Source: Gammaproteobacteria bacterium
GTDB taxonomy: Bacteria; Pseudomonadota; Gammaproteobacteria; Steroidobacterales; Steroidobacteraceae
Assembly (NCBI GenBank): GCA_028293805.1
Contig: JAQGOC010000124.1
Coordinates: 1 to 64,000 of the forward strand
Direction of reading: 5' to 3'
Length of the DNA: 64,000 nt
A program made the translations under genes and the position numbers. The notes below the pieces were generated by a model, which ran no database searches, was not told the origin of the DNA, and saw only the letters and a program-made list of their open reading frames with translations. This document shows, one piece after another, positions 1 through 64,000 of this stretch (positions within the stretch are counted from its first letter, which is position 1; each line of letters begins with the position of its first letter).

Positions 1-1
1 G

Positions 2-400
2 ATTTTTGGCGGCATCTGGCTCATTGCCCGCGTGGATCAATACCGCCACGTGGGCCTGTGGTGGTTGGTTGGCATCGCTTTGGTCGGCGCAGTCGGGCTG
101 ACGATGGATCTGGTCGCGGGGGCATTAGGCGCAAAGCGAGTGGGGGCCAGCCAACGGGCGGTGTGGGGCGCTCTGCTCGGGACGGTGGTCGGACTGTTTT
201 TTGGACTGCCCGGGTTGCTGCTCGGTCCCTTTTTCGGCGCAGTGCTCGGTGAACTCGCCGCTGGCAACAGCGTTCTGCGCTCTACGCATGTGGGCGCGAG
301 CGCTTCGCTCGGTTTGATTTTCGGTACCATCATCAAGCTGGTCGCATCGCTGACGATGGTGGCGCTATTCGGTGCCGGGTGGTGGTGGAATCGCCCTTGA
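2..400 (+). CDS. DUF456 family membrane protein (5' end outside window)
   Basis: Small hydrophobic protein of the DUF456 family, whose function is not established. The reading frame is open to the first base of the window, so the true start lies upstream; a GTG at 32 is only an internal candidate. The visible part has the family's alternating hydrophobic segments and glycine-rich turns, including LGAKRVGAS and GLFFGLPGLLLGPFFGA, and ends with an aromatic tail (GWWWNRP). It is probably an inner membrane protein with three or four remaining transmembrane segments. The family assignment rests on the recognisable GAKR-GAS and PG-LLGPF-GA pattern. No neighbour suggests a specific role. Confidence 0.8.
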   Translation: MFGGIWLIARVDQYRHVGLWWLVGIALVGAVGLTMDLVAGALGAKRVGASQRAVWGALLGTVVGLFFGLPGLLLGPFFGAVLGELAAGNSVLRSTHVGASASLGLIFGTIIKLVASLTMVALFGAGWWWNRP

Positions 401-690
401 ATGGGCGACTGGACTCGAGCGATTGCGGCGCCTCTGAAGCGGCACGCACGAGCCTGTTCGCAGCCGCAGCAACTGTGGAACGCGCGAACATCGCCGGCAG
501 GGTCGACGCCTGGAACGCGCGTTCGATCTCCAGGCCACGCATGAAGCCAATCGGGCCGTGATGCGCCCACGTCGAGACGCGCTCCGGATGCGGCTGAGCA
601 CACCTTCACGGTTGCCGCCGGCGCGAGTTCCTGAAATCATGCTGACGCTTTTTTTCGAGTTATCTCGGGCATCGCGCGAGGAAGGCGGTT
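401..690. other. Intergenic, no gene seen
   Basis: About 290 bases between the DUF456 gene and the acetyltransferase gene. Open frames here have no convincing start or family resemblance and overlap each other on both strands. A GAGGAAGG sequence at the right-hand end serves as the ribosome binding site for the next gene. I see no clear promoter or terminator. Confidence 0.5.
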
Positions 691-1881
691 TTGCCCACGA
701 TCGGGCGTCGTCCCGGATGGGTCTCCACCGTGACAGCCATCCACTCCACCGCTGCGGATCCGCGAATCCGGGTGACGTTCCATCCGGGCCCTGACGGACT
801 GCAGGCATTACGCGACAGCTGGGCCTCCATTCTCGCGCATATCAGGCGCCCCCGATTCTTCCACGAATGGGACTGGTACCAGGCCTACTTGCATCATCTC
901 GAGCCTGACCCTGAGAACGTCCGCTTCGCGCTGCTGACTAGCCCCGCTGGTCCCGTCGCCATCGTGCCACTCCAATACCTGGTGATGTCGTTCCGCGGAG
1001 TGACTTCGAAGCTGCGGCGTCTTCCGGAACATGAGCAGATGCCGCTCGCGGACGTTATCGCGGCAGAGGGCATCTCCGGCAGGCAGCTCGTGGCAGCGTT
1101 GCTCGAGGCCATGCGCGCCTCCGAAATGCAATGGGACCGGCTGCAGTTCACAGGCTTCACCAAGGAGTCCTGCCTGAACTGCCGGGATCTCGCCGGCGGA
1201 CGCCCCCTTTACCGGGATGTGCTCACGAGCAGCGACCAGGTGGTCTGCAACCTGCCATGGGACGCGTTCGCAATGCGATTCTCGCCGAACTTCCGGTCCA
1301 ATCTCAACAAGGCGCGCCACAAGATCGCACGCGCGGGCGGGGCGAGCTACGAGATCGCCAATGACCCGGCACGGGTCGCCGCCCTGTTTGGGGAATTTCT
1401 GCGAGTGGAAGGTTCCGGCTGGAAAGGCGCGGCCGGCACGCGCACTGCAATCTGTTGCGACCCGCGCGCCGTCGGATTTTACCGGGGGCTCATCGAGGGC
1501 TTCGCGCCTTCCGGTCGCGTATTCATCAATGCCATGCGCTTCGCGGACCGGGTGATCGCCATTCAGTTTTGCCTGTCCGACTCGGACACCCTGTACGTTC
1601 TCAAGCAGGGCTACGACGAGAGCTTCGCTCACCTGGGACCGGGAAATTCGCTGCTGGAACAGCTCGTGGGGTGGTGTTTCAAAAGCCGGACGCTCCGCAA
1701 GATCAATCTCGTCGGCAGCCCCAGGTGGTTCCAGGACTGGAAACCCGAGCGCTCGAATGTGCATCGGCTGCACTTTTTCAACCACACACCGCTGGGGCAG
1801 CTACACCGTTTCAAATACGCCGCGAGCAGGCGTCTGACCTCCGCCAGGACGGGTGTCGTACACTTCCTGGCCTCTCATTGA
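691..1881 (+). CDS. CelD/BioF2-like GNAT acetyltransferase
   Basis: Cytoplasmic N-acyltransferase of the CelD/FemAB-like GNAT group (PF13480-type), whose members are often linked to exopolysaccharide or cell-envelope modification. The protein (about 396 residues) has the usual two-lobe layout. The central stretch WDAFAMRFSPNFRSNLNKARHKI matches the 'S..fR..lr...rkl' signature of the family, and the C-terminal lobe holds a Y-K-Q-G-Y-D-E-S-F-A-L-PG-LL pattern as in GNAT substrate domains. The TTG at 691 is chosen because GAGGAAGG sits about 6 bases upstream; a GTG at 730 in the same frame is the alternative. No sugar-polymer genes adjoin it, so the substrate is unknown. Confidence 0.75.
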   Translation: MPTIGRRPGWVSTVTAIHSTAADPRIRVTFHPGPDGLQALRDSWASILAHIRRPRFFHEWDWYQAYLHHLEPDPENVRFALLTSPAGPVAIVPLQYLVMSFRGVTSKLRRLPEHEQMPLADVIAAEGISGRQLVAALLEAMRASEMQWDRLQFTGFTKESCLNCRDLAGGRPLYRDVLTSSDQVVCNLPWDAFAMRFSPNFRSNLNKARHKIARAGGASYEIANDPARVAALFGEFLRVEGSGWKGAAGTRTAICCDPRAVGFYRGLIEGFAPSGRVFINAMRFADRVIAIQFCLSDSDTLYVLKQGYDESFAHLGPGNSLLEQLVGWCFKSRTLRKINLVGSPRWFQDWKPERSNVHRLHFFNHTPLGQLHRFKYAASRRLTSARTGVVHFLASH

Positions 1882-1905
1882 GCAATGTTCGGCAGGAGGC
1901 ACGAT

Positions 1906-2196
1906 ATGGCCAAGGCGTACTGGGTTGTCTGTTACCGTGAGATCACGGATTGCGAAAAAATGGCCGCCTACGCTCGGCTCGCAGTGCCGGCGATCGAATC
2001 GCAAGGTGGACGCGCCCTGGCGCGAGGAACCGCCGTCAAAGCCTACGAGGCCGGGCAGGTGGAGCGCACGGTGCTGATCGAATTCGACTCCATCGAGCAC
2101 GCGATCGCCGTACACGACAGCCCTGCATACCAGGCTGCCGTAAAAGCTCTCGACGGCGGAGCCGTACGCGACATCAGGATCGTGGCGGGCACTTGA
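1906..2196 (+). CDS. DUF1330 domain protein
   Basis: Small cytoplasmic protein of about 96 residues in the DUF1330 family, a ferredoxin-like dimeric alpha/beta-barrel group of unknown activity. Typical family features are the start AKAYWVVCYREI, the central YLA-type segment (AAYARLAVPAIESQGG) and the ERTVLIEFDS strand followed by H-DSPAYQAAV. The ATG at 1906 is preferred over one at 1885 because AGGAGG at 1894-1899 lies 6 bases before it and the family usually begins here. It follows the acetyltransferase gene by 24 bases and may be co-transcribed with it. Confidence 0.85.
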   Translation: MAKAYWVVCYREITDCEKMAAYARLAVPAIESQGGRALARGTAVKAYEAGQVERTVLIEFDSIEHAIAVHDSPAYQAAVKALDGGAVRDIRIVAGT

Positions 2197-2236
2197 AGCG
2201 GAATAGGCGCAAAACCGCGGATAATGCCGCCTGGCG

Positions 2237-3949
2237 TCAGCGTGCGTCGGGTAGCAGCCCTTGGTCGACCAGCACCGGCGGATGACGGTAATGTGTCGCC
2301 TGCTCCCAGGCATACGCATAACCGAGCAGGTCTCCATCCCTGAAAGGCCGCCCCGAGAACTCCAAGCCGAACGGCAGCCCGCTGTCATAAAAGCCACCCA
2401 CTACGACGACAGCCGGAACTCCCAGCATGTTGACCCAACCCGTAGCGGAATGAGGTCCTTCGCTGAGCCGACTATCCTGCGCCACTGTCTCGTCGACCGG
2501 TGGCATCTGGATTGCCGGGTACACGTAGCCGTCCAAGTGCAGGTGATCCATGGTTTCAAGATATAACTCGAGCGCACGACGCCGTGGGCCAAAGAAGTTG
2601 CGCTCCGCGTCCGGGTCGCTCTCGAGGATGCGCTGATTGATCTTGACGTCGCCGATTTGCGCATTGGTCGGCTCGGAACCGACGATCGGCGCCCCCAGCG
2701 GCACACCCATCGCTGTTTCGTAGTCGCAGGCCGACCGATATTGCGCAGGCCCAAATTCCTTCAGAAACAAGTTCGTGCCTTCGCGAACATAAGCGTACGT
2801 GCTCACGCGGGCCGCTGTCCGGGCAAAGCTTTCGGGCAGCAACGAGTCGTCTACAACTACCGTTGCGCCACGAGCTCGTAGCTCCTCTACTGCCCTCATA
2901 AAGGCCGCTCGTGTCCGCGGATCCAAAGCCACCGACTGCTCGGCGGCCTGCTTCACGGCGGCGAGCTCCGATACTGCAGCCGGCGTACCGTGAAACGGTA
3001 TTCCGACGCCCTGCAGGATAAAGGCGGGTACACCGAAGCGCTTGCCCTTCAATGCGTCGGCCCTGAGATATTGCAGATAAGGACCGCGCTGCGCCTTGTC
3101 GGCCGAGCCTTTGGTCACCGGATCGAGTAGGTCCTCGCCCGACATGACGTCGAGCGCAGCGGCTGCATCGGAGACCGTGCGAGCGATCGGTCCCGTGTTG
3201 TCGAGAAGCCAATCGAGCGGCGCGATGCCGGCGGTGCTGACGAGTCCGCGTGTAGGGTACACTCCGATCAGCGCACTCGTCGCCGCCGGCATACGAATTG
3301 AGTTACCAGTATCGGTGCCAGTGCCGAGCAACGCCAGATTCGCCGTAACGGCTGTGACCGTCCCGCCGGACGACCCGCCTGGAGAAAAGCGCACGTCGTA
3401 CGCATTGCCAGTGCGACCGAATGAGCTACTGCGGTTGGTGTCAGAGTTCGCAAAGTCCGGCATGTTGGTGTGACCGATGACAATCGCTCCCGCTGCACGC
3501 AGACGCGACACGATAGTCGCGTCACGCGGTGCGAGCAGCTCATTGCCCGACACGACGTAACCTTCCCACCCATCGGTCGTCACCTTGCCCGCGATGCTGG
3601 TGTTGGCCTTGATGACAATGGGCACTCCCCACAACGGACCATGCTTCGCGGCCACTCCTGCCTCAGCATCCTCGCGCGCGGCTGCGGCCCGGGCGTCGGC
3701 ATCAAACACATGTTCAAGCGCTCGATAGATGCCGTTGTACCGAGCGATGCGGGCGAGGTACCAATCGACGACTTGTGTGACGGTGTACTTGTGCTGCGCG
3801 TAGTAACGATGCAGCTGTGGGATCGTGACCTCCATGAGATCCCGGTCCACTTCCACGGCTGGGCGCGCCGGAGGTTTCGCTTCGATTGTGAGCGCCAAAC
3901 TGGTTGCACACAGACCAACCACGGATTGCAGGAATCGGCTCTTGGGCAC
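2237..3949 (-). CDS. Secreted amidase (amidase signature family)
   Basis: Hydrolase of the amidase signature (AS) family, cleaving a C-N amide bond; substrate unknown. The 570-residue protein starts with a signal-peptide-like segment (residues 1-24), so it is probably periplasmic. The catalytic Ser-cisSer-Lys triad is visible: Lys114 in VVIKANT-like context (IVIKANTS), cis-Ser in the glycine-serine motif SPGGSSGG (190-196) and the nucleophile Ser217 in GTDTGNSIRMPA, where the usual second Gly is Asn. The GTG start at 3949 has GGAGGG just upstream. The gene converges on the DUF1330 gene with 40 bases between stops. It is not a GatA, since no gatB or gatC is near and it is exported. Confidence 0.88.
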   Translation of the reverse strand: MPKSRFLQSVVGLCATSLALTIEAKPPARPAVEVDRDLMEVTIPQLHRYYAQHKYTVTQVVDWYLARIARYNGIYRALEHVFDADARAAAAREDAEAGVAAKHGPLWGVPIVIKANTSIAGKVTTDGWEGYVVSGNELLAPRDATIVSRLRAAGAIVIGHTNMPDFANSDTNRSSSFGRTGNAYDVRFSPGGSSGGTVTAVTANLALLGTGTDTGNSIRMPAATSALIGVYPTRGLVSTAGIAPLDWLLDNTGPIARTVSDAAAALDVMSGEDLLDPVTKGSADKAQRGPYLQYLRADALKGKRFGVPAFILQGVGIPFHGTPAAVSELAAVKQAAEQSVALDPRTRAAFMRAVEELRARGATVVVDDSLLPESFARTAARVSTYAYVREGTNLFLKEFGPAQYRSACDYETAMGVPLGAPIVGSEPTNAQIGDVKINQRILESDPDAERNFFGPRRRALELYLETMDHLHLDGYVYPAIQMPPVDETVAQDSRLSEGPHSATGWVNMLGVPAVVVVGGFYDSGLPFGLEFSGRPFRDGDLLGYAYAWEQATHYRHPPVLVDQGLLPDAR

Positions 3950-4256
3950 GGCACCCTCCTATTGGAACCACGGATAAGATAGTCGATTGGCAGGTGCGGA
4001 TCTTGGCGTCGAGGCGGGTCGGCTCGGGCGGCAAGCGCTGGATGCAATCCGTGAAGTCCGTAAGCCATTGTTCTTGTTCGCGAAAAAAGGACAGCTTCGC
4101 GGGCTGATCGGGTGACAATCCGCAGGCAACGGGCGCTGGTTTGCGCAAGCGCGCAGCAGGTCACAAAACTGAAAAGCGGATACCAGCTATGCCCATGCCT
4201 GCCGAAAACCTAAGGAGTTCCGGAGCCATCGCTCGATACGGAGGTCGGTTCGCCCT
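3950..4256. other. Divergent intergenic region between amidase and HDOD genes
   Basis: About 300 bases that must hold the promoters of two divergent genes. A GGAGG ribosome binding site lies just before 4257. I found no strong palindrome or convincing -35/-10 pair, and no coding region I would support. Confidence 0.45.
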
Positions 4257-5408
4257 ATGCTGATCTGGTTTCTATCGTTGCTCCTGGTTACCGCCTGTGG
4301 AATAGCCACGTGGCCTGTCCTGCGCTGGGCCTCCGGTTTCGATGCGGTCGTCGCGGGAGGGCCGGTCGAAGTTGTGCTCGAGCTGCCGGCCGACCTGCAG
4401 TACTTGCCTGAGCCCCCAGTCCTACCCGCAGCTGCGGTGCAGATTCTCGATCGTACCGGAATCTTCAGGAAATTGAGGGAGCTCGAGTTAGGTCTTTCAG
4501 CTCTCGGGCGACCGTTGCCGGAGCACGACCAGATGGCAGCAGCTGCACTCGCCGCAATAGGCGATGTGACCACGCAACGGCGATATTCCCCGAGGCGCCC
4601 GAATCTGCTACCTCAATTGATGCGCGCGATCAATGATGAGCAGGTCTCGGGGCGCGAGTTGGCCGCCTTGATTGCACGCGACCCATCGCTAGTGGGTAGC
4701 TTGCTGAAGATAGCGAACAGCACTTTCTATCGCGTCACCTCCCGACCGGTCGAAACCATTGAACGGGCGGTCGTCATACTGGGGAGCGATGGTCTTCGCT
4801 CGTTGATGGCTGCTGCCCTGATGCAGCCGATCTTCCAGGTAACCAGGGCGGGGAAATTCTCACGCTTTCCGGAAATTGTCTGGGAACACGCGCTGCGTTC
4901 GGCCCATGCTGCCATTCCGCACGCGGCCTTGGTCGAAAGGGCGGACGCGTTCGCGGCTGAGCTACTCAGCCTCATCAGCGGGCTGGCGGAGATCACGTTG
5001 TTCCGCGCAATAATGGATCACTGCGCAACCTCGGCACCGCAAGGGCAACCTGACCCTCTGGTGATCGCCTCCCTCCTCGACTCGCAGTCCGCTGCCGTCG
5101 CCTGGCGAATCGGCGCCAGTTGGGAGCTCTCGGAGGTGATGTTGGCTGCGCTCGAGGAGCAGATGGTGGAATCCACGCCGACTACGCCGCTCGGCCGTTC
5201 GCTGCGTTTCGGCCGTTGCGCGGGCGCGTTGGCTGTGCTGCACACCAGCTCCGTCATAGATGATGCAACGGTGAGACTCTCCCTGCCGGAGGCCGGCCTG
5301 TCAGCCCCGCATCTGAAGGCCATGTGGACGCGGCTTCTACAGAAGCATGAGGATCCCAGGTCGCGGCGGTCAGTTCCTTTCCAGAACGATCGCGCGCTTC
5401 AAGCATGA
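4257..5408 (+). CDS. HDOD domain protein, membrane-anchored
   Basis: Probable signalling protein with a metal-independent HD-related output domain (HDOD). Residues 1-22 form one hydrophobic segment that could anchor it in the inner membrane. The HDOD domain runs from about residue 118 to 310; diagnostic stretches are LIARDPSLVGSLLKIANS and ETIERAVVILGSDGLRSL, which match the family closely. No catalytic HD pair is expected in HDOD proteins and none is evident. A strong GGAGG precedes the ATG. The gene stands alone, so its partner pathway cannot be inferred. A hairpin follows it at 5470-5501. Confidence 0.85.
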   Translation: MLIWFLSLLLVTACGIATWPVLRWASGFDAVVAGGPVEVVLELPADLQYLPEPPVLPAAAVQILDRTGIFRKLRELELGLSALGRPLPEHDQMAAAALAAIGDVTTQRRYSPRRPNLLPQLMRAINDEQVSGRELAALIARDPSLVGSLLKIANSTFYRVTSRPVETIERAVVILGSDGLRSLMAAALMQPIFQVTRAGKFSRFPEIVWEHALRSAHAAIPHAALVERADAFAAELLSLISGLAEITLFRAIMDHCATSAPQGQPDPLVIASLLDSQSAAVAWRIGASWELSEVMLAALEEQMVESTPTTPLGRSLRFGRCAGALAVLHTSSVIDDATVRLSLPEAGLSAPHLKAMWTRLLQKHEDPRSRRSVPFQNDRALQA

Positions 5409-5469
5409 GGTCTCATTGACTGTCGTGGCCGTCACGCCCCAGGTCAGAGGCCTCTATTTCAGGTGAAAC

Positions 5470-5501
5470 GAAACCGCGCAGGCACTCACTGCGGGGGTTT
5501 C
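5470..5501 (+). terminator. Candidate terminator after HDOD gene
   Basis: GAAACC at 5470-5475 pairs with GGTTTC at 5496-5501, and the inner CGCA (5477-5480) pairs with TGCG (5490-5493) around a 9-base loop. The right arm ends in a short T-run (TTTC). It lies 62 bases after the HDOD stop codon. Confidence 0.5.
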
Positions 5502-5605
5502 ATCTGCAATCCCATGCCGGCGAATTGACATTGCGACGTGTCATGAGCCCTCGAACCTGCGAGATGAGCGGCAACAGTGCCGTGCACAATTTACAGGAGA
5601 CCAAT

Positions 5606-6013
5606 ATGATTTCATTTAGCCGTACAGGGGCTTTGCGCAGACGATTGCCCGCCGCACTCGCGCTCGGGGCGCTCGCCTTGATGAGCGCTGGCGCGCAGGC
5701 TGCCGCTCCCGATCCCGACCAGGTCACGATCTCGGCGCCGAGCGTGAAGACCGTCGGGCGCGATGAGGCGACGGGTGCGCCCATTGAGCAGGTCACGGAG
5801 AAGGCCACCATAACGCTCGATCCGGTGACACTCACCACGAATTCGGGCGTGGCGCTACTCAAGGACAGCGTGTACGGGGCCGCGCTCAAGGTCTGCGACT
5901 CCAGCCTTACTTTGTCGGACGACGAGGACGAATGCATCCGCAAAGCCGTCAATTCTGCGCAGGCGCAGGTCGATGCGGCCATCGCGCGGGCAAGGAGCAC
6001 TACGAGTGGCTGA
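5606..6013 (+). CDS. UrcA family periplasmic protein
   Basis: Small exported protein (about 135 residues) of the UrcA family, named for metal-responsive genes in Caulobacter; its biochemical role is unknown. A signal peptide spans about residues 1-34 and ends ...AGAQAAA. The mature part has the family's layout: a beta-rich region, then two cysteines (KVCDSS and DDECIRKAV) likely to form a disulfide, then an alanine-rich helix ending in AIARAR. The ATG at 5606 is chosen over earlier in-frame codons because ACAGGAGA lies just before it and the signal peptide begins there. A hairpin at 6045-6071 follows. Confidence 0.82.
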   Translation: MISFSRTGALRRRLPAALALGALALMSAGAQAAAPDPDQVTISAPSVKTVGRDEATGAPIEQVTEKATITLDPVTLTTNSGVALLKDSVYGAALKVCDSSLTLSDDEDECIRKAVNSAQAQVDAAIARARSTTSG

Positions 6014-6044
6014 CGGGGTGGAGTGATTTAGTGTTTGTGTCAGC

Positions 6045-6071
6045 CTGCGGCGGCCTGGAGAGCCGCCGCAG
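6045..6071. terminator. Candidate bidirectional terminator hairpin
   Basis: CTGCGGCGGC at 6045-6054 and GCCGCCGCAG at 6062-6071 form a perfect 10-bp GC-rich stem with a 7-base loop. It sits between the convergent UrcA and cupin genes. No T-run follows on either strand, so it may be a rho-assisted or mRNA-stabilising hairpin. Confidence 0.5.
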
Positions 6072-6108
6072 CTCGCACCTGATCAAATCCGCAGCGGCAG
6101 GAGCTTGC

Positions 6109-6384
6109 CTACATGAGTTCAATTTCGAGAAATCGAAATTCGTGAGCATTGATATTGATCACGTTATGGCTCACGCCCGCCGGTCGGCTGTAGGACACGC
6201 CGGCGGTCAGCTGTACGTCGCGAGAACCCTCCGGTTCGACGAGGCGCAGCGTACCGCTCGTAAGCGGTACGACGACGTAATCGAAAGCATGAACGTGCTG
6301 GCCCGTTTCTGCATGCGGGGCGAAGGTCCACTCGGTTACGATCACGCGTTCGTTTTTGATCTGTACGGCGGGAACGGCTTTCAC
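6109..6384 (-). CDS. Small single-domain cupin protein
   Basis: A one-domain cupin of about 91 residues. The metal-binding cupin motif 1 appears as PHAETGQHVHAFDYVVVPL, and motif 2 as SYSRPAGVSHNVININ, giving a plausible His-rich metal site. The function is unknown; such proteins may bind small ligands or act as dioxygenases. The frame is open further upstream to 6504, but the GTG at 6384 has GAGAGGA about 8 bases before it and gives the usual N-terminus of this family (V-KAVPAVQIKNERVIVTEW). It diverges from the catalase-like gene at 6630. Confidence 0.75.
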   Translation of the reverse strand: MKAVPAVQIKNERVIVTEWTFAPHAETGQHVHAFDYVVVPLTSGTLRLVEPEGSRDVQLTAGVSYSRPAGVSHNVININAHEFRFLEIELM

Positions 6385-6629
6385 GTCTGCAATCCTCTCA
6401 GGTCGGGTCTCCTCCGAGTCTAGCGGATCGACCCGCAAGTAGGGGCCAGACACGCCGAATCGTAAAGGACCGCGGGCGTGACGTGCGAGCGGCTCCCCTC
6501 TCATGTCAAGTCTCAGTTTTCGTCTGACGTGGAAACATCGTTAAGGGCGATCGTCTCCTGACGTGCAGTAACGTTTGTAGGCCTGAACAGTTAGTATCGC
6601 CCCTCGTGCATTGACGGAGGTCTTCCGAA

Positions 6630-7661
6630 ATGAAATCACCTTCTTTCCGCCGCGGCGCGCGATTCGTCTTCCTGACCCTTGCGTCAGCCGCGTCTAGCGT
6701 TCCCATGTTGGCCTCCGGCGCACCAGCCGCCAGCACTGAGGTCACGGCCCCGCAGATGATTGACGCTTTCGAAGGTACCTTCGGCGTACACGCGGGCCAG
6801 CGCAGGAACCACATCAAAGGCACGTGCGCGGCAGGCGAGTTCGTTGGGACGACCGACGCGGCCGGCCTCAGCCGCTCAGGGCTCTTTTCAGGTAAAACGA
6901 TCCCCGTGGTCGCGCGCTTCTCGATCGGGGGAGGCAACCCCCAAGTACCGGACGCGGCGCCGGCTCCGCGCGGCATGGCGCTCGAGTTCCATCTTCCCGG
7001 CGGCGCCTTGCAGCACATCACGATGATCAACGTGCCGATCTTCGGCGCAGCCTCACCGGCCTCCTTTCGCGATGCCATCCTGGCCGCCAAGCCGGATCCT
7101 AAGACGGGCCAGCCCGACCCGGAGAAGCTGAAAGCCTTTGCCGCCACCCACCCCGACGCGATGGCTCTGACGGAGCTGGCGAGCCATCACACTCCCACGG
7201 CGAACTTCTATCAGACCACCTTCTTCAGCATTCACACTTTCAAGTTCATCGATGCCAAAGGCACCGAGCACCTGGTGAAATGGCGCTTCGCCCCCCGCGA
7301 TGGCACGAGAGAGATGACCGCCGCGGAAAAGAAGGCAGCGCCCCATGACTTCCTCGAAATGAATCTCATCGAGCGCACCCGCAAAGGGCCGGCGGTGTGG
7401 GACATGATCGTCTACGTCGGCGAGCCAGGCGACCCGCAGGACAACCCGACGTTGGCCTGGCCGGAGAACCGCAAGCATTTCACGGCAGGCACCCTCACCA
7501 TCACCCAGGCGACGCCGCAACAGAAGGGCGTTGCCTGTGAGCCGATCAATTTCGACCCCTTGATCATGGCTGATGGCATCGCTCCCACCAACGACCCCAT
7601 CTTGCTGTTTCGCTCTCCATCGTACGCGGTCTCGTTTGCGAAACGCCTGTCCGGTCAGTAA
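6630..7661 (+). CDS. Catalase-related peroxidase (SrpA-like), exported
   Basis: Heme protein of the short catalase-family peroxidase group, predicted to reduce hydrogen peroxide or organic peroxides in the periplasm. The 343-residue chain is much shorter than a classical catalase (about 480 or more). A signal peptide covers about residues 1-34. The distal catalytic His is His61 in RRNHIKGTCAAGEF. The core RGMALEFHLPGG and the segment FYQTTFFSIHTFKFID correspond to catalase-fold substrate and heme pocket strands. The C-terminal RSPSYAVSFAKR supplies a likely proximal Tyr. A ribosome binding site (GGAGG) precedes the ATG. Confidence 0.87.
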   Translation: MKSPSFRRGARFVFLTLASAASSVPMLASGAPAASTEVTAPQMIDAFEGTFGVHAGQRRNHIKGTCAAGEFVGTTDAAGLSRSGLFSGKTIPVVARFSIGGGNPQVPDAAPAPRGMALEFHLPGGALQHITMINVPIFGAASPASFRDAILAAKPDPKTGQPDPEKLKAFAATHPDAMALTELASHHTPTANFYQTTFFSIHTFKFIDAKGTEHLVKWRFAPRDGTREMTAAEKKAAPHDFLEMNLIERTRKGPAVWDMIVYVGEPGDPQDNPTLAWPENRKHFTAGTLTITQATPQQKGVACEPINFDPLIMADGIAPTNDPILLFRSPSYAVSFAKRLSGQ

Positions 7662-7767
7662 GGCAATCAGCCGCAGTTAGCCCCGAAAGGCACCCCGCCG
7701 CACTTCCCTTCCCCGCTGGCGGCTCGCCATGCGCCTGCGCGCCTGGCCCCGGCACGGACCACCGCCA

Positions 7768-8808
7768 TCATTCTCCGTGACCCGCGTCCCAGCACTGCTT
7801 GGCCACACGGAGCCAGTTCCCGCCGAGCAGCGCGGCCACAGTGGCCTCGGAGTGGCCGCGCGCGAGTAGTCGGTCCGTGAGATAAGGTAGCTGCTCGGGC
7901 TCCATCATCGCGATCCCGGTGCCGTAGCCTTCCGCCGGCGGGTATAGGTCCGGATGGGCGAGAACGTAAGCGTCCAATTCCGCGCGATCGTATATATAGT
8001 CAAGTCCGAGAGCGACGTGCTGAGGCCCGACAAGTTCCAGCACGTACTCGATGTGCCGGCTGACTGCATCAATAGACGCGTCGTTTCGGCCAAGGAAGAT
8101 ACCTATTCCATTGATCCCCACGACGCCGCCGCTTGCCGCGCACCGCCGGATCACGTCGTCGTCGATGTTCCGCCGATGAGGCCAGCATGAAGCGGGATTC
8201 GAGTGCGAGAAGATCACTGGGCGCGTCGCGCGCTCGAGAACGTCCAAGGTTGTGCGTAGCCCCGTGTGGCTGCAACACACGACCATGCCAACACGCTCCA
8301 TGATGGAGACCACTTCGCCGCCCAGCGGCGTCAACCCAATGTCATCGTCCTGGCAACCACCTCCCAGCGCGTTGTTGCGATTATATGCGATCGATAGCCA
8401 TCGGACGCCGAGCGACTGCAACAGGTGGACCCGCTGAGGGTCACTGCCAACGCAGTCACCCCCTTCCACATCGAATGCGATGCCAAGCCGGCCAGTTCGC
8501 CGCGCCGTTTCTATATCGTCTGCAGAGCGGACGAGCACATAGTCGTCGGGACGGGCACTAAACCATCCGCGGAATGCGCTCAGCATCCGCACCACGTCAG
8601 AAAATTCAACGTTGCCGAAGCCCGCGTTGATCGAAACCATTGTCGTGCCGGCTCGGCGATGCCGCGCCAGCTGAGGAAGAAACGAGGGATCGTGCGGTCT
8701 AAGGGGCAGGCAGACATGATTGTCCCACACGAGCCTCGCGTTGAGCACGGCGTGTCCTCCCGTAAGCGCAGACGAAAGATCAGCCGGGTCGACCTGCTCC
8801 GAAGGCAT
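7768..8808 (-). CDS. Peptidase M19-family (renal dipeptidase-like) metallohydrolase
   Basis: Member of the membrane dipeptidase family M19, amidohydrolase fold, about 346 residues. No signal peptide is seen, so it is probably cytoplasmic. Metal-site elements are recognisable: the Glu in FDVEGGD, the His in CCSHTG, the His in FSHSNPA followed by the HRRNIDDDVI helix, and the late Asp in LGLDYIYD. The first motif, normally H-x-D, reads D-N-H-V-C, so the usual Asp is Cys. It is the last gene of the five-gene hydantoin-type operon, 13 bases after the TonB receptor, suggesting it hydrolyses the ring-opened or dipeptide-like product of that pathway. Confidence 0.82.
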   Translation of the reverse strand: MPSEQVDPADLSSALTGGHAVLNARLVWDNHVCLPLRPHDPSFLPQLARHRRAGTTMVSINAGFGNVEFSDVVRMLSAFRGWFSARPDDYVLVRSADDIETARRTGRLGIAFDVEGGDCVGSDPQRVHLLQSLGVRWLSIAYNRNNALGGGCQDDDIGLTPLGGEVVSIMERVGMVVCCSHTGLRTTLDVLERATRPVIFSHSNPASCWPHRRNIDDDVIRRCAASGGVVGINGIGIFLGRNDASIDAVSRHIEYVLELVGPQHVALGLDYIYDRAELDAYVLAHPDLYPPAEGYGTGIAMMEPEQLPYLTDRLLARGHSEATVAALLGGNWLRVAKQCWDAGHGE

Positions 8809-8821
8809 TCTTCAGACCGCC

Positions 8822-10963
8822 TCACAGGCTCCACGAAGCATTGACGCCGAATGTCCGAGGGGGCCCGAAGTCGTATCCCCAACCGACGCTCGAATACAGT
8901 GCCTGGGTCTCGTAAAGCCTGTTGAAGAGGTTCTTACCCCAGAGCCACACCTTCCAGTTGTCGGACCCCAGTCCCAGATCGGCATTGCCCACGAAGTAGC
9001 CGCCTACCAGGGCCTGCGGTGGGTTACGAACGATGTCGAATGCGAAGTGCCCCTGGTAGTTACCCGACAGGGTGAGGTCGGCGTGCAGCCGCTTTCCCAC
9101 CGGCCACTGATAGCGGATCATTCCATTTGCCGTCAGCTTCGGCGAGTTCGGCAGTTCGCTGCCCGTCGTGACGCCGTCCACGATGGACTTCGTGACGCGC
9201 GTGTCGAGCGAGCCGACCCCGACGCGAATGTCGAGCCCGGACGCGGCGCGCCACCAGGCGTCGGCCTCCATGCCCCGCACTCTCGCGTTGCCAACGTTCG
9301 TGATACCGAACAGCACGCCCAGGGGGGAATCGAACAGCGGTCCGTAGAACTGCATATTCCGATAGTCATAGTCGAACGCAGCGGCATTCAACTGCAGCGT
9401 GTTTTGCAACAGCCGCGTTTTGAGCCCCAGCTCGTACGCGAGGACCGTTTCGTCGCGGAAGGGCTTGAGGGCCGTGGGATCGAACGTGAGCTGACCCTGG
9501 AAGCCGCCGGACTTGAAGCCGCGGCTGACGCTGGCGTAGAGCAGCGTATGCTCGACGACCTTGTAGTCAAGGCCTACCTTTCCAGACAGATTGCGCGTCG
9601 AATAGTCGTGGGCGACGGGCGTAAATATATCGGCAACCACGCCGTTGGCCCCCAGGAAGGTCGTGGCCTGGTCGAGGTTCTTGTGATCATCGGTGAATCG
9701 TGCACCGGCGATCAGCGTCCAAGAAGGCGCGAAATTCCATTCGCCGTGCACAAAGGCAGCCTCGGACCGCGTTCGCTGCCTGTACTGGTTGCCAATCGTC
9801 TGCAGGCCGTTCAGCCCGAGCAACGACAACAGGTCGCTCGCGGCGTACTGGTCGAGTGTCCGAACGGTGTCCTGCGAGTAGAACAGGCCCCCGATGAGCG
9901 CCAGCTCTGGGCCGACGTAGGTGAGGCGCAATTCCTGAGAATACTGGTCCAGATGATTGTTGAAGGTGCCGTCGAGCTGCTGCAGGATCGTGCCATCCCG
10001 ATCCTCAACGTGCAGTCGCGTAAAATGCTCGTACCCGCTGACGGATGTGAGCGTTAGCTGTTTCGACAACGTCCAATCGACCGTAAGGGAAGTCCCCAGA
10101 GACTGAAGGTCCATGTGCGGACGATTCGACGCGCCGGACACATACGGATCGGCCGCGTATTGGCTGCCGAGACTGGTCGTGACGTTGGCGACCTTGATGA
10201 GCTCGACGTCCGATCGGTCATAGCCCCCATGGACGTTCAACAGGACGTTGACGTTATCTGTCGGCTTCCAGTCCAGCTGTGCGCGACCCGAGGTGCGATC
10301 GATCTTGCCGACCCTTTTTCCGGTAATGTAATTCGTCTGCCAACCCGAGTCCTGCTGCACGGTTTTCAAGGCAATCCGGCCCGAAAGGCCCGGCGCAATT
10401 CCCCCGCCCAGCGCGCCTTCGACGTGCCAGTTATCGTAATTGGCGACGCCGACCTCCGCTTTGGCATCCGGGACCTCCGACGGCTTGCGGCTCACGAAGC
10501 TGACGGCTCCGGCAGTCGTGTTACGCCCATACAAGTCCCCTTGCGGACCCTTCAGAACCTCGATGCGGTCGAGGTCCAGGAGACCGAAGCTCAGCATCGC
10601 CGGCGACACGAGATAGATGTTGTCGACGTAAATGCCCGCCGCCGGGTTGTTATTGACGGCATAGTCATTGAGCCCAATGCCCCGGATCGTCACATTCGTG
10701 ATGCTGTTGCCGAGCACGTTCTTGATCTGCACGTTCGGAGTCTGGCTGGCGATATCGTTCAGCGTATTGAAGCCGGCTGCCGCAATGTCATCGGCTGAGA
10801 AGGCGCTGACGGCGACACCGACATCATTGAAGTTCTGCTCACGTTTTTGCGCTGTGACCACCACCTCTTCCAGCTGGTGATCGCTGGACTGTGCAATGGC
10901 GCTGCGTGGCAAGTACAGGGCGCCGGCAACAGCTACGGCCAACAATGAGTAGCGGACGGTCAT
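8822..10963 (-). CDS. TonB-dependent receptor of hydantoin-type operon
   Basis: Outer membrane TonB-dependent receptor of 713 residues, a typical length. A signal peptide (about 1-24) is followed by the TonB-box-like stretch EEVVVTAQKREQNF, then the plug domain with TIRGIGLNDY and IEVLKGPQGDLYGRNTTAGAVSF, and a 22-strand barrel ending FGVNASWSL. It should carry a substrate across the outer membrane at the expense of proton motive force. The gene starts 30 bases after the racemase gene, and GGAGAG precedes its ATG, so it is almost certainly co-transcribed with the hydantoin-type enzymes. This suggests its ligand is the compound they degrade rather than an iron complex. Confidence 0.92.
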   Translation of the reverse strand: MTVRYSLLAVAVAGALYLPRSAIAQSSDHQLEEVVVTAQKREQNFNDVGVAVSAFSADDIAAAGFNTLNDIASQTPNVQIKNVLGNSITNVTIRGIGLNDYAVNNNPAAGIYVDNIYLVSPAMLSFGLLDLDRIEVLKGPQGDLYGRNTTAGAVSFVSRKPSEVPDAKAEVGVANYDNWHVEGALGGGIAPGLSGRIALKTVQQDSGWQTNYITGKRVGKIDRTSGRAQLDWKPTDNVNVLLNVHGGYDRSDVELIKVANVTTSLGSQYAADPYVSGASNRPHMDLQSLGTSLTVDWTLSKQLTLTSVSGYEHFTRLHVEDRDGTILQQLDGTFNNHLDQYSQELRLTYVGPELALIGGLFYSQDTVRTLDQYAASDLLSLLGLNGLQTIGNQYRQRTRSEAAFVHGEWNFAPSWTLIAGARFTDDHKNLDQATTFLGANGVVADIFTPVAHDYSTRNLSGKVGLDYKVVEHTLLYASVSRGFKSGGFQGQLTFDPTALKPFRDETVLAYELGLKTRLLQNTLQLNAAAFDYDYRNMQFYGPLFDSPLGVLFGITNVGNARVRGMEADAWWRAASGLDIRVGVGSLDTRVTKSIVDGVTTGSELPNSPKLTANGMIRYQWPVGKRLHADLTLSGNYQGHFAFDIVRNPPQALVGGYFVGNADLGLGSDNWKVWLWGKNLFNRLYETQALYSSVGWGYDFGPPRTFGVNASWSL

Positions 10964-10993
10964 GCGTTCTCTCCGTTGATTGGTGATGTCTTA

Positions 10994-11752
10994 TTAGTGC
11001 GATGCGACGGGCGAGAATTCTGGAAAGCTGTATCCCTGCAGAGCCTTTCGGCCCGGCGGTGGATACGTCAGCTTGCTGTGTGACAAGCCTGTCTTGACGA
11101 GGGCGTCAGCCATATGTACCGCAAGCGGAATCGGATCGATCACGGGAACGTCAAGACCCTGCGACAGCAGGGCCTTGCGTATGGCGCCGGCGCAACCCAG
11201 GAATCCGGTGCACCCGAGCACAATGACGTCGGCGTGGTCGTCCCTGACCGCCGCAATCGCCTCTCGCGCCAGGGCCGCACTCAGGCTGGCGAGGTCGTGC
11301 GATATATCCAGGACTGGAATATCGACCGCTCGAAAGGACGCATAGCTGTCTTTGAGCCCGTAAGCGGCGACGAGCTTTCCGACCAGTGAACGCAGACGCT
11401 CCAGGACCGTCACGAATGCGAATCCGTGTCCCAGGAGCCCGGCGGTGTGGAGGGCTGTCTGGCACGGCCCCAACACCGGAACGGTGACGGCCTCGCGGCA
11501 AGCCTGCAGGCCCGGATCGCCCATGCAGTCGATGATGATCGCATTGGCGCCACGCCGTTCCGCGTCAATCGCCTTGCGGATGGTGTCCGGGACGCTCAGT
11601 GCCTCATCGAATTCCGATTCAATGGAGGCCGGTCCTTGCTGGATCAGCGTGTGCGAAACGCTCAGGTCCGCTCGTTCCAGCGGCTTCACGTCGTCAAGGT
11701 GCCGGACGCCCTCCGTGATGATGGGTGTGATCAGCTCTATCTGGGTGCGCAT
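10994..11752 (-). CDS. Aspartate/glutamate/hydantoin racemase family protein
   Basis: About 252 residues, matching the Asp/Glu racemase superfamily and in particular hydantoin racemase-like proteins. Two catalytic cysteines are visible in equivalent positions: the first in IIIDCMGDPGL and the second in VIVLGCTGFLG. These enzymes invert the stereocentre of amino acids or 5-substituted hydantoins by a two-base, metal-free mechanism. The ATG at 11752 is chosen because CGGGAG lies upstream and the family sequence begins at MRTQIELITPII; the open frame continues upstream without homology. It lies 20 bases after the DUF917 gene and 30 before the TonB receptor gene. Confidence 0.87.
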   Translation of the reverse strand: MRTQIELITPIITEGVRHLDDVKPLERADLSVSHTLIQQGPASIESEFDEALSVPDTIRKAIDAERRGANAIIIDCMGDPGLQACREAVTVPVLGPCQTALHTAGLLGHGFAFVTVLERLRSLVGKLVAAYGLKDSYASFRAVDIPVLDISHDLASLSAALAREAIAAVRDDHADVIVLGCTGFLGCAGAIRKALLSQGLDVPVIDPIPLAVHMADALVKTGLSHSKLTYPPPGRKALQGYSFPEFSPVASH

Positions 11753-11772
11753 GCTCGTGTCTCCCGGAATGA

Positions 11773-12870
11773 TCAGACCGAAATCCGCTCCAGCGGCACG
11801 AAGGGGTCCTCGAGCCCGAATGCCTGCGGCCCGAACACCGCGAGCGCCTCCGGTGAGCGCATGATCGGCGCGGCGCTGATGCCGACGACGGCAACACGCT
11901 GCCCGTACTTCAGGGCTTCCGTCGTGATGGGCTCGGCGGTGGCGGCATCGAGGATCGCAATGAGGTCCGGCACGATGGCCAGCACGCGCTCGCCCTCGCG
12001 GGCGACCAGGTGCTCGTTTTGAAACCGGACGGTGCACCGCCGGCCCAGGCAACCCCCGGTACCTTCCAGCACGACCTCCCCCATCGCCCATCCATTTTTC
12101 GTCTCGCGCAGCAGGTCAACCGTCTTGCCCTCGAACAGCACGCGGCAGTGCTGGTAATAAGGCGTGGTACGCAGATATTCGAGGAGGCGTACAAAGGGGT
12201 CATTGCTCGCGCGCCGGGCTTCGCGGATCGTGCGGCCCAGCCCCAGGGCCAGCGAAATCGTGCCGCGTACCATGGAGCGCTTTGCGTCCCGGCCGTGCAT
12301 CGGATACAGGCAGATGTTGGTCGCGCCACCCATCGCGACGACCATGTTGCGACCGAGCCGCTCGACCTCGAGCGCATGATCCGACTCGATCAGTACCGTG
12401 TTCGAGTATTCGTCGGCCATGATCATGGGCGCCGCCGGCACACCGAAGATGTTGTAGGTAATCATCTGCAGTTGCGGAAACGCTCGTCCCATGCCGTCGC
12501 CATCGACGACCGGGAGCCCGCACCGTGCACCGAGCACGAGCGGCAACAGCGCGTTCAGGCCACCGATTTCGGCGCAGAGCACCGCTTTTGCCTTCTCACC
12601 GACATACCGCTCTGTCGTGCGCAGCGCGGCGACCATCTCCGCGCCGTTCGGGATCTTCTCTACAATGACGGTCGGGGCCCCCATCATCGCGAAAGGCACG
12701 GCGAAGTCATCGTCGCCGAGCGATTCGACGTCGACGAGATCCACACGGTGGCCGTCCTGCAGCGCTTGTCGAAGCATCAAGCTGCCAATGTAAGGATCGC
12801 CGCCGCCCCCCGTGCCCAGGATGGCCGCGCCGCGTGCGAGGTCGTCAACATGTTCCAGCGTGATTTGCAT
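11773..12870 (-). CDS. DUF917 family protein (S-methyl-thiohydantoin desulfurase-like)
   Basis: About 365-residue protein of the DUF917 family, genes of which usually sit beside hydantoinase/oxoprolinase genes; some members are now named S-methyl-thiohydantoin desulfurases. The N-terminal LEHVDDLARGAAILGTGGGGDPYIG and the later VVDGDGMGRAFPQLQM are strongly diagnostic. The ATG at 12870 has GAGGGAAG a few bases before it; a slightly earlier ATG (12885) overlaps the upstream stop codon in an ATGA arrangement. Either way it is coupled to the preceding hydantoinase-family gene. The exact reaction here is unknown; it probably acts with that gene product on a cyclic imide, hydantoin or thiohydantoin. 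Confidence 0.88.
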   Translation of the reverse strand: MQITLEHVDDLARGAAILGTGGGGDPYIGSLMLRQALQDGHRVDLVDVESLGDDDFAVPFAMMGAPTVIVEKIPNGAEMVAALRTTERYVGEKAKAVLCAEIGGLNALLPLVLGARCGLPVVDGDGMGRAFPQLQMITYNIFGVPAAPMIMADEYSNTVLIESDHALEVERLGRNMVVAMGGATNICLYPMHGRDAKRSMVRGTISLALGLGRTIREARRASNDPFVRLLEYLRTTPYYQHCRVLFEGKTVDLLRETKNGWAMGEVVLEGTGGCLGRRCTVRFQNEHLVAREGERVLAIVPDLIAILDAATAEPITTEALKYGQRVAVVGISAAPIMRSPEALAVFGPQAFGLEDPFVPLERISV

Positions 12871-12881
12871 TGCAGCTTCCC

Positions 12882-14450
12882 TCATGCAGCCCGTCCGAGG
12901 ACGAGATCCCCAACTGCCTTGACCCGAATGCGTACAGCGCCGCCCGGGAGATACTGAATCGGCAGCTCTTCGATCTCCGTGATGCCCACGGACGAAGGCT
13001 GCGCACCTGCCGCAATGGCATTGCGCACGGCCTCTTCGCGCGCTTCGGCGAGTGCCGCGTCGCGGCCCTGTTTTTCATAGGAGAACAGGCGATCAACCAC
13101 ACCGCTGACCTGAGCAATCGCTGCACCGATCGCGTTCGCCACACCAGCGTGCCCTGGCACCGTGACAGAGTCGCAGCCGCGCAAATCGCGGTTGATCAAA
13201 ATGCTGCCGCCTCCCACCAGGATGACCGGAACAGCCGCCGAGCTGGTCTTCATGCGATCCAGCGCGTCCTCCGCCAGCCGATGAATTTCGTCCACGGCCG
13301 CGGCGACGAGCTCGCGGTCGAGTTTTGCCACACGCTCGCGATCACCGACGTCTGCATAACCCGCGGCAACGGCGATATCCGTTGCGGTCAACTGGTCACC
13401 CCCAAATACGAGAGCGTCGCTCGTAATCCGATATCCGACAGACCTCGGTCCGACGCGTACCCGCCCGTTCTCGGTGGTAACCAAGCTGCCACCGCCAAGG
13501 CCAATGGACAGGAGATCCGGCATTCGGAAGTTGGTGCGCACGCCTCCAATGTCCACGGCAACAGAAGATTCACGGGGGAAGCCGTGAAGCAGCGCGCCCA
13601 CGTCCGTGGTGGTCCCGCCAATGTCCATGACCAGCGCGTCTGCCTTCCCGGAAAGGAACGCGCCTCCGCGCATGCTGTTCGTCGGCCCGGACGCGAAGGT
13701 CAATACCGGATATCGCGAGACCACGTCGGGATCGAGCAACGTCCCATCGTTCTGGCTGACATAAAAAGGCGCGCGGATCCCGAGATCCAACAGCGCCCGG
13801 CGGAACGAGCCGACGACGCGCTCCGCCATCGGAAGGAGCGCCGCGTTCATCACCGCTGCGTTCTCACGCTCTATCAATCCGATCCGACCGATCTGGCTAG
13901 ACACCGCAACCCGCACGCCAGGCAGTTCCTCCTGCAGAATGTGGGCTACTTCCTGCTCCTGTGTCACGTTGACCGGCGCAAACACCGAGGAGACGGCAAC
14001 CGCATCGATTGCCCGCGCACGGAACTCTCGCGCAGCGCGCCGTACCTCATCATGCGATAGCGGGGTGATGGGACGGCCGTCGTAGTTGAATCCCCCTCCG
14101 ATAATCTCGCTATGCCCGTGGACGACCGCCTTGAGCTCCGGTGGCCAATCCACGAGCGGGCGGATCGCAAGGGTCGCCGGCGCACCAAGACGGAGCACGC
14201 CAACCCGGCAAAGATGCCGGGCCTCGACAAAAGCGTTCGTGAAGTGCGTCGTGCCGATCATTACGACACCGACCGAGCTGGCCGTTACCGCGGCACGCTT
14301 CAGCACATCGTCAATGGCCGCGACAATACCGGTGCCGACGTCTGGTGAGGTTGGCGCCTTGTAGCTCGCGAGCACGTCCTTGCCGCGGACCAGAACTGCG
14401 TCCGTATTCGTTCCGCCGACATCAACACCGATCCGGAGCACGTCGCTCAT
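12882..14450 (-). CDS. Hydantoinase/oxoprolinase family protein (HyuA-like)
   Basis: 522-residue ATP-dependent ring-opening enzyme subunit or relative of the hydantoinase/5-oxoprolinase A family. The N-terminal IGVDVGGTNTDAVLV is the phosphate-binding motif of the acetate kinase/Hsp70-like fold, and a second nucleotide motif ALVMDIGGTTTDVGAL lies mid-protein. It is shorter than full HyuA (about 690), as is usual for the branch paired with DUF917. No hyuB gene is present. GGGGGAAGG precedes the ATG. It is the first gene of the operon; its stop overlaps the next open frame. The substrate is inferred to be a cyclic amide such as a hydantoin. Confidence 0.88.
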   Translation of the reverse strand: MSDVLRIGVDVGGTNTDAVLVRGKDVLASYKAPTSPDVGTGIVAAIDDVLKRAAVTASSVGVVMIGTTHFTNAFVEARHLCRVGVLRLGAPATLAIRPLVDWPPELKAVVHGHSEIIGGGFNYDGRPITPLSHDEVRRAAREFRARAIDAVAVSSVFAPVNVTQEQEVAHILQEELPGVRVAVSSQIGRIGLIERENAAVMNAALLPMAERVVGSFRRALLDLGIRAPFYVSQNDGTLLDPDVVSRYPVLTFASGPTNSMRGGAFLSGKADALVMDIGGTTTDVGALLHGFPRESSVAVDIGGVRTNFRMPDLLSIGLGGGSLVTTENGRVRVGPRSVGYRITSDALVFGGDQLTATDIAVAAGYADVGDRERVAKLDRELVAAAVDEIHRLAEDALDRMKTSSAAVPVILVGGGSILINRDLRGCDSVTVPGHAGVANAIGAAIAQVSGVVDRLFSYEKQGRDAALAEAREEAVRNAIAAGAQPSSVGITEIEELPIQYLPGGAVRIRVKAVGDLVLGRAA

Positions 14451-14539
14451 GCCTTCCCCCCGCGCTTATGGAAATGAAGCGTCGGTGGTCTGGGCCGTCC
14501 GGTCAAACGGTGTGGCGAGTAGGTAATGGCCGTGTGGAC

Positions 14540-14555
14540 CTACCCAAAAGGGTAG
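14540..14555. promoter_or_regulatory. Inverted repeat, candidate operator before hydantoin operon
   Basis: CTACCC at 14540-14545 and GGGTAG at 14550-14555 form a perfect 6-bp inverted repeat around AAAA. It lies about 90 bases upstream of the first enzyme gene and just after the LuxR-type regulator gene, all on the minus strand. Position suggests the regulator's binding site. A weak terminator for the regulator gene is the alternative, but there is no T-run. Confidence 0.5.
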
Positions 14556-14575
14556 TGCTCACCGGGCGCACCGCA

Positions 14576-17272
14576 TCAGGGGAGTAGTCCTCGGGTACGC
14601 GCGGCTTGCAGAGCCTCGGCACGGTGGCGGACGTGCAGTTTGTGGAAAACCCGCTTCAGATGGAACTTCACAGTGTTTTCAGTCATCTGCAAGTTGCGCG
14701 CGATCACCTTGTTTGGTGCGCCATTCGCGAGCTCCGCCAACACTTCCAGCTCACGTGCGCTGAGCGATCCGGCGTCGCCTCGTACGGTGGCCGCCCGACC
14801 CAGCGTCGTCACGGCAGCCCCGAGAACGTGCCGGATCCGGGAGCTGCCGCCTTGGACCCGGCTGCGCGCCCAGGTCTTCTGCAACAGTGACCGAAGTACC
14901 GGCCCCAGATCGACCAGGAACTGGGTGTCATCCTCAGAGACGGCGGACTCGAGCACCGGGGCAAACGCGGCCGCAGCCGCCTCCGGCTGTTCGAGCTGGA
15001 CGTGAACAGCGGCCCGCAGCGCCCCAATGACGCGCAGGTGCCGACGACGATTTCCCGCCTTAGCCGCAATCTCGAGGTCGTCGAGAATCGGAGCAGCTTC
15101 GGCTGGCCTTTTGCACGCGAGCGCTGTTAGCACATGCACGACCCCTATTGCGTGGTGCTCGCGCCAGATCGAAGGGGTGTCACGCCAGGCGCCAGCCACC
15201 CATTCGAGGCCTCGTAGGCCAGGTGGCATATCAGTCGAAGGCGGAACATTCCGGTCGATCTCCGCGTTCCGCAAGCCGAGCAGCTGCGCCGTCTGGACGC
15301 GATACGCGACCGCGAGACGCTCGAGCCGCACCAACCCGCGACGGGCCGCTGTTTGCATCATGCGGTCTGTTACCGCGGTCGCAGCCGCGCGATCGCCGCA
15401 CGCAATAGCGTTTGCGATAGCCACTTCGTACGCCTCTGCGTACAGATCCAGCCACCCATCTGCAGACTCGACCTGCGGAAGAGAGGCCTCGAGGCGATCG
15501 GCCGCTCCGGCGACGTCGCCTCGCGCGTGCAGAGCCAGAGCCAGATATACCTCTGCAATGGCCTTCAGGCCGCTATCCGCACCGAAGTTTTCCTCCGCCA
15601 TAGCGGCCGCCTCACGCAGCGTTGCCTCCGCCTCACGACGCTCGCCGAGGTGCAATTGGGCCAGCCCAAGATGGAATAGGCAGTAGTTCAGGCCCAGTAC
15701 TGAACCGATGCGGCGCATCTCCCGCACCGCGCGTGTGCACGCTTCCAGGGCGTCAGACATTGCACCGATGCGAAAGGCGAGCAAGCACGCACTGTTGAGG
15801 AGCGTCGCCCGCGCCACATCATCGGCAGGGGCTAATGCCTCGTATTCGCGATATAGACCTTGGAGGTCTTCCGGCCCGACGGCGCGGTCCGCGTACAGAA
15901 AGATCAGATGGCCTATGATCAGCAAATCACGTTCGAGATCGGCGCTCCTGCCAGCGCGGCTCGCTGCGGATACTTCCTCGTACAGGCGAATGCCGCGAGC
16001 AAGATCACCGTCCTTGGCCGCAAGGAAGGCACGGTAGAGTTGGACTCGCGGAAACTCGCCCAAACGATCCGAAGGGAGCGAGCTGAGAAGTGCCCGCATC
16101 AAGGACGTACCTCCAAACAGCACAAGCTCCCAACCACCCGCGCGTTCGATTAGTCCGGCGGCGCGCGGAATGTCATCGGCAAGTACGGCGTGACGCACGG
16201 CTTCGCGTACGCGACCGTGCCGTTCAAACCACAGCGTAGCGCGAGCGTGGAGTTCTCGCCCGTCCCAACCATTTTCGCGCCGCCGCGCACGAAGGTAGTC
16301 GAGCAGCAGGTGGTGGAGACGGAACCAGTAGCGCTCCTCATCGAGCGGCACGAGGAAATGCTCGAGGCGGCCGTCCTCGAGCAGCCGCCCCCATGTTTGC
16401 TGGCTGTCCGTGACCGCGGCCACCAAGTCTGGATTCAGTGCGTCGAGCACCGCGACGTCCGAGAGAGTGCGCTGGAGCTCTGGAGACAGATCACTCAGGA
16501 CCTGCTCGGTCAGGTATTCAGCGACTTCCGAGGTTCGGCCGGAAAATGCATCCAGCAGAGACGCGCGTTCGGGCTTCGCGTCCAGCCAAAGCCGCGCGAG
16601 CTGCAGCGCGACGGGCCACCCCTCCGTGCGGTCGAGCAACTGATTGAGCTGTGCTGGCTGGAGGCGTGGAAGCAGCACGCGAGCCTCCTCGTATCCGAAT
16701 CTGAGATCGCCCACACCGAGCTCGCGAAGATCGCCACGTGCACGCAGTGAGGCTCGAGGCAGCCCGCCCCCCTCACGGCCGCTGAACAGGAATCGGGTCG
16801 ACTCCGGGGCTTCGACCACGAGGCGTGCGAGCACCTCATGGATCGCGGACTTGTCGAGACGGTGGATGTCGTCGACGAAAATGGTAACCGGCGTGCCGCT
16901 CGCAGTGATTGCCGAGGACAGCGCACGCACGGCGGCCGGCAGCGGGACATCGGCGAATCCCTGCGCCGCCATTGCTTCCACAGGCCCTATCTCCATACCC
17001 GCGCGGCCCAGGCCCTCCACGAGCATCGTTAGGAACTGCGCCGCGTCGGCCTCTTCGATCCCGAGCCACACGATGGAAGCCCCCGTCGTCCTCAACTCCG
17101 CATAACGGCGTCCGAGGAGCCACGTCTTGCCGTAACCTGCCGGCGCGTCGATGAGTATGACGCGACATTCAGCACTCATTCGCAGGACATCAAGGAGCCG
17201 GTCTCGCTCCGCCAGGGTAACCCGGAAGGTGGGCGGTGCAAGGAATGTCTGCGGCGAAACCGGTTCGATCAT
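14576..17272 (-). CDS. MalT-like large LuxR-family ATP-dependent transcriptional regulator
   Basis: About 898-residue LAL/STAND regulator. An N-terminal ATPase holds a Walker A motif (APAGYGKT, about 43-50) and a Walker B motif (TIFVDDIHRLD, about 120), followed by a long helical TPR-like sensor region. The C-terminus has a LuxR-type helix-turn-helix: LSARELEVLAELANG, then NKVIARNLQMTENTVKFHLKRVFHKL. Such proteins are usually activators that oligomerise on binding an inducer. The ATG at 17272 gives the usual family N-terminus; the frame is open to 17386. It lies directly upstream of the hydantoin-type operon on the same strand, with a palindrome between them, so it is probably its activator. 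Confidence 0.88.
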   Translation of the reverse strand: MIEPVSPQTFLAPPTFRVTLAERDRLLDVLRMSAECRVILIDAPAGYGKTWLLGRRYAELRTTGASIVWLGIEEADAAQFLTMLVEGLGRAGMEIGPVEAMAAQGFADVPLPAAVRALSSAITASGTPVTIFVDDIHRLDKSAIHEVLARLVVEAPESTRFLFSGREGGGLPRASLRARGDLRELGVGDLRFGYEEARVLLPRLQPAQLNQLLDRTEGWPVALQLARLWLDAKPERASLLDAFSGRTSEVAEYLTEQVLSDLSPELQRTLSDVAVLDALNPDLVAAVTDSQQTWGRLLEDGRLEHFLVPLDEERYWFRLHHLLLDYLRARRRENGWDGRELHARATLWFERHGRVREAVRHAVLADDIPRAAGLIERAGGWELVLFGGTSLMRALLSSLPSDRLGEFPRVQLYRAFLAAKDGDLARGIRLYEEVSAASRAGRSADLERDLLIIGHLIFLYADRAVGPEDLQGLYREYEALAPADDVARATLLNSACLLAFRIGAMSDALEACTRAVREMRRIGSVLGLNYCLFHLGLAQLHLGERREAEATLREAAAMAEENFGADSGLKAIAEVYLALALHARGDVAGAADRLEASLPQVESADGWLDLYAEAYEVAIANAIACGDRAAATAVTDRMMQTAARRGLVRLERLAVAYRVQTAQLLGLRNAEIDRNVPPSTDMPPGLRGLEWVAGAWRDTPSIWREHHAIGVVHVLTALACKRPAEAAPILDDLEIAAKAGNRRRHLRVIGALRAAVHVQLEQPEAAAAAFAPVLESAVSEDDTQFLVDLGPVLRSLLQKTWARSRVQGGSSRIRHVLGAAVTTLGRAATVRGDAGSLSARELEVLAELANGAPNKVIARNLQMTENTVKFHLKRVFHKLHVRHRAEALQAARTRGLLP

Positions 17273-17564
17273 AGCGCACCGATTCTGTCGGAAGATCTCG
17301 CCGGGCGCTATTTCTCGACGGCAGATTGGAAGCAAATCAGAACAAATAGGCATGTAAACCGCCGGTGCAGGCCAAACGGCGAACATCCGCAGGTTTTAAG
17401 AGGGCTCCCACTGCGATTTGGCTTGAAGATACCGCAAGACGGCCTCACGCGGAGATCCAATCACCGCGGGCCCATCTGATTGGCGTGCCGGCCGACTCGG
17501 CCAGCATCATGGCGAGGGGATGAGAAGCCCGCAGATATCCATGGTCTGGTCGAGGCCTGACCAA

Positions 17565-18188
17565 TCAGCAGCGCGTATAGCGTTGCAACCCTGAGCTACG
17601 TCCCTGGACTCGGCCGATGAGCTCCGCCCTTCTTGCGCAGGTGCCGCGACGCACCGCATCCGCTGCATCCGCGCTGAATTCCTCGCGCAGCAGATCGATG
17701 AAGTGCTCAAGCCGGCCCGCTGAGGCATAGACTGCGGGCATTCCGACTACCATGTTGAGGTGGCTGCCGCTCGCGCTGGGGTATTTGTCGGTCCTTGTTG
17801 TTTCTGTTATGAGACAAGTCGAGTCTGCCGGAAAGGGCACCTCGTACGCTCCGCCCTCCCCCACGCTCAGCACGCGATCGGCAGTCCATGCACCCAAGTG
17901 TCTGCGGACGGGCACCCTATTGAGCAGTTCGCTCTGGCGCCATCTGCCACAGCAGTGTGCCGTGCCGCCAGGACCGCGCCGAAGTTCATGGCAATCCTGT
18001 CATAACCGCCGGCTGCCCGAGAGGGCCTCCGGATTGACCACATTGATCGCAGTCCCTCTGTCGTAGGCGACGATCCGGTCAAAGACATCGCAGAACTGCA
18101 GATGCCACTCCTCTCGGGTCACATAGAGGTAGCGCCCATCCTCCGGGACAGTCCCGACCAGGGCCGGGACGTCAAACGCGCTCCCGGC
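17565..18188 (-). pseudogene. Unidentified broken minus-strand gene remnant
   Basis: Two minus-strand pieces in different frames look protein-like. One (18000-18188) reads GTVPEDGRYLYVTREEW... and ends in GTAINVVNPEAL before a stop; that last phrase weakly recalls the C-terminus of D-2-hydroxyacid dehydrogenases. The other (17565-17915) contains SGSHLNMVVGMPAVYASAGRL. Neither has a credible start or full domain. I do not assign a function. Confidence 0.35.
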
Positions 18189-18436
18189 CTTTCTATTGCC
18201 TGAACCGGGACCCGCTTATGGCGGTGTCCGTGCTCGAGGGCGGCAGTTAGCCACGCGGCTTGGCCAGCCGTGCAGCGACGAGGGTTGGGCCAAGCCCGGA
18301 GGAATGCCTCTGGTGGAGCGCCGCAACCAGGGGGCTGTTGGCATTGACCACTGCGTCCGAAAGTGCCTTCTCGTAGCACCGTTGCCGTTGCGACCGGAGT
18401 GAAAGATCGCGGCGTTCCCCCATGTTGCACACCGCG

Positions 18437-18592
18437 CTCAGCCGGCACCGCGACATATTGGGCATAGCAACCCCCTTTGGGGTTGTCCGAATTGTATGAG
18501 TAGACTTCTTCACCGACTTTGAAGCGGGAGACGTTCGACCGGACAGCCGCGACAATGCCGGCACCGTCCGTTCCGAGTTCGAGTGGAAAGCC
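18437..18592 (-). pseudogene. Remnant of MDR-type alcohol dehydrogenase/quinone oxidoreductase
   Basis: The minus-strand translation contains PLELGTDGAGIVAAV, then FKVGEEVYSYNSDNPKGG and YAQYVAVPAE, the unmistakable N-terminal catalytic domain of a medium-chain zinc-type oxidoreductase. Before and after this 52-residue piece the frame loses similarity, and no Rossmann domain is found nearby, so this is a fragment of a dead gene. Confidence 0.7.
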
Positions 18593-18768
18593 CAACCGCC
18601 CTCGCCGGGCGCATCGGCTGAATTCCTGTCGGTCGTCCTGCCGAGTGCGTCGTTCAGTTGATTGCTTCCCCTCTTCTGAGGGATTTGAAAGCGGCCCAGG
18701 TCCCCTTATACGTGATGCCGAGACCATTTCGGTTTTGCGGGGCGTCCGTGCGGCGCGGGATGATTTGC

Positions 18769-19611
18769 ATGGCAAGCAAGGTGTGGTTTATCACGGGAAC
18801 GTCCAAGGGCTTTGGGCGGGTCTGGGCGGAGGCAGCGCTGGCGCGCGGCGATCGAGTTGCGGCAACTGCCCGTGACGTGAAAAAGCTCGCTCCCCTCGTC
18901 GAACGCTATCGCGAGAAGGTTGCGGCGATCACGCTGGATGTTACCGACAGAACTGCAGTCGGTGCCGCGATCACTGCGGCGCACACGCACTTCGGCCGCC
19001 TCGACGTGGTGGTCAACAACGCCGGATACGGCCTGTTCGGCACGATTGAAGAGGTCAGTGAAGCCGAGGCCAGGGACCAGATTGAGACGAACCTCTTCGG
19101 CGCGCTCTGGGTCACCCAGGCGGCGTTGCCGATCCTGCGTGCCCAGGGCTCCGGCCACATCATTCAGGTCTCCTCGATCGGCGGAGTCAATGCCTTCCCC
19201 ACCGTCGGCCTCTATCACGCCTCAAAATGGGGTCTCGAGGGCTTCAGCCAGTCCCTCGCGGCCGAGGTGGCCGCCTTTGGCATCAAGGTGACTCTGGTCG
19301 AGCCGGGCGGGTATGCCACGGATTGGAGTGGCCCTTCGGCCAAGCGAGCCGCGCAGATGCGTGAGTATGACGGTGCACGTGCCGCAATCGCGGCATTGCG
19401 CAGCAACAATGTTCCGGGCGACCCAGACGCCACAGGTCCAGCCATTCTGAAGCTGGTCGATGCCGAGGATCCGCCGCTGCGGATCTTCTTCGGCTCGGGC
19501 GGTTTGCCGCTGACGCGCGCCGAATACGCCAAGCGGATTGAAACGTGGGAGAAGTGGCAAGACCTATCCATCCAGACGCAGGGCGATCTGGCGCGGAAGC
19601 AGGCTAGCTAG
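18769..19611 (+). CDS. SDR family oxidoreductase
   Basis: Classical short-chain dehydrogenase/reductase of about 280 residues, using NAD(P)H. The cofactor motif is VWFITGTSKGFGR (TGxxxGxG), followed by NNAGYGLFG, the catalytic Ser in IQVSSIGG and the YxxxK pair in LYHASKWGLEGF, then VEPGGYATDW. The branch with TGTSKGFG is common in proteobacteria and its substrates are mostly unknown. The frame is open upstream to 18658, but homology begins at the ATG at 18769 (an ATG at 18760 is possible). It borders the decayed region and converges on the small HExxH protein gene. Confidence 0.88.
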   Translation: MASKVWFITGTSKGFGRVWAEAALARGDRVAATARDVKKLAPLVERYREKVAAITLDVTDRTAVGAAITAAHTHFGRLDVVVNNAGYGLFGTIEEVSEAEARDQIETNLFGALWVTQAALPILRAQGSGHIIQVSSIGGVNAFPTVGLYHASKWGLEGFSQSLAAEVAAFGIKVTLVEPGGYATDWSGPSAKRAAQMREYDGARAAIAALRSNNVPGDPDATGPAILKLVDAEDPPLRIFFGSGGLPLTRAEYAKRIETWEKWQDLSIQTQGDLARKQAS

Positions 19612-19625
19612 CCAGCGCGACTGTC

Positions 19626-20024
19626 CTACGGTTCACGCCGGCAACCCAGATGGTTGATCGCGAACCGCTCGAAGCCGCCCTGGACCTCAGAGATAAAGCG
19701 GCTCTGCACGCGAAAGGCTTCCTGCTCGCGCTCGTCGGTATCCAGGCAGGAGACTAGGTCGAACCGGCCGCTTTGGTGCTGCAAGTAATGCACGAATTCG
19801 TGCACGGCGATGTGATCTCTGGCGGCGTCTGTCAGATCCTCTCTCAGGAAGACGACATCATGGTCCTCATACAACCCGAAGACCGGACATGGAATGTGGT
19901 CCTTGCATACCCGATGGCTGAACCAGCTCTCCGGTTCCAACTGAACCCGGGGCGGGGCATCCGGCATTGGATACCCGGACAACTGGGAGGCCCACGTCAA
20001 CACATACAGAACCCATTCGTTCAT
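19626..20024 (-). CDS. Small HExxH putative metallopeptidase-like protein
   Basis: 132-residue protein with a zinc-peptidase motif HEFVH (75-79) in AVHEFVHYLQHQSG, and a downstream Glu in REQEAFRVQSRF that could be a third ligand, a pattern seen in several small putative metallopeptidase families. Four cysteines (C40, C46 and two later) could form disulfides. The N-terminus is mildly hydrophobic but is not a clear signal peptide. GAGG lies just before the ATG, so the gene appears real. I do not recognise a named family with certainty, and proteolytic activity is only a possibility. Confidence 0.65.
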   Translation of the reverse strand: MNEWVLYVLTWASQLSGYPMPDAPPRVQLEPESWFSHRVCKDHIPCPVFGLYEDHDVVFLREDLTDAARDHIAVHEFVHYLQHQSGRFDLVSCLDTDEREQEAFRVQSRFISEVQGGFERFAINHLGCRREP

Positions 20025-20477
20025 GGTTACCTCGACTTGGTTCGTAGCGTTTCAAACAACTCCGAGATGTGATTCACTGGCGGCTTTGCGAGTCACGGAA
20101 CCCGTCTGGCTGACAAGTTCCCGAGGCGCTGCGCCTTGAACCGCCGCTTCCGGCGGAGGCTACTGTCCGCACTGACCGTTACACGCCGGTGTCACTGTGC
20201 GAGTAGCGAATTTCAAGTGGAATAAAAGACAGACGCTGAAAAACGCGGCGTTTCCTGCACGGCGCCTGCCTGCCCGGGACAGGCTCCCGCGTATGTTAGG
20301 TCGCGCGCCGCCGACCTCCGGCCGTGCCGCGGCGTTCCACGCAAGGACACAGATGCAAGACAGTTTCAGCTGCAATATTTAGTGCAGGACATGAAATCGA
20401 CATGCGATTGTCGGTGGCCACACTTTCCGTCGGAAGCCGGCGCAATTTCGCGGACGGACCTGAACAGGAGAGTCGAG
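20025..20477. other. Intergenic, no gene seen
   Basis: About 450 bases between the divergent HExxH and lipoprotein genes. Open frames here are short, lack ribosome binding sites and match nothing I know. The lipoprotein gene's AGGAGA lies at the right edge. I see no clear hairpin or operator. Confidence 0.45.
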
Positions 20478-20957
20478 ATGAAGTATCAGAACACCGCCTT
20501 GATGTTGCCGCTGCTCGCCGTCATGGCGGCCGGTTGCACTACGATGGGAACCGGGACGGGAGCCACGCCATCCGGTGCGAGCGCGGCCACCTTTAACTGG
20601 CGCAGCTCCGATGGGGTTTCCGGGACGATCAGCGCAACGCTGTCGAACGGCAAGACGTACAGCGGACAGTACTTTCAGATCACGAAAGACACGACCGTCG
20701 ATGGCATCGGACCTCTTTGGACCGGCTGGGGTGGTCGACGCGGGATGGACTGGGGTTACTGGGGAGCAGACCCGTCGCCGGACTTCATCACGCACTACTC
20801 AGGGCGCGTGGTCGCGAATCTCGCCGAAACCGACGGCTCACACATGCGATGTCAGTTCCGCCTCGTGCATCCGTCCGACGGAATGAATGGCGGCGGCCTC
20901 GGGCAGTGTCAGATGCCTGATGGAACTTCCATTGATGCGAATTTCCCGAAAGGCTGA
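20478..20957 (+). CDS. Predicted lipoprotein of unknown function
   Basis: About 159 residues with a lipoprotein signal peptide ending in the lipobox VMAAGC, so it should be acylated on Cys near residue 19 and held at the inner or outer membrane. The mature part is rich in Gly, Ser and Trp (WTGWGGRRGMDWGYWG) and has alternating beta-type strands, with two further cysteines (MRCQF and GQCQMP). The ATG at 20478 follows AGGAGA by 6 bases. The next gene also encodes a small exported protein. I do not recognise the family. Confidence 0.7.
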   Translation: MKYQNTALMLPLLAVMAAGCTTMGTGTGATPSGASAATFNWRSSDGVSGTISATLSNGKTYSGQYFQITKDTTVDGIGPLWTGWGGRRGMDWGYWGADPSPDFITHYSGRVVANLAETDGSHMRCQFRLVHPSDGMNGGGLGQCQMPDGTSIDANFPKG

Positions 20958-20999
20958 CCTGCACCACGTACTCGAGCCTGACTATAATGAGGAAGATTC

Positions 21000-21404
21000 A
21001 TGAACAGATTCAAATCTCTGGTTCTCGCTGCTGCCGTTGCCGCAGTTAGCTTCACGGTAACCGCTTCCCGGGCAGAGGCTGAGGTGAGCGTGGCCATCGG
21101 AGCCGAACCGGCATGTCCTTATGGGTACTATGACTATGCCCCTTATACGTGCGCTCCTTATGGCTACTACAGCCCGGAATGGTTTGTGGGCGGTGCCTTC
21201 ATTGGCGCCGGCCCGTGGTTTCACGGCCCTGAAAACTTTCGCGGTCGTGTAGATAGCCGTTTCGATGTTCGCCACGGCTATAGCAGTCGGCTGCCCCATC
21301 CTGGCGATGGGCGGGACGCGTCAATGCGGCTCGATCGGATTGACCATTTCAGAGGAGATGAAATGCATGATGGGCACGGCCACGTAGGCGGCGGCAGACG
21401 TTAA
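21000..21404 (+). CDS. Small exported Tyr/Pro/Gly-rich protein
   Basis: 134-residue protein with a signal peptide cleaved after about residue 27 (SRAEAE). The mature part has CPYGYYDYAPYTCAPYGYYSPEW, two short repeats of a C-x-PYGYY unit, then GGAFIGAGPWFHGP and a His/Gly-rich tail. Similar small secreted proteins occur widely in proteobacteria without a known function. GAGGAAG lies just before the ATG. It is 42 bases after the lipoprotein gene and likely in the same transcript. Confidence 0.7.
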   Translation: MNRFKSLVLAAAVAAVSFTVTASRAEAEVSVAIGAEPACPYGYYDYAPYTCAPYGYYSPEWFVGGAFIGAGPWFHGPENFRGRVDSRFDVRHGYSSRLPHPGDGRDASMRLDRIDHFRGDEMHDGHGHVGGGRR

Positions 21405-21441
21405 GCGCGTACTTTTCGACGCCGGGTGCGGCCGCCGCCCG

Positions 21442-21463
21442 CAGGGTTACATCTGTAACCCTG
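21442..21463. promoter_or_regulatory. Perfect 22-bp palindrome upstream of hybrid kinase gene
   Basis: CAGGGTTACA at 21442-21451 and TGTAACCCTG at 21454-21463 are exact inverted repeats around TC. It lies 89 bases before the hybrid kinase start. Its core GTTACA-NN-TGTAAC occurs again at 35878-35891. A dimeric regulator site is likely; a terminator for the preceding gene is less likely because the spacer is only 2 bases. Confidence 0.55.
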
Positions 21464-21551
21464 TAAAACCCGCCAGTCCTCGCCCTGGAATACCGGATTG
21501 GAGCCATATCGGGTATGGTCGCCATCGTGACGCTCATGCTGGAGAGGGCGC

Positions 21552-24500
21552 ATGGATTCGAGATGGCAGGCCGCCGCGCTGGAGCTTACGGAAGGAACGC
21601 GCCAAACGCTCCGCGATGATGGCGAGTTCGCACTTTACCGTGTCCGGTTCCGGAGCTCGACCAACGAGACTCTGCAATCCGCGCTCGTGGTCGCCCCGCT
21701 TCGGGAACACACCGCTCCGCGGAGCCTGCGCCGTATGGAGCACGAATATTCGTTGCGAGCCGAACTCGATCCCGCCTGGGCCGTTCGGCCTCTCGCGCTC
21801 GCCAGGCATCAGGGGCGCCCTGTGCTCGTGCTCGAGGACCCCGGAGGCGAACCTCTGGACCGACTGGTTGGAACGCCCATGCAATTGCGACAATTCCTCC
21901 TTGTCGCAATTGGACTGTCGGCCGCGCTCGGCCGGGTTCACCAGCACGGCCTCATCCACAAAGACGTCAAACCCGCCAACGCTCTCGTGAACGCTGCGAC
22001 CGGCCAGGTGTGGCTGATGGGCTTCGGCATCGCATCGCGGCTGCCACGCGAACGGCAGTCGCCCGACCCTCCGGAAGTTCTCGCCGGAGCGCTCGCCTAC
22101 ATGGCGCCCGAACAAACGGGACGCATGAATCGTTCGATCGACTCTCGCAGCGACCTGTATTCACTCGGCGTCACGCTGTATGAAATGCTGACCGGCAGCC
22201 TGCCGTTCACCGCGTCCGATCCAATGGAATGGATTCACTGTCATATCGCGAGACAGCCCGTGCAGCCGAGCGAGCGGTCGAAGCAGGTCCCAGCTCCTGT
22301 TTCTGCCCTGATCCTCAAGCTCCTCGCCAAGACCGCCGAAGACCGCTATCAGACTGCGGCCGGTGTCGAAGCTGACCTCAGGCGGTGCCTCGGCGAATGG
22401 GACGCCAACAGACGCATCGCCGCCTTCGCTCTCGGCGCGCACGACACGTCAGACAGACTTCTGATGCCCGAGAAGCTGTACGGGCGTGATCAAGAACGCG
22501 AGGCCCTGCTCGCCGCCTTCGAGCGGGTGATCACCACCGGAACACCGGTTCTGGTTCTGGTCCACGGCTATCCCGGGATCGGCAAGTCCTCGGTCGTCCA
22601 TGAACTGCACAAAGCGATCGTCCTGCCGCGCGGCGTCTTCCTATCCGGGAAGTTCGACCAGTATCGACGGGATATTCCGTATGCCACGCTTGCCCAGGCG
22701 TTCCGGACTGTCATTGGCCATATTCTGAGCGAGAGCGAGGTAGAGGTTGACCGTTGGCGCAACGCGATCCGCAAATCCGTTGGCGCGAATGGTCAACTCA
22801 TTGTCAGCCTCATTCCCGAGCTCGAGTTCGTCATCGGCAAGCAGCCACTGGTTGCGGCGCTCCCCGCCACGGAAGCCGAGAGCCGTTTTCACATGGTGTT
22901 CCGCGCCTTTCTGGGTGTCTTCGCCTGCACGGAGCACCCGCTCGCCCTCTTTCTCGACGATCTTCAGTGGCTGGATGCGGCGACCCTCAAGCTGCTAGAG
23001 CACCTCATGACGCACCCTGACGTCCGTCATCTGCTCCTCATCGGGGCATTTCGGGAGAACGAGGTGAGCACCTCTCACCCCTTGATGCAAACTCTGGATG
23101 CCGTTCGGGGAACCGGCGCCGTGGTGCGCGATATCGCTCTCGCGCCTCTCTCGCTCGACGATGTGACCCATTTCGTTGCTGACACGCTGCATTGTGAGCA
23201 CGCCTCTGCCGAGCCCCTCGCCCGGCTCGTGTACGACAAAACGCTGGGTAATCCTTTTTTCGCGATCCAATTCCTCACGGCGCTGGCCGAGGAAGGGCTG
23301 CTTGCCTTCGAACCGGACGCGGCCGCGTGGAGGTGGAATCTGGGGCGCATCCGGGCCAAAGGCTACACCGACAACGTGGTGGATCTCATGGTCGGCAAGC
23401 TGAAACGATTGTCCGACTCGACGCAGGAACGGCTCAAGCAACTTGCCTGCCTGGGGAGCGTGGCCGAGATCGGCACTCTGACCCTGGTTCACGGACGATC
23501 CGAAGAGGAAATCCACACGGCACTGTGGGAGGCGCTCCGCACGGAGTTGATCGTCCGCCAGGACGGCGGCTACGCGTTCATCCACGACCGCGTCCAGGAG
23601 GCGGCCTACGGACTCATCCCTGCTGGCGAGCGTCCGGCGATCCATCTTCGGATCGGCAGGCTGCTTGCAGGTCAGACGCCCGCGGAGAAACTCGAGGACC
23701 GCATCTTCGAGATCGTAAATCAGCTCAACCGCGGCGCCGGGTTGATCACTTCACGGGAAGAGCGGGAGCGAGTCGCCGGGCTCAACCTCATTGCGGGCGA
23801 GCGGGCCAAAACCTCGGCGGCGTACGCCTCGGCGCTGGCATATTTTGCCGCCGGCCGGGCGCTGCTCACAGAGAACGCCTGGGAGCAGCGCTATTCGCTC
23901 CTGTTTGCGCTGGAGTTCCACCGTGCAGAGTGCGAATTTCTGAGCAGTCACCTGGCGGTTGCCGAACAACGGCTCGCCGCCCTCGCGGCGCGTACCGCGA
24001 CGCTGGTTGATAGTGCCGCGGTTGCATGCCTGCGCCTGGAGCTCTACACGACCTTGGATCGCAGCGATCGCGGCATCGAGCTGTGCCTGGAGTACCTGCG
24101 GCGCATCGGTGTGCAATGGTCGGCACACCCGACAAAGGAGCAGGTGCGCAAGGAATACGATGAGCTCTGGCGGCGCATCGGCAGCCGTTCCATCGAAGCC
24201 CTGGTCGAGCTGCCGTTGACCAGCGACCCGGATTGGCGCGCCACTCTGGATGTCCTCGCGCAAGTCGTCACGCCCGCTTTGTTTACGGATGACAACTTGC
24301 TCTGCCTGGTCCTCTGCCGCATGGCGAACATCAGTCTCGAGCATGGCAACAGCGGAGCCTCGTGTTTCGCCTATGTGTGGCTCGGCATGATCGTGGGCCC
24401 GCACTTCAACGACTACCCGACGGCGTTCCGCTTCGGCCAGCTCGGCTTCGAGCTGGTCGAGCAGCGGGGCCTGGATCGCTTCATGGCCCGTGTCTTCATG

Positions 24501-27500
24501 TCATTCGGCAACCTCGTCAATCCTTGGACGCAGCACATCCGCACCGGCCGCCCGTTGGTGCGGCGCGCCTTCAACACGGCCAACGAGATCGGCGACCTCA
24601 CCTTTGCAGCTTATAGCTGCAACAATCTGATCACCAACCTGCTCGCTTCTGGCGAGCCATTGCCTGACATCCAGCGGGAAGCCGAGGCCGGACTCGCATT
24701 CGCGCGCAAGATTCGGTTCGGTCTCGTCATCGACATCATCACCAGCCAGTTGCGGCTGATCCTTACGCTGCGAGGTCTGACGCCAGCATTCAACTCCTTC
24801 AACGATACGCAATTCGACGAGGTGCGCTTCGAGGAGCACTTCGAGGCGGATCCGCGCCTCGCACTTCCCTCGTGTTGGTATTGGATCCTCAAGTTGCAAG
24901 CGCGCTTTCATGCGGGTGAGTATGAGTCCGCCATCGAGGCGGAATTGCAGGCGCAACGGCTGCTGTGGACCTCACCATCATTCTTTGAGGTAGCCGAATA
25001 CCGTTTTTACGCCGCGCTTGCGCGAGCGGCATACTGCAACGCGAACTCGGGCGACCAGCATCCCGTGCACCTGGAAGCTCTGGCCGCGCATCAGCGGCAA
25101 CTCGAGATATGGGCGCATCATTGCCCCGAGAACTTCGGAAACCGCACGGCGTTGATCGGCGCCGAGATCGCCCGCATCGAAGGGCGGCCGCTCGACGCCG
25201 AGCGGCTCTACGAAGAGTCCATCCGGCTCGCGCGCGAGAACGGCTTCATTCAGAACGAAGCTATCGCTGGCGAGCTCGCCGCGCGCTTCTATGCGGCACG
25301 TGGATTCGAGACCATCGCCCAAGCGTACCTGCGCAACGCCCGCTACTGCTATTTGCAGTGGGGGGCCGACGGCAAGGTGCGGCAACTGGATGAGTCCAAC
25401 CCGCAGCTGCGGGCGGAGCCGTCGCCGGCCCACGCGACGAGCACGATCCGGGCCCCGGTCGAACACCTGGATCTCACGACTGTAGTCAAGGTCTCGCAAG
25501 CGGTCTCGGGCGAGATCGTTCCCGAAAAGCTCATCGACACGCTCATGCGAACCGCACTCGAGCACGCCGGAGCACAGCGCGGACTCTTGATCGTTCCGCA
25601 CGCTGGTGCGCAGCAAATCGAGGCGGAAGCCACGACCAGCGGCGACACAATCAGCGTCCGCTTCCGGCAAGCGAGCGTCTCAGCGGCAGAACTGCCCGAG
25701 TCCGTCCTTCACTACGTGCTACGGACACAGGAGAGCGTGATTCTGGACGATGCCTCCGCCCAGAGCGTGTTTTCCGCCGATGAGTACATCCGCCGCAATC
25801 GCGTCCGTTCCGTTCTCTGCCTGCCTCTGATCAAACAGGCCACACTGATCGGCGTGCTCTACCTCGAAAATAACCTGACTCCCCACGTGTTCACGCCTGC
25901 CCGGAACGCCGTCCTGAAGCTGATCGCCTCCCAGGCCGCGGTTTCGCTGGAGAATGCCCACCTTTATACGGACCTGAAGCAGGAGAACAGCGAGCGGCGG
26001 CGCGCCGAAGAGGCTCTGCGGCGCAACCAGGCCTATCTCGCTCAAGCGCAAACCGTGAGCCACACGGGCAGTTTCGGCTGGAATGCCGCAACCGATGAGA
26101 TCTACTGGTCTGCGGAGTGCTTTCGGATCTTTGGATTCGAGCCGGCGGTCCCACCCAACCTCGCGCGAATAATTGAACAAACGCATCCGGACGACAAGGA
26201 CTTGCTGGAGCAGACGCTCGATCGCGCACGAGAGGAGAAGAAGGAATTTGATCTGGAGTATCGCTTGCTGATGCAGGATGGTTCAGTGAAACATCTCCAG
26301 GTCGTGGCTCGTGCCTTGGCGGATGAAACAGGCGACCTCGAGTTTGTCGGTGCGGTGATGGACGTCACCCGGCGCAAATGCGCGGAGGAAGTGCAACGAG
26401 TGCAGGAACAGGAGCGTGAGGAGATGCAGCGGCAGCTGCAGCAGGCCGCTAAAATGGAGGCGATCGGGCGGCTGGCCGGTGGCATTGCGCATGATTTCAA
26501 CAACATCCTGGGCGCGATTCTCGGTTACGCGGAACTGGCGCAGAACAACGTGGGAGAAGGCGGCGCCGTGCGCCACCAGCTCGATCAGGTGATGCATGCA
26601 GGCGCCCGCGGGAAGGGCCTTGTCGATCGCATCCTCGCTTTCAGCCGCAGCGGTATGGGCGAGCGCGTGCCGATCCCGGTGCAGTCGGTCGTCGAAGAGA
26701 CGCTCGAGCTGCTTGCAGCATCCCTGCCTGCGGATGTGCATCTGGAGAGGCGACTTCATGCGCTCGACATGGCGGTTGTGGGCGACGCAACCCAGTTTCA
26801 CCAGGTCGTCATGAATCTCTGCACGAATGCGCTGCATGCAATGGGGCGCGGCGGCGTGCTTACAGTGGTGCTTGAGTGTGTAGTGGTCGGTGAGCGCCGC
26901 TTACTGTCGCATGGCACCCTGTGCGCCGACCGCTACGCGCGCCTCTCAATCAGTGACACCGGCAGCGGCATCCCGCCCGCGGTGCTGGAGCGCATGTTCG
27001 ATCCGTTCTTCACCCCCAAACGGGTCGGCGATGGCACCGGCCTTGGCCTTGCGTTGGTCCATGGGATCGTTGCGGACTTTCGCGGTGTCATTGACGTGGC
27101 GACGCAGGTAGGCGCGGGCACCACGTTCACGATCTGGCTGCCGGCCGCGGACGAAAGGCCCAATCTCGTGGTGCAACCTGCCGGCGAGCTGCCGCGAGGC
27201 AACGGCGAGGCCGTAATGATCGTAGACGATGAGCGTGCGCTGGTGGCGCTCGCGGAAGAGACGCTTGCCGAGCTGGGCTACGAGCCGGTGGGGTTTGACT
27301 CGAGCCTCGCCGCTTTACAGGCGTTTCGCGCGGAACCGCAGCGCTTCGATCTCGTCCTGACCGACGAGACCATGCCGGACCTCATGGGGACCGAGCTGGC
27401 CCGTGAGATCCGGCGGTTGCGACCCGAAATTGCAATCATACTCATGAGCGGCTACAGCGATTCGCAACTGAGCGACCGCGCACAGGCCGTTGGGGTCATT

Positions 27501-27575
27501 GAGGTGCTCCGCAAACCACTCATTCGCCGCGATATCGCTGAGCCGGTCGCGCGTGCGCTGCAGGCACGCTACTAG
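21552..27575 (+). CDS. Hybrid protein: kinase-like/ATPase/GAF/PAS/histidine kinase/receiver
   Basis: 2007-residue signalling protein. Domains in order: Ser/Thr kinase-like fold (1-280), AAA/STAND ATPase with Walker A GYPGIGKS (339-346) and Walker B LFLDDLQWLD (466-475), a long TPR-like helical region, GAF (about 1306-1470), PAS (about 1496-1620), HisKA with phospho-His1647 in GGIAHDFNNI, HATPase with N-box near 1752 and DTGSGIPP near 1801, and a C-terminal receiver with Asp1938 in VLTDETMPD. No membrane segment is clear. The kinase-like domain keeps HKDVKPAN (136-143) but has MGFG instead of DFG and no evident ATP-binding lysine. The ATG follows GGAGAGG. Its stop overlaps that of the opposing kinase gene. 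No output regulator is adjacent. Confidence 0.93.
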   Translation: MDSRWQAAALELTEGTRQTLRDDGEFALYRVRFRSSTNETLQSALVVAPLREHTAPRSLRRMEHEYSLRAELDPAWAVRPLALARHQGRPVLVLEDPGGEPLDRLVGTPMQLRQFLLVAIGLSAALGRVHQHGLIHKDVKPANALVNAATGQVWLMGFGIASRLPRERQSPDPPEVLAGALAYMAPEQTGRMNRSIDSRSDLYSLGVTLYEMLTGSLPFTASDPMEWIHCHIARQPVQPSERSKQVPAPVSALILKLLAKTAEDRYQTAAGVEADLRRCLGEWDANRRIAAFALGAHDTSDRLLMPEKLYGRDQEREALLAAFERVITTGTPVLVLVHGYPGIGKSSVVHELHKAIVLPRGVFLSGKFDQYRRDIPYATLAQAFRTVIGHILSESEVEVDRWRNAIRKSVGANGQLIVSLIPELEFVIGKQPLVAALPATEAESRFHMVFRAFLGVFACTEHPLALFLDDLQWLDAATLKLLEHLMTHPDVRHLLLIGAFRENEVSTSHPLMQTLDAVRGTGAVVRDIALAPLSLDDVTHFVADTLHCEHASAEPLARLVYDKTLGNPFFAIQFLTALAEEGLLAFEPDAAAWRWNLGRIRAKGYTDNVVDLMVGKLKRLSDSTQERLKQLACLGSVAEIGTLTLVHGRSEEEIHTALWEALRTELIVRQDGGYAFIHDRVQEAAYGLIPAGERPAIHLRIGRLLAGQTPAEKLEDRIFEIVNQLNRGAGLITSREERERVAGLNLIAGERAKTSAAYASALAYFAAGRALLTENAWEQRYSLLFALEFHRAECEFLSSHLAVAEQRLAALAARTATLVDSAAVACLRLELYTTLDRSDRGIELCLEYLRRIGVQWSAHPTKEQVRKEYDELWRRIGSRSIEALVELPLTSDPDWRATLDVLAQVVTPALFTDDNLLCLVLCRMANISLEHGNSGASCFAYVWLGMIVGPHFNDYPTAFRFGQLGFELVEQRGLDRFMARVFMSFGNLVNPWTQHIRTGRPLVRRAFNTANEIGDLTFAAYSCNNLITNLLASGEPLPDIQREAEAGLAFARKIRFGLVIDIITSQLRLILTLRGLTPAFNSFNDTQFDEVRFEEHFEADPRLALPSCWYWILKLQARFHAGEYESAIEAELQAQRLLWTSPSFFEVAEYRFYAALARAAYCNANSGDQHPVHLEALAAHQRQLEIWAHHCPENFGNRTALIGAEIARIEGRPLDAERLYEESIRLARENGFIQNEAIAGELAARFYAARGFETIAQAYLRNARYCYLQWGADGKVRQLDESNPQLRAEPSPAHATSTIRAPVEHLDLTTVVKVSQAVSGEIVPEKLIDTLMRTALEHAGAQRGLLIVPHAGAQQIEAEATTSGDTISVRFRQASVSAAELPESVLHYVLRTQESVILDDASAQSVFSADEYIRRNRVRSVLCLPLIKQATLIGVLYLENNLTPHVFTPARNAVLKLIASQAAVSLENAHLYTDLKQENSERRRAEEALRRNQAYLAQAQTVSHTGSFGWNAATDEIYWSAECFRIFGFEPAVPPNLARIIEQTHPDDKDLLEQTLDRAREEKKEFDLEYRLLMQDGSVKHLQVVARALADETGDLEFVGAVMDVTRRKCAEEVQRVQEQEREEMQRQLQQAAKMEAIGRLAGGIAHDFNNILGAILGYAELAQNNVGEGGAVRHQLDQVMHAGARGKGLVDRILAFSRSGMGERVPIPVQSVVEETLELLAASLPADVHLERRLHALDMAVVGDATQFHQVVMNLCTNALHAMGRGGVLTVVLECVVVGERRLLSHGTLCADRYARLSISDTGSGIPPAVLERMFDPFFTPKRVGDGTGLGLALVHGIVADFRGVIDVATQVGAGTTFTIWLPAADERPNLVVQPAGELPRGNGEAVMIVDDERALVALAEETLAELGYEPVGFDSSLAALQAFRAEPQRFDLVLTDETMPDLMGTELAREIRRLRPEIAIILMSGYSDSQLSDRAQAVGVIEVLRKPLIRRDIAEPVARALQARY

Positions 27576-30139
27576 TCGGAAGACGGGGACCGCTTTGGCG
27601 TGGTGCAAACGGCGAGCTCCCGGTCGATCTGGCCCGATTGGACGCTCAGCTGCTTGCGCCACTGCTCGTCGAGTTCGGCGGCCGCCAGAATCGGGCGGCT
27701 GTGCTCGAACCACCGCTCCGCCGCCGCGCAATGACGTTTCTGTGCAGCCCGAGGCACCCCTGGATCTGCGGCATGCCGGGCATCGATCTGCCCGAGACGG
27801 AAGTAAGCGGTCCCCTGCAGGACCTTTGCCGCACTCAGACGGGTATCGATCGCCGGCGAGAGTATCTCGAGGGACTCGCGCAAGTTCCGCTCAGCCGCTT
27901 CGGTGTCACCCAGCGCAACCTGCGTTTCACCCACCTCCGCGAGGGCAAACGCGGCGTTGTAGCGAGCTTCCTGGTTCGCGACGTCGGCGTTGAACAGCGC
28001 GCGAAGCGTGTTCATCGCGTCCATCCGCTTGGATAGAGCCGCACGCGGTGTGCCTTGCTTCGACAAGGCCGTTCCCATTCCCAGAAGTGCGTACGCCTCG
28101 ATCGTCTGCAAGTCGAAGTTGTGCGGATCTTCAGCCAGCAATCCCCGCACGATCTCGAGTTCTCTTGTGTGCATCTGGTACGCGGTGGCATAGCGGTGCG
28201 TCGAGCCGGAGAGAGTCTCGCCCAGGCGCCCGTAGGCTACCGCCAGGTTATGACGAGTACGCGCGTCGCGCGGATCGGCGTCCACTAATGTCTCGAATAC
28301 GGCAGTTCCGTGGTTCATGAGCGCGAGGCCGCGCTCGACCTCGTTGAAGCTTGCGAGCTGCCAACCCAGGCTCACGTAGGTACTGCCGAGATTGCGCCGG
28401 TCGTACGTCGTTGAATCGCTGCTGGCGGCCAATTGCTCCGCCAGCTCGACCGCCCGGCGCGCGCTTTCGATCGCCCCTTGGCGGTCCCCAACTCCCGCTA
28501 CTACTTCGCTCAGCTTTCCATAGTTTCTCAACAGCTCGCGACGCAGGTCGGGCTCCGCGGGTGCGTTGGCCAGCAGCGCATTGCGTATTTTAAGCGCCTC
28601 GCGGTAGCTGGCGATCGCACCCGTGGTGTCGCCGAGGTTTGCAGCCCGAAAACCGCCCTGTACATCCGCCAGCTTCTCGTAGGCCGTAGCTAGCTCTCTG
28701 CGCAGGGACGCATCGCTGCCCGACTCCCTCGAGAGTGCGTCAAGGTACCGCAGCGAGTTTGAGACCAGCACATGGCGAGCGGGCGTGGCGCCGGGAAGAT
28801 TTTCGATTGCCGAATGAACGTCGAACATGAACGTGTTGGCCAGCTTGCGTACCTCGGTGAAGTGCCGCTCGGCGCGGGCGCGCTCTTCGCGGGCCACGTG
28901 AGCCTGCCAGCTCGTCGCAACGATTCCGCCGACGAGAGTGAGCACGAACAGCGTTGCCGCGGTCACCCCCGCCTTATGCCGGCCGACGAACTTCGCGAGG
29001 TTGTATCGGAGGCCCGGAGTACGCGCCAACACGGGAAAGCCATCCAGATGGCGGCGTATGTCTTCTTCCATCTGCGCCACCGAGGCATAGCGGTTCGCCG
29101 GGTCCTTCTGCAGGGCCATCAGGACAATTGCATCCAGATCGCCTGTCAGATCACGCCAGGACCCCACGGCGCGGCCGCTCGCATTCATCCTGGCCGTGAC
29201 CGAAGGCGGTACCGGGTCCGTCTCGCAGATCTGCGCCGCAAGCTTGTATTGCAGCTGTCCAGAGGCCTGAAACGGTGTCTCGCCCGCAAGCAGGCGATAT
29301 AACATCACGCCCAACGAATACACATCGCTCGCAGTGGTAACCTGTCCGCCACGGATCTGCTCGGGGCTGGCATATTCGGGCGTAAAGGCAATCACACTGG
29401 TCATTCGGGGGTCTGCCTCCCCGGGGACTTGCGCCGGACGCATGAGCTTGGCGATGCCGAAATCGAGCAGCCGCAGGGCTCCTGCCTCCGTGACCAGAAC
29501 GTTGCTTTCCTTGAGATCCGCATGAACCATCAGGTGCTGGTGTACATACTGCACCGTCGAGCAAAGTGTCCTGAAAAGCTCGAGACGGGCGCTGATCGAG
29601 AGCGCTTCCTGCCCCACGTACTCGTCGATCGGCGCCCCGTTCACGTAGTCCATCACGAGGTATGGCAGCCCCTCATCGGTGCTGCCGCCATCGAGTATTC
29701 TTGCAATGTTGGGATGATCAAGCGTCGCAAGAATCTGCTTTTCAGTCCTGAAGCGCCTGAGCAGCGACTGCGTATCGTATCCCCGGCGTAAGACTTTGAC
29801 TGCGACTTCCTTGTGGAAGTCATCGTCGTCGCGAACGGCTTTGTATACAACGCTCATGCCGCCGCGGCCGATCTCCGAGACGATGCGGTAGACGCCCAGC
29901 CGGCGACCCGTCCACGCAGGCGGCTCAGGCTCGTCCAGGCCCGGGTGTTCCCGAGCGGCTGGCCGCTCGATGAAATCATTTGCCTGCGCGTGAGCTTCGA
30001 GCAGGGACTGGATCTCCGTCTGCAGCTCCATCTCTCCGGCGCACTGGTCTGCAAGATAAGCCGCACGTTCCCCTGGTTCTCGCTCGAGAGCAGCGCAGAA
30101 GATTTCCTTTACCCGCTGCCAGCGGTCGAGTTCTTGCAT
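27572..30139 (-). CDS. Membrane Ser/Thr protein kinase with TPR-type extension, ECF-coupled
   Basis: About 855-residue Hanks-type kinase. A short helical N-terminal region (1-60) typical of ECF-linked kinases precedes the kinase domain (84-370): glycine loop GRGGMSVV (91-98), Lys115 in EVAVKVL, catalytic loop HADLKESN (206-213, with Ala where Arg is usual) and DFG (226-228). One transmembrane helix at about 391-411 is followed by a long TPR-like periplasmic region, presumably the sensor. The ATG at 30139 overlaps the sigma factor stop by one base (TGATG), indicating translational coupling. It likely phosphorylates the sigma factor or a partner. Confidence 0.92.
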   Translation of the reverse strand: MQELDRWQRVKEIFCAALEREPGERAAYLADQCAGEMELQTEIQSLLEAHAQANDFIERPAAREHPGLDEPEPPAWTGRRLGVYRIVSEIGRGGMSVVYKAVRDDDDFHKEVAVKVLRRGYDTQSLLRRFRTEKQILATLDHPNIARILDGGSTDEGLPYLVMDYVNGAPIDEYVGQEALSISARLELFRTLCSTVQYVHQHLMVHADLKESNVLVTEAGALRLLDFGIAKLMRPAQVPGEADPRMTSVIAFTPEYASPEQIRGGQVTTASDVYSLGVMLYRLLAGETPFQASGQLQYKLAAQICETDPVPPSVTARMNASGRAVGSWRDLTGDLDAIVLMALQKDPANRYASVAQMEEDIRRHLDGFPVLARTPGLRYNLAKFVGRHKAGVTAATLFVLTLVGGIVATSWQAHVAREERARAERHFTEVRKLANTFMFDVHSAIENLPGATPARHVLVSNSLRYLDALSRESGSDASLRRELATAYEKLADVQGGFRAANLGDTTGAIASYREALKIRNALLANAPAEPDLRRELLRNYGKLSEVVAGVGDRQGAIESARRAVELAEQLAASSDSTTYDRRNLGSTYVSLGWQLASFNEVERGLALMNHGTAVFETLVDADPRDARTRHNLAVAYGRLGETLSGSTHRYATAYQMHTRELEIVRGLLAEDPHNFDLQTIEAYALLGMGTALSKQGTPRAALSKRMDAMNTLRALFNADVANQEARYNAAFALAEVGETQVALGDTEAAERNLRESLEILSPAIDTRLSAAKVLQGTAYFRLGQIDARHAADPGVPRAAQKRHCAAAERWFEHSRPILAAAELDEQWRKQLSVQSGQIDRELAVCTTPKRSPSSD

Positions 30140-30777
30140 CACGTCTGTTGTCGCGACAACTCGCGTCGCAGCCATGCGCGGGCGACTGTCCACTCGCGCT
30201 TTACGGTCGCATCCGAAATGTCGAGGGCTCGAGCGGTCTCGTCGATGGTGAGTCCACCAAAGTAGCGCATCTCCACGATTTTCACCTGGCGCGCATCGAT
30301 CACCGCCAGCCGTTCGAGGGCAGCATCGATCGCAGCCAACTCATCGTCTGATTCATGGTCCGGAGTGTGTGGCTCGGGAATCGAGTCGGCGGGTGAGGCA
30401 GCCGCCTGGTCATTCGACTCACCCGTACCGATGATCTCCTCGAGGCTTAGAACGGCTGCGCCTCCGCCGCGCTTGGATGCGAGACGCGCGCGCGCGTGAT
30501 CCACCAGAATCCTTCGCATGGTACTGGACGCCAACGCGAAGAAATGTCCACGGCTGCGCCAGTCAATGGACTGTTGATCCACCAGCCGAACGAAAGCTTC
30601 GTGAACGAGCGCCGTGCGCTGGATCGTGTGATTCGACCGCTCGCGGCGCAAATGGCGCTGAGCGAGCGTCCGCAATTCCTGGTAGAGGAGCGCCGTCAGC
30701 TCGCTCAACGCGGCCTCGTCGCCGCCACTCCAATTCGTGAGTAGCCGGGTTACCGGACGATCCAGCTCATTCTTCAT
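30139..30777 (-). CDS. ECF sigma factor of the Ser/Thr kinase-linked type
   Basis: 212-residue sigma-70 family ECF factor. Region 2 spans about residues 25-100 and includes LYQELRTLAQRHLRRER, TALVHEAFVRL and RRILVDHARARLASKRGGG; region 4 (about 160-205) has MRYFGGLTIDETARALDISDATVKREW. An acidic linker joins them. No anti-sigma gene is near; a kinase gene is coupled downstream instead. The segment that in most ECF factors carries acidic residues for core RNA polymerase binding here reads HTIQRTALVHEAF, with Thr51 and Thr55, consistent with a kinase-controlled switch. Start ATG at 30777 follows a moderate ribosome binding site. Confidence 0.92.
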   Translation of the reverse strand: MKNELDRPVTRLLTNWSGGDEAALSELTALLYQELRTLAQRHLRRERSNHTIQRTALVHEAFVRLVDQQSIDWRSRGHFFALASSTMRRILVDHARARLASKRGGGAAVLSLEEIIGTGESNDQAAASPADSIPEPHTPDHESDDELAAIDAALERLAVIDARQVKIVEMRYFGGLTIDETARALDISDATVKREWTVARAWLRRELSRQQT

Positions 30778-30968
30778 CTATGCCCCCTTGCCACGGTCGG
30801 GCAGCGCGAGCGGCTCCGTCCGCGGTTCGTGTGAGCCAAATTTTACCGTTTTTACGCGTTCATTCAGCAAGCGAGGGTGGCGAGGAGGACTCGGACCCGC
30901 TGCAGGCGGACGCCGCCTTATAGATCAATAGGTTACGTTTACAAACCACATTCAATTGGAGAACCGAG

Positions 30969-31565
30969 ATGTTGCGCCCACAGGTCATTCCACGCCGCAG
31001 GATCCGAATCCCCGCCGCACTCGCCGCGGCCACGACTACGGCGGTCCTCTTCATCGGGGTCGGCAACGCGGTTTCCATTCCCGGCAAGGCGAATCCCGCG
31101 TCCCTCGACTCCAGGCCGGCGGGTACTCACGAAATCCCCTCAATAGCGCGCGGTCGCTATCTTGTTGCGGTGACCGGCTGTAACGACTGCCACACACCCG
31201 GATATGGCGAACGGGCCGGTGAGATGCCGGTGTCCGACTGGCTAACAGGCCAATCGGTCGGATTCAGCGGACCCTGGGGAACGAGCTATCCGGCCAACTT
31301 GCGCCTGACTCTTCAGGGACTGACAGAGTCGCAATGGGTGGTGTTTGCGCGCGCGGAAAGACGCCCGCCGATGCCGTGGTTCTCACTCAAAAAAATGAGC
31401 GACGCGGACCTGCGCGACATCTATCGGTTCATCCGCTCGCTGGGACCTAAAGGCGAGCCGGCACCGGCCGCGGTCGCGCCGGGCGACAAAGTCGAAACGC
31501 CCTTCATCCTGTTTACGCCGCAAACAGTTATGACACCCGCCCTTTCGAGCGATCGAACGCGTTAA
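30969..31565 (+). CDS. Exported c-type cytochrome
   Basis: 198-residue periplasmic mono-heme cytochrome c. A signal peptide or anchor (about 1-36) with a twin-Arg-rich start is followed by the heme site CNDCH (71-75) in ARGRYLVAVTGCNDCHTPG. A methionine in PPMPWFSLKKMSDADL is a plausible sixth ligand, and DIYRFIRSLGP is the usual C-terminal helix of the family. It may pass electrons to or from a periplasmic dehydrogenase, none of which is adjacent. GGAG precedes the ATG. The NmrA-family gene follows by 10 bases, so the two probably share a transcript. Confidence 0.88.
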   Translation: MLRPQVIPRRRIRIPAALAAATTTAVLFIGVGNAVSIPGKANPASLDSRPAGTHEIPSIARGRYLVAVTGCNDCHTPGYGERAGEMPVSDWLTGQSVGFSGPWGTSYPANLRLTLQGLTESQWVVFARAERRPPMPWFSLKKMSDADLRDIYRFIRSLGPKGEPAPAAVAPGDKVETPFILFTPQTVMTPALSSDRTR

Positions 31566-31575
31566 AGGAGACATC

Positions 31576-32526
31576 ATGTTCAATAAGAAACTCATCGTCG
31601 TAGCTGGCGCGACCGGAGCACAGGGCGGCGGGTTGGTTCGAGCAATCCTCGCCGACCCGGACGGCGGCTTCGCGGTGCGCGCCCTCACCCGTGACGTCAA
31701 CTCGCCCAAAGCCCGCGAGCTGTCCCGATTGGGCGCCGAAGTCATGGCGGCGGACATCGATGACGCCCAAAGCCTGAGCGACGCGCTTCGCGGCGCCTAC
31801 GGCGCCTATTTCGTTACGTTTTTCTGGGCCCACTTCTCCCCGGAGATTGAAAAAGCGCAGGTGCGCACCTTCGCCCTGGCTGCCCGGTCGGCGAACTTGG
31901 AACACGTAGTCTGGTCCACACTGGAGGACACGCGTCGGTGGGTGCCACTTTCGGATGACCGAATGCCGACCCTCATGGGCGGCTACAAGGTGCCGCATTT
32001 CGATGCCAAGGGCGAGTCGGATCGCGTTTTCCTCGACCTTGGGGTGCCGACGACGTTCCTGCTGACCTCATTTTACTGGGATAATCTCATCCACTTCGGC
32101 ATGGGTCCGAAGCAGGCAGCCGACGGCAAACTCACCTTCACACTTCCCCTCGGGGAGCGGAAGCTTCCGGGTATCGCGGCCGAGGACATCGGCCGCTGCG
32201 CCTACGGCATCTTCAAGCAAGGACTCGCCCTTGTCGGCAGGCGGGTGGGCATCGCAGGCGAGCACCTGACGGGTGAGCAGATGGCCGACGCAATGACGCG
32301 GGCTCTGGGTCGCGAAGTGCGCTACGACTCTATCCCGCCCGAGACCTACCGTGCCTCAGGCTTCCCTGGCGCCGACGACCTGGGCAATATGTTCCAGTTC
32401 AAGCGGGATTTTGAGGAGTACTTCTGCGGCGCACGCAGCGTGGAGAACTCACGCTGCTTGAATCCAAAACTACGCTCATTCAGCGCCTGGCTGAGCGAGC
32501 ACAGGCAACTTCTCATGCCAGGCTGA
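31576..32526 (+). CDS. NmrA/HSCARG-like NAD(P)-binding protein
   Basis: 316-residue atypical short-chain dehydrogenase of the NmrA-like family. The Rossmann motif VVAGATGAQGGGLV lies at the N-terminus. Then come VRALTRDVNSPKAREL, the AAYFVTFFW-like segment (GAYFVTFFWAH) and VVWSTLED. These proteins bind NAD(P)(H) and often act as redox sensors rather than enzymes; no catalytic Tyr-Lys pair is obvious. AAGGAG lies before the ATG. The gene follows the cytochrome gene closely and converges on the lipoprotein gene with a 6-base gap. Confidence 0.87.
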   Translation: MFNKKLIVVAGATGAQGGGLVRAILADPDGGFAVRALTRDVNSPKARELSRLGAEVMAADIDDAQSLSDALRGAYGAYFVTFFWAHFSPEIEKAQVRTFALAARSANLEHVVWSTLEDTRRWVPLSDDRMPTLMGGYKVPHFDAKGESDRVFLDLGVPTTFLLTSFYWDNLIHFGMGPKQAADGKLTFTLPLGERKLPGIAAEDIGRCAYGIFKQGLALVGRRVGIAGEHLTGEQMADAMTRALGREVRYDSIPPETYRASGFPGADDLGNMFQFKRDFEEYFCGARSVENSRCLNPKLRSFSAWLSEHRQLLMPG

Positions 32527-32532
32527 ACAGTC

Positions 32533-33222
32533 TTAGTAGTACGTCACCGTCAACACCGGCGCACGAGCTGCGCGGTTCGCACCGGTGGTGTCGTCGATTG
32601 CCATCAATGCCGGAATAGCTGGGCCCAGATCTTCCATGATGCGCACCTGGAAGTCGGGAAGACCCAGACGTTGGGCTTCGGCAACCAGGGAAGTGACGTC
32701 CACCGTGACATACGCGCCCACATCTGAATGAGAAATGGGCGGTGAGATTCTGGTGGATGCGAGCGGCGGCTGCTGCGCGCGATCGAAATCGGTCGCGACC
32801 AGCGTCGGCGGCTGAAAGGATACGAGGTCGACCAGGACCGGGAGACTGCCGCCACTGGATTGCAGGTCATCGATGAATACTTCGAGGAACGCCGAATCGA
32901 TGACTGCGTTACCGGGGACTCCTCCGGGGCCGCCCAATGGGAAGTCCAGGAACGCCCTGAATTCCGTGAGCGCCACAGGATCGATGCCCACCAGCACGCT
33001 TTGCACGGTCGGTGACATGCCCTGGGTGATCGTGGACGTATTCGGAGCGGTTTGTTCGATGTCGCCATCGAATTGCGGGTCGCTGTAGATGTGGGTGACG
33101 ATTGTCGGAGGCGCGGAATTGCCGAGACCAACGCCAACGCCAACGCCCACGTCGCCACCGCACCCCGCGAGGCCGAGGACCGCCCAAGCTACGGCTGTCG
33201 TTAGAATTCGGGCGTAGACCAT
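32533..33222 (-). CDS. Predicted lipoprotein, DNRLRE-like beta domain
   Basis: 229-residue exported protein with a lipobox (LGLAGC) and a Gly/Val repeat just after it (GDVGVGVGVGLG), encoded by short near-perfect GCCAAC-type repeats on the plus strand. The rest looks like a beta-sandwich resembling DNRLRE/CBM-type domains: IDSAFLEVFIDD, YVTVDVTSLVAEA and ending APVLTVTYY. The function is unknown; it may bind a surface polymer. The start is supported mainly by the signal peptide, since the ribosome binding site is weak. Confidence 0.7.
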   Translation of the reverse strand: MVYARILTTAVAWAVLGLAGCGGDVGVGVGVGLGNSAPPTIVTHIYSDPQFDGDIEQTAPNTSTITQGMSPTVQSVLVGIDPVALTEFRAFLDFPLGGPGGVPGNAVIDSAFLEVFIDDLQSSGGSLPVLVDLVSFQPPTLVATDFDRAQQPPLASTRISPPISHSDVGAYVTVDVTSLVAEAQRLGLPDFQVRIMEDLGPAIPALMAIDDTTGANRAARAPVLTVTYY

Positions 33223-33442
33223 CTCGCTAGACCATTTGCTACATTGTGTTTTGCTTCTTCAGGCTTCTTAAGAAAGTACCCAAGCCTCCCGTGGTTCCCT
33301 TTTTCGGGCGTTAGCGGCTAGGGCTTGATCTAGAGGGCAGCCGGGCCCGAATTGAACGCTGGAGATCCCCGCAAACTCGCGCTCCGAATGCGAGCCGCTC
33401 TGAACCGTACGCCCACGGACGCCGACGCAATAAGCTCAGGGC

Positions 33443-34057
33443 TCAGGTTTTACCCAGCACCCAGAAGTTAGGACCGCGCTCGGCTTCGAGCTTGCGCAGC
33501 TGGTCACGGTGGATTTCACGTACACGGGCGGGCGTGATGGCCTCCGACGGGTCAACCACCTCGATGCGCAGACTGGTCTTGTCCTCGTACAGGTGCTCGC
33601 CGGCCAGTCGGCCCTGCGCATCATACGGCCAGATGAACGCCTGGCGGCTGTGCACGTGATACAGCTTGTCCGCCTTGTCAACTTCATACCCCATGAGCCT
33701 CAGGTCCGAGCCGATGGCGAGTTGATGGAAAGTGATCTCATCGCAGATCCCCCAGTCCTCAACCGCAAGGCGATCAGCGGAGTGCCACAACACCGCCTCG
33801 CCGACACTGTTGTAAAACGCACGTACACCGTCCTTGCCTTCAATGACGGCGGGATTCGCACCCCATGTCACCCGGTACACGGGGTGCTCCACCATCATGT
33901 CGGCCGCCAGGATTTTGTCGTACTCGCCCGCGCCCTCCAGGTGCACATGCCGCCAGAAGTTGAGGAGGATCGCGCGATGCAGTGGCTTCGTGGTCCGCTC
34001 CAGAAGCTTGGCGGTGGGGTTCATGCACTCATACACTGCCTGCTCGAACCGGTTCAT
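33443..34057 (-). CDS. SnoaL/NTF2-like fold protein
   Basis: 204-residue cytoplasmic protein whose middle fits the NTF2-like (SnoaL) fold: LEGAGEYDKILAADMMVEHP, then VIEGKDGVRAFYNSVGE and later strands WPYDAQGRLAGEHLYEDKTSLRIEVV. The family includes isomerases, hydratases and non-enzymatic binding proteins, so the function is open. AGGGGGC precedes the ATG. It lies alone between the lipoprotein and DUF711 genes on the same strand, with over 100 bases on either side. Confidence 0.72.
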   Translation of the reverse strand: MNRFEQAVYECMNPTAKLLERTTKPLHRAILLNFWRHVHLEGAGEYDKILAADMMVEHPVYRVTWGANPAVIEGKDGVRAFYNSVGEAVLWHSADRLAVEDWGICDEITFHQLAIGSDLRLMGYEVDKADKLYHVHSRQAFIWPYDAQGRLAGEHLYEDKTSLRIEVVDPSEAITPARVREIHRDQLRKLEAERGPNFWVLGKT

Positions 34058-34171
34058 CTCAGCCCCCTACTGTGTAGCTCGCGGATCTCTCCAATATAGC
34101 AGACTCGCACGCACACACCCGAACCTGGCGCGAGCTAGTGGCCCCGGGCTTCCCGCTGCATCGGGCCAAAT

Positions 34172-35413
34172 TCATGGCAAGTCATGCAGGGTAGTATTGA
34201 ACAGGAAGCGGCTGCTGAACGCTGTCTGATCGCCGGGATTTTTGCCCGCCACCGGTTGCAAGCGCGCGGACAGCGGCTTTTTCCATTTCCACGCCAGTGA
34301 AGCGACATCTCCGAAAATACGCACCAGTTGGTCGACACCGATGTTGCCTGGATACGGGATCGTATCGAGGCCGGTACCACACACCGCAGAATAGGCGAGC
34401 AACGAATCCGTGGTGATGGTCCCCTCGGCCCAGCGCCGTGCCAGGACCTTATCCTCCATGACGGGAACCATCAGACCGGAATAGCCGACCTGTTTGACGG
34501 GAACGGCTTTGACCGCGGTGGTAATGATCAGGGCCGCCGTCATGGTCCCGCTCGAGCCGAATTTCGCGCCGGTGTATGTCTCGATTGCCGCGCCGATGGA
34601 TACGTCGCCGAGCGGTGCCGGCGTGGGATCCACGCCCATGAAGGCCCAACCTGTCGATGCCGCCACTTGAGTACCGACCGATTCGCCTGCCTTCGCATGA
34701 ACCGTCAGTTGCTTGGTGAGCTCCGCGACCGAGGAGTCGAAGTCACCATGCGTACGCGCGAAGACCTCCTGAACGACGTTAGCGCCCTCGAAGCCGATGG
34801 AAAATTGCCTGCCGGCACCAGTGTGATACGTGCCCGGGTAGAAGGGTCCGTAAGGTTTCAACATCGCAGTCGCCGTAAAACTGAAATTGCCCTGGCTCTG
34901 CGGACTATGGTCGGTCAGGTAACGCACCAGGGCCGCGCTTTCACGGATCACATTCCAGTGAATGCCATCTTCTGCAGCAATGATGCTGTTGCCCTGCAAA
35001 TTCGGCAGCGTCGAAAGCGCCCGTTCGAGCAGACGCATGCCGCGCGGGTCGTCCGAATCGCGCATCATTGCCGGCCCGACACTCGGTATGAAACCCTCTT
35101 TGGCCGCTAGATCATCGAGCGCTTTCAAGAGCCGGAGGGCGTCTTCATCGGATTGTCCGCTGATGAGTTCGCCGAGCGGCTGGGTCACGATGCGAAGGGT
35201 TTCCGTTTTGTATCCCCGGCGCGCGAAATCGCCCTCGGCGGCACGCAAGACCGTCAGTGCAGCGGCGATCTGTCGGTCAAGGCTGGCGGGATCAAGACGA
35301 ACGAATGCGGTAATCGCCCGAACGTTGGGCTTCGTGTAGGCCTGGGTGTGTCCTGTAATAGCAAAGAAGACCAGCAGGAAGGCCCCTGCAATGCTCACTC
35401 GACGATGGTTCAC
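34172..35413 (-). CDS. DUF711 family protein, exported
   Basis: About 413-residue protein of the DUF711 family (function unknown, possibly an oxygen-sensing or glycyl-radical-related fold). Typical family stretches are NVRAITAFVRLD near the start, NSIIAAEDGIHWNVIRESA in the middle and TTDSLLAYSAVCGTGLDTIPYPG near the end. This copy has a signal peptide (SIAGAFLLVFFAITGHTQA), unusual for a family whose other members I know as cytoplasmic. The GTG at 35413 is chosen because AGAGGGCGG precedes it and the signal peptide starts there; the frame is open further upstream but without similarity. Confidence 0.85.
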   Translation of the reverse strand: MNHRRVSIAGAFLLVFFAITGHTQAYTKPNVRAITAFVRLDPASLDRQIAAALTVLRAAEGDFARRGYKTETLRIVTQPLGELISGQSDEDALRLLKALDDLAAKEGFIPSVGPAMMRDSDDPRGMRLLERALSTLPNLQGNSIIAAEDGIHWNVIRESAALVRYLTDHSPQSQGNFSFTATAMLKPYGPFYPGTYHTGAGRQFSIGFEGANVVQEVFARTHGDFDSSVAELTKQLTVHAKAGESVGTQVAASTGWAFMGVDPTPAPLGDVSIGAAIETYTGAKFGSSGTMTAALIITTAVKAVPVKQVGYSGLMVPVMEDKVLARRWAEGTITTDSLLAYSAVCGTGLDTIPYPGNIGVDQLVRIFGDVASLAWKWKKPLSARLQPVAGKNPGDQTAFSSRFLFNTTLHDLP

Positions 35414-35679
35414 TGTCCGCCCTCTGCTGTTGTTTTCGTACCGGGCAAAATACAAGCTGCATGCTCCCAGGGGCCAGCATGTCCTCATACGATAGCGCAC
35501 CCTCGAGGACAATGCTGTGAAAGGCGGCAAGCGTGCTGCGCGGCAAGCTACACGGACCCGATAGCCATCACGAATGCCGCGGCAGAACGTGCGCGCGGAG
35601 CATGGGCTGCAGCGCAGCTGTGACGTCCAAGGCACCAGGTGGTAACTCGCTCGGAATTTCCAGGGACTTTCCCCAGTAA

Positions 35680-35712
35680 GCCGGTATGGGCGCCAGCAGG
35701 CCGGTATGGGCG
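35680..35712. repeat. 13-bp tandem direct repeat
   Basis: GCCGGTATGGGCG occurs at 35680-35692 and again at 35700-35712, a spacing of 20 bases between starts (about two helix turns), which would place both copies on the same DNA face. A binding-site pair or replication slippage could explain it. Confidence 0.6.
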
Positions 35713-35876
35713 GTAGGCGCCCTCTTCCCAAGAACCCCCGGCGGTCCTCCAGCGATCGTGGCAGATAGTTCCACCGATGGTGAACTGTCCGTCGGACGAG
35801 GAACTGGGGAGTCAGTTTCTACGTTATGTGTTGCACGTTTTGCCAAGGGATCGCGTGAGTACCGCCCCGGGCGGAC

Positions 35877-35892
35877 CGTTACAGCTGTAACG
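35877..35892. promoter_or_regulatory. Perfect 16-bp palindrome, candidate operator
   Basis: CGTTACAG at 35877-35884 and CTGTAACG at 35885-35892 are exact inverted repeats. The core GTTACA-NN-TGTAAC is the same as at 21445-21460. It lies about 120 bases before the GT9 gene and 460 before the divergent DUF711 gene. Confidence 0.5.
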
Positions 35893-36014
35893 CGCATCAG
35901 GCGCAAGGAAACCGTCCAGCAACATTGGCAGCGGAATATAGCGTGGCTTACTGGCGAAGCAACGATCCAAACCGGGCGCTCACGACCTGATTCCATGATG
36001 ACCTGGACTTCCGA

Positions 36015-37391
36015 GTGACCATCCCCGCAAAGAATCCGCTCAGCCTCAAACGGGAAGCGACTCTCCGGAAATCAGTCGAGGCCGCGGCCATGCCAGAGAA
36101 GGAAGCGGGCACGACCATTGACCCGTTTGGCCACGACCGACAGGTTACGAATCGGCGCAAACTCCCGCATCGGTATGGCTGGCGGGCCTCTCTGCGCGCC
36201 TTTGAACGCCGGCTCAAGAACCTGCTGATTCCGACTCTTGGGACCCTTATGCGCCCGCGCGGCTCACGCGAACCCCCGAATTGGAGTGCCGGTCCGCATC
36301 GCGTGCTGTACCTCCGATACGATCGGATTGGCGACATGGTGTTGGCGACTGGCATCATCAAGGCAATCGTGTCGGCACAGCCGACGGTCAAAGTGGACGT
36401 GCTGGCCTCGGCCGCCAATGCTGCGGTACTGCGTGGCAATCCTTACGTCCACGCCGTCGTTACGGTCGATAAGAAGCGTCCCTGGAGCTATTTGACCGCT
36501 CTCCTGCGCATCCGGCGCACACGCTACGACGCCGTTGTAGACGCAATGGTTTTGACCCCCTCGCTCACTTCCACCCTGCTTATGTGGGCCAGTAGCGCCC
36601 GTCACCGCATCGGCATTGCCGAGCGGGGAAATGACTCTGCTCTGACCATACGGGTGAATAGAGTCCCGGATGCGGTCCATTGGATTGACCGCTCAGCAGC
36701 ACTCCTTGCAGCCTTCGGCGTCGATCCACACAGGAGCTCAGCCGAGGTTCGCGGTACCCTCGTGATGTCAGGCACTCATCCGGCGGGACGGTCGTCCAAG
36801 CAGGCTACTGGCTGGGGTATCTGGCGGCCCGAACTCTTTCTCACCGCATCAGAATTGCGTCAAGGCGAAGCGTACTGGCACTCAGCGGACGGCCTGGCAC
36901 CCTACCCTCGAGGTGCCAGGTGCCGGCTCGTCGTGAACGTTTCCGCGAGTTCCCGTGAACGCTACTGGCCGCAGGAGCACTTCATCACGACCCTTATCCG
37001 CATCCGGATGTGCTTCCCGGATGTGTCAATCCTCGTCATCGGCACCCCGGACGACGCGGCGCGCATGGCACAAATTGCTGGTAGCGGCGGCGCGTTAGCC
37101 GCCTATACGCCTCACTATCGGCAGATGATGGCCATTGTCGCGAGGAGCGATGTGGTGTTCACCGCGGATACATCCGTGACACACGTGGCTTCCGCCTTCT
37201 GGAAGCCGTCGGTGGTTATGTTTGTTGGAGAAGGTGGCGCGTGCTGGGGACCGTACGGTACCGCGGGCCAGGTAATTTCGACGGATGCCCCGTCGCTCGA
37301 GTCCACTGATGTGGATCCTGTCATACGAGCTTTGGAATCGCTGCTCGCGGCCGAGCGATTTGCGATCACGGACTCTATCCATCTTGCGTGA
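36015..37391 (+). CDS. Glycosyltransferase family 9 (heptosyltransferase-like)
   Basis: 458-residue protein of the ADP-heptose:LPS heptosyltransferase family (GT9), which builds lipopolysaccharide core or related envelope glycans at the inner face of the cytoplasmic membrane. The N-terminal domain begins VLYLRYDRIGDMVLATGIIKAI with the usual R-x-D-x-x-GD pattern. The C-terminal domain has PHYRQMMAIVARSDVVFTADTSVTHVASAF, the acceptor/donor motif (D-T-x-x-x-H-x-A-x-A). A basic N-terminal extension of about 90 residues is unusual and may mean the start is later (an ATG at 36090 is an option). It stands alone and converges on the carboxylesterase gene. Confidence 0.85.
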   Translation: MTIPAKNPLSLKREATLRKSVEAAAMPEKEAGTTIDPFGHDRQVTNRRKLPHRYGWRASLRAFERRLKNLLIPTLGTLMRPRGSREPPNWSAGPHRVLYLRYDRIGDMVLATGIIKAIVSAQPTVKVDVLASAANAAVLRGNPYVHAVVTVDKKRPWSYLTALLRIRRTRYDAVVDAMVLTPSLTSTLLMWASSARHRIGIAERGNDSALTIRVNRVPDAVHWIDRSAALLAAFGVDPHRSSAEVRGTLVMSGTHPAGRSSKQATGWGIWRPELFLTASELRQGEAYWHSADGLAPYPRGARCRLVVNVSASSRERYWPQEHFITTLIRIRMCFPDVSILVIGTPDDAARMAQIAGSGGALAAYTPHYRQMMAIVARSDVVFTADTSVTHVASAFWKPSVVMFVGEGGACWGPYGTAGQVISTDAPSLESTDVDPVIRALESLLAAERFAITDSIHLA

Positions 37392-37422
37392 CCAGCCGGG
37401 CAATCCCGATCGCATCCAAATG

Positions 37423-39123
37423 CTACTCGAGATGCTCCCGCAATCGACCAGGTGAAAGGTGGCAGAACGTGGGCGAAAAGCGCCGTTGAGCTGCGAGGTC
37501 GGCGCCGATGCCCATTTCGAGGAATGGCTCCTCGTCGTTGTTCCAGGCAGGCCAGTTCGGCAAGCCCGCCGAATTGGGGTTACCGGTCTTGGCAAACTGG
37601 GTCCAGTAAGCCTGGATGGCAGCGGAAAGCCTCGAGTCTGCGCTCGTGAACGGCAGCCATCGCCAACTCGGATCCTCGAACTCACGAAAAACATAGGGGA
37701 GTTCCAGGCTATGGAAAGCCCCGAGCTCAGCGGCACCCTTGCCCGGGATCGTGCGGTCGAAGCGGTAGACGAATGCCTTCTGCCCTGACGCAAGCACGAG
37801 AGTCGCCATGGCCCCCAACGGGCAGGCCACGAGCATGTCATTACTCGCCTGGTCGATCGCCGCGTCTCGATGAATCAGCGCCTTGGCGAGATACCAGGCG
37901 ATCGCTGGATTAGTCCATGCTCCATAGAGTGGCGCCGCAGCGTCCGCCAGCCTGCCGATGGCTTGACGAGCGCCGCCGCCGCTGCTGTCCGTCTCCGAGG
38001 TTTGCCGTGCCGCCGCGCCGACCCGGAACGCGCTCAATTCGCGTCCGTTCAGCCCCAAGAGAACATCGACTCGTGAGATCTCACTCCTGGCGAACGCCTC
38101 TTGTGGCGATCGTGGCAGCACCCACCCGTCTACGACGATAGGCGCGGGGCCAATGTCCTGGAAGTGAGCCTTCAACACTTGGTCGGCGAGCTCCGCCAGC
38201 TGCGCACCCGGCAGGCCCCGAAGATTCTGCAATGTCGAAGTAAAGTGGCCAGGGGCCGCCCTGCCGATAGCCGCTCCGGCAGATTCGGTTTCCGCGAGAG
38301 TGCGCACCGGGCCCACTCCGAACGGAGGCCCGCTCTCGGAGATCACACGTTTGAACAATCCCGCGGACAGCGGCGAAGTGACCAGCAATCCCGCGTCGAT
38401 TGCGCCTGCCGACTCGCCAAACAGCGTAACGTTTTTGGGGTCCCCGCCAAAACGGCTGATATTCTTCCGGACCCACTCCAGCGCGGCGAGTTGGTCGAGC
38501 AACCCGTAGTTGCCCGAGCTGTGATGGGCTGACTCCGCGCTCAGCTCGGGATGACTGAAAAATCCGAACACCCCGAGGCGGTAGTTGAGGGTGACGAGCA
38601 CGACGCCGTGCGACACGAGCGCTGCGCCATCGTAGGTGGACTGCGATCCGCTGCCAGCCACATTTGAGCCTCCATGTAACCAGACCATGACAGGCAAAGC
38701 GCTGTGCGTTGGCCAGGCCGGCACCCAGACGTTGAGATATAGACAATCCTCAGACGACTGCACTGGCTCACCCTGATAGTGTGCTCCGTAGGCATGCGCC
38801 AGGGGCGCCACGAATCCGCTTAGACCGCTGATGCCCTGAGTGCACGCATCCCCCGGCTGACTCGCATCCCGCACTCCGGACCATGGTGCGAGGGGCTGCG
38901 GCTCCCGCCATCGAAAGTCACCCACCGGTGGGCGGGCAAATGGAATGCCCCTGAAGACTGCGCCCGCGCCATACTGTAGACCGCGCAGCTTTCCCTCCGC
39001 GAGTTCGGCGAGAGGCCGATCGCCAGCCGCAGAAGACGGCCCCTGCGCACCACCCTGCAGAAAAGGCACTACGACAACAGCGAAAACGAGTCGTGCGCAG
39101 GCTGACCATCGAGGAAATATCAT
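37423..39123 (-). CDS. Exported type B carboxylesterase
   Basis: 566-residue alpha/beta-hydrolase of the carboxylesterase type B family with a signal peptide (about 1-27). The nucleophile Ser238 sits in FGESAGA, the oxyanion hole in LHGGSN (149-153), the acid in a later Asp/Glu region and the catalytic His in AFHSLELPYVF. Family landmarks SEDCLYLNVW and FGGDPKNVTLFGESAG are intact. It likely cleaves carboxylic esters in the periplasm or outside the cell. It lies 88 bases after the aldolase gene on the same strand and could be part of the TonB receptor-MtnA-aldolase transcription unit, perhaps freeing the transported substrate from an ester. Confidence 0.9.
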   Translation of the reverse strand: MIFPRWSACARLVFAVVVVPFLQGGAQGPSSAAGDRPLAELAEGKLRGLQYGAGAVFRGIPFARPPVGDFRWREPQPLAPWSGVRDASQPGDACTQGISGLSGFVAPLAHAYGAHYQGEPVQSSEDCLYLNVWVPAWPTHSALPVMVWLHGGSNVAGSGSQSTYDGAALVSHGVVLVTLNYRLGVFGFFSHPELSAESAHHSSGNYGLLDQLAALEWVRKNISRFGGDPKNVTLFGESAGAIDAGLLVTSPLSAGLFKRVISESGPPFGVGPVRTLAETESAGAAIGRAAPGHFTSTLQNLRGLPGAQLAELADQVLKAHFQDIGPAPIVVDGWVLPRSPQEAFARSEISRVDVLLGLNGRELSAFRVGAAARQTSETDSSGGGARQAIGRLADAAAPLYGAWTNPAIAWYLAKALIHRDAAIDQASNDMLVACPLGAMATLVLASGQKAFVYRFDRTIPGKGAAELGAFHSLELPYVFREFEDPSWRWLPFTSADSRLSAAIQAYWTQFAKTGNPNSAGLPNWPAWNNDEEPFLEMGIGADLAAQRRFSPTFCHLSPGRLREHLE

Positions 39124-39211
39124 ACCGTCGATCTAAACCGAGCTTTGGCTAGTGTTGCATCATGCCAGCACCACTCGGGTCTGACGATAACGATCGGCCG
39201 GCGCTGATAAT

Positions 39212-39913
39212 TTAGGATTTCACTCCGCAGGCTCCAAGTGTCTCACCGCCAAAGGCGAGATCAGGATCGGTCGCGTCCTGCTTCCCGTAGGTACGGAATT
39301 TCTCCATGACATGCTGCATCTTGACATCATCTAGAATTCGGACATTCCCTACGGCTAGTGCCGCGCAATATTGTGCGGCGAGGTTTTCGACTTCGCCGGC
39401 AAGCCTGAGAGCGGCAGAAAGATCTGCGCCAACCGCGATGACGCCGTGATTGGCAAGCAAACACGCCTTCCGACCATCCAAGGCGGCAACCGCGGCGTCG
39501 GAAAGCTCCTGTGTGCCGAACATGTGATACGGCGCACAACGGATGTCGGGCCCGCCCGCGACCGCCACCATGTAATGGAACGCAGGGATCCCCCGACCGG
39601 TGCAAGCGAGCCCCGTTGCATTGCGCGAATGGGTATGAACGATGGCTCCAACGTCATCCCGCGACTTGAATATGTCACGGTGAAACCGCCATTCACTCGA
39701 CGGGCGGCTGCGACCGAACCAACGGCCATCGAAGTCCATTAGCGGAATGTCACCGGCTTCGAGGGCGTCATAAGCCATTCCGGTGGGACTAACAAAAAAC
39801 CGCCGCTCATCGCGACGCAGACTGATGTTGCCGGAAGTGCCGTACGTCAAACCTCGATGCGCGAGCTCGCGACAGGCGGCAACGACTGCTTCGCGCAGGC
39901 CGTCGTCCGTCAT
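39212..39913 (-). CDS. Class II aldolase, 5-deoxy/5-methylthio-ribulose-phosphate type
   Basis: About 233-residue zinc aldolase of the class II aldolase/adducin family. Zinc ligands and catalytic residues are visible: GTSGNIS (25-31), Glu74 in SSEWRFH, His93 and His95 in VHTHS, and His156 in LANHGV. The ATG at 39913 overlaps the stop of the mtnA-type gene (ATGA), showing coupling. Alongside an MtnA isomerase this suggests splitting of 5-methylthioribulose-1-phosphate or 5-deoxyribulose-1-phosphate into DHAP and an aldehyde, as in the known DHAP shunt. Fuculose-phosphate aldolase or MtnB dehydratase activity are alternatives. Confidence 0.85.
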   Translation of the reverse strand: MTDDGLREAVVAACRELAHRGLTYGTSGNISLRRDERRFFVSPTGMAYDALEAGDIPLMDFDGRWFGRSRPSSEWRFHRDIFKSRDDVGAIVHTHSRNATGLACTGRGIPAFHYMVAVAGGPDIRCAPYHMFGTQELSDAAVAALDGRKACLLANHGVIAVGADLSAALRLAGEVENLAAQYCAALAVGNVRILDDVKMQHVMEKFRTYGKQDATDPDLAFGGETLGACGVKS

Positions 39914-41019
39914 CGCGCCAGCGGAATCGGCCATTCTGCTCCTCGCTCCGGATACAGGCTCAGCAAGCCGGCACGGCTTGCGGAACAGACGCCGCGCTCG
40001 GTGATCAAGGCGGTCACCAAGCTTCCAGGCGTCACGTCGAACGCCAGGTTGAGCGCCGGGCTCGCCTCCGGCACCACCCGCACAGTCTCTATGGAGCCGG
40101 AGGAGGTCCGACCACTGATATGGGTGAGCTCCATCGGTGATCGCTCCTCGATAGGGATATCCCGGCCCCGATCGAGAGACCAATCGATAGTGCTGACCGG
40201 CAGCGCCGCATAGAAAGGTACACTATTATGGTGTGCGGCAAGCGCCTTGAGGTACGTGCCAACCTTATTGCACACATCGCCCGCCGCCGTGGTCCGGTCG
40301 CTGCCGACGATAACCATATCGACCTGGTCCCGTTGCATGAGATGACCGCCGAGGTTATCGGCGATCACCGTGTGAGGTACCCCGTGCGCACCGAGCTCGA
40401 AGGCGGTCAGAGCAGCCCCCTGATTGCGTGGCCTGGTTTCGTCCACCCAGACGTGGACCTGGATTCCGGCATCATGGGCCATGTAGATAGGCGAAAGCGC
40501 CGTGCCCCAATCGACGCACGCGAGCCAACCCGCGTTGCAATGGGTGAGGATGTTCACCCTGCCCCCGGCCGTGTTGGCTAATCCCCGGATGATCTCGAGG
40601 CCATGGATGCCGATTGAACGGCACTGTTCGACGTCGGCGTCGCAGATCGCCGACGCCTCCCGAAACGCTACATCGACCCGGTCTTTCGGCGCGACTCCAC
40701 CAAGCGCGCTACACATTCTCTTCAACGCCCAGGCTAAATTGATGGCAGTCGGACGGGTAGCCTGCAGTATCCGCGCTGCATACTCGAGATGCGCGTCCGA
40801 GGCGTCTGCGCGTAGCGCGAGCGCTATGCCGTAGGCGGCGGTGGCCCCTATCAGGGGCGCCCCGCGTACCACCATGGTCCGAATCGCCTGCGCGGCGTCA
40901 TCAAGAGTGTCGAGATCGACCACCGCGAAATCAAAGGGTAGTCGAGACTGGTCGATGACCCGGACGGCTCCGGCAGCCGTGAGCCATATAGTGCGGTAGT
41001 GAGTGCCCGAAATCTTCAT
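39910..41019 (-). CDS. mtnA: S-methyl-5-thioribose-1-phosphate isomerase (MtnA)
   Basis: 369-residue isomerase of the eIF2B-related family, converting 5-methylthioribose-1-phosphate (or 5-deoxyribose-1-phosphate) to the ribulose form. The catalytic Cys161 is in LTHCNAGWLA, the catalytic Asp241 in VGSDRTTAAGDV, and the phosphate-binding RGAP motif at 52-55. The length matches MtnA rather than the smaller ribose-1,5-bisphosphate isomerases. It starts 13 bases after the TonB receptor stop codon and overlaps the aldolase start. No mtnK kinase or mtnP phosphorylase is in the window, so the phosphorylated substrate must be made elsewhere. Confidence 0.92.
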   Translation of the reverse strand: MKISGTHYRTIWLTAAGAVRVIDQSRLPFDFAVVDLDTLDDAAQAIRTMVVRGAPLIGATAAYGIALALRADASDAHLEYAARILQATRPTAINLAWALKRMCSALGGVAPKDRVDVAFREASAICDADVEQCRSIGIHGLEIIRGLANTAGGRVNILTHCNAGWLACVDWGTALSPIYMAHDAGIQVHVWVDETRPRNQGAALTAFELGAHGVPHTVIADNLGGHLMQRDQVDMVIVGSDRTTAAGDVCNKVGTYLKALAAHHNSVPFYAALPVSTIDWSLDRGRDIPIEERSPMELTHISGRTSSGSIETVRVVPEASPALNLAFDVTPGSLVTALITERGVCSASRAGLLSLYPERGAEWPIPLAR

Positions 41020-41031
41020 TGCACCGACTCG

Positions 41032-43497
41032 TCAGAACTCGTAACGTCCATAAACTCCGTAAGTTCGCGGCTGATTTGTCAAGAAGCCGACGCGCGCGCT
41101 GCGACCGCGCTCGTAATCGAGCGCCAGCGCTGCGTTCTTGTCAGTAATATTGTTCACGTAGCCCGCTGCCTGCCAGCGAGCGCCCTTCAACCCGAATCTC
41201 AGGTTGGCGAGAGTGTAGCTCGGCAGCTCCGGATTGAACGTGATCAATGACGTCGACAGCGGCCCCCCCAGAACAATCAGGCGCGCCGCATTCGGTGCCG
41301 CGGCCGAAGGGCACCCCGCACAAATCGCACCGAATCCCGGCTCCTCGTTCTCGAACTGGGAGAACGAGGAACCCACGTACTGCACGGTCAGGTTGGCGAA
41401 GAACTCCCTGTTATCCATCACCGGCAGGGTGTAGCCCACGCTCGCGGCAGCCTGGGCCTTCGGTGCCGTCGGCAGACGATTGCCATTGGCAAGGCCCCCA
41501 ACCACCACCACGTTGCCATTCTGGTCCGTAGACGTGACCGAAGAGGTGAGCTTGGCATCGAGGAACGTCGCAGACAGGCCGAAATCCCAATTTACATCAG
41601 GCCTGGCGAACAACTCCGCCTCGACTCCCGCGCTCCGGGCGGTCGGCACATTGAAGACCACTCGCGATGAACAGGTTCCCGCTGTCGTCGTGGCCTGCAG
41701 ATCCTTGATGTCCGCGTAGAACGCCGCGACATTGAATGTCACGCGCCGCTCGAGCCACTGTGTCTTGGCTCCGATCTCGTAGTTCCAGGTCTTCTCGTCC
41801 TGCCAATTCGACTTGTTGCCGAACACTGCCCTGTCGGTCGGCGAGCACAGCGGCAGGTTGATGGGATCATTGATACCGCCCAGCCGAAATCCGCGGGCAG
41901 CCTGGGCATTGAGCTGCACGTCATCGGTCAGCTTGTAACTGACAATGGCGCGCGGCGAAGTGCCGCTCGAGTTCGTCGACGCCGGGATCACTCCCGGAAC
42001 CGGTGGATTGGTGTTTGGCACGAAAGTCTCGCCGGCGAAGGCGCCGGCAAACAGCACGTCCTTGTCCTCGCTGAACTTGTAGTAGCGCAGACCGCCAGTG
42101 AGCGCCAGCTGACCGGTAACGTGCCAGGTGGCTTCGCCGAAGCCGGCGTACTGCTTGAGCCGGTAGCTCAAGTCCGAGAAAAAGGGCGTGTCGACCGGTG
42201 CGTTGGTAGCCGACCCCGGCACGCCGATGAGGGCGTCATATCCCGCGGTCGGCAGATCCTGGCCGTAATGACGGTTCACATGTTGAAAGAAGGCGCCAAC
42301 CAGCCAGTCCACCTGCTCGTTGCCGTTCGATGCCAGCCGGATCTCCTCCGAAATAACATTCAGCCCGGTGCGATCGTACAGCGGCGAGTTGACGCGCGCG
42401 GCCGCTTCTATGTTGGGAACTGCACCGAGAATGTCGACGGTTACGCTGCCCGTCAGCTGGGTTGCGTCGCGCAGGACGCGAACCTCCCGGTGCGTGTACG
42501 AAGTGACCGATGTGAGGGTCGCACGGCCGAGGCTGTAGTCAACCTTCAAATCAGTGAGCAGAAACTGGTCGCTCAGACCTTCCCGCAGCTGGGTGTACTG
42601 CTCGAGACGGCCGATGGACACCGGAGACACTGCCGTGTATGGATTTGCGAGAATGTTGTAGAGGTCGACCCGCGGGTAACCGTTCGTGGTCAAGTTCTGG
42701 TAAAGCACGCGCGGCGTGATGGACAGCTCATCGGTGGGCTTGACCAGCAGCGCCAGCCGCATGCCGGCGCGATCTCCGTCGTTCACATCCTTCCTGAGGC
42801 CGCCGCCTGGCTGAATGGCGTCGATGAATCCGGGCAGGTGGTGCCAATAGACCACGATACGGGCTGCGGCGATATCGCTCATTGGAATGTTCACTGCACC
42901 CCTGACAGACCCGCCCTGCCCGCCATGTGCGACCTGTTCGAACGACCCGTCCGTGATAGCCTCGAACTTGCCGATCTGCGGCTGCCGGGTGATATAGCGA
43001 ACGGTGCCGGCTTCGGAGCCTGCGCCGAAAAGGGTACCTTGCGGGCCGCGCAGCACCTCGAAGCGGTCGATGTCGAACAGCTCCAGATCCGGAGTGAAGA
43101 GGGCTACCGAGATCGGGGACTCATCAAGATAGACGCCCACCTGCTCCTTGACGCCAGGCTGGTCGCGGATGACCTGTCCCGAGCTGATGCCACGAATCGC
43201 CATCTGGCTTTGGCCAGGACCCAGGTCCGCGACGGCAAACCCCGCGATGTTGCGTGCGAGATCGACGATATTTTCGCTGCCGGTATCGCGGATCTGCGCC
43301 TCACTGCTCGCAGAAACCGAAAACGGAACATCCTGCAGATTGGCGGTGCGCTTTTGCGCAGTGACGATGACCTCCGCCAGCGCTCCCGGCGCCTGTTCCG
43401 CCTGCTGAGCACCAGCCAAGACAGGCAGTGCGCCCCAGCCGATCACTGCAACGGAAAACGCCAGGTTTCTGATGAAGCTTGATCGAATGATTCCCAT
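41032..43497 (-). CDS. TonB-dependent receptor upstream of mtnA
   Basis: About 821-residue outer membrane receptor. A signal peptide (NLAFSVAVIGWGALPVLAGA) is followed by EVIVTAQKRTANLQDVP, a plug with MAIRGISSGQ and FEVLRGPQGTLFGAGSEAGTVRY, and a beta barrel ending in TYGVYGRYEF with the terminal Phe favoured by the BAM machinery. The ATG at 43497 is preferred because GGGGGGAG lies just before it and the signal peptide begins here. It is the first gene of a set with MtnA and a class II aldolase, so a methylthio- or deoxyadenosine-related compound or a pentose derivative is a plausible ligand. Confidence 0.92.
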   Translation of the reverse strand: MGIIRSSFIRNLAFSVAVIGWGALPVLAGAQQAEQAPGALAEVIVTAQKRTANLQDVPFSVSASSEAQIRDTGSENIVDLARNIAGFAVADLGPGQSQMAIRGISSGQVIRDQPGVKEQVGVYLDESPISVALFTPDLELFDIDRFEVLRGPQGTLFGAGSEAGTVRYITRQPQIGKFEAITDGSFEQVAHGGQGGSVRGAVNIPMSDIAAARIVVYWHHLPGFIDAIQPGGGLRKDVNDGDRAGMRLALLVKPTDELSITPRVLYQNLTTNGYPRVDLYNILANPYTAVSPVSIGRLEQYTQLREGLSDQFLLTDLKVDYSLGRATLTSVTSYTHREVRVLRDATQLTGSVTVDILGAVPNIEAAARVNSPLYDRTGLNVISEEIRLASNGNEQVDWLVGAFFQHVNRHYGQDLPTAGYDALIGVPGSATNAPVDTPFFSDLSYRLKQYAGFGEATWHVTGQLALTGGLRYYKFSEDKDVLFAGAFAGETFVPNTNPPVPGVIPASTNSSGTSPRAIVSYKLTDDVQLNAQAARGFRLGGINDPINLPLCSPTDRAVFGNKSNWQDEKTWNYEIGAKTQWLERRVTFNVAAFYADIKDLQATTTAGTCSSRVVFNVPTARSAGVEAELFARPDVNWDFGLSATFLDAKLTSSVTSTDQNGNVVVVGGLANGNRLPTAPKAQAAASVGYTLPVMDNREFFANLTVQYVGSSFSQFENEEPGFGAICAGCPSAAAPNAARLIVLGGPLSTSLITFNPELPSYTLANLRFGLKGARWQAAGYVNNITDKNAALALDYERGRSARVGFLTNQPRTYGVYGRYEF

Positions 43498-44020
43498 CGC
43501 GACTCCCCCCTCGAAGTTTGCGGCCCTGAGCAACCTGCCTGTTGATTCTTTTTTGAATGGACGGCTGAACGCGAGTGCCATGCTACCGGTTCTTGACAAT
43601 AATACACATCCAAGGGCGAAGGGAAGCACCGCAGCGCAACAGGGCCTTGTCGGTTGGAGTGTCGCTTTCATTCAATCACACACGGACTGATTTCACGTAT
43701 GGCGTTGAATCCACGACTCGCGCCCACCCTTTTTGAATCTGCCGCCTGCGTGTACGTCGCCTCGGTCTCGAGCGCTCGACGTTCAACGGCTGACGGCGCG
43801 CGGCGGGATGTGCCTCACTCCCGGACAGCTCTCACCTGCCGATTCCGCTAGGCCGACTCCTCCGGCGCCTGCTGTCGGCAGCGCACGCACGCTCATCACG
43901 CCTCAAATGTCATTCGTCCGACACCTCATCGGCCTGTCCACCGACAGCCGCGAATAGATGGCTCTTCCATGCTCCACCCTGCACGAGTTGACTCTTGCTT
44001 CTGAAGGTGCACTGTCAGCC
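43498..44020. other. Divergent intergenic region
   Basis: About 520 bases between the TonB receptor and the first DUF2382 gene, which are divergent. GGGGGGAG, the receptor's ribosome binding site, lies at the left edge. I see no palindrome or gene here that I can support; the short open frames lack family resemblance. Confidence 0.45.
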
Positions 44021-44383
44021 ATGAGCTCGGATGAAATTCTACCGCTGGTCGACGAGCAGCTGTCGGTGCGTAAGCGCCGCGTCGAGACGGGGCGCGTTCG
44101 GATCAAGACCGTTGTAGATGAGCACCAGGAGTGGGTTCAGGAAACGCTCGAACGGGAAGATATCTGCGTCGAGCGCGTAGTGGTTGACCGCGTTGTCGAG
44201 GCGCATCCGCCGATTCGTCAGGAAGGCGAGGTACTGATCATTCCGGTCGTGGAGGAGGTGATGGTAGTGGAGAAGCGCCTTCTTTTGAGGGAAGAGATCC
44301 ACGTGCGTACGCAACGACATGTCGAGCAGGTTGACGAGCCGGTGACGCTCAAGTCGACCCGTGCTGTGATCGAGCGTGAGTGA
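44021..44383 (+). CDS. DUF2382 (YsnF/AvaK) domain stress protein
   Basis: About 120-residue, highly charged protein consisting of one DUF2382 domain. It contains the typical coiled pattern: LPLVDEQLSVRKRRVETGRVRIKT, EREDICVERVVVDRVVE, IPVVEEVMVVEKRLLLREEIHVRTQRHVEQVDEPVTL. Such proteins accompany stress responses, but their mechanism is unknown. The start is uncertain: ATG 44021 is used because the domain follows directly, while an ATG at 43958 is in frame. It is followed 50 bases later by a second DUF2382 gene. Confidence 0.78.
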   Translation: MSSDEILPLVDEQLSVRKRRVETGRVRIKTVVDEHQEWVQETLEREDICVERVVVDRVVEAHPPIRQEGEVLIIPVVEEVMVVEKRLLLREEIHVRTQRHVEQVDEPVTLKSTRAVIERE

Positions 44384-44433
44384 TCTCGCGCTCGGGTCAT
44401 GAGTTACCCATAACTAGACGAGAGGAGCTAGAC

Positions 44434-45282
44434 ATGATGATGCGAAAGATTACGGCCGTTTACGACTCGAAACCCGACGCACAGGCGGCACAAGACCGAT
44501 TGCTCGCACTTGGCCTGCCGCAGGAGCACATGGAAATACTCGACCAGGGCGCGCCTGGGTACTCGGGCGCGAGCACAACCGCGGAGCACAAGGGGTTGTG
44601 GGCCAGTATCAAGGAGATGTTCATTCCAGACGAGGATCGCAGAACGTTCGAGGAAAGTATTCGGCGCGGCGGCTATCTGCTGGTTGCCTCAGTAGAGGCC
44701 GACCAGGCCGATGCGGCACTCGAGGCTCTGGAGGGCTCGAATGCCGTCGACCTTGAGCGCCGACAGGAGCAATGGAGAGCTGAGGGTTGGTCCGGACAGG
44801 ACGCGGCGGGCGAGCCCCGTACAGCGGCGGTGCCTGACTCGAATGACGCGAGTGAGCAGACAATTCCGATCGTAAAGGAGCGTCTGCGCGTGGGTAAGCG
44901 GGAGGTCGACCAGGGCCGCGTGCGTGTCCGTTCTTTTGTCGTCGAGGAGCCGGTTCACGAAGAGGTTCGCTTGCGCGAGGAGCATGTAGATATTGAACGT
45001 CGCCCGGTCAATCAACCCACCGCGACAGGAGCCGCGGGCGATCTCTTGCGTGAACGCACGGTTGAGCTTCAGGAGACCGCGGAGGAAGCCGTTGTGGCCA
45101 AAGAAGCGGTTGTGACTGAGGAATTGCACGTACGCAAGCGTGCTGACGAGCGAGTGCAGCAGGTCGACGAGACCGTGCGTCATACAGAGGTGCAGGTAGA
45201 TGACTCACGCAGTGGTGATCGAGTCGGCCCCGATGTGACACGGAAAACGAGTCCTCCGGATGCTACGCGGCGTACGCCGTAA
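44434..45282 (+). CDS. YflT-like plus DUF2382 two-domain stress protein
   Basis: About 282 residues. The first 100 residues resemble the YflT/general stress domain (KITAVYDSKPDAQAAQDRLLALGLP, later GGYLLVASVEADQADAALEAL). After an acidic linker comes a DUF2382 domain: TIPIVKERLRVGKREVDQGRVRVRSFVVEEPVHEEVRLREEHVDIERRPV, followed by AVVTEELHVRKRADERVQQVDETVRHTEV. AGAGGAG precedes the ATG. It probably forms an operon with the preceding single-domain paralogue and is expressed under stress, though no specific promoter is evident. Confidence 0.82.
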   Translation: MMMRKITAVYDSKPDAQAAQDRLLALGLPQEHMEILDQGAPGYSGASTTAEHKGLWASIKEMFIPDEDRRTFEESIRRGGYLLVASVEADQADAALEALEGSNAVDLERRQEQWRAEGWSGQDAAGEPRTAAVPDSNDASEQTIPIVKERLRVGKREVDQGRVRVRSFVVEEPVHEEVRLREEHVDIERRPVNQPTATGAAGDLLRERTVELQETAEEAVVAKEAVVTEELHVRKRADERVQQVDETVRHTEVQVDDSRSGDRVGPDVTRKTSPPDATRRTP

Positions 45283-45322
45283 TCCCGCGCTTCGCTGCCC
45301 CAAAGGACGTACAGCGCGATTC

Positions 45323-45344
45323 CGCCCGCCCCCTGGCGGGTGGG
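45323..45344 (+). terminator. Candidate terminator after DUF2382 genes
   Basis: CCCGCC at 45326-45331 and GGCGGG at 45336-45341 pair around a 4-base loop, and flanking CCG/TGG extend the stem to nine pairs with one G-T. No T-run follows. It lies about 40 bases after the stop codon. The remaining bases to 45674 hold no gene I can support. Confidence 0.45.
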
Positions 45345-45674
45345 ATCCGCACCACAGCGCGCACGAAGCTGCATCTCGTGGCAGGTTCCCTGTCTGCCTG
45401 GTGCGTCTTTCCAACTTCTCGATCTGCCCTACCGTTTAATGTTGAGCAATTCAGGAAGCGGCGCGCACACGCTCCCGTGCGTAATGTCGGGAAGCGAGAT
45501 ATACAATCCATCGTAGCTGCGAGCGCGGCAACCAAAATTGACGGCAGTTAAGGCGCCAGCGTGCCGCCGGCGTATATCTGGTCGCTGCTGTTTCGGCCCG
45601 CCAGAGCGCTCGGCATTCCCGACGTCTATACTGATCAGGACCCCACGCAACCGCCGAACTCGAAGCGCGCGTAA

Positions 45675-46535
45675 ATGACCGCACCCATATCAGAGACAGC
45701 CGTACGCACGGTCAAGCTCCCGTCCGGTGAAGCGGTTCCAGTGCTTGGGCAGGGTACGTGGCAGCTGGGCGAAGCCCCTGGACGCCGCGCGGACGAGATC
45801 GCGGCGCTGCGCCTTGGTCTCGACCTCGGCATGACGTTGATCGATACCGCAGAGATGTATGGCGCGGGTGCAGCCGAGGAACTCATCGCCGAGGTAATCA
45901 GCGGGCGTCGCGATGAGGTCTTCCTGGTGAGCAAGGTGCTACCGCAGCACGCAAGCGTGCGCGGGACGATTGCCGCTTGCGAGGGCAGCCTGCATCGGTT
46001 GAAGACCGACCGGCTTGATCTCTATCTCCTGCATTGGCGCGGAGACGTTCCGCTCGAGGAGACACTGCACGCGTTTGCCGCGTTGGTAAAGGCGGGTAAG
46101 ACACGCTACTGGGGGGTCAGCAACTTCGATGTCGACGACCTCAGGGAACTCTATTCCCTTGCGGGCGGGGACGCCGTCGCGACCGATCAGGTGCTCTACA
46201 ATCTCACGCGGCGTGGCATCGAGTGGGATCTGCTGCCCTGGTGCAGGCGTCACGGGCTCCCTGTGATGGCCTATTCGCCAATCGAGCAGGGTCGGCTGCT
46301 CTCTCATCCGGAGCTCCGGCGGATTGCCGACCGACATCACGCGGCCCCGGCGCAAATCGCACTTGCGTGGGTCCTGCAAACGGCGGGCGTCATCGCCATC
46401 CCGCGTACTGGAACGCCGGCACACGTTCGGGAAAATCGCGCGGCACTGGACATCCATCTCACCCAGCAGGATGTCGCCGAGCTAGACCGCGCGTTTTCGC
46501 CACCCACACAGAAGCGGCCGCTCGAAATGCTCTAA
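45675..46535 (+). CDS. Aldo/keto reductase
   Basis: 286-residue NADPH-dependent (beta/alpha)8-barrel oxidoreductase. The catalytic tetrad is visible: Asp and Tyr in [11 protein letters not shown], Lys in [10 protein letters not shown] and His in [11 protein letters not shown]. Later landmarks are [15 protein letters not shown] and a cofactor-binding segment [18 protein letters not shown]. It should reduce aldehydes or ketones, but its substrate is not evident. The ribosome binding site is weak. It follows the stress-protein genes and precedes a DUF3606 gene, so it may serve detoxification in the same stress setting. Confidence 0.9.
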
Positions 46536-46727
46536 GAGATCCGTGACGTTCCGTGCGAATCGCTTGCCGCTCCGCCCGCGAACGTGGTGGACGACGAAGT
46601 CGAAACCGGGCGGCCGGCCATGCGAGCTGTATCTGTGCCCAGGCCTGCGAAATTGACGGCGATCAGCGCGCAGTTTCACTACGACCTCATAGTGACGGCA
46701 ACTGAACTTCAGCGGAGCGAGCGAGCC

Positions 46728-46919
46728 ATGGGCGATGACAAGAGCGCGGACGATCGGTACAACGCCGACATCAACCTGGAAAACGAGGACGAAGTGGAAG
46801 AATGGTGCCGGTCTTTCGCCTGCACGGCTGCGCAGTTGCGCGCCGCCGTGACGGCGATGGGGCATTCAGCGAAGCGAGTTCGTGTCTATCTGCGAGATAA
46901 GCAGCAGAGCGTGACATGA
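46728..46919 (+). CDS. DUF3606 small protein
   Basis: About 63-residue protein of the DUF3606 family. It starts MGDDKSADDRYNADINLENEDEVEEW and continues with LRAAVTAMGHSAKRVRVYLRDK, the usual short helical fold of this family, which often begins with a hydrophilic stretch and ends in a basic helix. The function is unknown. The ATG at 46728 is chosen because homology begins there; an open frame extends to 46584 without similarity. It converges on the tannase-family gene, leaving 7 bases. Confidence 0.8.
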   Translation: MGDDKSADDRYNADINLENEDEVEEWCRSFACTAAQLRAAVTAMGHSAKRVRVYLRDKQQSVT

Positions 46920-46926
46920 AGGCCAA

Positions 46927-48612
46927 TCAGGGATTGCCGCCGCTGCTGAGCGGATTCACGCAGCGGAAGCTATTCGCCTGTCGAGAATCGCCTCCCACAT
47001 AACGGGCGCTCTTGGGATAAGCGCAAAGGGGTCTCTGAAACGCGATAGCGCGCTGACTTTGGTCGACGTAGCGCGTTGCCACGAGCGTATCGGGAGCGAC
47101 GCCATGCTCCACCCAATCCTGCAAGGCAACGGCCATATCGTGGCGTGCGTCGGAAATGGGTGGAGTCGAATCGCGTGTTGCGGTGGAGAAATTCGTGGCG
47201 CCGGGACCGCCAGCACAATGCCCCATGCCAGGCACCATGAAGAGGCGGGCGAATGCCAGTGTCGCCGCGCGCCGTGCCTCGAGCGATTCGCCTCGGGCTT
47301 GCTCGACTACCTGTTGGTAGTACTCGATAGCCTCCAAGGACGAGCCCACGGGGTCCTCCCACCCCATGAACAGAATGAGCCTGCCGCCACGTGTGCGAAA
47401 GGCGGCGAGATCCGGACTGGTGGCGTCGACGGCCGGACCGATGCGGGCGGAGACAGCGTCCACGGCGGCTCCCCAATCAAACTGCCGCCAGTCCCAGTTT
47501 CCGTCGTGAAAGGCCCAGTACCGCAGCAGGTCAACACGCTGCGGCTCGCGCGGACGATCCGGGTTTGCCCAATATTCACTCCAGCCCGGCAGGGGCTGTC
47601 CAGGATCGACGATCACGCCCTCGCTGCCCGGCGGGAAGCCCGGATAAATGCTGTGGCCATTGCGCATGTCCCGCGGCCCTGAGTACATGGCATGAAAGAA
47701 CTCGATCTGCTCTGAAGTGAGGCACTGCTCGTTATCCTCCCGAGCGCAACGCAGCGTCTGAACATCGAAGTGACACAGCCGTGGGTCGTTGATTACCCCA
47801 TCGCGAACTCCGTCGAGCGCATCGCATGCCTCGAGAGTCTTTTTATGGACGAGCAGCAGCTTTGCAGACGGCACGATTTCGTGAACGTCGTCGCCACTGC
47901 GGTGGTTGTGTTGAAACGCCCACAGAAAGGACAGTGTCAGCCCCGTTCGATTGTTGCCCGGATCTCCGGCAATGATTCCATCAAAATCCGCAGGGTAACG
48001 CTGTGCCTCCGACAAAGCCTGCATCCCGCCTGTCGAGCACCCGCTGAAATAAGACCAGCGTGGTGGCGACTCATAAAAGCGCGCGGCGACGCCCCTGGCC
48101 GCCATTAGCGTCTCGTGTACCGCCCTATGCCCCCAATCAACGATAGCCTCGGGATTGTCGATCCCGAACGCGAGTGTGTCGCCGCGGTGACCCGTATCGG
48201 TGGCGACGGCAGTATCGTGTGCGCGGATGCGCGCTGACATTTGGGCGTAGTAGATGTTGGAGCCATATCCCCCATTACCCACCATGTGTAGACGGTGACT
48301 CCAACCTTGCAGCGGTAGCCACACCTGGAAGCCGATAGTGGATTTCGATACGGGTGTCGACACCCCGACTACCCGGCAATACGGCGGCAGCCGGGCGTGG
48401 GTCTTACCGGAAGCGGGTTCCGACGGCAGCTCGGAGAATGTTCCTGAGGAAATCACGGTTGCACTCGTGATCACCACGCTCGGCAGCGACAGCTGAAGCA
48501 GGCTCTCGCAACGCCCGGCAGCGCGCGATAACGGAATCTGCAATGCGAATACGCTCAGCAGAATGGCCATGTGCCACGAGGGGAGCGCCAAGTGCCAAGG
48601 ATGAAGTCTCAT
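46927..48612 (-). CDS. Tannase/feruloyl esterase family protein (first copy)
   Basis: 561-residue exported alpha/beta-hydrolase of the tannase/feruloyl esterase family. A signal peptide (HMAILLSVFALQIPLSRAAG) precedes the mature enzyme. The nucleophile Ser193 follows Cys192 in FSGCSTGGMQAL, and the partner His-Cys pair is in PGMGHCAGGPG, so the family's CS-D-HC disulfide-linked catalytic arrangement is intact. It should cleave ester links between aromatic acids and sugars in plant material. It is the last gene of the minus-strand carbohydrate operon, 85 bases after the GH28 gene. The start could instead be the ATG at 48570. Confidence 0.88.
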   Translation of the reverse strand: MRLHPWHLALPSWHMAILLSVFALQIPLSRAAGRCESLLQLSLPSVVITSATVISSGTFSELPSEPASGKTHARLPPYCRVVGVSTPVSKSTIGFQVWLPLQGWSHRLHMVGNGGYGSNIYYAQMSARIRAHDTAVATDTGHRGDTLAFGIDNPEAIVDWGHRAVHETLMAARGVAARFYESPPRWSYFSGCSTGGMQALSEAQRYPADFDGIIAGDPGNNRTGLTLSFLWAFQHNHRSGDDVHEIVPSAKLLLVHKKTLEACDALDGVRDGVINDPRLCHFDVQTLRCAREDNEQCLTSEQIEFFHAMYSGPRDMRNGHSIYPGFPPGSEGVIVDPGQPLPGWSEYWANPDRPREPQRVDLLRYWAFHDGNWDWRQFDWGAAVDAVSARIGPAVDATSPDLAAFRTRGGRLILFMGWEDPVGSSLEAIEYYQQVVEQARGESLEARRAATLAFARLFMVPGMGHCAGGPGATNFSTATRDSTPPISDARHDMAVALQDWVEHGVAPDTLVATRYVDQSQRAIAFQRPLCAYPKSARYVGGDSRQANSFRCVNPLSSGGNP

Positions 48613-48697
48613 TCATCATCATGGACCGTCAAGGCTGTCGCGACGCTGTCGCGGCGCGGCGCGGGTGCATGACACACACCGTCCGCGGGCAGATCGC

Positions 48698-50314
48698 TTA
48701 CTCAACGGCTGCTCGCCATGCTCCCTCACCGTATTGGAGTTCCATGCGACTGTCCTTGCTGACCTGTATCCGCTCGCTACGGGAACCGGTCACGCGGACA
48801 ACCCCAGAACCGCCTTCGGTGGGTTGTGTGGCAACTATGAGCGCCCCGTCGACCTCGTTGAGCTCGAGAGCTACCGGCGAACCGCCGCCCGGACGCACGC
48901 TATCGAGCTGCAAATCGCTCACGTCGTCGAACACAGCCGCCGGGCGCACATCCGAAACGCCGACACTCAGCCGGACGTTGCGCAGCATAATGCCCTTGGC
49001 GTGACGAACGAAAAGACCCTGGGCAGGCAGCGACCCGAACATGGGGGCGTGCGGATAGTCTGCCTCTGCTTCGGGCACGTTGAGCGCCGCTGGTATGGAC
49101 TGCCCGCCCACCATTGTAATGTCGATGTCGCTCAATGTGACGTCCCGGACCGGATGACCGGCCAACCCCGTGATCGAGGAAGCCAGTGTGCCCCCGGTTG
49201 CGATGATGTTGGAGAACACGACATGGCGCACGGTGCCGGGGATCGGGATTCTTTGGCCTCGTCCCCGATTGCCGAGCCTCAGGAAAATGGGCGTGTGGGC
49301 GTTCCGGATCACGACATTGGAGACAATGACGTTTTCAAACGTAGCGCCATCAGCCATTGACATCGAGATAGCCGTGGTCGGTGCGCGATGCAGCCGGGGC
49401 GACTGAAAGATCGTCGCATTGGAAAAGGTGATATCGCGGAAGTCTCCGAGGCTCTCGGTGCCGATCTTGAAGCCCTGATTTTCCGTCGAGCACACGATGT
49501 TCGTGATGGTCACGCTTTCGGTCGGGGATACTTTTCCGCCGCTGCGGCCGGTAGTCTTCAACACGATGCAGTCGTCACTGGCCTCGATGTGCGTGTCGGA
49601 AATCATGACATTCCGGGTCGAGTCGACGTCGATGCCATCGGTGTTTGGGCCATAGGCTTCGTTCATGATATTCACGCCGTGGATCGTCACGCCATCCGAC
49701 TCGAGCGGATGTATCGTCCACCCTGGTGCGTCCCGAATAGACACGTTCTCGATCCGAACGTTGCGGGAGCCCACGAATTCGATGAGAGGTGAGGGTCGCG
49801 GTCGGCGCGAGACGAAGGTTTTCACCGGATCGGAATCCCAGTACGCCCGGCCGTTGCCGCGGATGGTGCCCGCCCCCTCGATCGCCACGTTCTCCTTTCC
49901 GGTCGCCTGAATCAGGTGGTAAGGCCCATTGCCTTTGTTCTGCGTCGAGCCATCGATCGCGATCAGCGGGACGTCCTGTGGAGGAAAGGGCGTGAAATCC
50001 TCGATGTGCGGACTGGCCAGCAACGTCGCCCCGGCCGAGATGTGCAGGGTGATGCCGTCCGCCAGGACGATCGTCCCGCTCAAAAAGGTGCCATTCGGCA
50101 GTAGCACGGTTCCTCCGCCGTGCGCGGCACAGGAATCTACCGCTCGCTGGATTGCTTTCGTAGCCAACGTCCTGCCATCCCCTCGTGCGCCGTAGCGAGT
50201 AACGTCGCACGTGCCACCGCGAGGCCCGGGCACCGACGCTTCCAAATCGGTGCCGAGATGCATGAGCGCCACAACCGAACTCGCCAGCAAAAGTGCATTC
50301 GATGGTGCTGTCAC
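48698..50314 (-). CDS. Glycoside hydrolase family 28 (polygalacturonase-like)
   Basis: About 538-residue right-handed beta-helix protein of the GH28 type, exported (LLLASSVVALMHL signal). The early YGARGDGRTLATKAIQRAV and GGTVLLPNGTFLSGTI are typical of the family. Catalytic acids appear as NTDGID (224-229) and the DD pair (247-248) in ASDDCIVLK. The later GHG motif is replaced by NQG in STENQGFKIGTES, and no classic RIK follows, so the specificity may differ from pectin hydrolysis. The GTG at 50314 is chosen because the signal peptide starts there and it lies 7 bases after the GH36 stop codon; the frame is open to 50362. Confidence 0.82.
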   Translation of the reverse strand: MTAPSNALLLASSVVALMHLGTDLEASVPGPRGGTCDVTRYGARGDGRTLATKAIQRAVDSCAAHGGGTVLLPNGTFLSGTIVLADGITLHISAGATLLASPHIEDFTPFPPQDVPLIAIDGSTQNKGNGPYHLIQATGKENVAIEGAGTIRGNGRAYWDSDPVKTFVSRRPRPSPLIEFVGSRNVRIENVSIRDAPGWTIHPLESDGVTIHGVNIMNEAYGPNTDGIDVDSTRNVMISDTHIEASDDCIVLKTTGRSGGKVSPTESVTITNIVCSTENQGFKIGTESLGDFRDITFSNATIFQSPRLHRAPTTAISMSMADGATFENVIVSNVVIRNAHTPIFLRLGNRGRGQRIPIPGTVRHVVFSNIIATGGTLASSITGLAGHPVRDVTLSDIDITMVGGQSIPAALNVPEAEADYPHAPMFGSLPAQGLFVRHAKGIMLRNVRLSVGVSDVRPAAVFDDVSDLQLDSVRPGGGSPVALELNEVDGALIVATQPTEGGSGVVRVTGSRSERIQVSKDSRMELQYGEGAWRAAVE

Positions 50315-50321
50315 GGTGTGC

Positions 50322-52292
50322 TCACAACGTAGCGCCCGAAAATACGAGCAGGCAGGTGCCATGAGCAGGCACGGTCACCTTTACGCCCTCCGGAGTTCGT
50401 ATGGGAGCGGGTCCCTCGTGCGAAGGACTCACGACAGCATCGTTGCGAGAGGAAGCAAGGCTCCATGTAATGAGCCGCTCCGCTGATGCGTCGCCTGTAT
50501 TGAATACATTGATGAGCACGGCGCCGTCAGGACGCTGCACCCGTTGGATGAGCACCGGGTCACCCTCGGATACGACCGCGGGCTGCCCTGAATGCCCCAC
50601 GCTCATACGATGATGCAGTGGACTGCCGCCGAGACGCGGAAAATCGCATCGGTTGGTATTCGTGTCCTTGGCAAACTCCGCAAACATGGCACGGCGCTCC
50701 TCAGGCACTTCGTCGAGCTGATCGCTCGTCATGAGCACGCCCCCCGAAAGCCCGGCGAACCGGGCGAGCGATTTCACCTCAGTGTCCGTGAGGTCGTGAA
50801 AGCGATCACGCAGAAGGATGCAGTCGGGATCGGCATGCCAGAGAATGCCGTTGGCGAAGTTGCGGGATGTCTGATCACGCAACAGCGACTCGGCCGAGTA
50901 GTGTCCGTGCCATGTCACCCCGATGTCACGCCCGATGCGCACCGCATCGACTAGCCCTACCGGCGCCCAGATGGGGCCGCCGCAGCCGAGCCACAGCGCA
51001 TCTGCGATCTCCTCGCGAATCAGCCGGGCCATGCGCATCCAGATTTCCATCCTGGAGAGACCCTCCCCGTGCCAGCGCGCCCGTGCGGGGCCGTAGTCCG
51101 AGCCGAAATACATGAAATCGGTCTTGAAGTAACCGCAGCCCCACTCCCTGGCCCAGACGCGAAACACGTTGCGAATGTACGCCTCCGCATCCGGATGCGT
51201 TATGTCCAGAATGTAGTACTCCTCGCTGCGTTTGTGCCAACGAAATTCCCCATAGAACTTCATCGGCGCGAGCGGCCTGCCGCTGTCACGGTCCGTCACG
51301 ACCCAATCAGGATGCTCGGCATAGAGCCGACTGCGGTTGCCGATCATGAACGGCGCGATCCAAAGACCTGGGGTGAAGCCCGCGGCACGAATGTCGGCGA
51401 GCAACGGCGCCATGCCGCGGGGGAATTGTGGCTTGACATCCAGCCAGTCGCCCATTTCGGGCGTGAAGCCGTCGTCGATTTGAAAGATCTCGAAGGGCAC
51501 GCGGTACCGGTCGCGAAAACGAGCAGCGGCTCGCAAATGCTGCTGCAACACCGGTTCGTTGATGGAGTTGTAGAGGCTATACCACGAGCACCAGCCGGAG
51601 ATGCGCGCGGACTGCACGCGCGGGGGGAGTGGCGATGAGTGGGCAACGTGCCGCGCCCACCGTCGCAGTGTCTCTTCGACATCCGTGCCGGCCAGCAGGA
51701 CAAGCGGCTCGGCCGTGACGCGGCCCGCGTGCGCAACGTGGTCGATCAGCGTCTCCGCCTCGATCGACAATGGCCCGGTCGCAAAAGCGAAGCGCAGCCG
51801 GCTCTGGTAGCGATCGTGTCGCAGGAAACCCAGAACCGCTGTAGCGCCTTCACTGCCCACGAGAGCGGTCATCGCGTAGCCCGCGAATGCGCGCTCATCC
51901 GCGTCGATCACGCCGCGCGCACTCTCGGGCTCGATGAAGTAGCTGCCATCCCAGCTCGTGTACCCGTTGCGCAGGTAACGCAGTACGCCGGAAGTCTTGC
52001 CGATGCGCAGACCGATCGAATCGACCGACACCCGGCTCGGGACGCCTTCGAGCGCGAGATCAAGTCTCAGGTCCTCGCTCCCGGCCATAGGCGCGACACT
52101 CAGGATCAGTGTCTCGCCAGCCTCAGATAGGACCGGCCAAGCAATCAGCCACCCGCTCGTTGTAGCGGTGAGCTGTGGAGGGCCGCAGACGAGCGGCTCT
52201 CCGTCTATCAAAGGGGCGAGCTCAGCCAGGTGCATGCCCGCCGCGCTCAGACTGAGATCGACGGAATCTAACCGCGGCGCGCCGCGGCTCAC
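50322..52292 (-). CDS. Glycoside hydrolase family 36 (alpha-galactosidase type)
   Basis: 656-residue retaining glycosidase of family GH36, probably cytoplasmic because no signal peptide is seen. After an N-terminal beta-sandwich (1-225), the (beta/alpha)8 catalytic barrel begins at ISGWCSWYSL. FQIDDGFTPEMGDW lies at 270-283, the nucleophile Asp392 in YFKTDFMY, and the acid/base Asp456 in RIGRDIG. This layout fits alpha-galactosidase or the related N-acetylgalactosaminidase activity. Its ATG overlaps the stop of the Gfo/Idh/MocA gene (ATGA). It would release galactose from imported galactosides, supporting the role of the locus in plant sugars. Confidence 0.88.
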   Translation of the reverse strand: MSRGAPRLDSVDLSLSAAGMHLAELAPLIDGEPLVCGPPQLTATTSGWLIAWPVLSEAGETLILSVAPMAGSEDLRLDLALEGVPSRVSVDSIGLRIGKTSGVLRYLRNGYTSWDGSYFIEPESARGVIDADERAFAGYAMTALVGSEGATAVLGFLRHDRYQSRLRFAFATGPLSIEAETLIDHVAHAGRVTAEPLVLLAGTDVEETLRRWARHVAHSSPLPPRVQSARISGWCSWYSLYNSINEPVLQQHLRAAARFRDRYRVPFEIFQIDDGFTPEMGDWLDVKPQFPRGMAPLLADIRAAGFTPGLWIAPFMIGNRSRLYAEHPDWVVTDRDSGRPLAPMKFYGEFRWHKRSEEYYILDITHPDAEAYIRNVFRVWAREWGCGYFKTDFMYFGSDYGPARARWHGEGLSRMEIWMRMARLIREEIADALWLGCGGPIWAPVGLVDAVRIGRDIGVTWHGHYSAESLLRDQTSRNFANGILWHADPDCILLRDRFHDLTDTEVKSLARFAGLSGGVLMTSDQLDEVPEERRAMFAEFAKDTNTNRCDFPRLGGSPLHHRMSVGHSGQPAVVSEGDPVLIQRVQRPDGAVLINVFNTGDASAERLITWSLASSRNDAVVSPSHEGPAPIRTPEGVKVTVPAHGTCLLVFSGATL

Positions 52293-53272
52293 AGGCGAAT
52301 CTCAACTCGCTTGGCCGCCGACTGTCCGGCTGCGAGCGCGATGCGCAGTGTCTTGGCTCCATCCGCGAGCGGTACGCGCGGTGGATTTCCCGTCCGGATC
52401 GCCGCCGCGATATCGGCCAGCTGCGTGACGAACACGTCCGTCTGTGTGTCCACCAGCTCTGTTTGCACCGCGCCGCTGGTGTGAGTCAGCACTCCGGAGT
52501 TCCAGCCGGTAAAGCGCCCGGTCATGCGCTCGCCGACGAGTTGCCAGAGCTTGTCCCACTTTCCCGGCACCGCGCCATTGGTCGCGTTCAGCACACCAAC
52601 GCGCCCGTCGTCGTAGCCAAGCACGATGGCGCTCGTGTCGTCACTGTCGTAGCGGTCGACGCCTCGATGGAAGACATTCCCCGCGCGCGCGTACACCGAC
52701 TGTGGGCGCCCAAGCTGATGCCGGGCCAGATCGATGATGTGGATGAGCTGCTCTACCATCTGTCCGCCAGAACGAGCACGCTCGCGCCACCAGTCGGCGT
52801 GCAGAGCGTTACAGTGAAACTGCCCGGTGAATAGGCCCACGCGACCCGTTTCTCCGCTTGCGGCCGCGGCATCCCAACGCGCTACAGCGTCACCGAACCG
52901 ATACATGAAGCCGCATGCCGCGACGATGCCGGAATCGTCAGCCGCCCTCACCATCGACTCGGCTCGCTCCATGCTCAAGGCGATCGGCTTCTCGACCAGC
53001 AGATGAACGCCAGCTCGCGCCGCGTTCTCTACTTCGCCGTTATGTGCGAACGGCGGCAGCGCGACGATCACCATGTCGAGACGCGCGGCATCCAGCATGC
53101 GCTGAAAATCGACGTAAGGCGTCCCGCCAAATTTCTTGGCAAATTCGCCGACCCGCGCCTCGTCCCGACCGGCGCAGGCGACGAGTTGCATCTGCTCGGG
53201 CAACGCCGCTATTGCGCCGGCGTGCCGCGCACCGATGCCGCCGCAGCCCAGTATTCCCACACGCAGAGGCAT
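52289..53272 (-). CDS. Gfo/Idh/MocA family oxidoreductase
   Basis: About 327-residue NAD(P)-dependent sugar or inositol oxidoreductase. A Rossmann motif RVGILGCGGIGARHAGAI opens the protein, followed by the EKP motif in LLVEKPIALS and the C-terminal alpha/beta substrate domain starting near VGLFTGQFHCNALHADWWRERARSGGQMVEQLIHIIDLARH. The His-x-x-x-Asp pair in LIHIIDLARH is typical. It probably oxidises or epimerises a sugar. It starts with TGATG overlap to the stop of the MDR gene and overlaps the next stop by 4 bases, so it is firmly in the operon. A GTG at 53275 is also possible. Confidence 0.88.
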   Translation of the reverse strand: MPLRVGILGCGGIGARHAGAIAALPEQMQLVACAGRDEARVGEFAKKFGGTPYVDFQRMLDAARLDMVIVALPPFAHNGEVENAARAGVHLLVEKPIALSMERAESMVRAADDSGIVAACGFMYRFGDAVARWDAAAASGETGRVGLFTGQFHCNALHADWWRERARSGGQMVEQLIHIIDLARHQLGRPQSVYARAGNVFHRGVDRYDSDDTSAIVLGYDDGRVGVLNATNGAVPGKWDKLWQLVGERMTGRFTGWNSGVLTHTSGAVQTELVDTQTDVFVTQLADIAAAIRTGNPPRVPLADGAKTLRIALAAGQSAAKRVEIRL

Positions 53273-54333
53273 CACGCGCCAGCCCCGAATGTCAGCATTG
53301 CCTGGAGGAGGTCTGGTTCACCCGCGTCGATGCGGGCGAACAGTGCCGGTGCTTCCTCGAACGTAACACTGTGGGTGATCAGCGCAGTCAGGTTCAGCCG
53401 CTTCTCGTATTGGAGGCGTACCGCGCTCTGCCACAGTCGCAGCTTGCTCCAACGGTGACTCGCCGCGGGCGATACTCCGGAAATCTGAGAGCACACCAGC
53501 TCCACACGGTTGTGGTGAAACTCTTCCCCCAACTGCAGTCCACGCGCTTCGCCTTGAAAAAATCCCATGGCAACCACGCGACTGGAGTACGCCACCGTGC
53601 GAATCGCCTCCGAGAGCGCCGGTGCAGCGCCCGACACCTCGATGCAGACATCCGCGCCGCGCCCTCCCGTCTCGGACTTTATGGTGTCCGCGATCGGAGT
53701 CTCTGTGGGATCGAGTACGCGGTCTGCGCCGAGCCGCAGCGCCATGTCGCGGCGCGCCTTTACTGGATCGACACCTATGACTGTGGCGCCTGATGCGCGC
53801 GCGGCCTGGGCCACTATCTGACCGGGAACGCCCAGTCCAAAGACGACGACGAGGTCGCCTACCCGGATGGCAGCATCGTGCACGCCATTCAGCGCCACGG
53901 CACCAATGTGCGAGAACATGCCGATGCGCGGATCGCAGTCTTCAGGCAACATTCGATCACGGGCGTAGTCTCGGTGCGCGACGTGATGCGTGCGATGACC
54001 CCACGTCCCGAACACAAGCTGTCCGGGTCGGATGTCGTGCACGCCACTGCCGACTTCGATGATCTCGCCCACTTCTTCGTAGCCGAGATTGCGAACCGGA
54101 TAGGGCCAGCTGGGAGCGGCCCCAGTCTTGAAGAGGCGCATTTGCGCATCCCATTGCCGGTGCATGAACGGATTCGTACCGCGATACTGCGACAGCTCCG
54201 TTCCCGCGCTCACACCGGAAAAGAGAGTTCGAATGCGGACTTCCTCGGGGCCGAGGGCTGTCTGCTCCACCGGCTCGAATGCGAGCGCGCGCGGCGCATT
54301 GAGGACCAGTGCTGCAGGTCTCGGAGCGTTCAT
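53272..54333 (-). CDS. Medium-chain dehydrogenase/reductase lacking usual zinc cysteines
   Basis: 353-residue MDR protein with the normal N-terminal GroES-like domain and Rossmann domain (VVVFGLGVPGQIVAQAARASGATVIGVD). The usual catalytic-zinc Cys near residue 40 is Ser in LFSGVSAGTELSQYRG, and the structural zinc cysteines are absent, as in the 'GTE' branch of the family. This branch commonly pairs with Gfo/Idh/MocA genes, as here. It is likely an NAD(P)-dependent sugar or polyol dehydrogenase. It starts 1 base after the MFS gene's stop codon and overlaps the next start. Confidence 0.85.
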   Translation of the reverse strand: MNAPRPAALVLNAPRALAFEPVEQTALGPEEVRIRTLFSGVSAGTELSQYRGTNPFMHRQWDAQMRLFKTGAAPSWPYPVRNLGYEEVGEIIEVGSGVHDIRPGQLVFGTWGHRTHHVAHRDYARDRMLPEDCDPRIGMFSHIGAVALNGVHDAAIRVGDLVVVFGLGVPGQIVAQAARASGATVIGVDPVKARRDMALRLGADRVLDPTETPIADTIKSETGGRGADVCIEVSGAAPALSEAIRTVAYSSRVVAMGFFQGEARGLQLGEEFHHNRVELVCSQISGVSPAASHRWSKLRLWQSAVRLQYEKRLNLTALITHSVTFEEAPALFARIDAGEPDLLQAMLTFGAGA

Positions 54334-54334
54334 A

Positions 54335-55615
54335 TCATCTTCCTGTTTCGAGCTGTCGCGTCTCTAGAACCGTGCGCCGTGTGACGGCTCGGGTGGCAAG
54401 CAGAATCGCGACCGCGATGAAGTATAGGACCGTGAGCGAGGTGATTCCCGCTGCCATGCCAAAGCGCTCGGCCGCTTTGGCAACGAAAATCGGGGTGATG
54501 CCTGCGCCGAAGAAGCCGATCATGGTCATCAATCCAACCGCCGTGGCGCGCGCTTCTGGTGGCACCACATCGTGCATCGACGCGTAGATGCAACCATCGA
54601 AGAGTCCCTTGCCAATACTGGAGGCCAGCAGCACCAGACCGACGGTAATCGCCGAACCCGCCAATATCAGCGGAAGCAGGCACACGGCCGCGAGAGTGAG
54701 ACCGATCGCTAGAGCATAGAAACGGCCAATGGCCGTACGCCTGGTCAACCAGTCGGCGAGAAAGCCGCCGAATGGCACGGACAGAAAGCCAGCGGTGTTG
54801 ATGGTTGCAGAGCCGTACAGCGCCGAGTCGCCGAGATTCAGGCCGAGCGCGTCGTGTACATAGGTAGGCGCCCATACGGTAAGTCCGGTGGATGCGCCGG
54901 TGGCAAGGAAGAAGATCGCGCACAGATACAACGCGGGCGGCCGGGAAAGCACAATCCGCAGGGGGCTGGCTACAGCCGTCCGAGTGGTTACTGCTGATGC
55001 CGTCCTTCGAGCCGGTGCGTCACGTACCCACTTGCGCAGGACCGCGCACACTGCCAATCCCGCAGCTGCGTAAACCAGAAATGGAATACGCCAGCCGAAC
55101 CGGTCGGCGAGCAGGCCGGAGGTCAAGGCGCCCAGACCGGCGCCTGCGAAGACGCCTGTCTGATGCAAGGACAGCGCACGACTGCGCTTCTGTGGCTCAT
55201 GCCAATCGCTGATCAGGGCGGTGGCCGCGGGAAAATAGGTCGATTCTCCCAGGGCTACCACCCCGCGCAGAGCGATCAGCATCGCAAACCCCGTTGACAG
55301 GGATGCGAAGCCGGTCGCGACGCTCCAGAACGCCAGGCCGCCGAGAATGACGCTGGAGCGGCGCGCCCGGTCACCGAGGCGCCCCGAAAGAAAAGCAGCA
55401 ACGGCATAGATCCAGAAAAATGCGGAGCTGATGAGCGCAAGCTGGGTCGGGTTGAGACCGAACTCCGCGCGCAGCTGCGGCATCACCGCGATCACGATTG
55501 CCCGGTCGGCGGAATTCAGGAACGCCACGAGCCACAGCAGGCCCAGGAGAATCCAGGGATAGTGCGAGGGTTTCCCGCGGGATTCGACCAGCTCGCGCGC
55601 TTCGACTGAGCTCAT
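54335..55615 (-). CDS. MFS transporter of carbohydrate operon
   Basis: About 426-residue inner membrane major facilitator with twelve predicted transmembrane helices. The first helix carries FLNSADRAIVIAVMPQLRAEFGL, and motif A appears as GRLGDRARRSSV after helix 2. The family resembles the anion:cation symporter or hexuronate-type branch rather than sugar porters, so an acidic sugar or aromatic acid released by the neighbouring hydrolases is plausible. The ATG at 55615 has GAGGGGG just upstream. It lies 10 bases after the second tannase-family gene. Confidence 0.85.
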   Translation of the reverse strand: MSSVEARELVESRGKPSHYPWILLGLLWLVAFLNSADRAIVIAVMPQLRAEFGLNPTQLALISSAFFWIYAVAAFLSGRLGDRARRSSVILGGLAFWSVATGFASLSTGFAMLIALRGVVALGESTYFPAATALISDWHEPQKRSRALSLHQTGVFAGAGLGALTSGLLADRFGWRIPFLVYAAAGLAVCAVLRKWVRDAPARRTASAVTTRTAVASPLRIVLSRPPALYLCAIFFLATGASTGLTVWAPTYVHDALGLNLGDSALYGSATINTAGFLSVPFGGFLADWLTRRTAIGRFYALAIGLTLAAVCLLPLILAGSAITVGLVLLASSIGKGLFDGCIYASMHDVVPPEARATAVGLMTMIGFFGAGITPIFVAKAAERFGMAAGITSLTVLYFIAVAILLATRAVTRRTVLETRQLETGR

Positions 55616-55625
55616 GTTTCCCCCC

Positions 55626-57284
55626 TCAAGGCTCGACGCACACGTAATTGTCAGCTTGCCGCGGATCACCCGCGCGCCCGAGGCTGGCGTGTTGCGGGAA
55701 TGGACACAACAGTTGGGTCGCTACAAGCCCCTGCCGGGGGTCGTCACGCACGTACTTCGCCGCTACGAGGCTGTTCGGGGCGATATCCCCTTCAACCCAG
55801 GCCTCGAGCGCACGCCGAATGTCATGCCGTGCATCGTCGCTCAGTCCCGGGGAAACCGGGGATTGGCCGAAGGCGTTCGGCGCCGGCCCCCCTTGGCAGT
55901 GCGTCATGCCAGGCACCATGAACAGCCGGAAAAAGCGCTGTGCCGTCGCAAAGCCCCCGAGCCTGCGGCTCACGCGCCGGTAGTAATCGACCCCTGCACG
56001 TGGCGCAATCACCGCATCGGCCCAGCCGAAATACATCAGGAGCTTGGCACCGTGCCGATCCAGCTCGCCCAGATCGGTGTCCGTCGCGTCGAGCAGTCTC
56101 GTGAGCGCCTCGCCGGCGGTTGACGACTCGCTCGCCAGCGCGAAATCGCGCCCGCCAGCGAAGCTCTGGATCGTCCAATCGGCGCGGCCGAACACGAAGT
56201 GACGATAGAACTGCTCCGCGAAGGTGAGTTGAGAGTTGGCTCGCGGGTCCGGATTCACAATCCAACGCTGCCAGTTATCGGCCACCGCAGCGGTGGTCGG
56301 CTCGAAGCCGAAATATCGAGCCCGCCCGTCGGCGGCGCGGGGCCCACTCTGGATCGCCTCCAGGGCCGCAACCTGCCGCGAAGTCAGACAATCAGCGGTC
56401 CGCGCTCCTTTGCATGAGAGGACCCGGGGATTGAAATGGCACGCGAGCGGGTCTCTTGGAATCCCGTCCACCACCTGTGCCCGAGGCTTGCACGAGGCAA
56501 TGGCCGCACGTTCAATCGCGGGAAGCTGCGCAGAGTCGATCCAGCTGCCGCGAGCGTCGCGCAACGTGTGTTGAATCGAGGCAAAGGTGGCGAGTTGGCG
56601 GGTCCAGTCGTAAGCCGGCGCGCCGGCCAAAATGCCATCCCATAGCTGCGGATAGCGTTGCGCCGCCATGAGCGCCTGCCGCCCTCCGTTCGAGCAGCCT
56701 GCAAAATATCGGTGGCGGGCCGCCATACCGTAGTAGAACTGGAGCAAAGCCTGCGTCGCTAACGCCGTCGACCGCACCGACCGATAGCCGTAATCGACAA
56801 CTCTCTCGGGGTGTCCATACGCCCAGCTCGCATCGAAGCCGTCTCCATGATGGCCGGTATCCGTCGCCGCTCCGGCGTTCCTCACTCGCAGCTCAGCAGC
56901 AAGCGCCGCGTATGGAATGTTGCCCGCGAAGCCCCCGTTGCCAAGCTGGTAGTAGCGGCCACTCCAGCCGCTCGCAGGTAACCACAATTCAAATGCGACC
57001 TGCGAGTCCGCCCCCCCCTTCAGTTCCCCGCGAACACGGCAGAAGGCGGGCACCTCGTACCGAGCGCCATCCGGCGCCTCGAACGTTCCCGCAGCGACCG
57101 CCGTCGCGCTGAAAGTGGCATCCGTTGGCAGGCGCTTTTCAAGCAGCGCGGCGCAGCGGTCCGGGGGCGCTGCCTGCGCCCCAGCAACGGTCGCGCTCCA
57201 GAGCAGCGCTATGAAGATGGCCGGGGAAACGGTAGTTACCTCTTTCGGAAGCCTTGCCGCGATGCGCTGTTCATGGGCCGGCAC
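55626..57284 (-). CDS. Tannase/feruloyl esterase family protein (second copy)
   Basis: 552-residue exported member of the tannase/feruloyl esterase family. The signal sequence reads SPAIFIALLWSATVAGAQA. The nucleophile Ser198 with preceding Cys197 lies in YFAGCSNGGRQALMAAQRYP, and the His-Cys pair is in PGMTHCQGGP. It is similar in layout to the protein at 46927-48612 but clearly diverged, so the two are paralogues with possibly different ester substrates. The start overlaps the stop of the upstream hydrolase gene by 14 bases. It belongs to the same operon. Confidence 0.88.
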   Translation of the reverse strand: MPAHEQRIAARLPKEVTTVSPAIFIALLWSATVAGAQAAPPDRCAALLEKRLPTDATFSATAVAAGTFEAPDGARYEVPAFCRVRGELKGGADSQVAFELWLPASGWSGRYYQLGNGGFAGNIPYAALAAELRVRNAGAATDTGHHGDGFDASWAYGHPERVVDYGYRSVRSTALATQALLQFYYGMAARHRYFAGCSNGGRQALMAAQRYPQLWDGILAGAPAYDWTRQLATFASIQHTLRDARGSWIDSAQLPAIERAAIASCKPRAQVVDGIPRDPLACHFNPRVLSCKGARTADCLTSRQVAALEAIQSGPRAADGRARYFGFEPTTAAVADNWQRWIVNPDPRANSQLTFAEQFYRHFVFGRADWTIQSFAGGRDFALASESSTAGEALTRLLDATDTDLGELDRHGAKLLMYFGWADAVIAPRAGVDYYRRVSRRLGGFATAQRFFRLFMVPGMTHCQGGPAPNAFGQSPVSPGLSDDARHDIRRALEAWVEGDIAPNSLVAAKYVRDDPRQGLVATQLLCPFPQHASLGRAGDPRQADNYVCVEP

Positions 57285-58578
57285 CCGACACGGCGTGGGC
57301 GGAATCGCGCTCGACCCCGCGGGCCCAATGCAGCCACACAGCTGCGGTCCACGAGAAATCGTCGCCGCCGATGCCGCGGCCCGTCAGCGGACAAAAGTAT
57401 TCGTACATGCCGGCCTGCTCGAGCAGCTTGCCGGTGTCGGCGCGGATCCGCTCGCCCCACTGCGCATGGCCCGCGGCGGTCAGCCCGCTGCCAATGAGAT
57501 AGTTGATGACGGCCCACACCGGACCGCGCCAGTAGCGGATGGAATCGAATCGCGTGCTGACCGGGTCGAGGCTCGGGACCAGGTATTTCACGCGCCGCCC
57601 GATCCGCTCCAGATGCTCGAGCAGCCGCCGATCGCGGTCCTCGTTGCGAACCCCGGCGTAAAAGGACAGAAACGAGGCGCTCGTCACCACATCCGCCGAC
57701 TCGCCCGTGATCAAGTCGCGGGAGCAGTACGCCCCTACCCTCTCGTTCCATAACCAGGAAATCCCGTTCTCCGCTCGAGCCACGCTACGCCGCAACTCCT
57801 CGGCTTCGGCCCGACACTGCAACACCTCCGCAAGCGCGAGCAGATCGCGATTCGCGCGCAGCAGAATCATGGTCGTGCCGACATCGACGACGCGAAACGG
57901 ACTTTCCTGCCCAATGCGCTCGTGGTTCCAGCCCAACGCGCGCCCGAATTGCACCAGGGCAACATAGCGATCGTAATCGAGCTTGGTCGGCCGCATGCTC
58001 TGGTCGAGATGGCTCGTGTCGCGCCGCTCGTACGACCCGACTCGCGAGGTGTCGATCAGCTCCGAAGGTCCATCCCACTCCGGAGAGTTGTCACGGCCGG
58101 ACTCCCAGGGATGCACGATGACGGCCAACCCCTGGCCCAGCGGATCCCGCACCCGTGCGATCCAGCGATGCCAGGCGAGCAGTTTGGGGAAGAGCCTCTC
58201 GAGATGCGGCCGGAAGCGGGCCTGGTCGCCGCGCTCCCAGAGCGCCCGCACCGCGCTGGCCGCTACGGGTGGCTGAGTAATGCCGGAAGTCGGCGGTGTA
58301 TGGCCGGTAGCCCAGACCGCAGGCCCGGGGAAGTAACCGGCATCATCCTTCCAGAAGACGATGTGCGGCAGAAATCCGTCTTCCCACTGGCCTGCGAACA
58401 GGGTTTCGATCTCGCGCCACCCACGCGCCGCATCGAATGCGGCGAACCCCATCGAGACGAATGCCGAATCCCAGTTCCATTGGAAAGGGTACACGCGTCC
58501 ATTCGGAACGGTGTATCCCCCTCGATCGTTCGCAATCAGAATCTCCCGCGCCCGTCGGTCGAGCTTATCCTGCGTCAT
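57271..58578 (-). CDS. GH63/MGH1-like glycoside hydrolase
   Basis: About 435-residue inverting (alpha/alpha)6-barrel hydrolase of the mannosylglycerate hydrolase/GH63-like group. Characteristic segments are YPFQWNWDSAFVSMGF, the glycan-binding GQWEDGFLPHIVFW, the HPWESGRDNSPEWD acidic region with a likely catalytic Asp, and the late RYWRGPVWAVINYLIG with DFSWTAAVWLHW. It has no signal peptide. It is the first gene of the operon, so it may act early on the imported oligosaccharide. The ATG at 58578 is chosen because the family sequence (MTQDKLDRRAREIL) begins there. Confidence 0.85.
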   Translation of the reverse strand: MTQDKLDRRAREILIANDRGGYTVPNGRVYPFQWNWDSAFVSMGFAAFDAARGWREIETLFAGQWEDGFLPHIVFWKDDAGYFPGPAVWATGHTPPTSGITQPPVAASAVRALWERGDQARFRPHLERLFPKLLAWHRWIARVRDPLGQGLAVIVHPWESGRDNSPEWDGPSELIDTSRVGSYERRDTSHLDQSMRPTKLDYDRYVALVQFGRALGWNHERIGQESPFRVVDVGTTMILLRANRDLLALAEVLQCRAEAEELRRSVARAENGISWLWNERVGAYCSRDLITGESADVVTSASFLSFYAGVRNEDRDRRLLEHLERIGRRVKYLVPSLDPVSTRFDSIRYWRGPVWAVINYLIGSGLTAAGHAQWGERIRADTGKLLEQAGMYEYFCPLTGRGIGGDDFSWTAAVWLHWARGVERDSAHAVSGAGP

Positions 58579-58932
58579 CAGCCAGCATCCCTTGTAGTCA
58601 ACAATGAATTGGAAGGTCCTACGCCGCGATAGCGCTGCCCAATCTCGCGCGGCACGCGCCTCCAACCAGCTGCGCGATATCCTGACGACGCAATGATGTT
58701 CGAGGCGCCTTCACCGCCGCCGCACGGAAGTTGTGGGCAACGCGTCTGCAGCGAAGCGAATTCCATCGTTCCGTAAGCCCCCCGCTAACGCTCCACGCCT
58801 GCCGGCGCTGTCTGCAATTAAAGAATAGGCGAGCAAAAACGTTTTTGTCAATGAGCCGCGACGGGGGTGCGGCGGCGGCGGGCGGCTTCGATTAGACTTG
58901 ACCCATGGTTACCATCAAGCCTGCGGAGTGAT
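58579..58932. other. Divergent promoter region of carbohydrate operon and LacI gene
   Basis: About 350 bases between the divergent hydrolase operon and the LacI-family gene. It contains one perfect LacI-type operator (58834-58847). A short reading frame (58905-58931) encodes eight codons starting MVTIK and stops one base before the regulator's ATG. The part nearest the operon shows nothing coding. Confidence 0.55.
58834..58847. promoter_or_regulatory. LacI-type operator palindrome
   Basis: CAAAAACGTTTTTG is a perfect 14-bp palindrome with a central CG, typical of LacI/GalR-family operators. It is 85 bases before the LacI-family start codon and lies between the two divergent transcription units, where it could control both. 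Confidence 0.8.
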
Positions 58933-59958
58933 ATGTCGATCGTGCTTCTTGCCCGCGACCTCGGGCTCTCGATCTCGACAGTGTCGAGAGCGCTCAACGG
59001 CTACGAGGACGTCTCGGCAGACACCAAGCAACGCGTCCTCAAACGCGCGCGCGAGATCGGTTATCGGCCGAATCCGGGCGCGCGGCGCCTGAAATCCGGC
59101 AAGACCTCCCTGGTCGGCGTCATCCTGCCCGCCGCCGCCGACGGGGTGAAGTTCGTCGATTCGGTTGCTTCGAGCCTGCTGGGCGGGGTGGAAGTCGAGC
59201 TCGAGAATGGCGGCTACGCGCTCATTGCGACCATGCAGACGCGCAACGATCACGAACGCGAGGCGGCGCTCTACGAGAATTTCATCAAGGGCGGCTGGGT
59301 GGACGCCCTGCTGCTGGTGCGCACGAGAGTCACCGACGCTCGTGTCGAGCTCGTGCGCAAGGCGCACATTCCTTTCGTGACCTATGGACGCACCGAGACG
59401 CCCGAACCGTACGCCTGGGTCGATACGGACAACGAGAAGGCATTCTATCTCGCCACCCTGCGGCAGATCGAGTTCGGTCACCGGCGCATCGCGCTGCTCA
59501 ACGGCCCGCTCGAATACAACTTCGTACGGCTGCGCGAAAAGGGCTATAGCCGCGCGCTCGCCAGGCAGCGCATCGCACCGGACCGGCTGCTGATGTTGAA
59601 CGGCGACCTGAGCGAAGTGAGCGGCTACGCCCTGTGCCGCTCGCTCCTGGTTTCCGCGATACCGCCGAGTGCGATCGTGTGCGCCACCGACGCGATGGCC
59701 ATCGGTGCCATTGCCGCCTGTCGTGAGCGCGGCATCGAAGTTGGCAAGGAGATATCCATCGTCGGCTACGGTAACTCGAGCGCCTCGGCATTCTCCGATC
59801 CGCCGTTGACGACGATCGATCATGCCGTATTCGACAACGGACGCCACATCGGGCAGAGCCTGCTGCGCCTGATTCGCGGCGAGGTCAAGCCCGGGGACAT
59901 CCACTATCTGGAACCGGTGGTGCTCGTGCCGCGCAAATCCGATTGCCCGCGCCGATGA
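58933..59958 (+). CDS. LacI family transcriptional regulator
   Basis: About 341-residue repressor. The helix-turn-helix and hinge are at the N-terminus (LLARDLGLSISTVSRALNG, then YRPNPGARRLKSGKTSLVGVI). The rest is a periplasmic-binding-protein-like sugar sensor domain (for example ALLNGPLEYNFVRLREKGY and VCATDAMAIGAIAACRERGI). It should bind the palindrome 85 bases upstream and release on a sugar ligand from the locus. The ATG at 58933 is chosen because GGAG is nearby; the frame is open to 58867. Its end converges on the sugar porter gene. Confidence 0.9.
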   Translation: MSIVLLARDLGLSISTVSRALNGYEDVSADTKQRVLKRAREIGYRPNPGARRLKSGKTSLVGVILPAAADGVKFVDSVASSLLGGVEVELENGGYALIATMQTRNDHEREAALYENFIKGGWVDALLLVRTRVTDARVELVRKAHIPFVTYGRTETPEPYAWVDTDNEKAFYLATLRQIEFGHRRIALLNGPLEYNFVRLREKGYSRALARQRIAPDRLLMLNGDLSEVSGYALCRSLLVSAIPPSAIVCATDAMAIGAIAACRERGIEVGKEISIVGYGNSSASAFSDPPLTTIDHAVFDNGRHIGQSLLRLIRGEVKPGDIHYLEPVVLVPRKSDCPRR

Positions 59959-59974
59959 GGCGCCCTCATGGCAC

Positions 59975-61348
59975 CTATTTTCCGGCCGGCACTGCGCTGC
60001 TCCAGGAGGTCTCGATCTCTTCAAGCGTGCGCCCCTTGGTTTCAGGGACCCAGAAATAGGTAAAGATGAGTCCCGCCGCGCTCACCGCCGCATAGATGCA
60101 GAACGTTTTCGCCGGACCGATGGCCGGGCTGTCGTTCAACATGGGGAATGTCTGCGCGACCGCGTAACAAGACACCCAGACCGAAAAGCTGACCAGCGAC
60201 ATGGCCCGGCCGCGAATTTTTGCGGGGAAGACTTCCGAGCCGAGCAGCCACGGGATCGGCCCGAGTGCGATGGCAAAGGAGGCAATGAATATCAGGATGG
60301 CGACCAGCAAAGGTGCACCGGTCGCGTGGCTCGCCAGCAGCCACGCGACCGCCGACAAGGACAGCACCTGCAGCAGCAGTCCGATCAACAGCAGCAGACG
60401 CCGCCCCGCGCGATCCACCAATGACACTGCCGCCAGCGTGAAGACGAGGTTGACGAACCCGATCAGCACTGTCGCGGTGAATGCGTCCCCGATACCGACC
60501 CCCGCCGCCGTGAAAATCCTGGTCGAGTAGTACATGACGGCATTGATGCCACTCAGTTGCGCCACTACCGCAATCCCGACGGCGATGATGAGGGGACGGC
60601 GGAAGCGGCGCGCAAACAGTTCGGAAAGATGTCCGGTTTCCCTCTCGGCAACCGCACGTATCCCTGCAACCTCGCTCTCGATAGCGGCGGAATCCACCCA
60701 ATGCGTCAGAATCCCGCGGGCCTCGTCGTCGCGGCCTTTTTGGATCAGCCAGCGAGGGCTCTCCGGAGAGCGCGGGAGCACATAGAGAAGCAGACCTGCA
60801 GGCAACACTTCGGCCGCGAGCATCCAGCGCCACCCGAAGGCCACGTTCCACGCGTGGTCTCCGGACCCCTGAATGGCGGCGTTGAGGAAAAAAGTGAGAA
60901 AAATTCCGACCACGATTCCCAGTTGAAACAGCGTTCCGAGCCGACCCCGCACGGCCGCGGGTGCGCACTCACCGATGTAGACCGGACACACCATTGAAGA
61001 GATGCCGATCGCGATGCCGCCGAGAAAACGCGCGCTGAGAAACGCCGCGAAGGTGGTCGGCAAGGCCGACGCGATTCCGGAAATCGCAAACAATAGAGCG
61101 CAAACAAACAGCACCTTCTTGCGTCCGGAGCGGTCACTCAGGAACCCTCCAATGAGCGCTCCTGGAATACAGCCGAGAATGGCGCTCGCTCCTGTAAGCC
61201 CCTCCTGCAGCGGATCTAAACTGAAATACGCGCTGATGTAGGGGTTCGCGCCGTTGATCACCGCCGTGTCATAGCCGAATAGAAACCCGCCCGTGGCCGC
61301 GACCAGCGATACGTAGGCCAGCAGATGCCCCGTGGGAGCGCTTGTCAT
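59975..61348 (-). CDS. Sugar porter family MFS transporter
   Basis: About 457-residue proton:sugar symporter in the inner membrane. It shows the family's signatures: GGFLFGYDTAVINGA in helix 1, DRSGRKKVL after helix 2, RFLGGIAIGISSMVCPVYIGECAPAAVRGRLG, PESPRWLIQKGR in the middle and PETKGRTLEEIE at the C-terminus. It likely imports a hexose or pentose. The ATG at 61348 gives a 20-base gap to the isomerase gene; an ATG at 61381 would overlap it. It lies in the same orientation as the isomerase and kinase genes and probably shares their transcript. Confidence 0.92.
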   Translation of the reverse strand: MTSAPTGHLLAYVSLVAATGGFLFGYDTAVINGANPYISAYFSLDPLQEGLTGASAILGCIPGALIGGFLSDRSGRKKVLFVCALLFAISGIASALPTTFAAFLSARFLGGIAIGISSMVCPVYIGECAPAAVRGRLGTLFQLGIVVGIFLTFFLNAAIQGSGDHAWNVAFGWRWMLAAEVLPAGLLLYVLPRSPESPRWLIQKGRDDEARGILTHWVDSAAIESEVAGIRAVAERETGHLSELFARRFRRPLIIAVGIAVVAQLSGINAVMYYSTRIFTAAGVGIGDAFTATVLIGFVNLVFTLAAVSLVDRAGRRLLLLIGLLLQVLSLSAVAWLLASHATGAPLLVAILIFIASFAIALGPIPWLLGSEVFPAKIRGRAMSLVSFSVWVSCYAVAQTFPMLNDSPAIGPAKTFCIYAAVSAAGLIFTYFWVPETKGRTLEEIETSWSSAVPAGK

Positions 61349-61368
61349 GGGTAGTCCCGCCCGGCCAT

Positions 61369-63150
61369 TCAGGGCCGACATCGGACCGAGGCTTTGATGG
61401 TGGCACATTCCGTTGCCTCGGCTCGGCCATGGGGACGGATGGAGTAACGTCCCACGGCAGCCGGAACGATGAATGTCTCCGCATAGTGGATGACGAACGG
61501 CGCAAACGCTCCGTCAGGACTCTCGACAACGGCTTCCTCGCCCTCGACGAGATTGAGCACGTTGACGCTCCCCGAGCGCTCTCCCCCGGTATCATGGGGC
61601 GCGGCGCCCGCGAACCAGTGACGCCGAGTCTCGATGAATCCCGCCTCATGCAACCCCGTACGCTCCTCGCGCCATCCTGCGCCGCGCGCCACTTCGCTCA
61701 TCTGATTGATCAAGCGCGTGGCTGCATAGTCTTCATCGCGGTCCCAACAAATGTTTTCCTTGCCGCGCCCGATGTTGATGGGACGGGGTTGTCCGTCGAG
61801 ACCGAGCCTGCCCCAATCCCAGAGCTTGAACGTGAATATGTAAGGCGTGGCGCTGATTTCGAGCACCATGCAATCCTGGCCCGAACAATGCAGAGTCCCG
61901 GCCGGAATGAGAAAATGATCGTGCTTGCGCGCGGCGAAGCGGGCGACATAGTGCTCGGCCTCGTAGGCTCGTGCGCCGCACTGTGCCGCCTGCAGATCGG
62001 CGATCATATCGGCGAGTGCAACATCTTTGCGGCGCCCCAGGTAAACCACCGCACCCGGCTTCGCGTCGAGCATGTAATAGCTTTCGTCCTGCGTGTAACG
62101 CATTCCGAAGTGTTGCTGGATGTATTCAGTGAGCGGATGCACCTGCAGGGACAGATTTCCACCCCCCATCGTGTCGAGAAAGTCGAAACGCAGCGGGAAC
62201 TCCGGACCAAAACGCCCATGGACCGGTTCGCCCAGCAACGCGCGCGGCTGGGCGAACACGAGATCGATTGCCGGAATCTCCACGCACACCTCGCCGAATT
62301 TCAGGCGCAGGCTGTTTTCCTCCGGTACGCAATCGAAACACCAGGCGAAGTTGGCTTGGGTTCTGTCGAGATCACATACCTCCTTCATCCACTGTCCACC
62401 CCACGGCCCTGGATCGAAAAATGGCACGACACGAAAGGGGCGCGTCGTGCAGTGAGAAAGCGCGCCGCGCAAGGCGTTACCGTCCACGAGCTTCGGATCG
62501 TTACTCACGCAGGTATCGAGCAGGAAATCCCATCGATCCAACGTGCGCTGCTTGTGACGATCGCAGACGCGCCAATCTATGAAGAACGAACGCTTGTACT
62601 GCAGGGAGGCTTTCACAGAGCGGTTCTCGACGCCAAGATTCGAGATCTCATCGCGGCGCTGGCGCAGTTGCGCCTCCCAGCGCGGCAAATCCGCATAAAC
62701 CAGAACACAGGGCGCGGGGACAATCAAACTCGCACCCGCGCCGAAGACCACTATGGGCCCGGTAGAACGGGCGATGACGGCCCGCAGGGACTCGATCTTC
62801 TCGGGCGAGAAAAAGTCCTCGAGAGTCAGCCGGGTCAGGTAGCCAAAGATCGGGTCGTCGCCGCCGAGATCGGGGGCGACCAGGCGCTCGATGTCCACAG
62901 GTGCCAGCATGGCATCACGCGCCGCAATCCACAGCGCCCCGTCGAAGTGGCCGCATAATCTGTTCTGGATCTCCTCGTCGAACACCCCCACGTAGCTCTC
63001 GATGGCCAGAACCGCCGGCCGCTTCCCCGTTCCAGCTGAGGCCAGCGCCTCACGCAGGCGCGCGCCAACGCCGTCCCATCCGCGCCACGCATCCCGGCTC
63101 GCGCCAGGTACTTCAATAGTCGGAAATTTGTCGTAGTTGGGCGTTCTCAT
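61369..63150 (-). CDS. Class I mannose-6-phosphate isomerase with N-terminal extension
   Basis: 593-residue cupin-type phosphomannose isomerase, far longer than usual (300-400). The isomerase half (about 300-590) has zinc-site motifs NLSLQVHPLTEYIQ, the Glu in TQDESYYML and the His in IPAGTLHCSG. The first 200 residues resemble a uridine-kinase-like domain (KRPAVLAIESYVG, STGPIVVFGAGAS); the P-loop is poor, so it may be structural. It interconverts mannose-6-phosphate and fructose-6-phosphate, fitting the adjacent sugar porter and kinase. Its ATG overlaps the kinase stop (ATGA). Confidence 0.83.
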   Translation of the reverse strand: MRTPNYDKFPTIEVPGASRDAWRGWDGVGARLREALASAGTGKRPAVLAIESYVGVFDEEIQNRLCGHFDGALWIAARDAMLAPVDIERLVAPDLGGDDPIFGYLTRLTLEDFFSPEKIESLRAVIARSTGPIVVFGAGASLIVPAPCVLVYADLPRWEAQLRQRRDEISNLGVENRSVKASLQYKRSFFIDWRVCDRHKQRTLDRWDFLLDTCVSNDPKLVDGNALRGALSHCTTRPFRVVPFFDPGPWGGQWMKEVCDLDRTQANFAWCFDCVPEENSLRLKFGEVCVEIPAIDLVFAQPRALLGEPVHGRFGPEFPLRFDFLDTMGGGNLSLQVHPLTEYIQQHFGMRYTQDESYYMLDAKPGAVVYLGRRKDVALADMIADLQAAQCGARAYEAEHYVARFAARKHDHFLIPAGTLHCSGQDCMVLEISATPYIFTFKLWDWGRLGLDGQPRPINIGRGKENICWDRDEDYAATRLINQMSEVARGAGWREERTGLHEAGFIETRRHWFAGAAPHDTGGERSGSVNVLNLVEGEEAVVESPDGAFAPFVIHYAETFIVPAAVGRYSIRPHGRAEATECATIKASVRCRP

Positions 63151-63998
63151 TGCCTGGACGGAGCTCTTTTTTCGCGGACCAGAAACTCTGCCCCGATCAG
63201 GGCGGCGGCATCACCCAACAGCGCGGGTGCTATTTCGACGTGCCCCCATGGCGTGTGGGCGCGAGCACGGACGCTGCGGGCCAGGTCCGCAATGCAGTCC
63301 GCGGCACCGGACATGATTCCACCGCCGATGATGACCCGCTCCGGATCGAAAACATGAATGAGGCTCACGATCAGTGCCGACCAGACTTCAATGCTGTGCG
63401 CGCGCAAAGCGACCGCGCACACATCATGGTCACGTGCGAGGCGAAAGACGGCCGCGTAGTCGATAACATCCAGTGAACGCAGGCCGCTGCTTGGGAAATC
63501 CCGATGCTCCCGGGCGATCATCGGCAGCACGGCCGTCGAGGCTTCAGCTTCGGCGCAACCGCGGTTACCGCAGATACAGGGCCTGCCACCTTGCCGAACC
63601 GTGATATGGCCTCCGAATATTCCTGCCTGCCCATGCGTCCCCCGCACGAGTTGCCCCCCCATGAGTGCTGATGTTCCCAGACCGGTGCCCAGCGTCACCA
63701 TCACGAAATCGTCGCAGCCGCGGCCTGCGCCAGCCTGCCATTCACCGAGTTGCGCCACCCGGGCATCGTTTTCCATGACCAGCGGCAACTGGAATGCCTC
63801 GCGAGCCCAACGGGGCAGATCGAGCTGCGGCGCGTCCAGATACTTGCCGAATGTCGTCAATACGCGGCCCGTCTCCAGCTCGATCACGCTTGGAAACGCA
63901 ACACCCAGCGCGCAACAGTCGGCGTACTGGATCCCCGCCTCGGCGCACATGGATGCGAATGCCGCCGCGATGCGCGGCAACTGCGGCTCCAGTCCTTC
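63147..63998 (-). CDS. ROK family sugar kinase (5' end outside window)
   Basis: Partial ROK protein; the frame runs off the right window edge and the N-terminal phosphate-binding motif is missing, so the start is outside. The visible part has the central MENDARVAQLGEWQAGAG (the ND pair), the GTGLGTSAL motif, the zinc-binding signature CICGNRGCAE and the GHITV segment. This fits a kinase for a hexose (glucose, fructose or mannose) rather than a transcriptional ROK repressor, which would carry an N-terminal HTH that cannot be checked here. It is translationally coupled to the phosphomannose isomerase gene. Confidence 0.85.
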   Translation of the reverse strand, partial: EGLEPQLPRIAAAFASMCAEAGIQYADCCALGVAFPSVIELETGRVLTTFGKYLDAPQLDLPRWAREAFQLPLVMENDARVAQLGEWQAGAGRGCDDFVMVTLGTGLGTSALMGGQLVRGTHGQAGIFGGHITVRQGGRPCICGNRGCAEAEASTAVLPMIAREHRDFPSSGLRSLDVIDYAAVFRLARDHDVCAVALRAHSIEVWSALIVSLIHVFDPERVIIGGGIMSGAADCIADLARSVRARAHTPWGHVEIAPALLGDAAALIGAEFLVREKRAPSRQ

Positions 63999-64000
63999 AT

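Follow-up and report, generated by a model that had tools for sequence, protein, structure and literature searches.

A probable ECF43-type sigma factor, its overlapping membrane kinase gene, and a small kinase domain associated with sigma genes

Results and discussion

An ECF sigma factor gene overlaps the gene for a Hanks-type kinase

The window analysed here is a 64,000-nucleotide stretch of a Steroidobacteraceae contig (JAQGOC010000124.1, assembly GCA_028293805.1). Two adjoining genes on its minus strand, read from their translations and from profile searches, are the subject of this report:

30139–30777, minus strand: ECF sigma factor of 212 amino acids, TIGR02999/PF07638 (ECF43-type), from translation, profile matches, model and Foldseek
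30137–30141, minus strand: TGATG overlap of the sigma stop codon and the kinase start codon, from the sequence
27572–30139, minus strand: Hanks-type Ser/Thr kinase of 855 amino acids, predicted to be membrane-anchored, with a TPR-like C-terminal part, from profile matches, a PDB match and hydropathy

The sigma gene reads from ATG to TGA on the minus strand, a strand left unstated in the initial annotation, and frame 1 of the plus strand contains stops. Membership of its product in the sigma family is far above chance, because it scores 209.6 bits against TIGR02999 (cut-off 126.15) and 190.9 bits against PF07638 (E=2.5e-56). The AlphaFold2 model has nine helices with a mean pLDDT of 84.4, and each of the three Foldseek matches with E up to 0.001 is the ECF sigma factor SigW. 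Profile scores, model and fold matches all agree with a two-domain ECF sigma factor. From the region 2 motif and the kinase linkage, we infer that the ECF43 group falls within TIGR02999; the window protein is probably a member of that group.

The initial annotation had described a one-base overlap with the kinase gene and the absence of an adjoining anti-sigma gene, and both descriptions are accurate. The kinase ATG at 30139 shares its base with the sigma stop codon, and no anti-sigma gene adjoins because the neighbours are a divergent cytochrome c-like gene (30969–31565) and, next to it, an NmrA-like gene. A Hanks-type kinase as neighbour, together with the absence of an anti-sigma gene, is the arrangement expected of ECF43. 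The sigma-kinase order is conserved in four Steroidobacteraceae-like loci (L048–L051); apart from frames antisense to the pair and cross-matches between kinases, the sole further shared gene found in their neighbourhoods is the cytochrome c-like gene, in L049 only. Across 12 genomes, a kinase gene lies within 5 kb of 57 of the 63 sigma genes, among the 150 of 161 kinase matches listed.

Thr55 aligns with the published phosphosite of ECF43 sigma factors

In EcfP-PknT and EcfK-PknS, according to the passages on these motifs in PMC8999054 and PMC13147305, the DAED motif is replaced by STTA or QATE and the third residue is phosphorylated; the ECF43 consensus is given as QTTA. The corresponding features of the window sigma factor are as follows:

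30610–30621, minus strand: QRTA, residues 53–56, replacing DAED in sigma region 2.2, from translation and alignments
30613–30615, minus strand: Thr55, predicted phospho-acceptor, equivalent to EcfK T51 and to the second Thr of EcfP STTA, as judged from the conserved LVHE nearby and from the Glu of SigL QAED, with which it aligns
30625–30627, minus strand: Thr51, conserved, at a position that differs from the published phosphosite, in the loop before helix 54–67

The segment reads H50-TIQRTALVH-E60, as annotated, with Thr at 51 and 55, no acidic residue at 53–56, and Glu60 of the DxxDxxQE motif retained. QRTA is an acid-free motif with Thr in third place, of the QTTA/STTA type, although its Arg54 is charged, but basic. 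A profile alignment sets Thr55 opposite the Glu of QAED in solved SigL, which is the third DAED position. Across 81 aligned sequences residue 55 is Ser or Thr in 76 and Asp or Glu in none (Ser in 4, Gly in 2, and Asn, Ile and Ala in 1 each). Because Asp and Glu are absent from this column, replacement of DAED is, judged by these sequences, a rule of the family rather than an oddity of the window protein.

The initial annotation had named Thr51 and Thr55 together. Only Thr55 stands at the published phosphosite position by alignment, and Thr51, at another position, was dropped as first choice for the switch. In the AlphaFold2 model Thr51 sits in a loop, one turn before Thr55. Its column holds Ser or Thr in 65 of the 81 sequences and Asp or Glu in 6, four of which belong to a group (L091–L094) with stand-alone copies of the kinase N-terminal domain discussed below. 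As a conserved residue, Thr51 may have some role.

These features lead us to regard a phosphate switch at Thr55 with good confidence. Alternatively, Thr55 might be structural, capping or starting the region 2.2 helix, such that the sigma factor binds polymerase unmodified and the kinase acts elsewhere or sigma abundance is what controls output. Thr55 does lie in the first turn of predicted helix 54–67, and among ten relatives that have at least 2 kb of flank on each side and no kinase found there, residue 55 is Thr in 8, Ser in one (L091) and Ala in one (L101). Because 8 of these 10 retain it, Thr by itself is no proof of kinase control, and the presence of Thr55 does not tell apart sigma genes with and without a neighbouring kinase; a second sigma factor of the TIGR02999-type family in the same genome has Ile at 55, yet a kinase adjoins it. 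In addition, according to the mutant data in PMC13147305, EcfK T51A keeps its function in X. citri as long as T106 is present, and for this reason Thr55 need not be the only switch. Three points argue against a purely structural residue, which we consider improbable. The corresponding Thr of EcfP is reported, in the accounts of that system, to be phosphorylated and so to supply the needed charge. The occurrence of Ser at this position fits a phospho-acceptor, though Gly, Asn, Ile and Ala occur too. Finally, the linkage to kinase genes described above is both tight and wide.

A long acidic linker carries a possible second site

The segment that joins the two sigma domains has two further features of interest:

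30337–30465, minus strand: acidic linker between sigma2 and sigma4, unusually long at 43 residues (the median of the 81 aligned sequences is 22), with low pLDDT
30445–30447, minus strand: Ser111, which probably corresponds to T106, the second phosphosite of EcfK

The linker is rich in Asp and Glu. Ser111 matches the T106 column by its conservation pattern in an alignment made without EcfK, so that the equivalence is a probable one; the column holds Ser, Thr, Asp or Glu in 69 of 81 sequences, and residues of these types are reported at 76.9% for the T106 position across all ECF43 in the relevant part of PMC13147305.

This conservation, and the unusual length and acidity of the linker, would also suit a main switch located at Ser111 and the acidic insert, with Thr55 secondary. 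The EcfK results in PMC13147305, as presented there, add that either T51 or T106 suffices. However, the single EcfP phosphosite reported in the same account is the Thr55 position. Moreover, Thr55 should matter more here than its counterpart in EcfK, because QRTA has no acid whereas QATE has a Glu beside the Thr. We judge a linker-centred switch rather unlikely and retain Thr55 as the preferred site.

The kinase resembles PknS but has a non-RD catalytic loop

Three parts of the kinase can be delimited:

29966–30133, minus strand: N-terminal helical domain, residues 3–58, proposed sigma-docking module, from a three-helix model, a PknS match and association tests, with no Pfam or NCBIfam match above chance
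29084–29890, minus strand: protein kinase catalytic domain, residues 84–352, non-RD (HAD for HRD), from a Pkinase profile match and catalytic-loop comparison
28907–28972, minus strand: predicted transmembrane helix, residues about 390–411, from hydropathy

The description of this protein as a membrane Ser/Thr kinase agrees with its Pkinase domain and with the single strongly hydrophobic stretch that follows it. The whole-protein TPR_8 score is 30.5 (cut-off 25.7), and no individual repeat passes by itself. Its best PDB relative is PknS (9EED), aligned over residues 6–366 and hence with the N-terminal domain included, and the layout is that of PknS: an N-terminal helical part, a kinase domain, a transmembrane segment and a TPR-rich part for which an extracytoplasmic topology is predicted. 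The catalytic loop reads HAD in the window kinase and HAD or HGD in L048–L051, and HRD is found in 85 of 103 distinct kinases that carry the N-terminal domain. Measured against the general HRD of Hanks kinases, rather than against PknS's own loop, the window kinase departs from the usual form. By sequence, it appears to combine a PknS-like architecture with membership of a non-RD branch.

A phosphorylation switch of a known kind is most likely

The switch of the EcfP-PknT type proposed in the initial annotation gains support from the QRTA motif, from the position of Thr55 opposite the SigL Glu and from PknS as the closest kinase structure. Most probably, the two genes encode an ordinary phospho-switch of the ECF43 type, a further case of a known kind. 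By homology with the known pairs, we propose that the unmodified sigma factor would bind core RNA polymerase poorly, because QRTA lacks the negative charge that DAED offers to the β′ clamp helices. The membrane kinase would sense a signal via its C-terminal part, taken as extracytoplasmic as in PknS, and phosphorylate Thr55; phospho-Thr55 would then bring the charge back and allow the sigma factor to join the polymerase. Ser111 could be a second site. We further propose, from association, that the N-terminal helical domain of the kinase may recognise the sigma factor and hand it to the catalytic domain.

The nearest precedent is EcfK-PknS of Xanthomonas citri, an ECF43 system in which, by the description in PMC13147305, DAED is likewise replaced with Thr at the third position, and the cognate membrane Hanks kinase has an N-terminal helical part, a kinase domain, a transmembrane segment and a periplasmic TPR-rich part. 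EcfK differs in having an acid beside the Thr where the window sigma factor has a basic residue, and in controlling a T6SS (as stated in PMC13147305); the window pair in turn has a sigma linker longer than in most relatives and a non-RD kinase. EcfP-PknT of Vibrio parahaemolyticus, also ECF43, shares the acid-free type of motif, and its adjacent kinase is described as phosphorylating the second Thr of STTA to give the charge (portions of PMC8999054, PMC8103513 and PMC13147305). The target given for that pair is polymyxin resistance, and we liken EcfP by motif, not by full-sequence comparison. To our knowledge, SigH of Mycobacterium tuberculosis has no fixed kinase neighbour of the ECF43 kind. 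It resembles the window sigma factor in that a Hanks kinase, PknB, phosphorylates it, partly in the linker, and differs in lying outside ECF43, according to the mention of this system in PMC13147305. The gene pair adds one more bacterium to a recently described kind of switch, and for this pair a single residue can be named as the predicted phosphosite.

A small kinase domain is associated with sigma genes

A newer lead is the unnamed small domain that marks sigma-linked kinases across several phyla. The first 60 or so kinase residues are modelled as three helices with a pLDDT of 81. Their only significant PDB relative is again PknS (profile E=8.4e-10), in whose crystal structure the first 81 residues are invisible; the part of PMC13147305 that describes the structure gives no function for them, and among the cited passages of PMC8999054, PMC8103513 and PMC13147305 a mention of this part was found in PMC13147305 only. 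Searches with this domain gave nothing significant in Pfam (scattered weak matches, best E=0.024, in at most 2 of 35 members) or in NCBIfam (best E=0.025, in 1 of 43 members each). Foldseek gave no match with E up to 0.001 and the best VIA-align Z was 5.3, and these fold searches establish neither a known fold nor a new one. A literature search by title and start of abstract, with the primary EcfP and ECF reclassification papers outside its scope, found no description of the domain.

The association with sigma genes was seen at three scales. First, in 12 genomes of the same order (set 1), the domain is carried by 52 of 56 kinases near a sigma gene and by 10 of 94 others, among the 150 of 161 kinase matches listed. 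Second, in seven genomes from several phyla (set 2), it is carried by all 27 sigma-neighbouring kinases and by 12 of 104 others. One genome (G200) entered the sigma and N-terminal domain counts and was left out of the kinase counts. Third, among 299 genomes of the phylum, the 10 with a domain match all fall among the 17 with the sigma factor; with the window's own genome removed this co-occurrence has p=2.5e-13, and such association p values are inflated by the 5-kb rule, by relatedness and by profile seeds that come partly from the same genomes. Thresholds in this survey differed (E up to 1e-25 for sigma, up to 1e-4 for the domain), at most 10 sigma or 20 domain candidates were scored per genome, and the 282 sigma-less genomes entered whether or not they carry Hanks kinases.

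The seven sigma genomes without a domain match in this survey comprise four with a weak match (E 0.004–0.04), two with an N-terminal extension that gave no match and one with a short flank that lacks a kinase. Set 1 contains, among the matches listed, four kinases near a sigma gene that lack a domain match at the threshold: L011 and L171 have weak matches (E about 0.03–0.04), L170 has an extension without a match and L109 has no such domain; L100 is another domain-less kinase, separated from its sigma gene by over 5 kb. In the 299-genome survey, 21 of 32 domain matches have, by coordinates, a listed sigma gene no more than 5 kb away, and four further ones have a sigma gene found only by a custom profile. 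The domain also stands alone in small proteins encoded beside sigma genes. Set 1 holds eight domain matches that were not assigned to a kinase. Two of these were weak, at E 0.004 and 0.01, and were excluded; one has 136 codons, and the other has 38 and contains a stop.

Domain and sigma sequences also covary. In 86 pairs, from which duplicates were removed, as were kinases whose catalytic domain is preceded by fewer than 60 residues, N-terminal domain distances correlate with sigma distances (core domain, r=0.67; partial correlation 0.57 given the kinase domain), and in this pooled set they follow the sigma factor better than the kinase domain of their own chain (0.67 versus 0.45). Four subsets cover 82 of the 86 pairs. 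In the order set the partial correlation with sigma is 0.58 for the kinase domain versus 0.21 for the N-terminal domain, and in the phylum set 0.58 versus 0.36.

From this association, we propose that the domain may be a sigma-docking module, and we regard direct contact with the sigma factor as evenly balanced. It could instead serve kinase regulation, by dimerisation or autoinhibition, its link to sigma genes reflecting an old gene pair inherited together and involving no sigma binding. Fusion to the kinase and a link that spans phyla suit this explanation, as do the kinases that carry the domain but have no listed sigma gene within 5 kb (10 of 62 in set 1, among the matches listed, and 12 of 39 in the seven genomes of set 2) and a kinase-sigma covariation that is strong too, and stronger in two subsets. 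Against it stand the small stand-alone proteins that adjoin sigma genes, including L091, where the 8 kb of sequence covered contains no kinase; the pooled distances, which follow the sigma factor better than the kinase domain of the same chain; and the 299-genome survey, where the domain was found only in sigma-carrying genomes. Part of the association may be shared descent, and the regulatory role is possible, if somewhat doubtful. A broader form of the docking proposal, which we put forward tentatively and as a little short of an even chance, is that the domain is an undescribed sigma-recognition module giving Hanks kinases sigma specificity across Proteobacteria, Acidobacteria, Planctomycetes and Rhodothermales. 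Under this proposal its stand-alone versions beside sigma genes would be small sigma regulators of a new class, acting as decoys, as adaptors or as holders resembling anti-sigma factors.

If the domain is a sigma dock, it would provide a sequence marker for sigma-activating kinases, make rewiring tests possible, and help to explain how pairs are kept separate in cells whose genomes carry as many as about 30 sigma genes of this kind. One Acidobacteria genome has 33 matches to such genes.

A sigma factor gene overlapping a kinase gene

The sigma factor and kinase genes are arranged as follows.

30777 to 30139, minus strand: ECF sigma factor, 212 residues, clearly of the TIGR02999/PF07638 kind
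30141-30137, minus strand: TGATG, with the kinase start inside the sigma stop codon
27572-30139, minus strand: kinase

Translation places HTIQRTALVHE at sigma residues 50-60, with Thr at positions 51 and 55 as the initial annotation had claimed. The kinase announced there to follow at TGATG is indeed a Hanks-type enzyme of 855 residues; its catalytic domain spans 84-352 and is followed by a hydrophobic stretch at about 390-411 and a TPR-like C-terminal part. We likewise agree that no anti-sigma gene adjoins the sigma gene, because its divergent neighbors are cytochrome c-like and then NmrA-like. Among genomes bearing family names, those of Steroidobacteraceae type are the nearest relatives. 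The 3' end of the kinase gene overlaps by 4 bases that of a plus-strand gene (21552-27575) for a hybrid protein of 2007 residues that combines kinase-like, AAA_16, GAF, PAS, histidine kinase and receiver domains.

This sigma/kinase pair most likely belongs to an already known kind of switch. Our best reading is an ECF43-kind phospho-switch that would act at Thr55, with Ser111 possibly phosphorylated as an additional site and the N-terminal helical domain of the kinase (N-domain, residues 3-58) as the likely sigma dock. The N-domain, rather than the pair itself, is the lead worth following.

The predicted phospho-acceptor position

A review and the 2026 PknS/EcfK paper describe ECF43 sigma factors in which the usual acidic region 2.2 motif, DAED, is swapped for an uncharged one (consensus QTTA; STTA in EcfP of Vibrio parahaemolyticus), and in which phosphorylation falls on the third motif residue, a Thr in 88% of members (PMC8999054, PMC13147305). 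EcfK of Xanthomonas citri is given there with QATE at this position (PMC13147305). The window sigma factor carries QRTA. In an alignment of the solved factor SigL with a profile built from the window protein and 80 relatives (81 sequences), Thr55 fell opposite the Glu of SigL QAED. Position 55 is Ser or Thr in 76 of the 81 and Asp or Glu in none, and therefore the acid-free motif noted in the initial annotation is real and its replacement of acid with Thr is the norm of the family. Acidic residues occur at position 53 in 10 sequences and at position 56 in four. Thr51, likewise conserved, with Ser/Thr in 65/81 and Asp/Glu in 6/81 of its column, is nevertheless placed in the loop ahead of the helix by an AlphaFold2 model. 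The Ser111 column holds Ser, Thr, Asp or Glu in 69/81, and by that conservation pattern Ser111 would match T106, the second site of EcfK, which lies outside the alignment.

The window branch is set off by marks of its own, namely an acidic sigma linker of 43 residues (median 22) and a non-RD catalytic loop in the kinase, which reads HAD instead of the HRD present in 85 of 103 distinct N-domain kinases. HAD or HGD replaces HRD in the window kinase (27572-30139, minus strand) and at four Steroidobacteraceae-like loci (L048, L049, L050 and L051).

A separate sigma subgroup has Asp53 and Thr54, with motifs such as DTIG, DTTA, DTGS and DTSA in which Thr55 may be lost (L002 on contig C333 of the window's own genome, L007, L013, L014, L071, L072, L097, L130 and L139). 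By eye, the gene after the sigma gene resembles a TonB-type receptor in one member (L013:2114-3541) and a cyclic-nucleotide-binding protein in another (L014:2050-3537), with no kinase there. A same-genus genome has a head-to-tail pair of sigma-like genes (L098:4020-4895 and 4899-5501), the first being only a weak match to the sigma profile.

Three observations argue against a simple Thr55 reading. First, no kinase match was found in flanks of at least 2 kb searched on each side of the sigma gene in 10 relatives, eight of which keep Thr55 (L052, L054, L055, L056, L058, L096, L097 and L098); the others have Ser (L091) or Ala (L101). Second, the other TIGR02999/PF07638 sigma factor of the window's own genome has Ile55 and Thr54 despite an adjoining kinase. 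Third, X. citri EcfK remains functional as T51A and fails once T106 is lost too, according to the mutant results in PMC13147305.

A kinase N-domain associated with sigma genes

Among 177,635 distinct PDB sequences, the top match of the window kinase is 9EED, identified by the data statement of PMC13147305 as X. citri PknS. The two kinases align over residues 6-366 of the window kinase, N-domain included. The corresponding part of PknS is invisible in the crystal, and the authors' sole description of it is as three to four predicted helices (PMC13147305). A 43-sequence N-domain profile matches 9EED in the PDB at E=8.4e-10 (next sequence, 0.065), and no significant match to the N-domain was found in Pfam or NCBIfam. 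AlphaFold2 models it as three helices (2-18, 22-32 and 37-57; mean pLDDT 81), for which Foldseek returned no significant fold match.

Of 16 kinase matches in the window's own genome, only the two adjoining its two sigma genes have the N-domain. In twelve same-order genomes, among the 150 of 161 kinase matches listed, 52 have both the N-domain and a sigma gene within 5 kb, 10 have the N-domain without one, four are near a sigma gene and lack the N-domain, and 84 have neither (p=3e-25, relatedness ignored). Two of those four show weak N-domain matches (E about 0.03-0.04), a third is extended at its N-terminus but gives no match there, and the last (L109) has no such domain. A second set of seven genomes reached through the named loci (Steroidobacter-type, Acidobacteria, a planctomycete and a Rhodothermales bacterium) has the N-domain in 27/27 near-sigma kinases, with 12 other N-domain kinases and 92 with neither (p=5e-19, relatedness ignored). 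The profile seeds overlap these two sets; a third, of 299 genomes drawn from the phylum, shares only the window's own genome with the seeds, among the rows listed. There, the sigma factor (E up to 1e-25) occurs in 17 genomes and the N-domain (E up to 1e-4) in 10, all among the 17. Once the window's own genome is removed, the N-domain is present in 9/16 sigma genomes versus 0/282 others (p=2.5e-13, relatedness ignored).

Across 86 neighboring sigma/kinase pairs, distances for the N-domain core follow those of the sigma factors (r=0.67; 0.57 once the kinase domain is removed). Kinase-domain windows of equal length give 0.29-0.62, the maximum being the first 50 columns. Partial correlations are 0.75 in the window's genus, 0.68 for the named loci, 0.36 in the phylum set and 0.21 in the order set, values reached in 0, 0, 1 and 45 of 1000 permutations, respectively. 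In the phylum and order sets, the kinase domain tracks the sigma factor more strongly than the N-domain does (0.58). The covariation therefore supports N-domain/sigma contact or co-inheritance, most clearly in the window's genus and the named loci, with a mixed picture elsewhere.

Stand-alone N-domain proteins

Six short open frames (73-101 codons) encode the N-domain without a kinase; two further weak matches were dropped.

L090:2617-2919, stand-alone N-domain protein
L091:3543-3842, stand-alone N-domain protein
L092:3528-3770, stand-alone N-domain protein
L093:2843-3070, stand-alone N-domain protein
L094:2339-2560, stand-alone N-domain protein
L095:3916-4134, stand-alone N-domain protein

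Five of the six lie within 3 kb of a TIGR02999 sigma gene, and at one of these five (L091) no kinase was found in the 8 kb examined. The genomes with the L091-L095 frames span three families of the order and five genera, and the frames share 33-52% identity over 50-63 residues in the nine of ten pairs that give a match. In the sigma factors at L091-L094, position 51 is acidic (Asp or Glu) and position 55 is Ser, Asn or Thr.
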